Shown here piece after piece: positions 1 to 38,129 of a DNA stretch of 38,129 nt. Below the pieces are notes generated by a model, which was not told the DNA's origin, did no database searches, and saw only the letters and a list, made by a program, of their open reading frames with translations. The DNA comes from Acidobacteriota bacterium (GTDB taxonomy: Bacteria > Acidobacteriota > Terriglobia > Terriglobales > Acidobacteriaceae), in NCBI GenBank assembly GCA_021793405.1, contig JAJYSV010000039.1, forward strand, positions 1 to 38,129, in the 5' to 3' direction. Position 1 is the stretch's first letter; every line of letters begins with the position of its first letter. The position numbers and the translations under genes were made by a program.

Positions 1-50
1 GTCGAAGCCAAAACTTTCGACCCAGAACTCGCTGCTTCGGAGAGACCAGT

Positions 51-692
51 TTGTCAGCGGAAATACTGCGCGTACATCCGGATGAGCCCGAACCGGAAAA
101 GATCGAATATATAGTTCGCTGCCTGCAGAAGGGTAGTGTGGTCGGTATGCCGACGGACACGTTTTATGGACTGGCCGTGGATCCGGTCAATCTGCACGCC
201 GTCGAACTGATCTATGACATCAAGATGCGGCTGCGGCATAAGCCTCTTTCTTTGTTGCTGGCCGATGTCGCGCAGGCGTATGAGATTGCGCGGAGCCTGG
301 ATTCGCAATTCGACCGGCTGGCAGAACGCTTTTGGCCCGGACCGCTCACCGTGATTGTGCGGGCGGGGACCCGGTTGCCCTTGCGAGTTACCGCCAACAC
401 TGGAAATGTAGCCTTGCGTGTGCCCGATGCGGCTATCCCGCGCGCGGTAGTGCGACTGCTGGGACTTCCGGTGACGGCCACCTCCGCGAATGCATTCGGC
501 GCGCCGGAGTGCACACATGCTTTAGGAGTTCGAGATCAACTCGGCGATCGCCTCCCCCTGATCGTCGACGGCGGCCCGACGGCGCGAAGTCTTCCGACAA
601 CGATCGTCGATCTCTCGGCTGGGCCGGGAACCTGGCAAATACTGCGTGAGGGTGCGATTCCGACGCACGAGATCGCTCTCGCGCTGCAATAG
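51..692 (+). CDS. tsaC: L-threonylcarbamoyladenylate synthase (TsaC/YrdC/Sua5 domain)
   Basis: This enzyme makes threonylcarbamoyl-AMP from threonine, bicarbonate and ATP in the cytoplasm. It is the first step of the t6A modification at position 37 of ANN-decoding tRNAs. The 213-aa protein is a single YrdC domain without the extra Sua5 C-terminal domain. Visible family motifs are PTDTFYGLAVD (residues 34-44), the KxR nucleotide-binding motif KMR (58-60), PGPLTVIV (96-103) and the SAN motif (145-147). The start is TTG at 51, with GGAG about 8 bases upstream. The frame stays open to the left edge of the window, so a more upstream start cannot be excluded. It runs codirectionally with the next gene after a 120-base gap. 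The family call is secure; the start is less so. Confidence 0.93.
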   Translation: MSAEILRVHPDEPEPEKIEYIVRCLQKGSVVGMPTDTFYGLAVDPVNLHAVELIYDIKMRLRHKPLSLLLADVAQAYEIARSLDSQFDRLAERFWPGPLTVIVRAGTRLPLRVTANTGNVALRVPDAAIPRAVVRLLGLPVTATSANAFGAPECTHALGVRDQLGDRLPLIVDGGPTARSLPTTIVDLSAGPGTWQILREGAIPTHEIALALQ

Positions 693-812
693 AGCGGATT
701 TCCTCTTGGTGTTATCTTCCGAAGCAGAACGAGGAGCGGTTCGCCGCAACGAGCCGCGCGAAGGCTGCCGACTTCGATACCACCTATAAAAAATCGACTC
801 CAGCGGGGCAAA

Positions 813-1466
813 ATGCGCGACATGCGAACCCGAGAACAGTCCGGGACGGAAGCGGATGGCCGAGGCAGAACACACGAAATTGTTCGCCGGATTCTGCGAG
901 GTATTGTCGCGATTGCTCTACTGGCTGGCTGCGCCTGGTTCTGGTGGCTGTTTCTCCAGATTCGCCGGACTTCGTATGAAGACCAGTCCGCCCACGCCGA
1001 TGCAATTGCGGTCTTCGGTGCGGCGGAATACAACGGGCGCGCTTCGCCAGTGCTGATCGCGCGACTGGAGCACGCCCTGGATCTCTATCGGCGCGGACTG
1101 GCGCCGCTGCTCATTTCCCTGGGAGGCGGCGCCGACCCGCTATATAGCGAGGGTGCAGTGGGGCGGGATTTTTTTCTGATCCATGGTGTGCCGGACCGCA
1201 GCATCATCGCGGAAACCAGCAGCAGCGATACAGAAGAATCCGTGAACCGGCTGGCGGCGATTGCCCGGGAGAATCATCTGCGGACGATTTTGGTAGTGAG
1301 TGATGGGACACATCTGTTTCGGATCCAGCAGTTGTGTCAGGCCCAGGGTTTGCATGTTCTGCTCTCTCCGCGAGAGACAGGCAAATCGGTCAGCAGGCTG
1401 GATATGGCCGAACGCTATGCGCACGAGATGGCCGGCTATACCTTGTGGCGCCTGCATCTGCATTGA
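813..1466 (+). CDS. YdcF/SanA/ElyC-family (DUF218) membrane-anchored protein
   Basis: The 217-aa protein has one N-terminal transmembrane segment (about residues 26-48), then a DUF218 Rossmann-like domain. Family features are the DAIAVFGAA strand, ARLEHALDLYRRG helix, LLISLGGGADP, a SSDTEESVNRL stretch that matches the family's T/S-x-E-N-A region, and LVVSDGTHLFR. Members of this family (SanA, ElyC, YdcF) are linked to envelope integrity and vancomycin sensitivity, but the reaction is not settled, so no substrate is claimed. ATG 813 follows GGGG five bases upstream. A TATAAA at 785-790 could be a -10 element, but no convincing -35 precedes it. Confidence 0.85.
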   Translation: MRDMRTREQSGTEADGRGRTHEIVRRILRGIVAIALLAGCAWFWWLFLQIRRTSYEDQSAHADAIAVFGAAEYNGRASPVLIARLEHALDLYRRGLAPLLISLGGGADPLYSEGAVGRDFFLIHGVPDRSIIAETSSSDTEESVNRLAAIARENHLRTILVVSDGTHLFRIQQLCQAQGLHVLLSPRETGKSVSRLDMAERYAHEMAGYTLWRLHLH

Positions 1467-1617
1467 TGGGCGAGCTTTGAGCCGCATTGTCAGTGTCGAT
1501 AACGCAAGCTTCGGTCGTACCCGCAGGAAATCCGCGCCGCGTCCGCGAGAACAGCGTCGCTGATTTACAATCAGTGACAGCTTCAGTTGACTGCTGGGAA
1601 CTACGGGGTATTCAAGA

Positions 1618-3054
1618 GTGTTGTCAGTTTTTGGGCGTAGAAGCCCTTGGGGACTAGTGGCATCGGGTCTTCTATTTGCCTCGATCGTTGGCTGCGGAGA
1701 CCTCTACCGCCCGGTCGTAACGAGCGTACCTCCGGTACAGCCCTCGGCCCAGCCGACTAAGTATGCGGTCGTCACAACATGTGGCAATAACACCAATGCG
1801 TCCGCGATTACGATCGACCAGGTCTGCGCCAATAGCACCGTGCCGGGACTGGCTTCTGTCGTGGACTTCGCCGGTGATTCCCTGACGGTGCGGTTAAATC
1901 TAGGCAACGGACCGCGTTGGGCCATAATCGCGCCCAACAGCTACGGCACTGCAGGCTATGTCTACACCACCAACGCGGATGGAACCATCAGCTCGTTTTA
2001 TATAACGACGCAAGTGGAGACCAACAACGTATTTACCAGCACATTGTTGAAGAACGCGGCACCAAACACGATGTTGTCGACCACCAAATATCTATATGTC
2101 TCGCAACCGGGGCGGGATTCAATCGGAGTGATGCAATCATCCAATGGACTTCAGGCACCTGGCGTCTTTCTTGAAATTCCTCTCATAGATCCAAGAAATC
2201 CGGCTGCGGCGCAACATCCAGTCAATCTGGTAGGCAACCCGAACGCACAGCGAGTCTATGCCATCAGCTATGCCGCCAGCCAGAGAAACAGTGATGGAAG
2301 CTGTTCCACATCCGGCTCCGGCGGTACCGCGACCGGCATTGAAACATCGACCAACACTCCTTCCTCCGCTCTGCCATTGGGAGTCTGTCCGATTTACGGC
2401 GTTATGAGTTTAGATGACCGGCGGACCTTCATCCTGAATCAAGGCAGCGGGACGGTGAGCGTGATCGATAGCGCGCAAAACCAAATTGATACCAACCCGA
2501 ATCTGGCAAACGGTCAAACAGGTATACCCGTGGGCCAGATTCCAGTGGGACAGGACCCCGTCTGGGCTGATATCTATAACAATGGAGCGATCCTTGCCGT
2601 TGCTAATGAGCAGCCGAACGCGGCGACGGGTACGCTCACGCTGATCAATATCAGTGTGGATTCGTTTGGCAACGACAGCCCCAACTTCGGGAAGATCATT
2701 GCCACTGTACCCGTGGGCAACGATCCGGACTCGGTCTCGATCCTGCAGGACGGCACACGAGCCTATGTAGCGAACCATGGGGATGGCACAGTCAGCGTGG
2801 TCAGTTTGATCAGCAACACGGTGACCAAGACGGTCTCCTTGCCGCAGGAGCCATGCTCGGAGAGCAACCCGAGTGTCCTTTGCACGATTCATCCGATTTC
2901 CATCGCCGCAACGGTCGGAACGCCGACAGGCAAGGTATACGTGGTCTCCCCGGACACCAATATTCTGACCATTATCGACACGGTTGACGATACGATCGGC
3001 GCCAATTTACCGCTTACGGGAAATGGCATTCAGGTGCGCCTAACATCTCCTTAA
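1618..3054 (+). CDS. YVTN beta-propeller repeat lipoprotein
   Basis: The 478-aa protein starts at GTG 1618. It has a short N-terminal signal ending in a lipobox, IVGC, with the lipidated cysteine at residue 26, so it should be an exported lipoprotein. The body is a beta-propeller. Repeats of the YVTN type are visible, such as TRAYVANHGDGTVSVVS, TFILNQGSGTVSVIDS and GKVYVVSPDTNILTIIDT, with IPVGQDP and VPVGNDPDS strand connectors. Such proteins are common in Acidobacteriota as surface or periplasmic binding proteins, and some relatives are annotated as lactonases. No catalytic residues could be assigned. The ribosome binding site is weak (GGGG about ten bases upstream). It ends 99 bases before tlyA. 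The function is unknown beyond the fold. Confidence 0.85.
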   Translation: MLSVFGRRSPWGLVASGLLFASIVGCGDLYRPVVTSVPPVQPSAQPTKYAVVTTCGNNTNASAITIDQVCANSTVPGLASVVDFAGDSLTVRLNLGNGPRWAIIAPNSYGTAGYVYTTNADGTISSFYITTQVETNNVFTSTLLKNAAPNTMLSTTKYLYVSQPGRDSIGVMQSSNGLQAPGVFLEIPLIDPRNPAAAQHPVNLVGNPNAQRVYAISYAASQRNSDGSCSTSGSGGTATGIETSTNTPSSALPLGVCPIYGVMSLDDRRTFILNQGSGTVSVIDSAQNQIDTNPNLANGQTGIPVGQIPVGQDPVWADIYNNGAILAVANEQPNAATGTLTLINISVDSFGNDSPNFGKIIATVPVGNDPDSVSILQDGTRAYVANHGDGTVSVVSLISNTVTKTVSLPQEPCSESNPSVLCTIHPISIAATVGTPTGKVYVVSPDTNILTIIDTVDDTIGANLPLTGNGIQVRLTSP

Positions 3055-3153
3055 CTCCTGAAATGATGCAAGCTTGCGAAAACCATCAACAGCCGGTTTG
3101 ACGAAGGGTCCGTTCGCACGCGGAATGTGAACAGACTCTGGAACGGGGCATGG

Positions 3154-3909
3154 ATGAAGCTTCGCCTGGACAAGCTGCTGGTAGACCGAGGTCTTGCGTC
3201 GACCCGCACGCGCGCACAGGAGCGCATCGCTGCCGGCCAGATCGCAGTGGATGGCGCCGTCGTCACCAAAGCTGGCTTTCTGGTCGATTCTCAACAGACA
3301 GTTCAAACGCTCGGGGAAGATTTTGGGTATGTGAGCCGCGGTGGGATCAAGCTGGCTGCGGCACTGGATGCCTGGGGGATTGAGGTCGCCGGAGGTATTT
3401 GCATGGATGTCGGCATTTCCACGGGAGGATTCAGCGACTGTCTGCTGCAGCGGGGAGCGGCGTACATCGTCGGTATCGACAGCGGCCACGGCCAGCTGGC
3501 GGAGAGACTTCGCTCCGACTCGCGCCTGCTGTTGCTGGAGGGCACCAATGCGCGCCATCTGACCGCGGAGATGCTGCCGAGGGGGATTTGCTTTTTCGCG
3601 GTCGATGTTTCTTTTATTGCCGCTTCGCTGGTGCTGCCGGCGGTGATTGCCGCAGCTTTTCCTCCGCGGGAGACAGCTTCAGACGTTTCCAGCCGCGAGG
3701 CGGTGGTTTTGGCCAAGCCGCAGTTTGAAGCAGGCAGGGAATTCGTGGGCAAACATGGGATTGTGCGTAGCACCATCGCGCATCAGCGCGCCATCGACAG
3801 AGTCCGGCAGACACTGAACGCTCATGGTGCGGTGGAGACCAAAGTGATGGACTCACCCATACCCGGAGGGGATGGAAATCGTGAGTTTTTGGTATACGCT
3901 CGGTTCTGA
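3154..3909 (+). CDS. tlyA: TlyA family rRNA (cytidine-2'-O)-methyltransferase / hemolysin A
   Basis: TlyA proteins methylate ribose 2'-OH groups of 16S and/or 23S rRNA using SAM. The protein starts with an S4 RNA-binding domain (RLDKLLVDRGL to about residue 45). A Rossmann FtsJ-like methyltransferase domain follows, with YVSRGGIKLAAALDAW, the SAM loop DVGISTGGFSDC (85-96) and VDVSFIA (150-156). The expected K-D-K-E tetrad is present as K66, D151, K188 and E244 (in GNREFLVYARF). ATG 3154 is preferred because GGGG lies five bases upstream. An in-frame GTG at 3127 would add nine residues, but it sits right behind a TTGACG (3098-3103) / CGGAAT (3121-3126) promoter-like pair. The stop overlaps the ribosome binding site of nadK. 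Confidence 0.93.
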   Translation: MKLRLDKLLVDRGLASTRTRAQERIAAGQIAVDGAVVTKAGFLVDSQQTVQTLGEDFGYVSRGGIKLAAALDAWGIEVAGGICMDVGISTGGFSDCLLQRGAAYIVGIDSGHGQLAERLRSDSRLLLLEGTNARHLTAEMLPRGICFFAVDVSFIAASLVLPAVIAAAFPPRETASDVSSREAVVLAKPQFEAGREFVGKHGIVRSTIAHQRAIDRVRQTLNAHGAVETKVMDSPIPGGDGNREFLVYARF

Positions 3910-3918
3910 GGAGAACTC

Positions 3919-4776
3919 ATGCGATCGATCGCAATCATTTCCAAGCCGCAAAAACCGGAGTTGGCAACGATTCTTCCGGAACTAATGGTCTGGTTGAAAC
4001 AGCGTGGCTATATACCCATTCTGGATCCAATCAGCGCTGGTTACACGGGGTCCGCAGAAGTGGTGCCGCGACACTTGATGCATGAGTGCGAGCCGAAACT
4101 GGTGATCGTCTTGGGAGGGGATGGCACCTTGCTGGCTGCGGCAAGGGCGTTCGCGCGTACGCAGACGCCCATCCTCAGCGTCAACCTGGGCTCGCTCGGT
4201 TTTTTGGCGGAAGTGCCGCTGTCCGAGCTCTTCACCACATTAGAATCCTGGCGTGAGAATGGTTGCGCCATTGATGAACGCGCCATGCTGCATGCCGAAG
4301 TCCGGCGCGGAGGCCTTGTCCACCACGAATTCGAAGCCTTGAACGACGTCGTCATCACCAAAGGAACCATCGCACGCATGGTCAGTATCCTGGTGAAGGC
4401 TGGCGACCAGACGGTCGCCCAGTTCAGCGCGGACGGCGTGATTGTGGCGACGCCAACCGGTTCGACGGCGTACAACCTGGCCGCCAACGGTCCCATTCTT
4501 GCGCCCGATATCGACGGGATGATTATTACCGCTGTATGCCCGCACCAACTGACGGTGCGACCGCTGGTGGTGCGCGGGGATGCAAAGCTCACGCTGAGTA
4601 TCGAAGGAATTCCGGAGCAGATTTATCTGACCGTCGACGGTCAGGAGGCAATCGAATTGAAACTGGGCGACGAACTGCATTGTTGCCGGTCTCTCTATAC
4701 CATTCGCCTGATCCGCAGGAGCGGAAACAGCTTTTTCGATGTGTTGCGCGCCAAGCTGAAGTGGGGCGAGCGATAA
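3919..4776 (+). CDS. nadK: NAD kinase (ATP-NAD kinase)
   Basis: NadK phosphorylates NAD to NADP in the cytoplasm. The 285-aa protein has the GGDGT motif (residues 66-70), NLGSLGFLAEV (89-99), NDVVITKG (142-149) and the glycine-rich ATPTGSTAYNLAANGP segment (177-192), followed by TVDGQE (238-243). These are the standard catalytic and NAD-binding blocks of the family, and length is normal. ATG 3919 follows a GAGGAG Shine-Dalgarno (3908-3913) that overlaps the tlyA stop codon, so the two genes are almost certainly cotranscribed and translationally coupled. tlyA next to nadK is a known arrangement in several phyla (for example Mycobacterium). Confidence 0.96.
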   Translation: MRSIAIISKPQKPELATILPELMVWLKQRGYIPILDPISAGYTGSAEVVPRHLMHECEPKLVIVLGGDGTLLAAARAFARTQTPILSVNLGSLGFLAEVPLSELFTTLESWRENGCAIDERAMLHAEVRRGGLVHHEFEALNDVVITKGTIARMVSILVKAGDQTVAQFSADGVIVATPTGSTAYNLAANGPILAPDIDGMIITAVCPHQLTVRPLVVRGDAKLTLSIEGIPEQIYLTVDGQEAIELKLGDELHCCRSLYTIRLIRRSGNSFFDVLRAKLKWGER

Positions 4777-4812
4777 CGCATCTGTGGCGCACTGGATAGC
4801 TTTTCTACCAGG

Positions 4813-5418
4813 TCACTTGGACAACTCGTCGAGCAGGATTCTCGCCTTATTCGCCAGCGTCTGAGCGCCGACCAAGTCATTCATATTCAATGCTTGATTG
4901 GCTTGCGCCAGAAACGAACGAACCTGCGCAACGGTGTCCTTATGCTCGGCTTGCTGATTCGGCGAAAGTCTTTTCAGAAGGCCTTCGGTGTTTTCGATGA
5001 GATGTTGAGTTTGTGCAGTCTGGTCCGGATTGGCTGTAGAGTCATTGGCGGAGAGCTTGCCCACCAGAGTGCTGCTGCTGGCAGATTCAGCCGGTGGTGC
5101 GCTAGATTCATTGCCAGAAGAAGGCCGCGATTCGCTTGTCGCAGGCTCACCCTCCGGTTTATGCGTGGCGTGACGACGGCGGGTCCGGGCTTTCTTTTTG
5201 GGCGTTTCGGCGGGAGCGAGCGGCGGCACGGAAGGTTGCTCCGGCTCGGGCGTGGCCAGTTGCACCGTTTGCAGGGTCAGAGGAGGCATGGGCGGGAGGG
5301 TACTGATAATGGGAGCCTGGGCTTGCGGAGGTGGCAATACTGGCTCAGGCCTGCGATGGCAGCCGGAGACCGTGAACGTTAGCAGAAATAAGACAAAAGA
5401 TAGGCGCCAGTACCGCAT
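4813..5418 (-). CDS. Proline-rich lipoprotein with C-terminal helical domain, unknown function
   Basis: This 201-aa protein begins with a hydrophobic signal ending in TVSGC, a lipobox with cysteine at residue 20. A proline/glutamine-rich linker follows (PEPVLPPPQAQAP and PEPEQPSVPPLAPAE), then a short basic stretch (KKKARTRRRHATHK) and a serine/alanine-rich low-complexity part. The last 70 or so residues are predicted helical: QTAQTQHLIENTEGLLKRL, then SFLAQANQALNMNDLVGA and a closing KARILLDELSK. The layout suggests a lipoprotein with an extended linker and a small helical domain outside the membrane. No family is recognised with confidence. It is convergent with nadK and lies 71 bases downstream of the histidine kinase gene on the same strand. 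Confidence 0.75.
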   Translation of the reverse strand: MRYWRLSFVLFLLTFTVSGCHRRPEPVLPPPQAQAPIISTLPPMPPLTLQTVQLATPEPEQPSVPPLAPAETPKKKARTRRRHATHKPEGEPATSESRPSSGNESSAPPAESASSSTLVGKLSANDSTANPDQTAQTQHLIENTEGLLKRLSPNQQAEHKDTVAQVRSFLAQANQALNMNDLVGAQTLANKARILLDELSK

Positions 5419-5489
5419 TCTTCCCCTGCATTCCTTTAACGCGTAAATCCAGGTCCGTACATGTACCAGCTGAGTAATATCCAGCGAAT

Positions 5490-7382
5490 TTAGCTAGCGC
5501 TTGTGCTTGCAATCGGTTTCGGCTCTGGCATCGAAGCTACAGGAAGCCGGAGCGTAAACTGCGTGCCCACGTCCACCTCAGATTCTACTTGAACAGAACC
5601 GTTGTGGAGTTGCAGTATACGATACGTCATCGCGAGGCCAATCCCTGTTCCATCCCGTTTCGTTGTGAAATAAAGATTGAAGATGCGGCTGAGAATTTCC
5701 CGCGGAATGCCACAACCCTGATCGCGGATGCGCAAAGTTGCTTCGTGGCCGTGCTGCCGCAGTTCCACGTGCAGTTCACCCCCGTTCGTCATGGATTGCG
5801 CTCCGTTGAGCAGCACATTCAGCAGCGCCTGCTGGATCATATCTGCATCCACCCGAACATATACAGGGATACTCGGCATCAAGCTAACCACATGGACGGC
5901 GCGTTGCTCCAGATCAGGCTCCGCCAGCGTCAGTACGGAGGTAACGATGGAGCGCAGGTCGTGCATGCCAAGGTCCAGTTCCACGGGCCGCGAAAAGTCG
6001 ATCAAGGTCTGGACCACGCGGTCGAGACGCCGGATCTCGTTCTGAATGACATCGACATGACGTTCAGCGGTGCTATCGTGTCTCGCCAGCTTTTCGCGGA
6101 GTAGTTCCAGGTGCACCACGATCGCATTGATCGGGTTTTTTACCTCGTGACCCACGCCGGAGGTCAGCCGGCCCAGGTCCGCAAGGCGCCGCGAGACCTC
6201 CAGTTCATTCTCAATTTGGCGCATGGATTCGCTGTCGTGCAGGGTCAGCAGAGCGCCCAGCGTATCGGAGGGTGTGGTCGGATCTTCACTATGAATAAAG
6301 TCCAGGGAAACCTGAATGCGGCGGCCGGTTTCGGTAATGACCTCTTCCTGCATCAGGATGACCCGGGCATTGAAGGCACGGCGAACAACCTGGCCGAGAG
6401 TCGATTGGCGATCGAAGATGTCATGCAGTTCGACCCCGAGCATCTGTTGCCGGGTGAGCCCGAGAAAATGCTCCACGGAATCGCTGACCATAACGACGCG
6501 GGCATCCTGGGTGAACAGCATGACGCCATCCTGCAGGTTCTCGAGCACCTGGTCAAGATTTTCTTTAAGCGCCGTAAATACTTCCTCGACACTGCGCATG
6601 CGCTGGCCGATGCGCTCAATTTTGCTGGATACGCGGGAAATTTCGTCTGTTTTGGAAGATGGAAGTGCGGGCTCAGATGCCGATTGCGGCTCCGCCAGCA
6701 TGAATTGATCCAGCCGATCACTGATGACCTGCAGCGGATGCAGCGCCATATTGGAGAGAAATGCCGCCAGCAGAATGCTGAGCAGCACGGACAGGATGGC
6801 AATGATCAGCTCCGCTCGCAGCCAGGGCGCCAACTGACTGCGGAGAAATGTCGTTCGTACTCCCACGCGAATGGTGAGAAACGGAGCGCCGTTGCGGTCC
6901 AGCCCGGCATCGACCGCATAAACGGCAGGAGGACCGAATACGATGCGAAACTTATGCCATGCATTTTGTTGCTGCAATGAAATAAAACTTGGTTCGCGGG
7001 GCAGAGTATTTCCTTGAACCGTGGGATCTGTGCTGAGCAGAATCTTGCCGTGACTGTCGGCGATATTGATGTCGTATATCGTGGGCTCGTAGCGGATGAA
7101 AGAAGTCAACATCAGCTGGATTGCGGCATCCTGCTGGACGGCGCGGGTTACGGCTTCGTCGAGCGCGTTGGGATCGTTGGGAGGCAATGGAACGTGGGGG
7201 AGGCCATGCTCGAGGGCGGCCCGCACCGCCAGCATGACCTGATTGGCGGCGATCTCCGTATGCAGGTAACTCTGCTGGATGCGCTCCGACAGCAATTGCG
7301 ACAAATAAAGCGCGGACAATAACACCACACTGGCAAAAACCATGCCGGTGATTGCCAGTACGAGTTTGACGCGGATTCTCAT
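5490..7382 (-). CDS. PAS-domain sensor histidine kinase
   Basis: This is a membrane-bound sensor kinase of 630 aa. Transmembrane segments at about residues 7-30 and 190-212 enclose an extracytoplasmic sensor domain of roughly 160 residues. A HAMP-like linker (213-265), a PAS domain (about 278-385) and a HisKA domain follow, with the phosphoacceptor histidine H412 in SGVGHEVKNPINA. The ATPase domain has the N-box LNVLLNGAQSM (N526), the G1 box DQGCGIP (554-560), an F-box LYFTTKRDG and the G2 motif GTGIGLA (578-584). It lies 121 bases downstream of an NtrC-family response regulator on the same strand, so the two very likely form a pair resembling the ZraS/AtoS class. The signal sensed is not evident. 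Confidence 0.93.
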   Translation of the reverse strand: MRIRVKLVLAITGMVFASVVLLSALYLSQLLSERIQQSYLHTEIAANQVMLAVRAALEHGLPHVPLPPNDPNALDEAVTRAVQQDAAIQLMLTSFIRYEPTIYDINIADSHGKILLSTDPTVQGNTLPREPSFISLQQQNAWHKFRIVFGPPAVYAVDAGLDRNGAPFLTIRVGVRTTFLRSQLAPWLRAELIIAILSVLLSILLAAFLSNMALHPLQVISDRLDQFMLAEPQSASEPALPSSKTDEISRVSSKIERIGQRMRSVEEVFTALKENLDQVLENLQDGVMLFTQDARVVMVSDSVEHFLGLTRQQMLGVELHDIFDRQSTLGQVVRRAFNARVILMQEEVITETGRRIQVSLDFIHSEDPTTPSDTLGALLTLHDSESMRQIENELEVSRRLADLGRLTSGVGHEVKNPINAIVVHLELLREKLARHDSTAERHVDVIQNEIRRLDRVVQTLIDFSRPVELDLGMHDLRSIVTSVLTLAEPDLEQRAVHVVSLMPSIPVYVRVDADMIQQALLNVLLNGAQSMTNGGELHVELRQHGHEATLRIRDQGCGIPREILSRIFNLYFTTKRDGTGIGLAMTYRILQLHNGSVQVESEVDVGTQFTLRLPVASMPEPKPIASTSAS

Positions 7383-7503
7383 CGCAGATGTCGGGTCACG
7401 GAAGAGTTCTCGGGCGTGGGTTGGCGGTATTCGATACAGCCCTAAATCCGACGCAGAGCTTTTCTACGCGCGAACCGCTGGGTTGGTCGAATCCGCCCGA
7501 CGC

Positions 7504-8880
7504 TCAGTCACTCGACGCTACCGAACTTCCATATTCCTTGAGTTTATTGTGCAGCGTTTTTAGACTGATACCAAGAATTTCCGCGGCACGAGTCTTGTTA
7601 TTTCCCGTCGACTCCAGTGTCCGCAGAATCAGCCGTCTCTCCGCCTCATCGACAGTTGTTCCAACAGGCATCTGAACCTGATGGGAATCGCTGACGCTGG
7701 CAATGTGGGCCGAACCGAAGCCGGGAGGTAAATGTTGCCGGCCCAAAATCCCGCTGCCGCATAGCACCACAGCCCGTTCCAAGACGTTGCGAAGCTCGCG
7801 GACATTTCCCGGCCAATCGTAGGCTTGGAATTGCTGCAACAGGTCGGGTTCAATGCCGGTAACTTGGCACCCGTGGCGTTCATTCATGGTGCTAATCAGA
7901 GCGTCGGCAATCAACGGAATGTCTTCCCGATGCTGACGAAGAGGCGGCATATCAATGTTAAATACGTTCAGCCGATAGAACAGGTCGTTGCGCAGATGAC
8001 CGTCGGCGATCGCGGTTGCAGGATCCTTGTTGGTCGCCGCCAGCACCCGTACATTGATCTGCGTTTCAATTTTGCTGCCCAGTCGCCGGAGCGTGCGATC
8101 TTCCAGCACTCGGAGCAGCTTGGCCTGGGTTGCGATGGGCATTTCGCCAATCTCATCGAGCAGTAAGGTGCCTTCCTCCGCCAGTTCGAAACAGCCAGCC
8201 CTGCGTTCGACCGCGCCAGTGAAAGCGCCCCGTTCGTGACCGAAAATTTCGCTTTCAATTAGAGTTTCCGGAATGGCCGCGCAGTTGACGGCAATGAACG
8301 GCTTGCTACTTCGTCCGCTGAGCTCATGCAGGGTTCGCGCCACCACTTCTTTCCCGGTTCCACTCTCTCCCGTAATCAACACGGATACGTTGTTGGGCGC
8401 GATGCGTTCGATCAGGCGAAAAATCTCCTGCATGGGCGCCGATTTTCCGACCAGAGACCCAAGTACTCCTGTTTCCTGCACCTTGCGGCGCACTATTTCG
8501 ATCTCACGCTCTGCAAGCTGTTGCGAACCGGCGCTAGCCAGCAGCCTCTTCAGGCGGATGGGGTCGACTGGCTTCTGTAGGTAATCGAAGGCGCCCAGCT
8601 TCATGGACTCAACCGCGCTCTCGATGCTGCCCTGTGCGGTCAGCATAATCACGGCAAGCTTTTCTTCCATCTTGACCAGCTGAGACAGCAGAGTCAGGCC
8701 ATCCATGCGTGGCATCTTCAGATCGGAGACCAGAATGGTAGGATGCCAGTCCTGGATTCGTTCCAACGCTTCAATGCCATCTTCGGCCATGGCCGTGGAG
8801 TAACCCCAGCCCGAGATCAGCTCGGCCAGGCCCATGCGGGCATTGGTTTCATCTTCGACAATGAGGACTTTTTGATTCAT
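7504..8880 (-). CDS. Sigma54-dependent response regulator (NtrC family)
   Basis: The 458-aa protein has three domains in order. The receiver has acidic residues in LIVEDE, phosphoacceptor D53 in LVSDLKMP, T81 and K103. The AAA+ domain has Walker A GESGTGKE (171-178), the sigma54-contacting GAFTGA loop (218-223) and Walker B LLLDEIGE (239-246). At the C terminus is a Fis-type helix-turn-helix (EAERRLILRTLE, then TRAAEILGISLKTLHNKL). It should activate sigma54-RNA polymerase when phosphorylated by the adjacent kinase. The start at 8880 lacks a strong Shine-Dalgarno, but the receiver begins immediately. No clear -24/-12 sigma54 promoter was found in the window, so its targets are probably elsewhere. 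Confidence 0.96.
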   Translation of the reverse strand: MNQKVLIVEDETNARMGLAELISGWGYSTAMAEDGIEALERIQDWHPTILVSDLKMPRMDGLTLLSQLVKMEEKLAVIMLTAQGSIESAVESMKLGAFDYLQKPVDPIRLKRLLASAGSQQLAEREIEIVRRKVQETGVLGSLVGKSAPMQEIFRLIERIAPNNVSVLITGESGTGKEVVARTLHELSGRSSKPFIAVNCAAIPETLIESEIFGHERGAFTGAVERRAGCFELAEEGTLLLDEIGEMPIATQAKLLRVLEDRTLRRLGSKIETQINVRVLAATNKDPATAIADGHLRNDLFYRLNVFNIDMPPLRQHREDIPLIADALISTMNERHGCQVTGIEPDLLQQFQAYDWPGNVRELRNVLERAVVLCGSGILGRQHLPPGFGSAHIASVSDSHQVQMPVGTTVDEAERRLILRTLESTGNNKTRAAEILGISLKTLHNKLKEYGSSVASSD

Positions 8881-9052
8881 ATAGGGAAGTGGCTTCGTTG
8901 CGGTAGTCCCGGGGCGACTGCCACTTGGCGAGTGCTGGCCGTCGATCCTACGAGGATACCTAGTCTACCCTGTTTGTACCATGGAGGGCGGTTTGACGCT
9001 TCCCTACCGTCGCTGCCAACGGCCCGTGCCAACATGTATTCTTGAATAGCCT

Positions 9053-9394
9053 ATGGACCTTGAGATTTCGATCCAGAGTTTCCAGGAGAAACTGAAAGAC
9101 CTTCTGTCCAGTGCCGATGCGGATCAGTTTTGTTTGCTGGATGTGCGCGAGTCATGGGAGGTGGGCCTCTGTGCCTTTCCAGGTTCTCGGCTGATTCCCA
9201 TGGGAGACCTGCCATCGCGCGCGCATAAGGAGCTGGATCCGGACGCGCATATTGTGGTGGTTTGCCATTATGGTCAGCGCTCGCTCAGTGTGGCGGCTTG
9301 GCTCCGCGAGCAGGGCTTTGAACAGGCGCAGTCGCTCGCCGGCGGAATCGATGCCTGGGCGAGAATGATGGACCCGACCATGGCCCGGTACTAA
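9053..9394 (+). CDS. Rhodanese-like domain protein (single domain sulfurtransferase)
   Basis: This 113-aa protein is a stand-alone rhodanese domain. It shows the LLDVRESWEVGLCAFPGS entry motif, then IPMGDLPSR and the active-site loop CHYGQRS with the persulfide-forming cysteine C71. The ending, SLAGGIDAWA, is typical of the fold. Such proteins carry sulfane sulfur in the cytoplasm; here no signal peptide is present. It is divergent from the response regulator gene and precedes the M20 peptidase by about 40 bases. The ATG at 9053 has only a weak ribosome binding site. The specific sulfur acceptor cannot be told. Confidence 0.92.
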   Translation: MDLEISIQSFQEKLKDLLSSADADQFCLLDVRESWEVGLCAFPGSRLIPMGDLPSRAHKELDPDAHIVVVCHYGQRSLSVAAWLREQGFEQAQSLAGGIDAWARMMDPTMARY

Positions 9395-9435
9395 GGTAGG
9401 GTCCGCCGAGAAAGTTTGAATTCTGAGGAATGCCC

Positions 9436-10827
9436 ATGCCTACCGAAGCTCTCCAGTTCGCACGCCAGAATCAAAGCCGGTTTCTCGATCAGCTGAAGGA
9501 TTTGTTGCGGATTCCTTCCATCTCGACCTTGCCGGAGCATCGTGGAGACGTGCGCCGGGCAGCCGAGTTTCTAGCGGCGGAACTGAATCGAATCGGCATG
9601 GAAAATGTCCAGCTGATTGAAACCAGCGGCCATCCGCTGGTCTATGCCGATTGGCTGCATGCGGATGGCAAGTCGACTTGCCTATGCTATGGCCACTACG
9701 ACGTGCAGCCTCCTGACCCGCTGGAGGAATGGATCAGCCCTCCCTTTGAACCAACAGAACGCAACGGAAACATCTATGCCCGTGGCGCAGTCGATGACAA
9801 GGGCCAGATGTATATGCACGTCAAGGCGCTGGAAAGCCTGTTGCATGGGCATGACGGCAAATTGCCGCTGAATGTGCGGTTGATTCTGGAAGGCGAGGAA
9901 GAGGTGGGCGGCGAGGGGATTGCCCAGTTTGTGCGTGAGCATCCGGAGCGCTTGCGAGCCGATTTTTCTCTGGTTTCCGATACGGAAATGTTTGCGCCCG
10001 ATCTTCCCACTCTTTGCGTTGGCTTGCGCGGCATGATCTACACCGAGATCGAGGCACACGGAGCGGCCACGGACCTGCACTCCGGCATATACGGCGGCGC
10101 CGCGCCAAACCCATTTTTCGCGCTATGCCAGGTTCTGGCGCAGTTGAAGGACGCGAACGGACACATCTTGATTCCAGGGGTGTACGACGAGGTAGTTCCG
10201 CCTTCCGCAGAAGAGTTGAAAGCGTGGGCATCGCTGCCGTTCAGCGAAGAGGAATTCCTGCGCAACGAAGTTGGTTCATCCGCGTTGACCGGCGAACTAG
10301 AATATTCCGTCCTGGAGCGCCTCTGGGCGCGTCCCACGCTGGAGATTCACGGCATGCCGGGCGGATTCATTGGCGCGGGCGCGAAGACCGTGATTCCGGC
10401 AAAGGCGATCGCGAAAGTGTCCATGCGCCTGGTTCCGGAGATGAAGCCAGAAAAGATTTTCAATCTCTACAAACAGTATGTCGAGTCACTCTGCCCTAGC
10501 GGAATCTCGCTCGACGTTCGCCTGATCCATTCCGGCGATGCGATTGTCATTGGCGTGGATAATCCATACATCGAAGCCGCAACCGCCGCATTGCATCAGG
10601 TCTTCGGAAAAGACACGGTCTTTATCCGCTCCGGCGGTTCCATTCCTATTGTTGGTGACTTCGAGCGCAATCTGAAGATTCCTTCGATCATGATGGGTTT
10701 CGGACTGCCCGATGACAATCTTCATGCTCCCAACGAAAAGTTCTGCATTGCGAATTTCCATCGCGGCATCGAATCGTTGATCTGCTTCTTTGAGACACTT
10801 GGCGCAGAAGGGCACGGAGAGGCGTAG
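9436..10827 (+). CDS. M20 family metallopeptidase (dipeptidase)
   Basis: This zinc-dependent exopeptidase of 463 aa is probably a cytosolic dipeptidase of the CNDP/DapE-like branch. Metal and catalytic motifs are present: CYGHYDVQPPDPLEEW (H87, D89), ARGAVDDKGQM (D120), the acidic LEGEEEVGGEG (E154/E155), SDTEMF (D182) and the closing HAPNEKF histidine. The insertion (dimerisation) domain starts near GLRGMIYTEIEAHG and contains DLHSGIYGG. ATG 9436 is chosen over ATG 9430 because the GAGGA Shine-Dalgarno (9425-9429) is six bases from the former and touches the latter. No signal peptide is visible. Substrate specificity within M20 cannot be read from the sequence. Confidence 0.92.
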   Translation: MPTEALQFARQNQSRFLDQLKDLLRIPSISTLPEHRGDVRRAAEFLAAELNRIGMENVQLIETSGHPLVYADWLHADGKSTCLCYGHYDVQPPDPLEEWISPPFEPTERNGNIYARGAVDDKGQMYMHVKALESLLHGHDGKLPLNVRLILEGEEEVGGEGIAQFVREHPERLRADFSLVSDTEMFAPDLPTLCVGLRGMIYTEIEAHGAATDLHSGIYGGAAPNPFFALCQVLAQLKDANGHILIPGVYDEVVPPSAEELKAWASLPFSEEEFLRNEVGSSALTGELEYSVLERLWARPTLEIHGMPGGFIGAGAKTVIPAKAIAKVSMRLVPEMKPEKIFNLYKQYVESLCPSGISLDVRLIHSGDAIVIGVDNPYIEAATAALHQVFGKDTVFIRSGGSIPIVGDFERNLKIPSIMMGFGLPDDNLHAPNEKFCIANFHRGIESLICFFETLGAEGHGEA

Positions 10828-10870
10828 TGCAACAGGGGCCGCGCCTCTCGGGTTGCAAACTGGATCCGAG

Positions 10871-11605
10871 ATGAAGGAAGCAAGCGAGAAAATCTCAGGT
10901 TTTGTGCTGGCGGGCGGCCGCAGCACGCGATTGGGTCAGGATAAAGCTCTGTTGCCTTGGTTGAGTGAAGGAAATTGTAAAAAAAACGGGCGAACCTTGC
11001 TGGATCACGCGATCGCTCGACTCAGGCTCATCTGCGATACGGTTTCGATTTGTGCCGATCGCGACGATCTCCGTCGACCCGAACCGTTGATTTCAGATGC
11101 ACTGCCAGACAGCGGACCGTTGGGCGGAATCGTGGCTGCGCTGGAACAATCGCTGACCGAGTGGAACATGTTTCTCGCCATCGATCTGCCGCTGTTGCCG
11201 GTAAAGGTTTTCGAGGCGCTGGTGGCCCGCGTGCAAATGGAAGAACAGAGCGCACGCGCTGCCGATCCACCCGCGCAGGATCGACTCGCCTGCTTCCTTC
11301 CGCAGTTGGATGGCCTGCCGCAGCCCCTCTGCGGGCTTTACCACCGCGCTCTCGCTCCGGGACTGCGCCGAGCGCTGGAACAGGGGAAGAGAAAGATCAT
11401 GATCGCGCTCAAGGAGTCCATTCGCGACTCCGGGACCACGATGGAATTTCAGCCACAAAGGTGCTCATTCCGCATCGACTTGTGGGATGCGGCGGGTTTT
11501 GCCGCGAGTACGAAGACCTGGTCCTCGCTGTCGGCCAGCGACTGGTTCCTGAATATCAATACACCAGAGGAGTTGCAACGGGCGCAAGATTTGATGTCCG
11601 CATAG
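10871..11605 (+). CDS. mobA: Molybdenum cofactor guanylyltransferase (MobA-like)
   Basis: MobA links GMP to molybdopterin to form the bis-MGD cofactor precursor. The 244-aa protein opens with the nucleotidyltransferase signature LAGGRSTRLGQDKALLPW (about residues 13-30). It also has SDALPDSGPLGGIVAAL, the metal-binding LAIDLPLLP segment and an INTPEEL ending, all expected for MobA. The ATG at 10871 is taken as the start because the signature follows at the normal distance. An upstream in-frame ATG at 10790 would overlap the peptidase gene and add 27 residues without domain character. No other molybdenum cofactor genes are in the window. A related NTP-transferase such as MocA is possible but less likely. 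Confidence 0.85.
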   Translation: MKEASEKISGFVLAGGRSTRLGQDKALLPWLSEGNCKKNGRTLLDHAIARLRLICDTVSICADRDDLRRPEPLISDALPDSGPLGGIVAALEQSLTEWNMFLAIDLPLLPVKVFEALVARVQMEEQSARAADPPAQDRLACFLPQLDGLPQPLCGLYHRALAPGLRRALEQGKRKIMIALKESIRDSGTTMEFQPQRCSFRIDLWDAAGFAASTKTWSSLSASDWFLNINTPEELQRAQDLMSA

Positions 11606-11663
11606 CTTCTACCGGGCGGAGAATTTGGAGCAATCCATTTCAACTTCGGCTATCTTCTAAGGA

Positions 11664-12452
11664 ATGGGAGAGAGTCCGGCCGCATTCATCCAGCCCTTCA
11701 TCGCCTTCGAACATGTATGCAAGCGATTCGGCGAAAATGTCGTGCTCGATGATGTCAGCTTTTTCGTGCTGCCTGGGGAGACGCTGTGCATTATTGGGCG
11801 AAGCGGCGTAGGCAAGTCAGTTTCGCTGGAAATCATCATGGGATTTCTCAAGCCCGATGCGGGCCGTATTGTGGTCAAGGGCGAGGACGTTACAGATTTC
11901 ACAGAGACCCAGCTGGAAGCCGTTCGACGCAGGGTGACGATGGTCTTCCAAAGCGGGGCATTGTTCGATTCCTTGACGGTGTTCGAGAACGTTGCCTTTC
12001 CGCTGCGGCAGAAGGGAGAGCTGAGCGAGGACCAGATCGACCAAATCGTGAATGGATTGCTGGGAATGGTTGGCGTGAGTGAAATGGCCCACAATTTGCC
12101 GTCTGACCTTTCCACAGGGATGAGGCGGGCTGTTGCGATCGGGCGCGCATTGGCGGCCCAGCCGGAGGCAATACTGTACGACGAGCCAACCACGATGGTC
12201 GACCCTTTAATGGCGCACCTGATGGGAAATCTGATCCAGAAGGTAAAATTCCAACTGCATCTGACAAGTATTGTTGTAACCCACGATATGGAGTTTGCCG
12301 AGAAACTGGCGGATCGTGTCCTGTTTTTGCATGAAGGCAAGGCACACTTTTTTGGTTCGGTGGCAGAGCTCCGCCAGACATCCGACCCGATCCTGCAGGA
12401 ATTTTTGCGGCTCGACCAGCGTACTCTTCCGAATCCAGCACTTTGGAAATAG
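11664..12452 (+). CDS. mlaF: ABC transporter ATP-binding protein, MlaF (Mkl/Ttg2A) type
   Basis: This is the cytoplasmic ATPase of a phospholipid-trafficking Mla-like ABC system (262 aa). It has Walker A GRSGVGKS, a Q-loop MVFQSGALFDSLTVFENVAF that is typical of MlaF, and Walker B ILYDEPTTMVDP with the TTMVDP variant of this subfamily. The switch histidine is in VVTHDMEFA. The signature motif reads LSTGM instead of the usual LSGGM. The partner permease MlaE and MCE protein MlaD are not beside it, so they must be encoded elsewhere. An in-frame stop at 11658-11660 makes ATG 11664 the earliest start. The AAGGA before it directly touches the ATG, an unusually short spacing. Confidence 0.88.
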   Translation: MGESPAAFIQPFIAFEHVCKRFGENVVLDDVSFFVLPGETLCIIGRSGVGKSVSLEIIMGFLKPDAGRIVVKGEDVTDFTETQLEAVRRRVTMVFQSGALFDSLTVFENVAFPLRQKGELSEDQIDQIVNGLLGMVGVSEMAHNLPSDLSTGMRRAVAIGRALAAQPEAILYDEPTTMVDPLMAHLMGNLIQKVKFQLHLTSIVVTHDMEFAEKLADRVLFLHEGKAHFFGSVAELRQTSDPILQEFLRLDQRTLPNPALWK

Positions 12453-12845
12453 AACAAGAATCGAGGCAACCTGGTCTCTAACTCGTTTCTTTGCCGCAGG
12501 TTTGTATCGAGGTTCCTTCTGACGCCGTGGATCGTATTTTCATTGCAATCTGCCTGCTGAGCATCTACCATTGTGGAAAACGCTGGTCGTAAATTGTCAC
12601 TGCTATCGGGGAAGTAGCATCTAACCCACCAGTCGTGACATGTTGAAGGTTCCTGGAACTGTGCACAGCCAGATTTTTTCTGGCTCCAATTTATGGGGAT
12701 AAGTGTAGAGTTGTTTCTGTTCGGTTTCTTCGCAGGCAAGTGACCACTACGATGGCCATGACCTGTTGACTTTATTCTTGAGAATCCTTTGGAATTCCTT
12801 CTGCCGGTTGTGACGACTCACAAACTCGAGTAGAGAAGACACAGA
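12453..12845 (+). other. Non-coding gap upstream of the sugar transferase gene
   Basis: No convincing gene lies in these 393 bases; the long frame on the opposite strand is an extension of the mlaF shadow. The gap contains a perfect 7-bp inverted repeat AGCCAGA-TTTTT-TCTGGCT (12667-12685). It has no following T-run, so it is a weak terminator candidate at best. A TTGACT at 12766-12771 could be a -35 box for the sugar transferase gene, but the matching -10 position reads TTGGAA and is poor. The size of the gap suggests a longer leader or regulatory region for the exopolysaccharide gene. Confidence 0.4.
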
Positions 12846-14387
12846 ATGGCTTCCCCAGATCTAAGTCATTGGTTTCCGGCTCGAAGTTCGGACAATTTTG
12901 TCGAATTGCGCACGCGGGTAGGCGGAATCGGTCCCGCAGGTCGCAGTCCGTCCCGCACGGTGACGCTGCTGTGGATGGCGCTCGACGTTCTTACGGTTGT
13001 CCTCGCGGCTACCTTGGCCACCCACCTACGCAAAACGGACATACTCTCGTACTTCGACAGCCGCGCGCCGCTTGCGGCAAACCCCTCTTCCTTCCTGCTC
13101 TATCTTGCGGGCTTTTCGATCATTCTTATCCTGGTGAGCCGGGCCCAAGGACTCTATGGACCTCTGCGGGCATTCAGTGGGTTACGAGAACAGCGGCTGA
13201 CGGTGCAGACGTGCTTCACCGCGAGCCTCATTCTTGCGGGCGCTCTGTATTTCGGACGCGCCGATACGATTTCCCGCGCCGTCGTGATCGGCACTTTGGT
13301 GGGGACAACGTTATTTCTATGCGTTCGACGGGCGGTCTGGCGCCTGACGCTGTACAAGCGCTATGAAAAGGGTCTCGATACCAGGAATGTTCTGGTCATT
13401 GGGATTGGTTCTTTGGGACTTGCGATTCGCAGTCATTTACAGCGAATCCGTCATCTTGGCTTCACGTTCAAGGGATTTGTGCGAACCGGGCACGAAGGCA
13501 GCGATGCTGCAAATCTCCACGTGAACTCTGTCGGACACGACCAGTCGCTGGAGATTCTGGGGGATTTGTCGGAGCTGGGAGATCTGATTCGGCGTCATTT
13601 CATCGATGAGATTTTTGTGACCGGCCCCTGCGAACGCGGGGTGGTCAAGCGGCTCATTGCGCAGGCCGATGTCTGGGGCGTTGATGTGCGCGTGATTCCC
13701 GATCTGTATGACGGCCTCGCATGGAGCGCGCCGATTGAGTATGTGGGCCAATTTCCCACCATGCCACTGCATTGCCATCACATTCCCGTTGTCGGCCAGC
13801 TATTGAAACGATGCCTGGACGTGGTTGTCTCCGCATGTGCGCTGCTTGTGCTTAGTCCGCTGTTGCTATTGATCATTGTGGCGATACGCCTGGATTCGCC
13901 GGGGCCGATCTTTTATGGTGCCGAACGGATTGGCATCAAAGGGCGCAGGTTTTGCTGTTGGAAATTTCGAACCATGGTGGTGAATGCCGACAGCCTGCGT
14001 GAGCAGTTCAACCATAAGAATGAACGTGACGGAGTACTGTTCAAAATGAGCGGCGACCCTCGGGTCACCCGCCTGGGCCGGATTTTGCGCAAGTATTCGC
14101 TGGATGAGCTTCCTCAGTTTGTCAATGTCCTGGCCGGCCATATGAGCGTGGTTGGTCCACGGCCGCCGCTGGCAGGAGAGGTTCGCCTGTATGAATTGCG
14201 GCACCTGCGCCGGCTGGAGGTATTGCCAGGAATCACTGGCCTCTGGCAGGTACAAGCGCGGCAGGACCCTTCGTTCGATCAATATATTTCGCTCGATACC
14301 GCATATGTCGACAATTGGAGCCTATGGCTCGACCTCAAAATCATGACCCGCACCGTGGGCGTAGTTCTCAGCGGAACCGGAACTTAG
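12846..14387 (+). CDS. Polyprenyl-phosphate sugar phosphotransferase (exopolysaccharide initiation, WbaP/WcaJ type)
   Basis: The 513-aa membrane enzyme should transfer a sugar-1-phosphate onto undecaprenyl phosphate to start an exopolysaccharide or O-antigen repeat. Four hydrophobic segments lie near residues 40-60, 82-102, 122-137 and 143-161. A CoA-binding-like Rossmann region follows (NVLVIGIGSLGLA, 181-193). The catalytic bacterial sugar transferase domain starts with KRCLDVVVSACALLVLSP (321-338) and the SPGPIFYGAERIG segment. It then has KFRTM (373-377), the Asp-Glu pair D420-E421 in LDELPQF, VVGPRPP (435-441) and PGITGLWQV (461-469). No other polysaccharide genes are adjacent, so the final polymer is unknown. 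The sugar donated cannot be predicted. Confidence 0.94.
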   Translation: MASPDLSHWFPARSSDNFVELRTRVGGIGPAGRSPSRTVTLLWMALDVLTVVLAATLATHLRKTDILSYFDSRAPLAANPSSFLLYLAGFSIILILVSRAQGLYGPLRAFSGLREQRLTVQTCFTASLILAGALYFGRADTISRAVVIGTLVGTTLFLCVRRAVWRLTLYKRYEKGLDTRNVLVIGIGSLGLAIRSHLQRIRHLGFTFKGFVRTGHEGSDAANLHVNSVGHDQSLEILGDLSELGDLIRRHFIDEIFVTGPCERGVVKRLIAQADVWGVDVRVIPDLYDGLAWSAPIEYVGQFPTMPLHCHHIPVVGQLLKRCLDVVVSACALLVLSPLLLLIIVAIRLDSPGPIFYGAERIGIKGRRFCCWKFRTMVVNADSLREQFNHKNERDGVLFKMSGDPRVTRLGRILRKYSLDELPQFVNVLAGHMSVVGPRPPLAGEVRLYELRHLRRLEVLPGITGLWQVQARQDPSFDQYISLDTAYVDNWSLWLDLKIMTRTVGVVLSGTGT

Positions 14388-14513
14388 CCATCCCTGCGGC
14401 GAAGCCTGGGCGGACTGCTTCCGCAGGTATCTTGTGCCAGCGGACTGCAGACCAGTAACTCCCAGGATGGCTGTATGTTTGTTTCTGCCATTTCCGCTGG
14501 TTACACTAGATGA

Positions 14514-16169
14514 GTGAAGCTCGCCCTGGCCCAGATCAATCCGACCATCGGAGATTTCCTGGGAAATATCCGCAAGATCGTCGAGTTAAGCCTGGTAAGC
14601 GATCAACAGGGTGCCGACATGGTCGTCTTTCCCGAGATGGCTGTCTGCGGCTACCCCCCCGCCGATCTGCTCGAAAAAACATCGTTTCTGGCGCGCGCCG
14701 AGGATGCACTGGCAGAGATTGCCGTCTCGGTCACAGCGCAACGTTCGATCACGATCGTCTGCGGATGCCCGACGCCAGCCCCCGCAAATTCCGGCAAGCG
14801 AGTGATGAACTCCGCAGTGGTACTGCGCAACGGGCGGGTTGAGTTCGTTCAGTCCAAAATGTTGTTGCCATACTATGACGTGTTCGATGAGCAGAGATAC
14901 TTTGCGCCTGCTCCGACCCAGGTCTTGTACGAACTAGCCGGTGAGCGCATCGCGATCACCATCTGCGAAGATGCGTGGAACGACAAGAATTTCTGGCCGC
15001 AGCGTTTGTATCCAGTCGATCCGGTCGAAAATCTCATGCATCAGGGCGCGACCCTCATCGTCAATCTATCGGCGTCACCCTACTACCGCGACAAGAGAGC
15101 TACGCGGCGCGCCATGTTGGCGGCCATCGCCCGACGCCATCATGTTCCGGTCGCCATGGTTAATCAGGTGGGCGGCAACGACAGCCTGATCTTCGATGGC
15201 AGCAGCCTTGTTCTGGACGCAGAGGGACGCTTGATCGCGCAGGCCGGCTCCTTTCGGGAAGACATTATTTTCGTCGAGCTTCCGTCTGCTTCCGCCGCCG
15301 CGTGCCGAGCGGACGAAGAGGAAGATATAGCCGTATTTCAAGGGCTCGTCCTGGGGACGCGGGATTACGTGCGGAAGTGCGGATTTTCGAAGGCCATCGT
15401 CGGCCTGAGCGGAGGCATTGATTCAGCGCTGGTGGCGGTGATTGCGACCGAAGCCCTGGGGGCGGAGAACGTTCTGGGCGTCGGAATGCCCAGCGAATAT
15501 TCCTCTGCTGGGTCAATCGATGACGCACAGCAGTTGGCGCGAAATCTTGGCATCCAGTGGGAATTGATTCCGATCCGCGACATTTTTCAGGAGGATCTAC
15601 GCGCGCTGGCTCCCATTCTCAAAGACCGACCGCCAGATGTTACAGAAGAAAATCTGCAGTCGCGAATTCGAGGAACCCTGCTGATGGCCTTGTCAAACAA
15701 GTTGGGCGCGCTGGTGCTGACGACGGGCAATAAGTCGGAGATGTCGACCGGGTACTGTACTCTATACGGAGACATGGTGGGGGCTCTCGCGGTCATCGGA
15801 GATGTGTACAAAACCTGCGTCTATCGGCTGGCGCGATACGCCAATCGGTGCCGGGAAATCATTCCAGAAAGCACATTGATAAAACCGCCATCGGCGGAAC
15901 TGCGACCGGGCCAGCGGGATACCGATTCTTTGCCGCCGTATGACGTGCTCGATCCAATTCTTGAGGCATACGTGGAGAGGTACGAAACGGCGGAGGAAAT
16001 TGTACAATCGAGCATATTGCCTCTGGATATTGCATTGGTTCGAAACATCCTGCGCATGGTCGAGCGCAGCGAATATAAGCGCCAGCAGGCGGCGCCTATC
16101 TTGAAAGTGACGCAAAAATCCTTTGGAGTCGGTCGCCGGTTTCCCATCGCGGTCAAAGTGCAAGTTTAA
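14514..16169 (+). CDS. nadE: Glutamine-dependent NAD+ synthetase
   Basis: NadE amidates nicotinic acid adenine dinucleotide to NAD, the last step of NAD synthesis. The 551-aa protein is the two-domain form. The N-terminal nitrilase-like glutaminase has the catalytic triad E41 (FPEMAVCGYP), K115 (SKMLLPYYDVF) and C151 (ITICEDAW). The C-terminal synthetase has the PP-loop GLSGGIDSALVA, then TTGNKSEMSTGY and KPPSAELRPGQ, which bind ATP and substrate. The start is GTG 14514. It lies about 125 bases after the sugar transferase gene and 30 bases before the DsbA-like gene. Together with nadK it places two NAD(P) genes in the window, although far apart. Confidence 0.96.
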   Translation: MKLALAQINPTIGDFLGNIRKIVELSLVSDQQGADMVVFPEMAVCGYPPADLLEKTSFLARAEDALAEIAVSVTAQRSITIVCGCPTPAPANSGKRVMNSAVVLRNGRVEFVQSKMLLPYYDVFDEQRYFAPAPTQVLYELAGERIAITICEDAWNDKNFWPQRLYPVDPVENLMHQGATLIVNLSASPYYRDKRATRRAMLAAIARRHHVPVAMVNQVGGNDSLIFDGSSLVLDAEGRLIAQAGSFREDIIFVELPSASAAACRADEEEDIAVFQGLVLGTRDYVRKCGFSKAIVGLSGGIDSALVAVIATEALGAENVLGVGMPSEYSSAGSIDDAQQLARNLGIQWELIPIRDIFQEDLRALAPILKDRPPDVTEENLQSRIRGTLLMALSNKLGALVLTTGNKSEMSTGYCTLYGDMVGALAVIGDVYKTCVYRLARYANRCREIIPESTLIKPPSAELRPGQRDTDSLPPYDVLDPILEAYVERYETAEEIVQSSILPLDIALVRNILRMVERSEYKRQQAAPILKVTQKSFGVGRRFPIAVKVQV

Positions 16170-16199
16170 GAAAATGATTTTCATGTTCGAGGTATATCC

Positions 16200-17234
16200 G
16201 TGAAACTGAAGTTATTGTTTTTGTCGATCATCGCAATGGCGATGGTCCAGGGTGCGGCGGCAGCCATCGCTCAGCCCACCCAGCAGAGATCACAGGCACC
16301 CGCTTCGTCAGAGTCGGCCGCGCCTCCACCGTTGCCCCTGAACAACATTACGCCGCCGGATAAGATTCAATTTCCTCCCGCGAATCCGAAGGACTTCACC
16401 GCGCCCGCTCCTACGACACAGGAAGTCAATGCATTTCTGAAGCAGGTCTGGGGCTATGACCCGAATAGAGTTTGGCAGGTCATGGGGATTCAAACCACAG
16501 AGGCTCCAAACGTCAGTCGCGTCACGATTCTGGTGGGCGAGCAGGGCGTTTCCCGCGGTCCAGCTCCGACGATATTTTTTGTGACACCCGACGGCAATCA
16601 CGCTATTTCGGGCACGTCTGTTGTTGCATTTGGAGCTCATCCCTTCGCCGCAGTGCAGCAAAAACTGGAGCAAGGCGCGGTTGGCCCCTATCGGGGATCG
16701 AGTTCCAAGAGTCTGATGCTAGTGGAATTTGCCGACCTGCAGTGCCCGGACTGCAAAGCGGCAGCCGGTACGATGGACAAGCTGGTTCAGGATTTTCCTA
16801 ACGCGCGTGTCGTCTTTCAGTACTTCCCATTGACCACGATCCATCCGCAAGCCGAGAAGGCCGCGGAGTACGGTGTGTGCGTGGCTCAGGAAAAGGGAAA
16901 CGCCGCATTTTTTCAGTATGTACAGGCGGTCTTCGATACGCAGGATGCTCTGAGGACCGATGCAGACGGAACTCTCAATGCCGCCGTCGCCAAGGCCGGA
17001 GCGAACGCGTCGCAGGTGGCCGCTTGCGCCTCCACGCCTGCGGCTGCGAATGCTGTTGCCGCTTCTGTGAGACTTGGCAACGAGGTTGGCGTGGACCAGA
17101 CGCCCACCCTGTTCGTCAACGGCCGGCCGGTGCCGATCACTGCGCTTCCTTACACCTCGTTGAAGCAGATCGTTGCCTACGATGCGCCGGGAGGCGATGC
17201 GCCAACGGCTGCGGCAGCAACGGAGACGCACTAA
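16200..17234 (+). CDS. Exported DsbA-like thioredoxin-fold protein
   Basis: The 344-aa protein starts at GTG 16200 (GAGG seven bases upstream). It has a Sec signal peptide ending near AAAAIA (about residue 24), followed by a proline-rich linker. An unassigned domain of about 100 residues comes next. The C-terminal thioredoxin_4/DsbA-like domain starts with LVEFADLQCPDCK, carrying the redox pair C182/C185 (CPDC). The cis-proline is in VDQTPTLFVNG. The protein should act in the periplasm as a thiol oxidoreductase or disulfide carrier. Two further cysteines (in GVCVAQ and VAACAS) sit in the helical insertion. A strong bidirectional terminator follows 28 bases later. Confidence 0.9.
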   Translation: MKLKLLFLSIIAMAMVQGAAAAIAQPTQQRSQAPASSESAAPPPLPLNNITPPDKIQFPPANPKDFTAPAPTTQEVNAFLKQVWGYDPNRVWQVMGIQTTEAPNVSRVTILVGEQGVSRGPAPTIFFVTPDGNHAISGTSVVAFGAHPFAAVQQKLEQGAVGPYRGSSSKSLMLVEFADLQCPDCKAAAGTMDKLVQDFPNARVVFQYFPLTTIHPQAEKAAEYGVCVAQEKGNAAFFQYVQAVFDTQDALRTDADGTLNAAVAKAGANASQVAACASTPAAANAVAASVRLGNEVGVDQTPTLFVNGRPVPITALPYTSLKQIVAYDAPGGDAPTAAAATETH

Positions 17235-17262
17235 GTTTTGATTTCTGAACCCAACTCACCTG

Positions 17263-17308
17263 AAAAGACAAAGAGCAGGCTCGTTCGAGCGCCTGCTCTT
17301 TGTCTTTT
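17263..17308. terminator. Bidirectional intrinsic terminator
   Basis: A perfect 18-bp inverted repeat (17263-17280 with 17291-17308) encloses a 10-base loop. The outer end of the stem is AAAA on the left and TTTT on the right, so it forms a hairpin followed by a U-run on both strands. It sits between the convergent DsbA-like and GH92 genes and should end both transcripts. Confidence 0.92.
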
Positions 17309-17324
17309 GCAATGAAGGTAAAGA

Positions 17325-19793
17325 TCAGCTTTTCACCAGCCCGGATGGGGGACGATCCGCCGGAGCGGCAGCCCACTCCTTGTTCGGCTTGCTGCCCATG
17401 CGAAAATGCAGTTCGCCCCCGGCCAGAATATCGGCATGGGTAAACCACGAACGCGTCAATTCCTTGCCGTTCAACTGCGCGCTTTGAATGAACATGTTCT
17501 CCTGCGAGTTATTGTCAGCAACGATTGCGAACGTCGTCCCTTTGTCTGGATTGCGGATCCTGGCGCGATTCACCAGTGGACTGCCGATGACATACACTCC
17601 CGACGCGGCGTTGACCGGATAGAAGCCCAGTGCCGCGAAAACAAACCAGCTCGACAGCTGGCCGCAATCATCGTTGCCGGGGATACCTTCTGGCGTGTTG
17701 TTGTAGAGCGCCGCCGCCTTGCGAACCCACTGCTGTGTCTTCCACGCCGCGCCGGCAAACGGATACAGATAGGGAATATGGTTGCTGGGCTCGTTGCCTT
17801 GGGCGTCCTGCCCCACCATTCCGGAGACGTCTGGTGGCGAGTCGAGCACGTTGGAGGGAGCGGCAAACAGGGCATCCAGTTTGGCGATAAACTGCTGGTC
17901 TCCGCCGTAAAGATCGATCAAGCCCTGTACATCCTGCATGACGTTGAACGTGGCCTGCCAGGCATCGGATTCGGTGTAATCGTCAAAGGTTTCCTGGTCA
18001 GGGCGGAACGGCTCCCGCCAGGCGCCGTCTTCCGTCTTGCCCCGCATAAAGCCAGTTTTGGGATCAAAGATGTTCTTGTAGTTCTGCGCCAGCTTATAAA
18101 ACATGGTTGCGTCGTCCTGCTTGCCCAGTAGCTCGGCCATCGCTCCCACGCACCAGTAGTCGTAGGAGAAATCCATGGTGCGAGACACGGATTGATTGCG
18201 CGGGCCCGTAGGCACGTAGCCATAATGGCGGAATTGCTCCTGCAATTTCCGATTGCCGTTTGCTGTCGCGCCGACGAGGGCAGTGTCCCGCATGGCGGCG
18301 TAGGCGGCCGGCACGTCATAGTCACGGAGTCCCCGCACATAGGCACCGAGGATCATGCCCGCGGAATGGAACCCAGTCATGCTCCAGGTTTCATTTCCCC
18401 ACAATGGCCACATCGGCAACGTGTTCTGGTCAAGCTCCCGATAATCGGCCAACAGCGTGCGGATGATGTCATTGGTCCGACGCGGCTGCATCAGCATAAT
18501 GAAAGGAAATTCGCCGCGATAAATGTCCCAGATGGAGAGCGCCGTGTATTTGGTAAATCCAGGGTTCGGATGATTCTGATGATCCTGCCCCCGGTAGGTT
18601 CCATCCACATCGTTATATGTGATTGGCGCGACTAGCCCGTGGTATGCACCGGTATAGAACGTCTGGCTCAGCGCGGTGTCCGGAAGCTCGGCGTCTAAAA
18701 CAGTCAAGGCACGGCTCCAGACCTGCTCTGTCTGGTGAGCCACCCCGTCAAAATCCCAATGCGGAATCTCGGCCGCCAGATTTTTTCTCGCTCCGTCGAT
18801 ACTGGTGCCGGAGATGCCGACGCGAATCACGAGTGGATTCGATCCAGTAGCATGGCTGAAGATCGCCTTGACGTGCTCGCCTGACAATTTGTCTCCCGCC
18901 GAGGCAGAGCGAACATTGCCGTCTACCTGGACCTGCACCGAAGCGGCTGGGTGTGAAAACTCCATGACGAAATAGAGCTGCTTATCCTTCGCCCATCCAT
19001 GCGTCGAGCGGCTGCCACTGATGCGCGAAGCGGTCTCAACATTCAATTCCGCATGGTAGACCTTGCTGCCTACGCTATGGACCAGGTCCACCATCACTCC
19101 CTGGTGCGTCTGGGCCGGCAATGTGGGATAACGATACCGGTGCATCCCGCAGCGCGTTGTCGCGGTCAGTTCCGCCTGCACATCGGGTGTGTCCAGGTGC
19201 ACGCCGTAATAGCCTGCGCGGACTTTTTCACTCTGGTGGGAAAAGAAAGAGCGGTAGCCTAGTTCCGATCCGCTGAAAACCCAACCGGAATTCAATCCAA
19301 GCGCCTCGATCTGTCCCTGGGCCTCCTCTCCTGGAATGCCGGGCTCCCAGCCCCAATTCCGTCCTTCGACCACCGGCATCACCAGGACATCGCCCAGCTC
19401 GCCGCCCCCCGTCCCTTGAACGTGAGTATGGGTGAAACCCTGAATGACATTGTCGGGATAGTGATAGCCCGAACAATGATTCCACCGATATACATCCCAC
19501 TTTTCATTCCACTTCGGCTCCGGCGCCCCGCTGGAATCCGGACTCAGTTGCACCAATCCAAACGGCGCCACAGCTCCGGGAAACATGTGTCCTCGCCAGC
19601 CCGTGCCGATGATCGGCAGCACATCATGGACGGAGTCCCGACCCGATGCCTTTCGTCCCAGCGGCATTGTTTGTGCCATCGCAGCATCACTTGCCTCCAA
19701 CACGCCGTAGGCGGGAAGCACCGAGCCCACCGCTGCCGCCGCGCTCGCTTTCAAGAAATCGCGTCTTTGTAACTTCCACAGTTCTCGATTCAT
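17325..19793 (-). CDS. GH92 family alpha-mannosidase, Tat-exported
   Basis: GH92 enzymes are calcium-dependent exo-alpha-mannosidases that trim mannose from N-glycans or mannans. The 822-aa protein has a twin-arginine signal, QRRDFLKASAAAAVG (RR at 10-11), so it is exported folded. Family motifs are HMFPGAVAPFGLVQLSPDS, HCSGYHYPDNVIQGFTHTH, SIWDIYRGEFPF and WGNETWSMTGFHSAGMI. The putative acid E608 lies in YTESDAWQ, and the base/metal aspartates D708-D709 lie in GNDDCGQLSSW. GAGGGA seven bases before ATG 19793 supports the start. Length is normal. Linkage preference (alpha-1,2, -1,3 or -1,6) is not readable. It stands alone and is not in a visible operon. Confidence 0.95.
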   Translation of the reverse strand: MNRELWKLQRRDFLKASAAAAVGSVLPAYGVLEASDAAMAQTMPLGRKASGRDSVHDVLPIIGTGWRGHMFPGAVAPFGLVQLSPDSSGAPEPKWNEKWDVYRWNHCSGYHYPDNVIQGFTHTHVQGTGGGELGDVLVMPVVEGRNWGWEPGIPGEEAQGQIEALGLNSGWVFSGSELGYRSFFSHQSEKVRAGYYGVHLDTPDVQAELTATTRCGMHRYRYPTLPAQTHQGVMVDLVHSVGSKVYHAELNVETASRISGSRSTHGWAKDKQLYFVMEFSHPAASVQVQVDGNVRSASAGDKLSGEHVKAIFSHATGSNPLVIRVGISGTSIDGARKNLAAEIPHWDFDGVAHQTEQVWSRALTVLDAELPDTALSQTFYTGAYHGLVAPITYNDVDGTYRGQDHQNHPNPGFTKYTALSIWDIYRGEFPFIMLMQPRRTNDIIRTLLADYRELDQNTLPMWPLWGNETWSMTGFHSAGMILGAYVRGLRDYDVPAAYAAMRDTALVGATANGNRKLQEQFRHYGYVPTGPRNQSVSRTMDFSYDYWCVGAMAELLGKQDDATMFYKLAQNYKNIFDPKTGFMRGKTEDGAWREPFRPDQETFDDYTESDAWQATFNVMQDVQGLIDLYGGDQQFIAKLDALFAAPSNVLDSPPDVSGMVGQDAQGNEPSNHIPYLYPFAGAAWKTQQWVRKAAALYNNTPEGIPGNDDCGQLSSWFVFAALGFYPVNAASGVYVIGSPLVNRARIRNPDKGTTFAIVADNNSQENMFIQSAQLNGKELTRSWFTHADILAGGELHFRMGSKPNKEWAAAPADRPPSGLVKS

Positions 19794-19926
19794 TCCGAAA
19801 TCCCTCAGGTGGCATTATAGTTCTATGATTCCTACCTCAGATGTTGGCGACATCGTGAGCGTTCCGAATTCCGCGCGATCGACCGCGCCCCAGCGGTTGA
19901 CGATGAGATCTTGTGCGAACGCAGAA

Positions 19927-19957
19927 AACCCATCCTCAGATGTTCTAAGGATGGGTT
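19927..19957 (-). terminator. Intrinsic terminator of the zinc-ribbon gene
   Basis: A perfect 10-bp inverted repeat (AACCCATCCT/AGGATGGGTT, 19927-19936 and 19948-19957) has an 11-base loop. On the - strand the stem ends in GGGTTTTCT, a short U-run. It lies 38 bases beyond the stop codon of the 59-aa zinc-ribbon gene. Confidence 0.75.
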
Positions 19958-19994
19958 CGTGGTCGAACTGGATCGATTAGAAAACGCCGCGTTC

Positions 19995-20174
19995 TTACAG
20001 CTTCTCGTGAAACTCGCAAGCGGAGCAGGAGATATACACTCCGCCCGGCACGCCGCGCTCCCGGTCCTTCACTCGTTTCACAATCCGGGTCGGTTTCGAG
20101 CACTTGGGGCAATCCGTGCTCTTAGTGGTGTCCATTTCCTTTTTACGGTCGCCCGTCTTTGCAATCTTAGCCAT
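19995..20174 (-). CDS. 59-aa zinc-ribbon protein, unknown function
   Basis: This short reading frame encodes a basic protein of 59 residues beginning MAKIAKTGDRKKEMDTTK. Two cysteine pairs, CPKC (22-25) and CSAC (50-53), are separated by a 24-residue basic segment (KPTRIVKRVKDRERG), the layout of a zinc ribbon that could bind nucleic acid. It has a good Shine-Dalgarno (AGGA six bases before the ATG). A 17-base palindrome lies 37 bases upstream and a hairpin terminator lies downstream, so it looks like a stand-alone, regulated transcription unit. No named family is recognised. The coding call rests on the cysteine pattern, the ribosome binding site and the terminator. Confidence 0.8.
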   Translation of the reverse strand: MAKIAKTGDRKKEMDTTKSTDCPKCSKPTRIVKRVKDRERGVPGGVYISCSACEFHEKL

Positions 20175-20210
20175 AATGTTTCCTGTCTCCTTCAGCTTAG
20201 GGATCCGCCG

Positions 20211-20227
20211 GACTGAATCATTCAGTC
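20211..20227. promoter_or_regulatory. 17-base palindrome upstream of the zinc-ribbon gene
   Basis: GACTGAAT-C-ATTCAGTC is an inverted repeat with perfect 8-bp arms around one base. It lies in the leader region of the 59-aa gene, where a dimeric regulator could bind. A second, weaker inverted repeat, TTCGGC-ATGAC-GCCGAA, lies at 20249-20265. No regulator can be named. Confidence 0.4.
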
Positions 20228-20412
20228 GCTGCTACTCAAACGGTTCGCTTCGGCATGACGCCGAAATCAAATGCGAATGAAAAACAGATCGGTGGGAATG
20301 TCGGCCCTGAAACGAGCCAGAGCAGTCGCGGATCGCCTACGAACACTAGTTTACACGAAGTTGTCCGCGCAAACGCCCTAGGAAGTGCGCTCGTCGAGAG
20401 GACTCCACGACT

Positions 20413-21489
20413 CTAGGGTTGCTGCTTTGCATCGCTATCGGATGGGCGCGTGAACGGAATTGACGAAGCCTGGTCTGTTGAATTCTGTGGCGCTGGACTT
20501 TTTGCCACACTTAACGGAGCGATCTGGACCAGGCCTGCAGTCGGCGCAGTCTCTGCGGGTGCGGATGCGGCCGGAGGCGGGGGAGCAGGATGCATGGGAT
20601 GGCTAAGATCGACGGGGATGCCAGCGGGCTTGAGTTCCGGCTGACTATATTTCCATGCCAAGTCGCGGGTCATCCAGATCAGGATGTAGAGCCCAATCCA
20701 TAACACGATCAAGGCCACCATGCTGGCTTCCGGCCCGTACTCACCGCCCGTTAGCCAAGTGGGTCCATCGACGTAGGTGTGGATCACGCTCGACGCTTGA
20801 CGGCTGCCAGCGAGTGGTTGGCCGAAAAGGACGGCGATACTCGCGACCCAGGCGAAATGCAATCCCCAACTCAGCCAGAGGGCATGGGTTCGCAGATAAG
20901 CGACAGACAGCACAACGGCTGCCAATGCGCTCGCCCATACGGCAGTCGGCGTTGCGCCGGGTACCTTCAAACACAGCACGGCAAAGAATGTTCCGGAAAG
21001 AATGGTGGCGGTGAACGGACCCGTGGTTTCGATCAACTTTTGAAAAGGATATCCGCGGAAAGCAATCTCGCCCGCGAGTGCGCCTGCGGCTAGAGCCAGC
21101 GCTTGCAGAACCAGGAGCTGCCACGCATGAAATGAGGTCCAAAGTTGCACATAAAACGTGCCGGCCAGCGCGGCGACGAGGATCACTACGGTGACCATGC
21201 CCCAACCCAACGCGGCACCCATTGCAAACTCACGGACATCTCCTGGCCGCCGAGCCAGTCCCATGGCGCGGAGCGGCTCACGCTTGCGATCCCAGGCCAA
21301 TTCCATGTACCCGAAGCCTACGATCAGGATGAAAATCGCAAACAAGTTTCGAATCAAAGGAAAGGCTTCGTCTCGGCTAAAACCGCGGGCAGCGATACGG
21401 GCCAGATAATAGGCAACGGCGATCCACGCGACTCCCAGAAGAAACCGAAGAAAGGCGCGCCCTCGTCCCGGACCGCGAAGCAAGCTCAT
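20413..21489 (-). CDS. CPBP-family (CAAX protease-like) membrane protein with eroded active site
   Basis: The 358-aa protein has about eight hydrophobic segments and a hydrophilic, proline/alanine-rich C-terminal tail of about 80 residues. The region ALAGEIAFRGYPFQK matches motif 1 of the CPBP (Abi/Rce1) intramembrane protease family, but the usual EE pair is GE. Motif 2, normally FxxxH, reads FFAVLCLK, with no histidine. Motif 3 keeps a histidine (WGLHFAWV) but lacks the asparagine that usually follows. If the fold assignment is right, the protein is probably not an active metalloprotease. GGAG seven bases before ATG 21489 supports the start. It runs codirectionally 137 bases downstream of accA; a functional link is not evident. 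Confidence 0.75.
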   Translation of the reverse strand: MSLLRGPGRGRAFLRFLLGVAWIAVAYYLARIAARGFSRDEAFPLIRNLFAIFILIVGFGYMELAWDRKREPLRAMGLARRPGDVREFAMGAALGWGMVTVVILVAALAGTFYVQLWTSFHAWQLLVLQALALAAGALAGEIAFRGYPFQKLIETTGPFTATILSGTFFAVLCLKVPGATPTAVWASALAAVVLSVAYLRTHALWLSWGLHFAWVASIAVLFGQPLAGSRQASSVIHTYVDGPTWLTGGEYGPEASMVALIVLWIGLYILIWMTRDLAWKYSQPELKPAGIPVDLSHPMHPAPPPPAASAPAETAPTAGLVQIAPLSVAKSPAPQNSTDQASSIPFTRPSDSDAKQQP

Positions 21490-21626
21490 AGAGATACTCC
21501 GCCGGGCGGAACCAGCGAGGGACCTTTGCTGCTTCGTGCGAGCACGCGGACACAGGCTTCGAGGTCGGGTCTCGCCCTTCCCATCACGGTCTGCGTCGTG
21601 TTTATGAGACCGCTTCTGAGCACCGC

Positions 21627-22481
21627 TTATCCTTCGGTATAAAATCGCGCCATGTTGCGGAACTTGGAGATCCGATCGCGCACCAGCTCGTCGATCGAAA
21701 GCAGTTTCACTTGACTCAACTGGAGCTGCAGCGCATCGTCCAGCAACCTGGCTGCCTGCTCCGGGTCATTCTGCGCGCCGCCTGGGGGCTCCGGCACGAC
21801 AACGTCGATACAGCCTAACCGCAAGACGTTTTCGGAGTTGGTCCGCAATGCCTCGGCCGCGAGGGCGCGTTTGCTGGCATCTCGCCACATGATGGAAGCG
21901 CAAGCCTCGGGGGAAATTACCGAATAAACGGAGTTCTCCAGCATCAGTACGCGATCAGCGACGGCCAACGCCAGCGCCCCGCCCGATCCGCCTTCGCCGG
22001 TGATTGTGGCAAGAATGGGGACACGCAGACGGGCCATCTCTCGCAGGTTACGGGCAATGGCTTCCGCCTGTCCTCGCTCTTCCGCGCCCAATCCTGGATT
22101 CGCGCCGATCAAATCGATGAATGTAAACACGGGACGGGAAAATTTTTCGGCTAGCTTCATGGCCCGAAGCGCCTTGCGGTACCCCTCAGGATTGGGCATG
22201 CCGAAATTGCGCTGGACCTTCTCCTTGGTGGTGCGGCCCTTGACGTTGGCGATCACCAGAACCTGCTCACCATGAAAACGGGCCATGCCGCAAGCCATCG
22301 CAAGATCGTCGCCAAAGGCACGATCGCCGTGAATCTCGCTAAAGTCAGTAAATAACGACTCGATAAATTCCATCGGATAAGGACGCTTCGGATGCCGCGC
22401 CAACTCCGTCTTCTGCCATGCCACACTCAGGGTTTCGGCTGGCGTTTCTGTCGGGTTGTCTGCTAAGTTCTCTGCCGTCAT
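21627..22481 (-). CDS. accA: Acetyl-CoA carboxylase carboxyltransferase subunit alpha
   Basis: AccA with AccD transfers the carboxyl group from carboxybiotin to acetyl-CoA in the first step of fatty acid synthesis. The 284-aa protein shows AWQKTELARHPKRPYP, KGRTTKEKVQRNFGMPNPEG, GAEERGQAEAIARNLREM, TGEGGSGGALAL and VISPEACASIMW, all alpha-subunit hallmarks. Two things are odd. The N-terminal coiled-coil region before the ARHP motif is only about 30 residues, against about 85 in the E. coli protein. The usual FIDTPGAYPG stretch reads FIDLIGANPG. It could be a divergent but functional AccA or a second carboxyltransferase. The start at 22481 is the first ATG of the frame and the Shine-Dalgarno is weak. 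Confidence 0.88.
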   Translation of the reverse strand: MTAENLADNPTETPAETLSVAWQKTELARHPKRPYPMEFIESLFTDFSEIHGDRAFGDDLAMACGMARFHGEQVLVIANVKGRTTKEKVQRNFGMPNPEGYRKALRAMKLAEKFSRPVFTFIDLIGANPGLGAEERGQAEAIARNLREMARLRVPILATITGEGGSGGALALAVADRVLMLENSVYSVISPEACASIMWRDASKRALAAEALRTNSENVLRLGCIDVVVPEPPGGAQNDPEQAARLLDDALQLQLSQVKLLSIDELVRDRISKFRNMARFYTEG

Positions 22482-22797
22482 GGTAGAACTTCGATTCTAG
22501 CGGCCTGAAGCGTTCTCGCACAACTATGCGGATTGGATTCCAAATCCCGGCATAGCGGGGTCGAGTCTGGCCAGCCACAATATTTTTCATTTCAACACGT
22601 GCAAAGAATGTCCGCAGCCAAGTTATCTCAGCGCAACATGCGACCGCTATGGGAGAAATTCCGGCCACTCCCGACCATTCTGCCATGCAAGACTATAGAA
22701 GAAATGATGGACACGGAACAGCCTGAAACGCCCAGTGTGAATCCTACAGGTGCAGCAAGTCTTCCATTTATTGGAATGTTGGAGGGAAAAGCCCTAC
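22482..22797. other. Divergent intergenic region between accA and the VTT protein gene
   Basis: These 316 bases separate two outward-facing genes and should hold both promoters. No reading frame here has protein character, and no strong hairpin or promoter match was found. A GGAGGG at 22781-22786 is the probable ribosome binding site of the + strand gene. Confidence 0.35.
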
Positions 22798-23439
22798 ATG
22801 TCGCATGCTTTTCGTCCCTTTCTTCATTTTCTCTTTGATCTTGGATACTTTGGCCCGTTCGTCCTGGGGATCCTGGATTCTTCGTTTCTGGTGCTGCCAT
22901 TCGGAAACGATCTGCTAGTGGTCGGTCTGATCGCGCACCACCATGCCGGATTTCTCCTTTATGTTCTCTCTGCCGCGTTTGGGTCTACCGTGGGAGTACT
23001 GTTGTTAGCCAGCGTGGCGCGGAAATTCGGCGAGGAAGGGATTCGAAAAGTAGCGGGTCAAAAACAGTTCGACAGACTCAAGAAAAAAATTGGTGAACGT
23101 TCCGGAGTGGCGGTCGCCATCGGGTGTCTCGCTCCTCCGCCGTTTCCGTTCACCATGGTGATTGCCGCCACGAGCGCGCTGGGTTATTCATTGTGGCGTG
23201 TGGCGGGGATCAATTTTGTCTCTCGGGCTGTCCGATTTTCCGTGCTTGGGTTGCTAGCGATCAGGTTCGGCACAGTCATTTTGCGCATAGGGAAGTCCCC
23301 GGTATTCGTTTGGAGCGTGATCGCCTTCATCGCCCTGTGCCTGATTGCCAGCGCGTTTTCTATTTGGCACTGGGTCCGGTCGACACGACCCGAGAAACAA
23401 CATGCCCACGTCGGCGGCACCGGAGCCAAGCATAAATGA
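22798..23439 (+). CDS. VTT-domain (DedA/SNARE-associated) membrane protein
   Basis: The 213-aa integral membrane protein has the VTT/DedA layout. An N-terminal re-entrant region (LGYFGPFVLGILDSSF, LPFGNDLLVVGLIAHHH) is followed by FGSTVGVLLLASVARKFGEEG. A second block, CLAPPPFPFTMVIAATSALG, carries the proline-rich re-entrant loop, and a C-terminal hydrophobic helix ends the protein. Relatives act as lipid scramblases or flippases, or in membrane homeostasis; the specific role here is unknown. The start is taken at ATG 22798, with GGAGGG 11 bases upstream. An in-frame GTG at 22750 would add 16 non-hydrophobic residues. It faces away from accA and is convergent with the SDR gene. Confidence 0.82.
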   Translation: MSHAFRPFLHFLFDLGYFGPFVLGILDSSFLVLPFGNDLLVVGLIAHHHAGFLLYVLSAAFGSTVGVLLLASVARKFGEEGIRKVAGQKQFDRLKKKIGERSGVAVAIGCLAPPPFPFTMVIAATSALGYSLWRVAGINFVSRAVRFSVLGLLAIRFGTVILRIGKSPVFVWSVIAFIALCLIASAFSIWHWVRSTRPEKQHAHVGGTGAKHK

Positions 23440-23487
23440 TCCGAAGGGAAACACAGGAGTCTGACGCACGAATCCTCGGCGTGGCCG

Positions 23488-24273
23488 CTACTGGTTGACG
23501 GCGCTCGACAGAAATCCACCGTCCACGACGAGAATCTCGCCCGTGACAAAGGAAGCTGCGTCGGAAGCGAGGTAAATGGCCGCGCCTACCAGTTCCTCGA
23601 CCTTGCCAAATCGCCCCATGGGAGTTCGCAGGAGCAATTCCTTTCCACGGCCGGAGCTATCGAGCAATTCCGTATTGAGTGCGGTGCGGAAAACTCCGGG
23701 AGCGATCGCATTGACCGTTACGCCATGGCGTGCCCACTCGATTGCAAGGGATTTTGTCAGCGATGCTACCGCCGCCTTGCTGGCGGAATAGGCCGCGACT
23801 TCGTAGAAGGCCACAAAGCTGGTGAGAGAGGCGATATTGATGATGCGGCCGTAGCCGCGCGCCACCATGTGCCGGCCAAACACCTGACAGGAGCGAAGGG
23901 TGCCCGTCAGGTTCGTGTCGAGAATGTTCCACCACAGGGCTTCATCCATCTCCAGGGTGGGAACTCGCTGGGTGATTCCTGCGCAATTCACGAGGATATC
24001 CACCTCGCCGAGCGCGGATATTGTTTTTTCTAAAACTTTTTCCAGAGAGCCGCGATCACTTACATCGGAGGTGAGAGCGAGCGAACGTCGTCCCAAAGAT
24101 TCAATCCGCGTCGTGATTTCGCTGACATGGTCCGCACGGCGGGAAGTGGCCACCACATCGGCTCCCGCCTCGGCGAGCCCCAGCGCAAGCGCCCTGCCAA
24201 TCCCCGAAGTTCCTCCAACCACCACGGCAACTTTGCCGGCGACATCCAATCCTTTGATTCCCTCGCTCCCCAT
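23488..24273 (-). CDS. Short-chain dehydrogenase/reductase (SDR)
   Basis: This NAD(P)-dependent oxidoreductase of 261 aa is a classical SDR. It has the nucleotide-binding GGTSGIGRALALGLAEAG, DVSDRGS after strand 3, NCAG in place of NNAG, the serine of NIASLTS and the catalytic YSASK. A closing GEILVVDGGF segment completes the fold. Its overall pattern resembles gluconate/2-deoxygluconate dehydrogenases (KduD or IdnO-like), which would suit the nearby uxaC, but specificity is not certain. ATG 24273 has AGGA five bases upstream. A longer frame to 24381 runs into the FNT gene and is not used. It follows the FNT gene by 58 bases on the same strand. Confidence 0.9.
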   Translation of the reverse strand: MGSEGIKGLDVAGKVAVVVGGTSGIGRALALGLAEAGADVVATSRRADHVSEITTRIESLGRRSLALTSDVSDRGSLEKVLEKTISALGEVDILVNCAGITQRVPTLEMDEALWWNILDTNLTGTLRSCQVFGRHMVARGYGRIINIASLTSFVAFYEVAAYSASKAAVASLTKSLAIEWARHGVTVNAIAPGVFRTALNTELLDSSGRGKELLLRTPMGRFGKVEELVGAAIYLASDAASFVTGEILVVDGGFLSSAVNQ

Positions 24274-24331
24274 TCGAATCCTATGTCTCCCGCAACAGAA
24301 TATCGCCTTCGGGGGAACAATTCCCGAATCA

Positions 24332-25240
24332 TCAGCGAGGAAAGCTGTGACCTTCGTCCTCGCCACCTTTGACTTGGCCATATTCCAGCAGGGTGACGAT
24401 CAAAACGCCTCCAGTAATGTTGCCTAGCACCGCGGGCAGCAACCATGCAAAATATTGCGAGGCTGCAACCTGATGCTGGAGAACGGCGGCAAGGATTTCG
24501 CCGCTGCTGGCAATGCAGTGCGCAAAGCGGCCCAGTCCAACCATGAATGTGAGCAGCCAAATCAGCATGACCGATCCTGTAATGGAGTGGCTCCCGCTGA
24601 CCAACCACGCCACCAGCGCAATAATCCAGCCGCCGATCACCGCGCTCCAGAAAATGTTTCCCCCACTTACATTTACAGCTTCTTTGCCGAATACCACCAT
24701 AGCGCTGACATACTCCGGGCGGAGGGCTCCCGTACGCACCGCCAACACTGCAAATAAAAATGCTCCCAGCAGATTGCTGGGCAAGACGATGGCCCAGAGC
24801 CTGAGAGTGGTCCAAAGATGTCGGCGTTCAGCAAACATCAAAGCAACGGGATAGAGAGTATTTTCAGTAAACAACTGCGCTCTGCCGACGATGACGGCAA
24901 TGAAACCCATGGGATAGAAGAGTTGCGCGATGAATCTGGAGGTTGTGCTGGGACCCAACGCTCCCACGACAATGGAAACACTGAGCGCGGTAAGCCCCAT
25001 CGTAATTCCGCCCGCCAGGCCGGAGATGGCGAGCGCGATCGCCGGTCGGTCCAGTTCATGCCGCGCGTTGCGCGAGACCTGCTCGTAGATTTCATCCGCC
25101 GTTGGCCGATCCAGATTGAGCTGCGCTGCCTCGAGTAGCGGTTCCGGAGGAGGCTCGGGGCGGCTTTTCTTGCGCAATTTGCTGAATGGCACGTTGGCTC
25201 CGGTTGGTTGTGCTTGGAATCTACGCCGATACCCAGGCAC
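24332..25240 (-). CDS. Formate/nitrite transporter (FNT) family protein
   Basis: This pentameric-type channel protein of 302 aa has six predicted membrane spans. Family features include the YEQVSRNARHELDRPA N-terminal helix region and the re-entrant segment MGFIAVIVGRAQLFTENTL. The later blocks are GSHSITGSVMLIW and LGRFAHCIASSGEI, whose histidine corresponds to the conserved channel histidine. The closest branch appears to be the YfdC-like FNT group rather than FocA or NirC, so the ion carried is uncertain. The N-terminal 45 residues are hydrophilic and proline-rich, and the exact start is unclear: GTG 25240, or a GTG at 25192. It is divergent from uxaC and probably cotranscribed with the SDR gene downstream. 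Confidence 0.88.
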   Translation of the reverse strand: MPGYRRRFQAQPTGANVPFSKLRKKSRPEPPPEPLLEAAQLNLDRPTADEIYEQVSRNARHELDRPAIALAISGLAGGITMGLTALSVSIVVGALGPSTTSRFIAQLFYPMGFIAVIVGRAQLFTENTLYPVALMFAERRHLWTTLRLWAIVLPSNLLGAFLFAVLAVRTGALRPEYVSAMVVFGKEAVNVSGGNIFWSAVIGGWIIALVAWLVSGSHSITGSVMLIWLLTFMVGLGRFAHCIASSGEILAAVLQHQVAASQYFAWLLPAVLGNITGGVLIVTLLEYGQVKGGEDEGHSFPR

Positions 25241-25455
25241 GTCCGATTCACCTATACAGTGGATGCAATTTCACCGTTTCTTACGCAGAAAAAAGATTGA
25301 CCTGAGTCGGATCTTCCCCATAGACGCGCTTCGCAGGTTTAGATGCAGATCTTTTGAGTGAGCGCCTACACATATTGGCCATATAACGGGAAAGAGTCGC
25401 CGCGCAAATATCAAGCTGGCGGAGGCCTTACTATGGATGGGGAGACTTCTCAGCC

Positions 25456-26844
25456 ATGTTGCATCCACATCGACTCTTTCCCGCCGATCCATCCACCCGC
25501 GCGATTGCCAGTCGGCTGTACGCGGGAGTGAAGGATTTACCCATCCTGAGTCCCCACGGCCACACGGAAGCCAGGTGGTTTGCGGAGGACAAACCTTTCC
25601 CCGATCCAGCGACTCTTCTCATCCAACCGGACCACTATGTCTTCCGAATGCTGTACAGTCAAGGGATTCCGCTGGAGCATCTTGGAATTGGAGAGCATCC
25701 GATCGCGAACCCCCGAGGTGTGTGGCATCTGTTTGCCAAGCACTACTATTTGTTCCGCGGCACGCCAACGCGGCTGTGGCTGAACCATTGCTTTCGGGAA
25801 GTATTTGGTCTGACGGTTCCATTGTCAGAAGAAACAGCGGATGTGTATTACGATGCGATCCAGGAAAAACTGGGAAAGCCTGAGTTTCGGCCGCGCTCTC
25901 TGTTTGAACGCTTTGGCATCGAAGTGCTGGCAACGACGAACTCTCCGCTGGATCCCTTGACGCATCATCTAGCGTTGCGAAAGTTGGGCTGGCAAGGGAA
26001 AGTGATTCCGACTTTTCGTCCTGACTCCGTCGTTGATCCAGACTTTGATGGATTCAAAGAGAATATTGAGCGATTGGGCGCATTGACGGGAGAAGATACT
26101 TCTCAATGGCTCGGCTATCTGGCCGCGTTGCGCGCTACTCGTGCGCGCTTTCGCGAATTGGGTTGCACCGCGACCGATCACGGCCATCCCACGCCCGCGA
26201 CAGCCGACTTAGACGCCGAGAGCGCATCCAAGCTGTACGATCGAGTTTTCTCCGGCTCCTCCACCATCGCCGACAGAGAGATGTTTCGGGCGCAGATGCT
26301 GACCGAGATGGCGCTGATGAGTCTCGACGATGGCCTGGTGATGCAGATCCATCCAGGAAGTCTGCGCAACCACAATGAAACCATCTATCGTCGCTTTGGC
26401 CGCGACATGGGCGCGGATATCCCCACGCAGACGGACTATGTACACAATCTACAACCCCTACTGCGGCGGGTTGGCAACGAGCCAGAGTTAACCATCATCC
26501 TTTTCACGCTCGACGAGTCGGCGTACGGCCGGGAACTTGCGCCTCTGGCTGGGCATTATCCATGCTTGAAGTTAGGACCGCCGTGGTGGTTTTATGACAG
26601 CCCGGAGGGAATGCGCCGCTTCCGTGAGTACATCACCGAGACTGCTGGCTTTTACAACACGGTGGGATTCAACGACGACACGCGCGCTTTTTTGTCGATT
26701 CCGGGGCGTCATGATGTGGCACGTCGAGTCGACTGCGGGTATCTGGCAAGGCTGGTTGCGGAGCATCAGATGGAAGAGGACGAAGCGCATGAAGTGGCGC
26801 TCGACCTGACGTATCGGTTGGCGAAGTCTGCTTATAGGCTATAG
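25456..26844 (+). CDS. uxaC: Glucuronate (uronate) isomerase
   Basis: UxaC converts D-glucuronate to D-fructuronate (and galacturonate to tagaturonate) at the head of hexuronate breakdown. The 462-aa protein belongs to the metal-dependent amidohydrolase-like superfamily. It opens with HPHRLFPADPSTRAIASRLY and has the metal motif LSPHGHTEARWF. Later family blocks are RFGIEVLATTNSPLDPL, MQIHPGSLRNHNE, FGRDMGADIPTQTDY and NDDTRAFLSIPGRHDVARR. ATG 25456 has GGGGAG 11 bases upstream. No other hexuronate genes (uxaA, uxaB, uxuA, uxuB) are adjacent. The neighbouring SDR could act on a related sugar acid, but this is inference. Confidence 0.95.
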   Translation: MLHPHRLFPADPSTRAIASRLYAGVKDLPILSPHGHTEARWFAEDKPFPDPATLLIQPDHYVFRMLYSQGIPLEHLGIGEHPIANPRGVWHLFAKHYYLFRGTPTRLWLNHCFREVFGLTVPLSEETADVYYDAIQEKLGKPEFRPRSLFERFGIEVLATTNSPLDPLTHHLALRKLGWQGKVIPTFRPDSVVDPDFDGFKENIERLGALTGEDTSQWLGYLAALRATRARFRELGCTATDHGHPTPATADLDAESASKLYDRVFSGSSTIADREMFRAQMLTEMALMSLDDGLVMQIHPGSLRNHNETIYRRFGRDMGADIPTQTDYVHNLQPLLRRVGNEPELTIILFTLDESAYGRELAPLAGHYPCLKLGPPWWFYDSPEGMRRFREYITETAGFYNTVGFNDDTRAFLSIPGRHDVARRVDCGYLARLVAEHQMEEDEAHEVALDLTYRLAKSAYRL

Positions 26845-26907
26845 ATCAGTTCAGAGATTTTTGGGTTGTAGAAGGCAGAAGACAGGCGCGGTCAGACTTC
26901 GCTGCCC

Positions 26908-27384
26908 TTAACACGCGATCATCGCCAATTTTCGCAAGCGCAAGCGTAATCGGTACGTCTCATCTTTGTGACACGCCAGGCAGAGTGTGCGAATGTTTCC
27001 CAGATCGCATTCGCCGCCTCCTTCACAAACTGGAACAATATGGTCCGCGTCCCATAGACTTTTCCGGTTCACCGATCGAATGCCCCAATATTCCAGCATG
27101 GCTTTTCTATTGGCTCCACGAGCGCGCTTGAGACGGTGGAACGCTTCGACAGAGTCGATATGGCAGAGGGAGCAAAACCCTCGGTCACGCGCGAAGACCT
27201 GTTGACGAAGATAGCCCGGGTCGGTACGCAATCGCCATTCATGTACGCACCATTCGGAACAAAACGTCTGCCGTCGACCGCGTACTTCCAGGGCACACCA
27301 ACGACAGAGCGTGCGTCCACTGGGGCCTCTCGGTAGTTGGGCACGGACGGCGCGGCCGCCCGGCATGGTTCGCTGCTTGCTCAT
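26908..27384 (-). CDS. HNH endonuclease (ZRANB3-like HNH type)
   Basis: The 158-aa protein starts with a basic segment, then three cysteine pairs that can bind zinc: CRWC (27-30), CSEWC (42-46) and CSLC (71-74). The C-terminal HNH domain is WDADHIVPVCEGGGECDLGN followed by RTLCLACHK, giving catalytic H115, N130 and H139 and a structural C135/C138 pair. The spacing closely resembles the HNH module at the C terminus of eukaryotic ZRANB3, whose bacterial relatives occur as small stand-alone proteins. It may be a nicking or structure-specific nuclease. It is convergent with uxaC. No phage or toxin-antitoxin gene is next to it. Confidence 0.85.
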   Translation of the reverse strand: MSKQRTMPGGRAVRAQLPRGPSGRTLCRWCALEVRGRRQTFCSEWCVHEWRLRTDPGYLRQQVFARDRGFCSLCHIDSVEAFHRLKRARGANRKAMLEYWGIRSVNRKSLWDADHIVPVCEGGGECDLGNIRTLCLACHKDETYRLRLRLRKLAMIAC

Positions 27385-27535
27385 CGATATGGTCGCTCGC
27401 GGGATTCTCTTCCTGTTAAGCGCGGCCGAGAATCAGGGCCACTGTATAGGAGGAAAATCCCTTCCTGTAGTTTGCAAGCGGGCGCAGCGGGTTGCAAGAA
27501 CTCGTGATGGTTTGTATCCAGTTGATCATCATCCC

Positions 27536-27715
27536 CTACTTGCCGTCGGCTAGGACGAGGCGTCCGAAGTTCTCCGGAACATGGAATGTCTTACTCATGG
27601 TGGGCTGCCATGTAAGGGATGTTTGATCGCCCTGCGGTCCCTGCACTCTGAAGAGGTTGGCTCGAAATGTCGTGCCGGAGCGAGGAGTTTGCAGTAACTT
27701 GAAACCCTGAAGCCA
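27536..27715 (-). pseudogene. 3' end of a CBM9-like carbohydrate-binding protein gene
   Basis: In this frame about 59 residues read GWLQGFKLLQTPRSGTTFRA, then NLFRVQGPQGDQ, then TSLTWQPTMSKTFHVPENFG and RLVLADGK before a TAG stop. This matches the C-terminal block of carbohydrate-binding module family 9-like proteins, in which R-x-N-F/L-x-R is followed by W-x-P-T and FHVPExFG. There is no start; a TAA lies just upstream in the same frame, right at the junction with the isomerase fragment. The piece is best read as the surviving 3' end of a gene whose front was lost in a deletion. The family match is from memory of the motif and has not been searched. Confidence 0.65.
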
Positions 27716-28248
27716 GCCTTAATTTTGGCGGCCGCGACCCACTCCTCGATTTCAACCCAGACCCGATCATCCTTCACGGTGCCGGTGACTTGGTGCAACG
27801 GAATCTTCGCCCTCTTCATGACGTTGGCAATCTCCGGAAGCGGACATGCGGAACAATACTCCAGCCAGCGCCCCGTCATGGCGGTGCGGTTTTGAAGCTT
27901 ACTAAGCGCGGTATAGTCCATCGCCGCATCCGGCTGTAATTTCAGTAGAATTACCGGCACGCCGGCCCGTTGCACAAGCGGCAGAACGATACTGCTAACC
28001 GCATAGGTTGTTACATAAATAAAAAGCAGATCGATGTTTTCGCTGCGAAATTGATGGCCTGCCTTGAGCCCGCGCGCAGGTTTATCAATCAAACCTAGAT
28101 TGACAAGATTTACCCCTGGATAGCTTAGTCTGGTTGCAACCTCTCGAAGATGATCTTCCAGTCGTGATTTAAGATTTTCGAACTGTCCCCAATATGCTTG
28201 GAGCCCTATGCCGCACAGACCAACTTGCAGATTCTCAGTTTGCTTCAT
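27716..28248 (-). pseudogene. 5' fragment of a sugar isomerase (L-arabinose/L-fucose isomerase-like)
   Basis: ATG 28248 has GGAGG ten bases upstream. It opens a frame of about 177 recognisable residues: MKQTENLQVGLCGIGLQAYW, then LKAGHQFRSENIDLLFIYVT, then QRAGVPVILLKLQPDAAMDY, then TGRWLEYCSACPLPEIANV and QVTGTVKDD. This is the N-terminal domain of AraA/FucI-like isomerases, which are normally 450-600 aa. The family character stops near AAAKIKAGF (about 27716), and the frame runs on for another 40 residues (to 27595) of unrelated sequence. That tail overlaps the CBM9-like fragment read in a different frame. The catalytic C-terminal part is missing, so no isomerase activity is expected. It follows the kinase remnant by 46 bases. 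Confidence 0.75.
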
Positions 28249-28294
28249 GGGGCCAGGTCCTCCTGTTGTTTCACGCACGACGTAATTGACGCGA

Positions 28295-28668
28295 TCATTC
28301 CTGGTTGCTGTGGGACGCATGTGCGGAGGCGTTTCGCGCCCGCCACAGCGCGCCCAGTGCAGGGTCGACAGTTTGCGAAAGAAATTGTGCGGCAGGATTC
28401 ACTCTTTTAACGCCCGCACCCAGCCGACCACGCTGGGAATCGCGATGCCAGACAGTCCAACGCATGTGCCGATGATGGAGTCGAGTGTGACGCCGGACTG
28501 CGTCGCGATAGAGGACAAGATCGCTTCCAGATTTGTGTCCGCACTCGCTTCATCCACGCGCGTGATTTTGATGGAGCCGGCTTGCGCGCGGGCTAGCACA
28601 TCACTTCCTGTACCCAGCACGCACTGTGTTTTTGTCGCGCCTGCATCGATCCCGAGAAAGAACTCCAT
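28295..28668 (-). pseudogene. BadF-type (N-acetylglucosamine kinase-like) gene with internal deletion
   Basis: ATG 28668 starts MEFFLGIDAGATKTQCVLGT, the phosphate-1 motif of BadF/BadG/BcrA-type sugar kinases, and continues to VGLSGIAIPSVVGWVRALKE, where TGA stops it after 89 residues. Just beyond, in another frame, NPAAQFLSQTVDPALGALWR (then ARNAS) resembles the extreme C terminus of the same family and ends at TGA 28295. The middle, roughly two thirds of the gene, is therefore absent. A deletion that shifted the frame explains this. The start lies four bases after the GH18-like stop, so the gene was once part of that operon. Full-length relatives phosphorylate amino sugars such as GlcNAc. 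Confidence 0.72.
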
Positions 28669-28672
28669 TCGC

Positions 28673-29752
28673 TTAATTCTTTTGTTGGTGTGTGGGCTGG
28701 TTGGCGCCTGTGTGGTTGTGCGACGGCAGCAACTGCCAGATAGCAGGATCTTCTTCGCCGAGCACCCAGGAGCAGAAACCTTCCAGGCCGTCCTGCTTCA
28801 CCAGATCGTAGCGCGCTGCGAAGGCGCGCGAATCCGTGTAGAAAACCCACTCTCGATCCTGGGCGCGATAGAAGTAGAACCACGCCGTCTTATCGTCAGG
28901 GTCCCAATGCAGCTTGGCGTTATAGGCGTGTGCCAGTTGCAACGCGGCTGGCCCACCGATGTATTCGGCAGAGTTGTTCGGTATGTTCTTGCCGCCGGGC
29001 GGCGCTCCGGCAAACCAATGATAGCCGTAGACTGCTATGCCGAGTGAGAGCTTGTTTTTGGGAACGACGGTCAGCGCGTACTTTACGTTTTCGAGCACCC
29101 ATGGATACCCCGCGACCGGCCCGGGCGGCGTGTAGCGCGTGTGCTGATCGTAGGTCATCAGGCAGATCAAGTCCGCCGACTGTGCCAGCGCTTTCAGATC
29201 GTAGGCGCCACGCCAGTCGCGATACATCCACGCACTGTACGCGGTCTCGCCTGGGTAACCGGGGGCGTTGGGTACGGTGGCGATGGAAAGTTGGTAGCCC
29301 GCGGCGTGCAGCGCGGCCGCAGTTTCCGCTACTGTTTGCGAGAGGGCGTCGCTATCCCGCCAACTAATGTCTTCAAAATCGAACTGGATGCCAAGGTAGC
29401 CATTCTGTCGGCACTCACGCACCAGGGCTTGCTCCATGGCATGACGGGCCGCCGCATCGTTAAAAAATTGATGGTACTGCTCCGGTCCCATGCCGCTACC
29501 GCCAATGATCGGCATCACAGGGACGTGGTGTTCGCGCGCGACCTGTATGACTTGGGGATTGGAGCCGCCCCAGACCAGGCCATGCACGTCCACGGAGTAC
29601 CAGGCGGGCACCAGAATGTCGATTTTGTCGGCATGGTCGAGGAACGACTGCACAGACGGCGCGGAGGTCGTCATGTAAAACAACGCTTTCGGTTGTGCCT
29701 GTAGGAGTGATGGACTGATCGCAAGCAACAGCAGAATACAAAAGGTGCGCAT
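28673..29752 (-). CDS. GH18-like glycosidase (YaaH/SleL-type chitinase fold), secreted
   Basis: The 359-aa protein has a Sec signal peptide (MRTFCILLLLAISPSLLQA) and then a TIM-barrel of the GH18 spore-cortex/YaaH branch. The catalytic strand reads NGYLGIQFDFEDIS, keeping D125 and the proton donor E127 of the DxxDxDxE motif, while the two outer acidic positions are replaced, as is common in this branch. Further family blocks are PVMPIIGG, LMTYDQHTRY, KNKLSLGIAVYGYHW and GLEGFCSWVLGEED. Likely substrates are chitin oligomers, peptidoglycan or the GlcNAc core of N-glycans. AGGGG upstream supports ATG 29752; the longer frame to 29959 lacks a signal peptide at its start. It follows the GH29 gene by 169 bases. 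Confidence 0.85.
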   Translation of the reverse strand: MRTFCILLLLAISPSLLQAQPKALFYMTTSAPSVQSFLDHADKIDILVPAWYSVDVHGLVWGGSNPQVIQVAREHHVPVMPIIGGSGMGPEQYHQFFNDAAARHAMEQALVRECRQNGYLGIQFDFEDISWRDSDALSQTVAETAAALHAAGYQLSIATVPNAPGYPGETAYSAWMYRDWRGAYDLKALAQSADLICLMTYDQHTRYTPPGPVAGYPWVLENVKYALTVVPKNKLSLGIAVYGYHWFAGAPPGGKNIPNNSAEYIGGPAALQLAHAYNAKLHWDPDDKTAWFYFYRAQDREWVFYTDSRAFAARYDLVKQDGLEGFCSWVLGEEDPAIWQLLPSHNHTGANQPTHQQKN

Positions 29753-29921
29753 TTGAGGATCCCCTTGGTTCGTACGAAGGATGCCAGCTTTGTGCTGATT
29801 TCCGCTTCCTGGTTGGCAGCCCACGATTCTATCTGGAATTTTGGCGTACTGTGATTGATGCACTGTCTGTGCCTGGAAACCCATGAGGGAATTCCATGAC
29901 GATAACATGCCGGTATTTTGG

Positions 29922-31604
29922 TTAGAGCTTTCGCAGCAAGATGGTTCCACTCTGAGCACAATGCAGACGGCCTTCGACGATGACCTTTTGACCGATGCTG
30001 GGCATAGTAAGGATCAGAACATCGTTGGACCCGGTGAGGTGCCGGACAAGTTTGGGTTCCGGTACGCCATCGAGCAGCAGGACTGCGTGGTCAATCGGGT
30101 TCACGCATCCGCCCCATCCCGCCTGCGGAACGAAGCGCAGCCGATATTGCGTGGCGGCACCGATCTTGTCGGATATGTCCACATGGAAGCTGTAGTGGTT
30201 CCAGGTTCCAACTTCATCGTAGGCCCATGCCGTCGCGGGAGCGTCCCAGGTTGCAGGCGGCGGAGTTCGAGTGTTGAACACGGCGATGCGCCGAATCTCC
30301 GGTCGCGCCGCGCTTTCAGTAGTCACCAGCCTCACCGCGTCGACCCGCGTTGGCGCAACAGGCTGAATCCTTTTGTGCCCGATCGCCGTGCCGGTGCCGA
30401 GCGTCACCCACGTCTCCTCGTGGCGAGCCTCTATTCTGTAACTCCGCACGCGTTCTCCTAACGAGCAGTTTTCTTCGATGATGACGGTATCAACACGGGC
30501 AGTGGATGGCAGCGGCAAGGAAACGATAGCGCCAGAGCCGGAGGTCTCTGCGAGGCTCTGGTTGAATCTACGCCGAATCTCCTCGCCAAACTGCCGGACG
30601 CGGACAACGTCTGGCGCCGGTATAAGTCCAGTCGTGTCCGGCGGAAGATTTAACAGCAGTTGAGCACCTCGTCCAATTGAGCGGTAATAGATATCCAGCA
30701 GCGCATCGAGTTTGAGGAGGCGGAGCTGCTTTTCTTCACTCCAAAACCAGTTCGGACGCAGGATGGAAACATCCACTTCATTCGGCATCCAGACCGTACC
30801 GTTGGGATCTCCGTTCAGCGCGGTCGCGATGCCGGTCTTCGCATCTGCGGCGGAGATGGAGTTCCACGCAGGATAGGGAACGAAGCCATTTTCATTGCCG
30901 GCCCAGCGGATGGTCGCATGCGGCCCTTGGAAGATCATGGCATGTTGCGCATAGCGCTCAAGAATATCTCCGACGGAAATTACATTCGAGCCGTCAAACC
31001 ATATTTCCACCATAGGGCCATAGCGTGAGAGCACCTCGGTCAGTTGGCGGCGATAGACCGCATTGTAGATTCGCTGCTGCGCGGGCGTCTTGCAGAGGCC
31101 GCCGACTTCTGCACCGAATGTAGCGTCACGCGGTGAGACGTAGACGCCCAGCTTTAATCCAAATTTTCGACACGAGGCTGAGACGTCGGCCAGGACGTCG
31201 CCATGCCCGCCGCGCCAAGGTGTGTTGCCGATGCTGTATCTCGTAGTCTCAGTCTGCCACATGCAGAAACCGCCGGAATGCTTCGCCACGAACACGATAT
31301 ATTTCGCGCCCAGATCCACTGCAGTGGAGGCCCATTGATCCGTATTCAGCAATGTAGGGTTGATCGCCGACAGCGGAGTGGACAAATTGTCCTGTTCAAC
31401 TCCTTGCCATGTGTTAGGCGCGAAATGGACGAACATTCCCATTTCCAAATCCTGCCAAGCCAACTGGTCGGGGGTCGGTAACGCGAGACGCAGGTGAGTA
31501 TCCGAATCCGCGATAGCGGCGGCCAGTTCGGCGGTGGCGTTTCTCGTAGTGGAAAACGCGGCGGTCATGCCGGCCAGAGTAGCGAGAAAGGTTCGACGGT
31601 CCAT
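29922..31604 (-). CDS. Alpha-L-fucosidase (GH29), Tat-exported
   Basis: GH29 enzymes release alpha-linked L-fucose by a retaining mechanism. From ATG 31604 the 560-aa protein starts MDRRTFLATLAGMTAA, a twin-arginine-type signal. The catalytic TIM barrel shows MGMFVHFAPNTW (residues 55-66), YIVFVAKHSGGFCMW (102-116, the family's AKHxxGFCLW) and the nucleophile D204 in VEIWFDGSN. A NLPPDTTG segment closes the barrel. A C-terminal discoidin-like beta domain follows, then about 120 residues ending in ILLRKL. The acid/base residue is poorly conserved in this family and was not assigned. The frame continues upstream to 31877 without domain content. It leads a - strand group with the GH18-like gene and the decayed kinase and isomerase. 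Confidence 0.92.
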   Translation of the reverse strand: MDRRTFLATLAGMTAAFSTTRNATAELAAAIADSDTHLRLALPTPDQLAWQDLEMGMFVHFAPNTWQGVEQDNLSTPLSAINPTLLNTDQWASTAVDLGAKYIVFVAKHSGGFCMWQTETTRYSIGNTPWRGGHGDVLADVSASCRKFGLKLGVYVSPRDATFGAEVGGLCKTPAQQRIYNAVYRRQLTEVLSRYGPMVEIWFDGSNVISVGDILERYAQHAMIFQGPHATIRWAGNENGFVPYPAWNSISAADAKTGIATALNGDPNGTVWMPNEVDVSILRPNWFWSEEKQLRLLKLDALLDIYYRSIGRGAQLLLNLPPDTTGLIPAPDVVRVRQFGEEIRRRFNQSLAETSGSGAIVSLPLPSTARVDTVIIEENCSLGERVRSYRIEARHEETWVTLGTGTAIGHKRIQPVAPTRVDAVRLVTTESAARPEIRRIAVFNTRTPPPATWDAPATAWAYDEVGTWNHYSFHVDISDKIGAATQYRLRFVPQAGWGGCVNPIDHAVLLLDGVPEPKLVRHLTGSNDVLILTMPSIGQKVIVEGRLHCAQSGTILLRKL

Positions 31605-31937
31605 TTCTTTATTCCACATGGAATTGCGGCGCGAAAAAGACGCGACGCATTTTGTCGGGTCATCCGATCTCCCAAAGGATACAGTAGATGTCGGAATGCA
31701 TTCGCAATATCGCGTCGAGAACACCTCGCACCACTCCCGGCGGCCACAATGGGGTTTGTGCTTTTGACGTGGCTGATGCCAACATCTTTCGGTCGACCGA
31801 ACGGCACCGGCAGTTCCTGTTGCGGTGTACAGTGAAAGCGACCCGACAGGCCGCGAAGGCATATCTACTCGAATCAACTTTGAGTCTGGATTCCTTCTGT
31901 ATTTTGCGGAATCCAGCCATTTGGAAAACGGGATTCA
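31605..31937. other. Intergenic region upstream of the fucosidase gene
   Basis: No intact gene is visible in these 333 bases. The region should hold the promoter of the - strand GH29 gene. A perfect 14-base palindrome lies at 31788-31801 (listed separately). The frame running upstream from the GH29 start has no recognisable protein character. The right-hand side abuts the cutC remnant. Confidence 0.4.
31788..31801. promoter_or_regulatory. 14-base palindrome, possible LacI-type operator
   Basis: TTCGGTCGACCGAA is a perfect palindrome with a central CG, the form typical of LacI-family operators. It lies about 185 bases upstream of the GH29 start codon. No LacI-type regulator gene is in the window, so the assignment is by shape only. 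Confidence 0.35.
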
Positions 31938-32238
31938 GTGATGATGGTTTTAGAGCATCTGATCGAGACTTCGAATGGAAAGATACGCATCAATGGTGGG
32001 CGGCGGCATTCGCCAGGAGAACATCCAGGAAATTGCGCTACGCACAGGCGCAACGGAATTTCACTCTTCTCTGCGGACGAGAACGGACAGTCTGATGGCA
32101 TTCCGAAATCACGCACTGAAATTGGGCTCAGTAGGCGATGAATTTGCGCGCTTTGTTGTTCTCGAGAAAAGTGTACGTGGTCTGCGCGACGCGTTGGACA
32201 AGATTGCAGACGGGACTTCAGAAGGATTGCCCAATTAA
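31938..32238 (+). pseudogene. 3' remnant of a cutC-like gene with a one-base frameshift
   Basis: Two adjacent frames together give the C-terminal third of a CutC (copper homeostasis/TIM-barrel) protein. The first reads VLEHLIETSNGKIRI; the second reads MVGGGIRQENIQEIALRTGA, then TEFHSSLRTRTDSLM, and ends LEKSVRGLRDALDKIAD. Removing a single A from ATCAATGGTGGGC (near 31993) joins them as KIRIMVGGGIR, the conserved glycine-rich strand of the family. The upstream two thirds are absent. cutC genes often sit in amino-sugar or N-glycan loci in this phylum (from memory), which fits the surrounding fucosidase and kinase remnant. No product is expected. Confidence 0.7.
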
Positions 32239-32334
32239 AAGTTCTTTGCCCCGGCGGAAGAATCACGGTGGTTTCTGCGTCAGTATCTTCCACGGTCGTG
32301 AGCGTCTGAACGCCAGACGGTCTTGCAGCAAGGC

Positions 32335-33630
32335 CTAGGAGAACCGCGTCTTTTTCCAAAGCCAATATCCTCCACCCAGAAATGTCAGGAGGAGAATTGC
32401 AAGCAGGCCATCGGCCCAGGCCATATTCATCGGGACGGTGGGACGGCTGGCTCCGCGGGCCAGCACAACGAAAATGCAACACGCAGTCAGAATGATGGCA
32501 TAGTCCCACCAGCCCCGGCGTATCCCGGGTGTATCTTTCGTGTCCGTGCCTGTTTGCGCCTGGAAGACGCGGGTATGATCGAGGGAATACCGATCGCATT
32601 CGCGCGTGATGGCACGATCGGTTGAAGCGTGTTCTGCGCTGCTGGCTGCCGAGGTACTGATTCCCAGTGCGCCGAGCAGCATCAGCAACGATCCCGCAAC
32701 GACGATCACGTGATGCGATGCATCGGTGGAGGCCAACTCGCCGAAGACCAGTGCGCCCCAGATGAGGCCCCATAATTGATTTGTGTTGGAAAGGGGGATC
32801 GCCCGACCAATTCCTATGTATTTTGTGGAATAGTGTTGAAACAGGTCGCCGATAACCCAGCAGAAGCCGCCCAAAAAGAGCCAGAAGACGGCGGAATGTG
32901 CCCTCCGCAATTCAGTAACCAGGGGATGGATCCCTCCGCGCAGGCTGACTGCGAGCAGCAACATGGTCACCAACTCGCCTACGGTGAAAACGGTGACGAA
33001 GGAAAGGGGATTCATGCCGCTTAGATAAGCTTTGCGGTATGGGACATACATGGTGCCCCACATCAGGCTGGCACAAAGAGCGGCGAGGATGCCCTGACGG
33101 GCGTGGGCGGGAGCGATCAGGGAGCCGTGCATGGAACTGTAAGCCAGCATCAGGGCGGCGATCAAAATTGCCAATGTGCCACCCAGGACCTTCAGCCAGT
33201 TTCTGATACTTGCTCCGCGCAATTCATTGAATAGTAGCCATCCCCAGAAGATTCCTACCAGGCAATTCGTATTCCAGAGGGGGAAGGCAATGGCCAGGCC
33301 TACGTCGCGGATGGCGAACACAGTTAAGGTGTTGGCAATCGCCCAGAGAGCGCCAGCCAGGATACCCCACACAATCAGGTGCCTGTTTTCCCGTACGTCG
33401 GCAAAGACATACTTGCTTCCCTTGAGCAGGGAAGGAATCGTCCATTGCTCGACGAATACACCCGCCACCATGCATAGAGAGATTGCAATGGGAGAAATGG
33501 TTGTGCTGGCGAGCTTCGCGGGAACTTCCGCGCCTCCCAACCATGCCCCTGCGGCCAGACCGCAGACGACACCGACGCCATGCATCGAATGCGCTGGAGA
33601 GGAAGCTGTTTTCTTTGCAACTGTCGGCAA
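32335..33630 (-). CDS. GRP-family sugar transporter (glucose/ribose porter, RhaT-like)
   Basis: This multi-span permease of 431 aa belongs to the drug/metabolite transporter superfamily, GRP branch. It has about ten spans in the core (VGVVCGLAAGAWLGG, VWGILAGALWAIANTLTVFA, PLWNTNCLVGIFWGWLLFNE, LMWGTMYVPYRKAYLSGM and PLSNTNQLWGLIWGALVFGE). The paired PLWNTN/PLSNTN motifs mark the two repeat halves. A C-terminal extension of about 90 residues has two further hydrophobic helices and ends LWKKTRFS. The start is TTG 33630; its Shine-Dalgarno AGGGAG overlaps the stop codon of the 29-aa gene upstream. This coupling implies one transcript. The substrate is a monosaccharide by family, but which one is unknown. 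Confidence 0.85.
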   Translation of the reverse strand: MPTVAKKTASSPAHSMHGVGVVCGLAAGAWLGGAEVPAKLASTTISPIAISLCMVAGVFVEQWTIPSLLKGSKYVFADVRENRHLIVWGILAGALWAIANTLTVFAIRDVGLAIAFPLWNTNCLVGIFWGWLLFNELRGASIRNWLKVLGGTLAILIAALMLAYSSMHGSLIAPAHARQGILAALCASLMWGTMYVPYRKAYLSGMNPLSFVTVFTVGELVTMLLLAVSLRGGIHPLVTELRRAHSAVFWLFLGGFCWVIGDLFQHYSTKYIGIGRAIPLSNTNQLWGLIWGALVFGELASTDASHHVIVVAGSLLMLLGALGISTSAASSAEHASTDRAITRECDRYSLDHTRVFQAQTGTDTKDTPGIRRGWWDYAIILTACCIFVVLARGASRPTVPMNMAWADGLLAILLLTFLGGGYWLWKKTRFS

Positions 33631-33641
33631 GCAACTTCTCC

Positions 33642-33731
33642 CTAGCGTAGATACAGCAGCACGGCAATTCCAAAAAGAAGCACGACCACAGGAATCCAGA
33701 AATGACTATCGGTGAGAATTGCTTTCCACAT
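33642..33731 (-). CDS. 29-aa single-span membrane microprotein coupled to the sugar transporter
   Basis: The frame ATG 33731 to TAG 33642 encodes MWKAILTDSHFWIPVVVLLF followed by GIAVLLYLR. This is a short N-terminal polar part with a single transmembrane helix of about 18 residues and a terminal arginine. GGAAAGG upstream of the ATG is a good ribosome binding site. The TAG stop is part of the transporter's Shine-Dalgarno region, and the TTG of the transporter lies 11 bases on. The size and coupling suggest a small subunit or regulator of the transporter, as with other small membrane proteins that bind permeases. It matches no named family that I recognise, and no function beyond membrane location is claimed. 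Confidence 0.65.
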   Translation of the reverse strand: MWKAILTDSHFWIPVVVLLFGIAVLLYLR

Positions 33732-33740
33732 GATGCCCTT

Positions 33741-33810
33741 TCCGGATGGTTTCGTGCATGTCCATCCTACTTGACTCTAAACTTGCCCGGCAGAAAAATT
33801 ATCCGGATGG
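33741..33810 (+). promoter_or_regulatory. Putative promoter flanked by a direct repeat, upstream of the PHP hydrolase gene
   Basis: TTGACT (33771-33776) and AAAAAT (33794-33799), spaced by 17 bases, form a plausible sigma70 promoter reading toward the gene at 33970. The 9-base sequence TCCGGATGG occurs on both sides of it, at 33741-33749 and 33802-33810, 61 bases apart, as could suit an operator pair. The -10 is only a 4/6 match. Confidence 0.35.
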
Positions 33811-33969
33811 GTTAGGACGAAAGGTTCTACCTAACGACCGATACTCGAGAGGTGCGTCGAACGCGAGGCTCTGAGAGACTTCCTGTTATAAGATCGGATC
33901 GCGGATCTTTTGGCATCTTTTTGAAAGCGGGAATTCTTCGGTGGGAAATTGCTGGCTTTGGAGTGATTT

Positions 33970-35499
33970 GTGAAGTTGAGGTGGATCGGGATTACTCTGT
34001 TCCTTTCTCTGGCTCTCAACTGCATCTGTCGGCTGAGTTATGCCGACTCCGTCAAGCCCGATCTCGTATTGCAAGGCACGATCACACACGCACAGAACCA
34101 AACCTACGTTCAGGTACCGTTCAATATCCCTCCAGGTGTTTTTCGCCTGACGGTGACGTTTCAATACACGGGCAAGGAGCAGGGAACCAGACTTGATCTT
34201 GGTATTTTTGATCCTGATCGATTCCGCGGAGCCAGCGGCGGAAACAAATCCAGCTTCACCATTAGCGAAACCGATGCGACTCCTTCCTATTTGCCCGGAC
34301 CCATCATAGCCGGACGATGGTTTCTTTTAATCGCTGTGCCAAACATCCGACCGAACGTTGTCGCTCACTACACGGCCGACATCGTCTTTGAAACCAAGCC
34401 GCAAATCGAATCCTTCTCGAATGGCCCGCTGCGCGACGGGCCAGCCTGGTATCGCGGTGACTTGCACATGCACACTGGACATAGTGACGGCACGTGTCCT
34501 AGCCAGACCGGCAAATCCGTTCCGTGCCCCGTGTTTGTCACTGCGGAGGCAGCCATGCGCCGCGGCCTGGATTTTATTGCAATCACGGATCACAACACTG
34601 TCTCCCAATATGACGCGATACGGGAGTTGCAACCTTATTTCGATACGTTGCTCTTCATCCCGGGTCGCGAAATCACGACGTTCTGGGGGCATGCGAATGC
34701 CTTCGGCATTACCAGATTCGTCAACTATCGCGTTGGCAGCCCGGGCGTGCCCAACATCAATGCCGTAGCCCGGCAAATCAATCGGTTGGGCGGAATCATT
34801 TCCATCAATCACCCCAATGATCCCACTGGAGAAGATTGTCTCGGCTGCGGCTGGACTCCCAATCCACCTGCCGATCTGCATCTGTTTTCCGCCATCGAAG
34901 CGGTGAACGGTGGGGCCTTGCGAGGGCCCAATTCTGGCGTCAGCTTTTGGGAGAGGCAGTTGGACGACGGGTATAGAATTCCGGCCATCGGCGGCAGCGA
35001 CAACCATCACCCAGCATGGCCGCTCGATCATGCTGACTCTGTAGGGATTCCAACGACCGTCGTATATGCGCAAAATCTGTCGATGCAGGCGATTCTCGAT
35101 GGAATCCGCGCGGGTCACGTATTTATTGATCTAACCGGCTCCCGCAACCGGATACTGGAAATGACGGCTTCCGCGCCGGGACAAGCAACTGCCGTGATGG
35201 GCGATGCGCTGCACGCGGCTTCCGGTGCTGATCTTCAGTTGACCGTGCATATCGTGGGATGTTCGGGCTGGATCTTGAAAATATCGGACAACGATCACGG
35301 AGATTCAGCGCTTTCGCCCCAGCCTGTTTCCCAGCAAGATGCGATCCTGCACTTTACATGGCGCAGCGACGGTAAACGGCATTGGCTGCTGCCGCAAGTG
35401 GAAACGCATCAAGGGAAACTTGAGGTTCTTGGCAATCCAATTTATGTGAACTATTCCGGAAAGAATGACGAGACGGTTCGCGCAACAAACGGCAAGTGA
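33970..35499 (+). CDS. Exported PHP/CehA-McbA family metallohydrolase
   Basis: The 509-aa protein starts at GTG 33970 (GGAG six to seven bases upstream) with a Sec signal peptide ending near LSYA (residue 25). A beta-rich domain of about 120 residues precedes the catalytic PHP domain. Metal-binding motifs are in order: YRGDLHMHTGHSDG (H166, H168), AITDHNT (D207, H208), GREITTFWGHANAFG (E234, H241), SINHPND (H281) and GGSDNHHPAW (D344, H346). This is the pattern of PHP phosphoesterases and of the CehA/McbA hydrolases. Cysteines in GEDCLGCGW may form a disulfide. A beta domain ends the protein. It is followed 15 bases later by a PLC-like gene, so the two probably work on related substrates outside the cytoplasm. 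Confidence 0.88.
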   Translation: MKLRWIGITLFLSLALNCICRLSYADSVKPDLVLQGTITHAQNQTYVQVPFNIPPGVFRLTVTFQYTGKEQGTRLDLGIFDPDRFRGASGGNKSSFTISETDATPSYLPGPIIAGRWFLLIAVPNIRPNVVAHYTADIVFETKPQIESFSNGPLRDGPAWYRGDLHMHTGHSDGTCPSQTGKSVPCPVFVTAEAAMRRGLDFIAITDHNTVSQYDAIRELQPYFDTLLFIPGREITTFWGHANAFGITRFVNYRVGSPGVPNINAVARQINRLGGIISINHPNDPTGEDCLGCGWTPNPPADLHLFSAIEAVNGGALRGPNSGVSFWERQLDDGYRIPAIGGSDNHHPAWPLDHADSVGIPTTVVYAQNLSMQAILDGIRAGHVFIDLTGSRNRILEMTASAPGQATAVMGDALHAASGADLQLTVHIVGCSGWILKISDNDHGDSALSPQPVSQQDAILHFTWRSDGKRHWLLPQVETHQGKLEVLGNPIYVNYSGKNDETVRATNGK

Positions 35500-35514
35500 A
35501 GGAGTCCTAGCATC

Positions 35515-36528
35515 GTGTCAAGAAAGATTGTTTCGATCAGTCTGTTGACGTTGTCCAGTTTGTTTTTCGCTTCTAGCGGCGTGTGCCAGCGCACGGCGAT
35601 TCGGCCGGGAACCCGCACGTTGATGGATGCGCACAATTGCTATCCCTATGGCGATTGGTGGGCCGATCGGATCAATCGCGCCCTCTCCGCCGGTACCCCT
35701 CTTGCCATCGAACAGGACTTGAGTTGGTATACCGATCCGAAGACGGGAAAATCGTGGTCGGTCGTGGCGCACGCGACGCCGCTCACCGGGCATGAACCTA
35801 CGCTGCAAACCTATTTCTTTGATCGCATCCGCCCCATCGCGGAGCGCGCATTACGCGAGAATCACCAAGCGCAGTGGCCGCTGATCACGCTGAATCTGGA
35901 CTTCAAAGATAACAAGCCTGAACATATCGCCTATATTTGGGCCGTCCTGAAGCATTATCAAGCCTGGCTTACAACAGCACCGCGCACGGCGAATATCCAT
36001 GACGTTCAGCCGTTGCACCTTGGGCCCATCCTGGTTCTTACGGGCGATTCCGATGTACAGCAAAAGGTGTTCTACGACCAGATCCCCGTGGGCGGACGTC
36101 TACTCGTATTTGGCGCCGTTCACACCAATACGCAGGATCCAATGGCTGCCCCCGATGTGCTGGAACCTGAACCCGCTGACAATTATCGTCGCTGGTGGAA
36201 CAATCCATGGGACGTTGTGGAGCAGGGTGGGCAGACGAAAGCAGGAGACTGGACCGATACGGACTTCGCGCGACTAAAGTCGCTGGTCCACCACGCCCAC
36301 GCCAATGGCTTATGGATTCGCTTCTACACACTTGATGGAGCGACTACTCCCGAGCTGAGTTGTCGCGGCTGGTTCCCCTCCTATAACTTCGGTTCGGTTG
36401 CGCGAGCCAAACAAAGGTGGCGTGCGGCGTATCTGGCGAAGGTAGACTACCTGGCCAGCGACGAATACGAGCTTGTCTCCAACTATCTACAACGTCTTCA
36501 GGCCAGCAGCGCGCCCTCATCCAACTAG
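35515..36528 (+). CDS. Exported PLC-like/GDPD-like TIM-barrel phosphodiesterase
   Basis: The 337-aa protein starts at GTG 35515 (AGGAG ten bases upstream) and has a signal peptide ending near GVCQ (residue 25). Motifs recall the phosphatidylinositol phospholipase C / glycerophosphodiester phosphodiesterase superfamily: MDAHNCYPYG (H40), AIEQDLSWY (E66, D68, the metal ExD pair) and VVAHATP (H86). The strands LITLNLDFK, GRLLVFGA and GLWIRFYTLDG complete a barrel-like series. Such enzymes split glycerol- or inositol-phosphodiesters; the actual substrate is unknown. It lies 15 bases behind the PHP hydrolase gene in an apparent two-gene operon. The region immediately after it is decayed sequence. 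Confidence 0.78.
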   Translation: MSRKIVSISLLTLSSLFFASSGVCQRTAIRPGTRTLMDAHNCYPYGDWWADRINRALSAGTPLAIEQDLSWYTDPKTGKSWSVVAHATPLTGHEPTLQTYFFDRIRPIAERALRENHQAQWPLITLNLDFKDNKPEHIAYIWAVLKHYQAWLTTAPRTANIHDVQPLHLGPILVLTGDSDVQQKVFYDQIPVGGRLLVFGAVHTNTQDPMAAPDVLEPEPADNYRRWWNNPWDVVEQGGQTKAGDWTDTDFARLKSLVHHAHANGLWIRFYTLDGATTPELSCRGWFPSYNFGSVARAKQRWRAAYLAKVDYLASDEYELVSNYLQRLQASSAPSSN

Positions 36529-36693
36529 GCAATGGGCGTGCCTGTTCGGCTGACTTGGCATCCGGCGTGCTTTTGGAGATATCTGGCAAGCGTTCGACTC
36601 TGGATTTCGCGCTCACCGCGGTGTTGGCGGTACTGCTCAGGGATGGCCGTGGTCCTGTTGGCCTCATCATCGATTCTTGCGTAGGCTCGCGTA

Positions 36694-37020
36694 CTACGGC
36701 ATCGTCTGCGCGGTGTGCGCCTGCAACCACGTTCGCACCCGCTCCTGTACTTGGGACGGTTCCTCTGCAGTCAGATTCGAAGCGACTGCATCCCGAGCTT
36801 TGCCAAGGCCTTCCTGCTTGCCCTCTTCGACCTTGCCCTGTGCCGCAAGGTCAATCCAGAAATAGGCATGCGCGTAATCCAGCTTCACGCCTTGGCCTGT
36901 GGCGTATGCGATGCCAAGGTTGTATTGCGCCTAGACATTTCCCTGCAGGGCAGCCTTGCGAAAAAATGCAGCCGCCCTCACGTCATCTTGCGGAACACAT
37001 TCGCCATGGTGCAGGAGCAG
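36694..37020 (-). pseudogene. Sel1-repeat protein remnant with internal stop codon
   Basis: Reading the - strand gives VALLLHHGECVPQDDVRAAA, then FFRKAALQGNV, a TAG codon (36931-36933), and in the same frame AQYNLGIAYATGQGV, KLDYAHAYFWIDLAAQGK and ARDAVASNLTAEE up to a stop at 36694. These are Sel1-like repeats (tetratricopeptide-like). The TAG falls where family repeats usually have a Glu or similar codon, so one base change broke the frame. The 5' part of the gene is missing; its upstream edge meets the GH127 fragment between about 37000 and 37025. Confidence 0.75.
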
Positions 37021-37855
37021 AGCTACTCCACTGGCGGATCGGGCCCGCGCGAACATTTCATTGTGCCTGGCAGCGGGCAACTCGGCGAGAGTCTCAACGG
37101 CATTCGCGCCAGCTTTGAAACACCCTGCGGCGCCTATGCTCACTTCAAAATTACGCAATATCTGCTGCGGATCACCCGCGATTCCCGCTATGGCGACAGC
37201 ATGGAACGGGTGATGTACGACACTGTGTTCGGTGCGAAACCCATTCAGCCCGACGGATCGGCCTTCTACTACTCCGACTACACGTTTAACGCGTCGAAAG
37301 GCTACTTTCACTCCAAGTGGCCGTGCTGTTTGGGAACGTTGCCGCAGATTGCAGTAGATTACCGCATATTCCATGGAACAGATCACCAATTACCCATACG
37401 ACAGCCACATCCGCTTCCAATTAACGGCTTCTACTCCAGCAACGTTTTCCATCTTCCTGCGAATACCGCAATGGGACAGCAAAGCGTCGATGACTGTGAA
37501 TGGAATGCTGGGTTCGAGGAAGTTGATGCCCGGATCTTTCGCGGAGATTCGCCGCCTATGGAGGAATGGCGATCACATGGAGTTAGACCTGCCGCTGGTC
37601 AATCGTCTGGAGGCAGTGGATGCACAACATCCGGACATTGTGGCTCTGGTTAACGGGTCACTCGTGCGGATGGCATCGAGATCTGACGCGCGGGAAGCGG
37701 CTCCGGAGTTACCGCAGGAACCATTCACGCGCGCGGTGCTACTCTCCGCAAAGCAAATATCGACTCAGTCCGATCAGTGGACGGCTGGGACTGGGGCCGG
37801 CATTCTGCGGCTGAAACCATTCCTGGATATTCAGGATGAGAAATTCACGACCTAA
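37006..37855 (+). pseudogene. GH127 (beta-L-arabinofuranosidase-like) gene fragment with frameshifting deletion
   Basis: The first block reads SYSTGGSGPREHFIVPGSGQ, SFETPCGAYAHFKIT, RDSRYGDSMERVMYDTVFGA, SAFYYSDYTF and KWPCCLGTLPQIAVDYRI. This is the catalytic core region of GH127 (DUF1680), with the PCC cysteine pair. Near 37373 the frame changes, and the protein goes on as EQITNYPYDSHIRFQLTAS, IFLRIPQWDSKASMTVNG, WRNGDHMELDLPL and HPDIVALVNGSLV to a stop at 37855. About 30 residues expected between the blocks are gone, so a small deletion shifted the frame. The front third of the gene is also absent, cut at the Sel1 fragment. No enzyme is expected. The match is by recalled family motifs. 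Confidence 0.78.
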
Positions 37856-38003
37856 TCTGAGGTCATTGCCGACCTGATTGGCCAGGCGCGGATGTTCTCC
37901 GGTTGCAGCGCGAACCTATCGACTACTCCGACGGACCGCCCGGAAGTCGATGATTCCAATATTCGCTTATTGTTGCGGAAAACCTCGTTTTCCAGATGGA
38001 AGG

Positions 38004-38129
38004 CAGGGCAAACGCATCTTAATTCTTGAGCAGACGGAGCAGGTAGTCATTGTCCCAACCGGCTTTGAGGCGTTTTCCGTGGATGCCGCGTTTTGAAGTC
38101 TTGTCTTGTTTGAGCAGATTGAGAGCGAT
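38004..38129 (-). mobile_element. Partial ISAs1-family insertion sequence (right end in window)
   Basis: The element enters from the right edge. Its inner boundary is put at 38004, where CAGGGC begins, the usual terminal sequence of ISAs1-family elements from memory. The transposase C terminus lies 15 bases inside. Target-site duplication and the other end are outside the window. Confidence 0.6.
38019..38129 (-). CDS. ISAs1-family transposase, C-terminal part (cut by window edge)
   Basis: The - strand frame open to the window edge encodes 36 residues: IALNLLKQDKTSKRGIHGKR, then LKAGWDNDYLLRLLKN and TAA. This is the characteristic end of DDE transposases of the ISAs1 family (NLLK-x-D-K-T-SKRG...KR-KAGWD-x-YLL). 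It is in frame and apparently intact at this end. The rest lies beyond the window. Confidence 0.8.
   Translation of the reverse strand: MALNLLKQDKTSKRGIHGKRLKAGWDNDYLLRLLKN

Follow-up and report, generated by a model that had tools for sequence, protein, structure and literature searches.

A conserved single-span microprotein encoded beside a DMT-type transporter in Acidobacteriota is probably a small partner subunit

Carriers of the DMT superfamily are generally taken to function singly or as homo-oligomers. In other superfamilies of secondary transporters, very short single-span proteins encoded beside the transporter are known: MetS is the small subunit of MetP, a member of the NSS family, and sodium symporters have other small subunits. 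A further described group comprises small proteins of 28-49 amino acids that act on transporters, namely AcrZ, which binds as a single helix, MgtR, MgtU, MgtS, MntS and SgrT (PMC10710835). Their partners are RND, P-type ATPase, PiT and PTS transporters and an Mn exporter, no DMT case being named in the part of that paper drawn on here (PMC10710835). Here, we describe a 29-residue microprotein encoded next to a DMT-type transporter in a 38,129-nucleotide stretch of Acidobacteriota DNA (the window; contig JAJYSV010000039.1 of assembly GCA_021793405.1, a genome of 4.6 Mb in 137 contigs). Its almost constant co-occurrence with this transporter in the Acidobacteriota genomes examined suggests that it is probably a small partner subunit.

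The locus is outlined in Table 1. An earlier note, made from the letters of the window, had picked out a 29-residue open reading frame with a clear Shine-Dalgarno sequence, and both lie exactly where it put them, with GGAAAGGG standing 4 nt from the ATG. It had also placed the stop codon within the Shine-Dalgarno region of the transporter gene, which is nearly exact: the GGAG follows the stop codon, and the last G of the TAG extends it. The gap from this stop codon to the transporter TTG (33630) is 11 nt. The single-span prediction comes from the sequence itself and from helix 9-27 in the AlphaFold model described below.

Table 1. Microprotein-transporter locus: features and their positions in the window.
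Feature	Position	Strand	Basis
Microprotein gene, 29 aa, predicted single span, MWKAILTDSHFWIPVVVLLFGIAVLLYLR	33642..33731	-	Open reading frame list and sequence (ATG at 33731, TAG at 33644-33642); conservation; pN/pS 0.175
Shine-Dalgarno of microprotein, GGAAAGGG	33736..33743	-	Good match; 4 nt 5' of ATG; sequence reading
Shine-Dalgarno of transporter, GGAG	33638..33641	-	Directly 3' of microprotein stop codon; sequence reading
Transporter gene, 431 aa, TTG start, PF06800 / RhaT-GlcU-like	32335..33630	-	Pfam; AlphaFold model of a 97% identical homologue

The transporter resembles the GRP carriers (RhaT, GlcU and RbsU; PF06800, TIGR00776). It belongs to PF06800 with 59.9 bits against a cut-off of 26.3 (E 3.3e-16), a cut-off also passed by three of its homologues, and it matches PF00892 (EamA) at E 1e-10. 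It differs from the described GRP carriers in falling far below the cut-off of the NCBIfam RhaT subfamily TIGR00776 (52.3 bits versus 319.6), in about 100 extra C-terminal residues and in its pairing with a microprotein. A search of PDB sequences with a transporter profile gave no match at E<=0.1. A transporter 97% identical to that of the window occurs in Acidobacteria bacterium isolate WH2.bin123, and the AlphaFold input was a fused reading of locus L141, whose transporter shows this same 97% identity, with the 12-nt in-frame gap retained and the stop codon read as glycine; the alignment had 71 rows, 17 of them fused and 54 taken from 63 transporter-only rows. The model (mean pLDDT 86.3, pTM 0.87) has its core closest, by VIA-align, to the choline importer LicB (7paf_A; Z 27.2, rmsd 2.6 over 274 residues), with 5i20_C at Z 23.4, and Foldseek returned the mouse CMP-sialic acid transporter first (E 1.5e-5) and LicB second (2.5e-5). 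By its predicted fold, the transporter is thus a member of the DMT superfamily. The DMT fold spans residues ~19-325, and two further long helices are predicted at ~374-392 and ~403-428, in the ~100 residues past the DMT match (transporter numbering is model numbering minus 34; in the model these helices are 408-426 and 437-462 and the DMT match ends at ~360, that is, ~326 of the transporter). Beside these two helices, the C-terminus (window 32335-32655) has a conserved TRFS-like end. As an idea, this extra region could dock the microprotein. The peptide itself is modelled as helical at residues 2-6 and 9-27, with pLDDT block means of 86 and 90 for residues 1-20 and 72 for residues 21-30, and values below 50 for residues 30-47.

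Is the microprotein a member of any described family? At E<=1, the window peptide finds no model in Pfam or NCBIfam; among 10 family members, three families were each matched by one member, at E 0.071, 0.075 and 0.87, and a PDB sequence search with the peptide profile gave no match at E<=1. The microprotein is like MetS in being a short single-span protein encoded beside a transporter and differs in having no NCBIfam match. Its likeness to AcrZ and the other small proteins, drawn by description, lies in size and in a putative action on a transporter, and the difference lies in the families of their partners (PMC10710835). The earlier note had proposed a candidate undescribed pair, and this proposal holds within the titles and abstract openings of the open-licence literature, where no account of the pair was found, and within Pfam and NCBIfam. 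Thus, the kind is known, a single-span microprotein beside a transporter, but the family and the DMT partner appear new within the searches made.

The microprotein is conserved at related loci. It lies directly upstream of the transporter at 11 of 12 close transporter loci, drawn from 41 genomes and including that of the window, and the twelfth (L010) ends at a contig edge; 10 of these close-locus peptides make up the alignment and profile A1. A wide scan took in 130 loci, comprising the window, 49 genome regions and 80 loci, the best among 362 related ones, with titles that mostly name acidobacterial taxa and in a few cases another taxon or none; some genomes occur twice (e.g., L130 and L141), and L129, a peptide alone at a contig end of G022, was excluded. 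At 122 of these 130 loci, the peptide is found within 900 nt upstream on the strand of the transporter, with no best hit on the opposite strand, which argues that the reading frame is not a chance one. Seven of the eight misses have the peptide elsewhere: at L128, the transporter is at a contig end and the same genome has the peptide at the end of a different contig (L129), at L187 it proved on re-examination to lie directly upstream, and at L142, L168, L184, L199 and L158 it is nearby in a different arrangement. The eighth, L145, is at a contig end, its contig stopping inside an inositol oxygenase gene, and the peptide of L142 lies beyond that enzyme. Contigs titled Burkholderiales, Rhodanobacteraceae and Proteobacteria (L158, L189 and L196) carry the locus at 59-62% identity and are probably mislabelled or mixed metagenome bins. 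A plasmid search gave two records only with the locus, one of them Granulicella tundricola pACIX901, for which the PLSDB table, itself incomplete, has no gene at the microprotein position; the original record may annotate it, as the locus tags skip ACIX9_RS19215 at that place.

Conservation extends to the way in which the peptide varies. The 130-locus scan (including the best 80 of 362) provided 122 core sequences, comprising 109 distinct nucleotide cores and 103 distinct protein cores, all 122 of which fit the core pattern of D at 0, H/Q at +2 and W/L/V/I at +4. In 36 non-overlapping sister pairs, the coding frame gives a pN/pS of 0.175, against 1.25 and 3.25 for the two alternative frames, and differences at codon positions 1, 2 and 3 number 118, 53 and 312, so that the third position takes 312 of 483. 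The microprotein is under purifying selection. The two features on which the earlier note had staked its claim of a real gene, namely, the presence of the peptide beside homologous transporters (here in counts of 12, 130 and 148 places) and a synonymous over non-synonymous bias among relatives, are therefore both present; together with co-occurrence with the transporter, they agree in making a real gene very likely, close to certain. Size and hydrophobicity are all that would recommend a chance reading frame or the small hydrophobic toxin in a type I toxin-antitoxin system, and in view of the conservation, the selection and the linkage to one transporter clade, such an origin is scarcely credible, a chance frame being refuted by the in-frame selection.

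The constraint is unevenly distributed around the helix. All 103 distinct protein cores share P(+6) and G(+13), L(+17) is kept in 102 and F(+3) in 101; D(0) is also invariant in 103 cores but is required by the locating pattern. Variability over +3 to +20 follows a helical period, with a moment peak at 100 degrees (permutation p 0.0008, or 0.0047 if the best angle within 85-120 is allowed), and the conserved residues form a stripe, D-x2-F-x2-P-x2-V-L-x2-G-x2-L-L-x2-L, on one helix face, made up of D8, F11, P14, V17/L18, G21, L24/L25 and L28. One conserved and one variable face would suit a helix packed on a partner along one side and exposed to lipid on the other. A column-coupling scan of the peptide against the transporter in 109 paired sequences (effective 73) gave no interface, the top scores looking lineage-driven. 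In being short, hydrophobic and conserved, with a predicted single span and a record of purifying selection, the microprotein resembles the transporter-bound microproteins and is a candidate member of that class.

How faithfully does the microprotein accompany the transporter? Genome searches were confined to the phylum of the window. In a phylum sample of 396 genomes, the transporter (E<=1e-20) is present in 40, at 41 places, and profile A1 finds 41 peptide matches at E<=2.7e-6 in exactly those 40 genomes, the next match being at E 0.005; only G000 and G017 of the 40 supplied rows of this 10-row profile. Most of the 40 (36) belong to f1, the family of the window, and the other four come from f31, f40 and f75. 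In a family sample of 300 genomes, which overlaps the phylum sample and includes eight genomes that supplied A1 rows, both genes are present in 137, neither in 159, the transporter only in three and the peptide only in one (peptide in 138 and transporter in 140 genomes in total). Within the genus of the window, both genes are present in four of 10 genomes and neither in six. The transporter-only genomes are G461 and G574, with partial genes, and G501, where a full gene lies less than 1 kb from a contig end in an assembly that is 85% complete in 550 contigs. The peptide-only genome, G527 (L222), is 97% complete and has no transporter match, its peptide being possibly an orphan or possibly the result of an assembly gap.

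Copy number points in the same direction. Eight genomes have two transporter matches, of which six (G023, G192, G491, G503, G555 and G586) have two peptides and two (G606 and G560) have one, and G591 has one transporter and two peptides; in G192, each of the two peptides resembles those of its own transporter's clade. Weaker DMT relatives bring no peptide with them: G000, G003, G004, G013 and G017 hold such relatives and one peptide each, and in G005, G006 and G024, which hold weaker relatives only, the profile search gave no peptide match. Peptide and transporter distances are correlated (Mantel r 0.61, 0/999 permutations as high), as is expected for any two co-inherited genes. The proposal in the earlier note of a small gene paired with the transporter, probably as subunit or regulator, is supported by conservation, selection and near-complete co-occurrence, and we hold with considerable confidence that the microprotein is likely a dedicated partner of this transporter.

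The order of the two genes bears on what kind of partner it is. Among 148 transporter places in the family, the peptide precedes the transporter on its own strand by no more than 300 nt at 122 and by 446 nt at one, is divergent at 11 (within ~1.2 kb), downstream at six (within ~1.1 kb) and 10 kb downstream at one, and is absent from the contig at seven. For example, the transporter comes first and then the peptide in G619 (L225), the pair is divergent in G568 (L226), and G451 (L224) has the peptide after inositol oxygenase, at a distance of 10 kb from the transporter. At the 122 places, the gap between the last peptide residue matched and the first transporter residue aligned has a median of 56 nt and a range of 7-259 nt. 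Translational coupling, as the earlier note had suggested, fits the window (stop-to-transporter gap of 11 nt) and its three closest relatives G009, G003 and G004 (12, 6 and 6 nt), but gaps are mostly longer elsewhere and the peptide is sometimes downstream of or divergent from the transporter, so that coupling is not essential. A rival reading is that the reading frame is a cis-acting leader whose translation opens the ribosome-binding site of the transporter, with the peptide itself of no importance. The stop codon in the window does abut the transporter Shine-Dalgarno sequence, and there is a precedent in a small open reading frame that can promote translation of a transporter, as set out in the portion of the source used here (PMC8092293). 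However, the amino acid sequence is conserved (pN/pS 0.175), the spacing is variable, and the frame is divergent or downstream within 1.2 kb at 17 of the 148 places and once 10 kb downstream. The peptide is thus a separate protein whose place is not fixed at the 5' end of the transporter mRNA, and a leader, largely refuted by selection and rearranged gene orders, is very improbable.

Another possibility is that the microprotein regulates the transporter in trans, as an inhibitor or as an adaptor for degradation or stabilization of the MgtR, MgtU or SgrT kind, rather than being a standing subunit. Known small proteins of 28-49 amino acids do so, at least in the part of the literature source drawn on (PMC10710835), and the divergent placement at 11 of 148 places would fit separate control, whereas near-complete co-occurrence and upstream same-strand placement at 122 of 148 would fit a constant partner better. 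We consider trans regulation unlikely, though the most serious of the alternatives.

The neighbourhood of the pair offers a clue to the substrate. In the window, a CehA/McbA-type metallohydrolase gene (33970-35499, plus strand) lies upstream of and divergent from the microprotein gene, and GH29 and GH18-type genes lie downstream on the strand of the transporter. Farther along, at 27595-28668, an 89-residue reading frame matching about the first quarter of PF01869 (BadF/BcrA-type kinase) is followed by a 241-residue frame without a Pfam match, the two being possible gene remnants. Over 50 loci, with each neighbour cluster identified by one scanned representative, the recurrent neighbours are a LacI regulator (23 loci), inositol oxygenase (PF05153; 21), a PfkB kinase (17) and alpha-N-acetylglucosaminidase (7). 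In the phylum sample, a hand count finds inositol oxygenase no more than 5 kb from the transporter at 21 of the 41 places, and among genomes of the same family, all 27 with the enzyme have the transporter and none of the eight without the transporter has the enzyme. These patterns make myo-inositol the likeliest substrate for much of the clade, in which the transporter would be a candidate importer. The alpha-N-acetylglucosaminidase gene (NAGLU; PF05089, one representative scanned) is divergent from the transporter at L089, L093-L096, L098 and L102; L089 and L093-L096 come from genomes in which inositol oxygenase was not found, which gives a hint of an amino-sugar substrate, and the genomes of L098 and L102 do hold the enzyme. 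The window has glycosidase neighbours, and inositol oxygenase was not found in its genome.

Could inositol oxygenase, or the whole inositol pathway, be the real partner of the peptide, with the link to the transporter secondary? The enzyme is close to about half of the transporter places, as counted above, and the peptide adjoins it in some rearranged loci. However, 12 of the 40 genomes with transporter and peptide, that of the window included, gave no inositol oxygenase, though some of these are incomplete, and of the 54 phylum genomes with the enzyme, 28 have the transporter and 26 lack both transporter and peptide. It is the transporter, rather than inositol oxygenase, that the peptide follows; these mismatches weigh against the enzyme as main partner, and such a role is most unlikely. 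The peptide beside inositol oxygenase rather than the transporter (G451, L142, L168, L184 and L199) would also fit a wider pathway role.

The reading that we prefer, and regard as probable, is that the microprotein serves the neighbouring transporter, a GRP/DMT-type carrier for sugars or polyols, as a dedicated small subunit in the inner membrane. It would insert in the inner membrane as a single span, its conserved stripe would pack against the transporter by direct binding, and this packing would most plausibly stabilize the transporter, assemble it or set its activity. A subunit is suggested by conservation, purifying selection, near-complete co-occurrence, a peptide per transporter copy in six of eight two-copy genomes and a linkage that survives at most places with changed gene order; a structural subunit rather than a regulator seems the best single choice.

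A broader and more tentative proposal, to which we give somewhat less than even credence, is that one family of DMT sugar or polyol importers in Acidobacteriota may be two-component, with a core that needs a separate single-helix subunit of ~29-50 residues, and that many of its members may import myo-inositol for inositol oxygenase. The present finding brings to light a family of microproteins for which Pfam and NCBIfam have no model and which is easy to overlook on account of its small size, and it names a probable partner open to direct testing. For a transporter so far described simply as a sugar carrier, the linked inositol oxygenase points to a substrate that can be tested. Should the peptide prove to be an obligate subunit, the DMT carriers would have a two-component type among them, and expressing the transporter in a foreign host without its peptide could fail and lead annotation astray.
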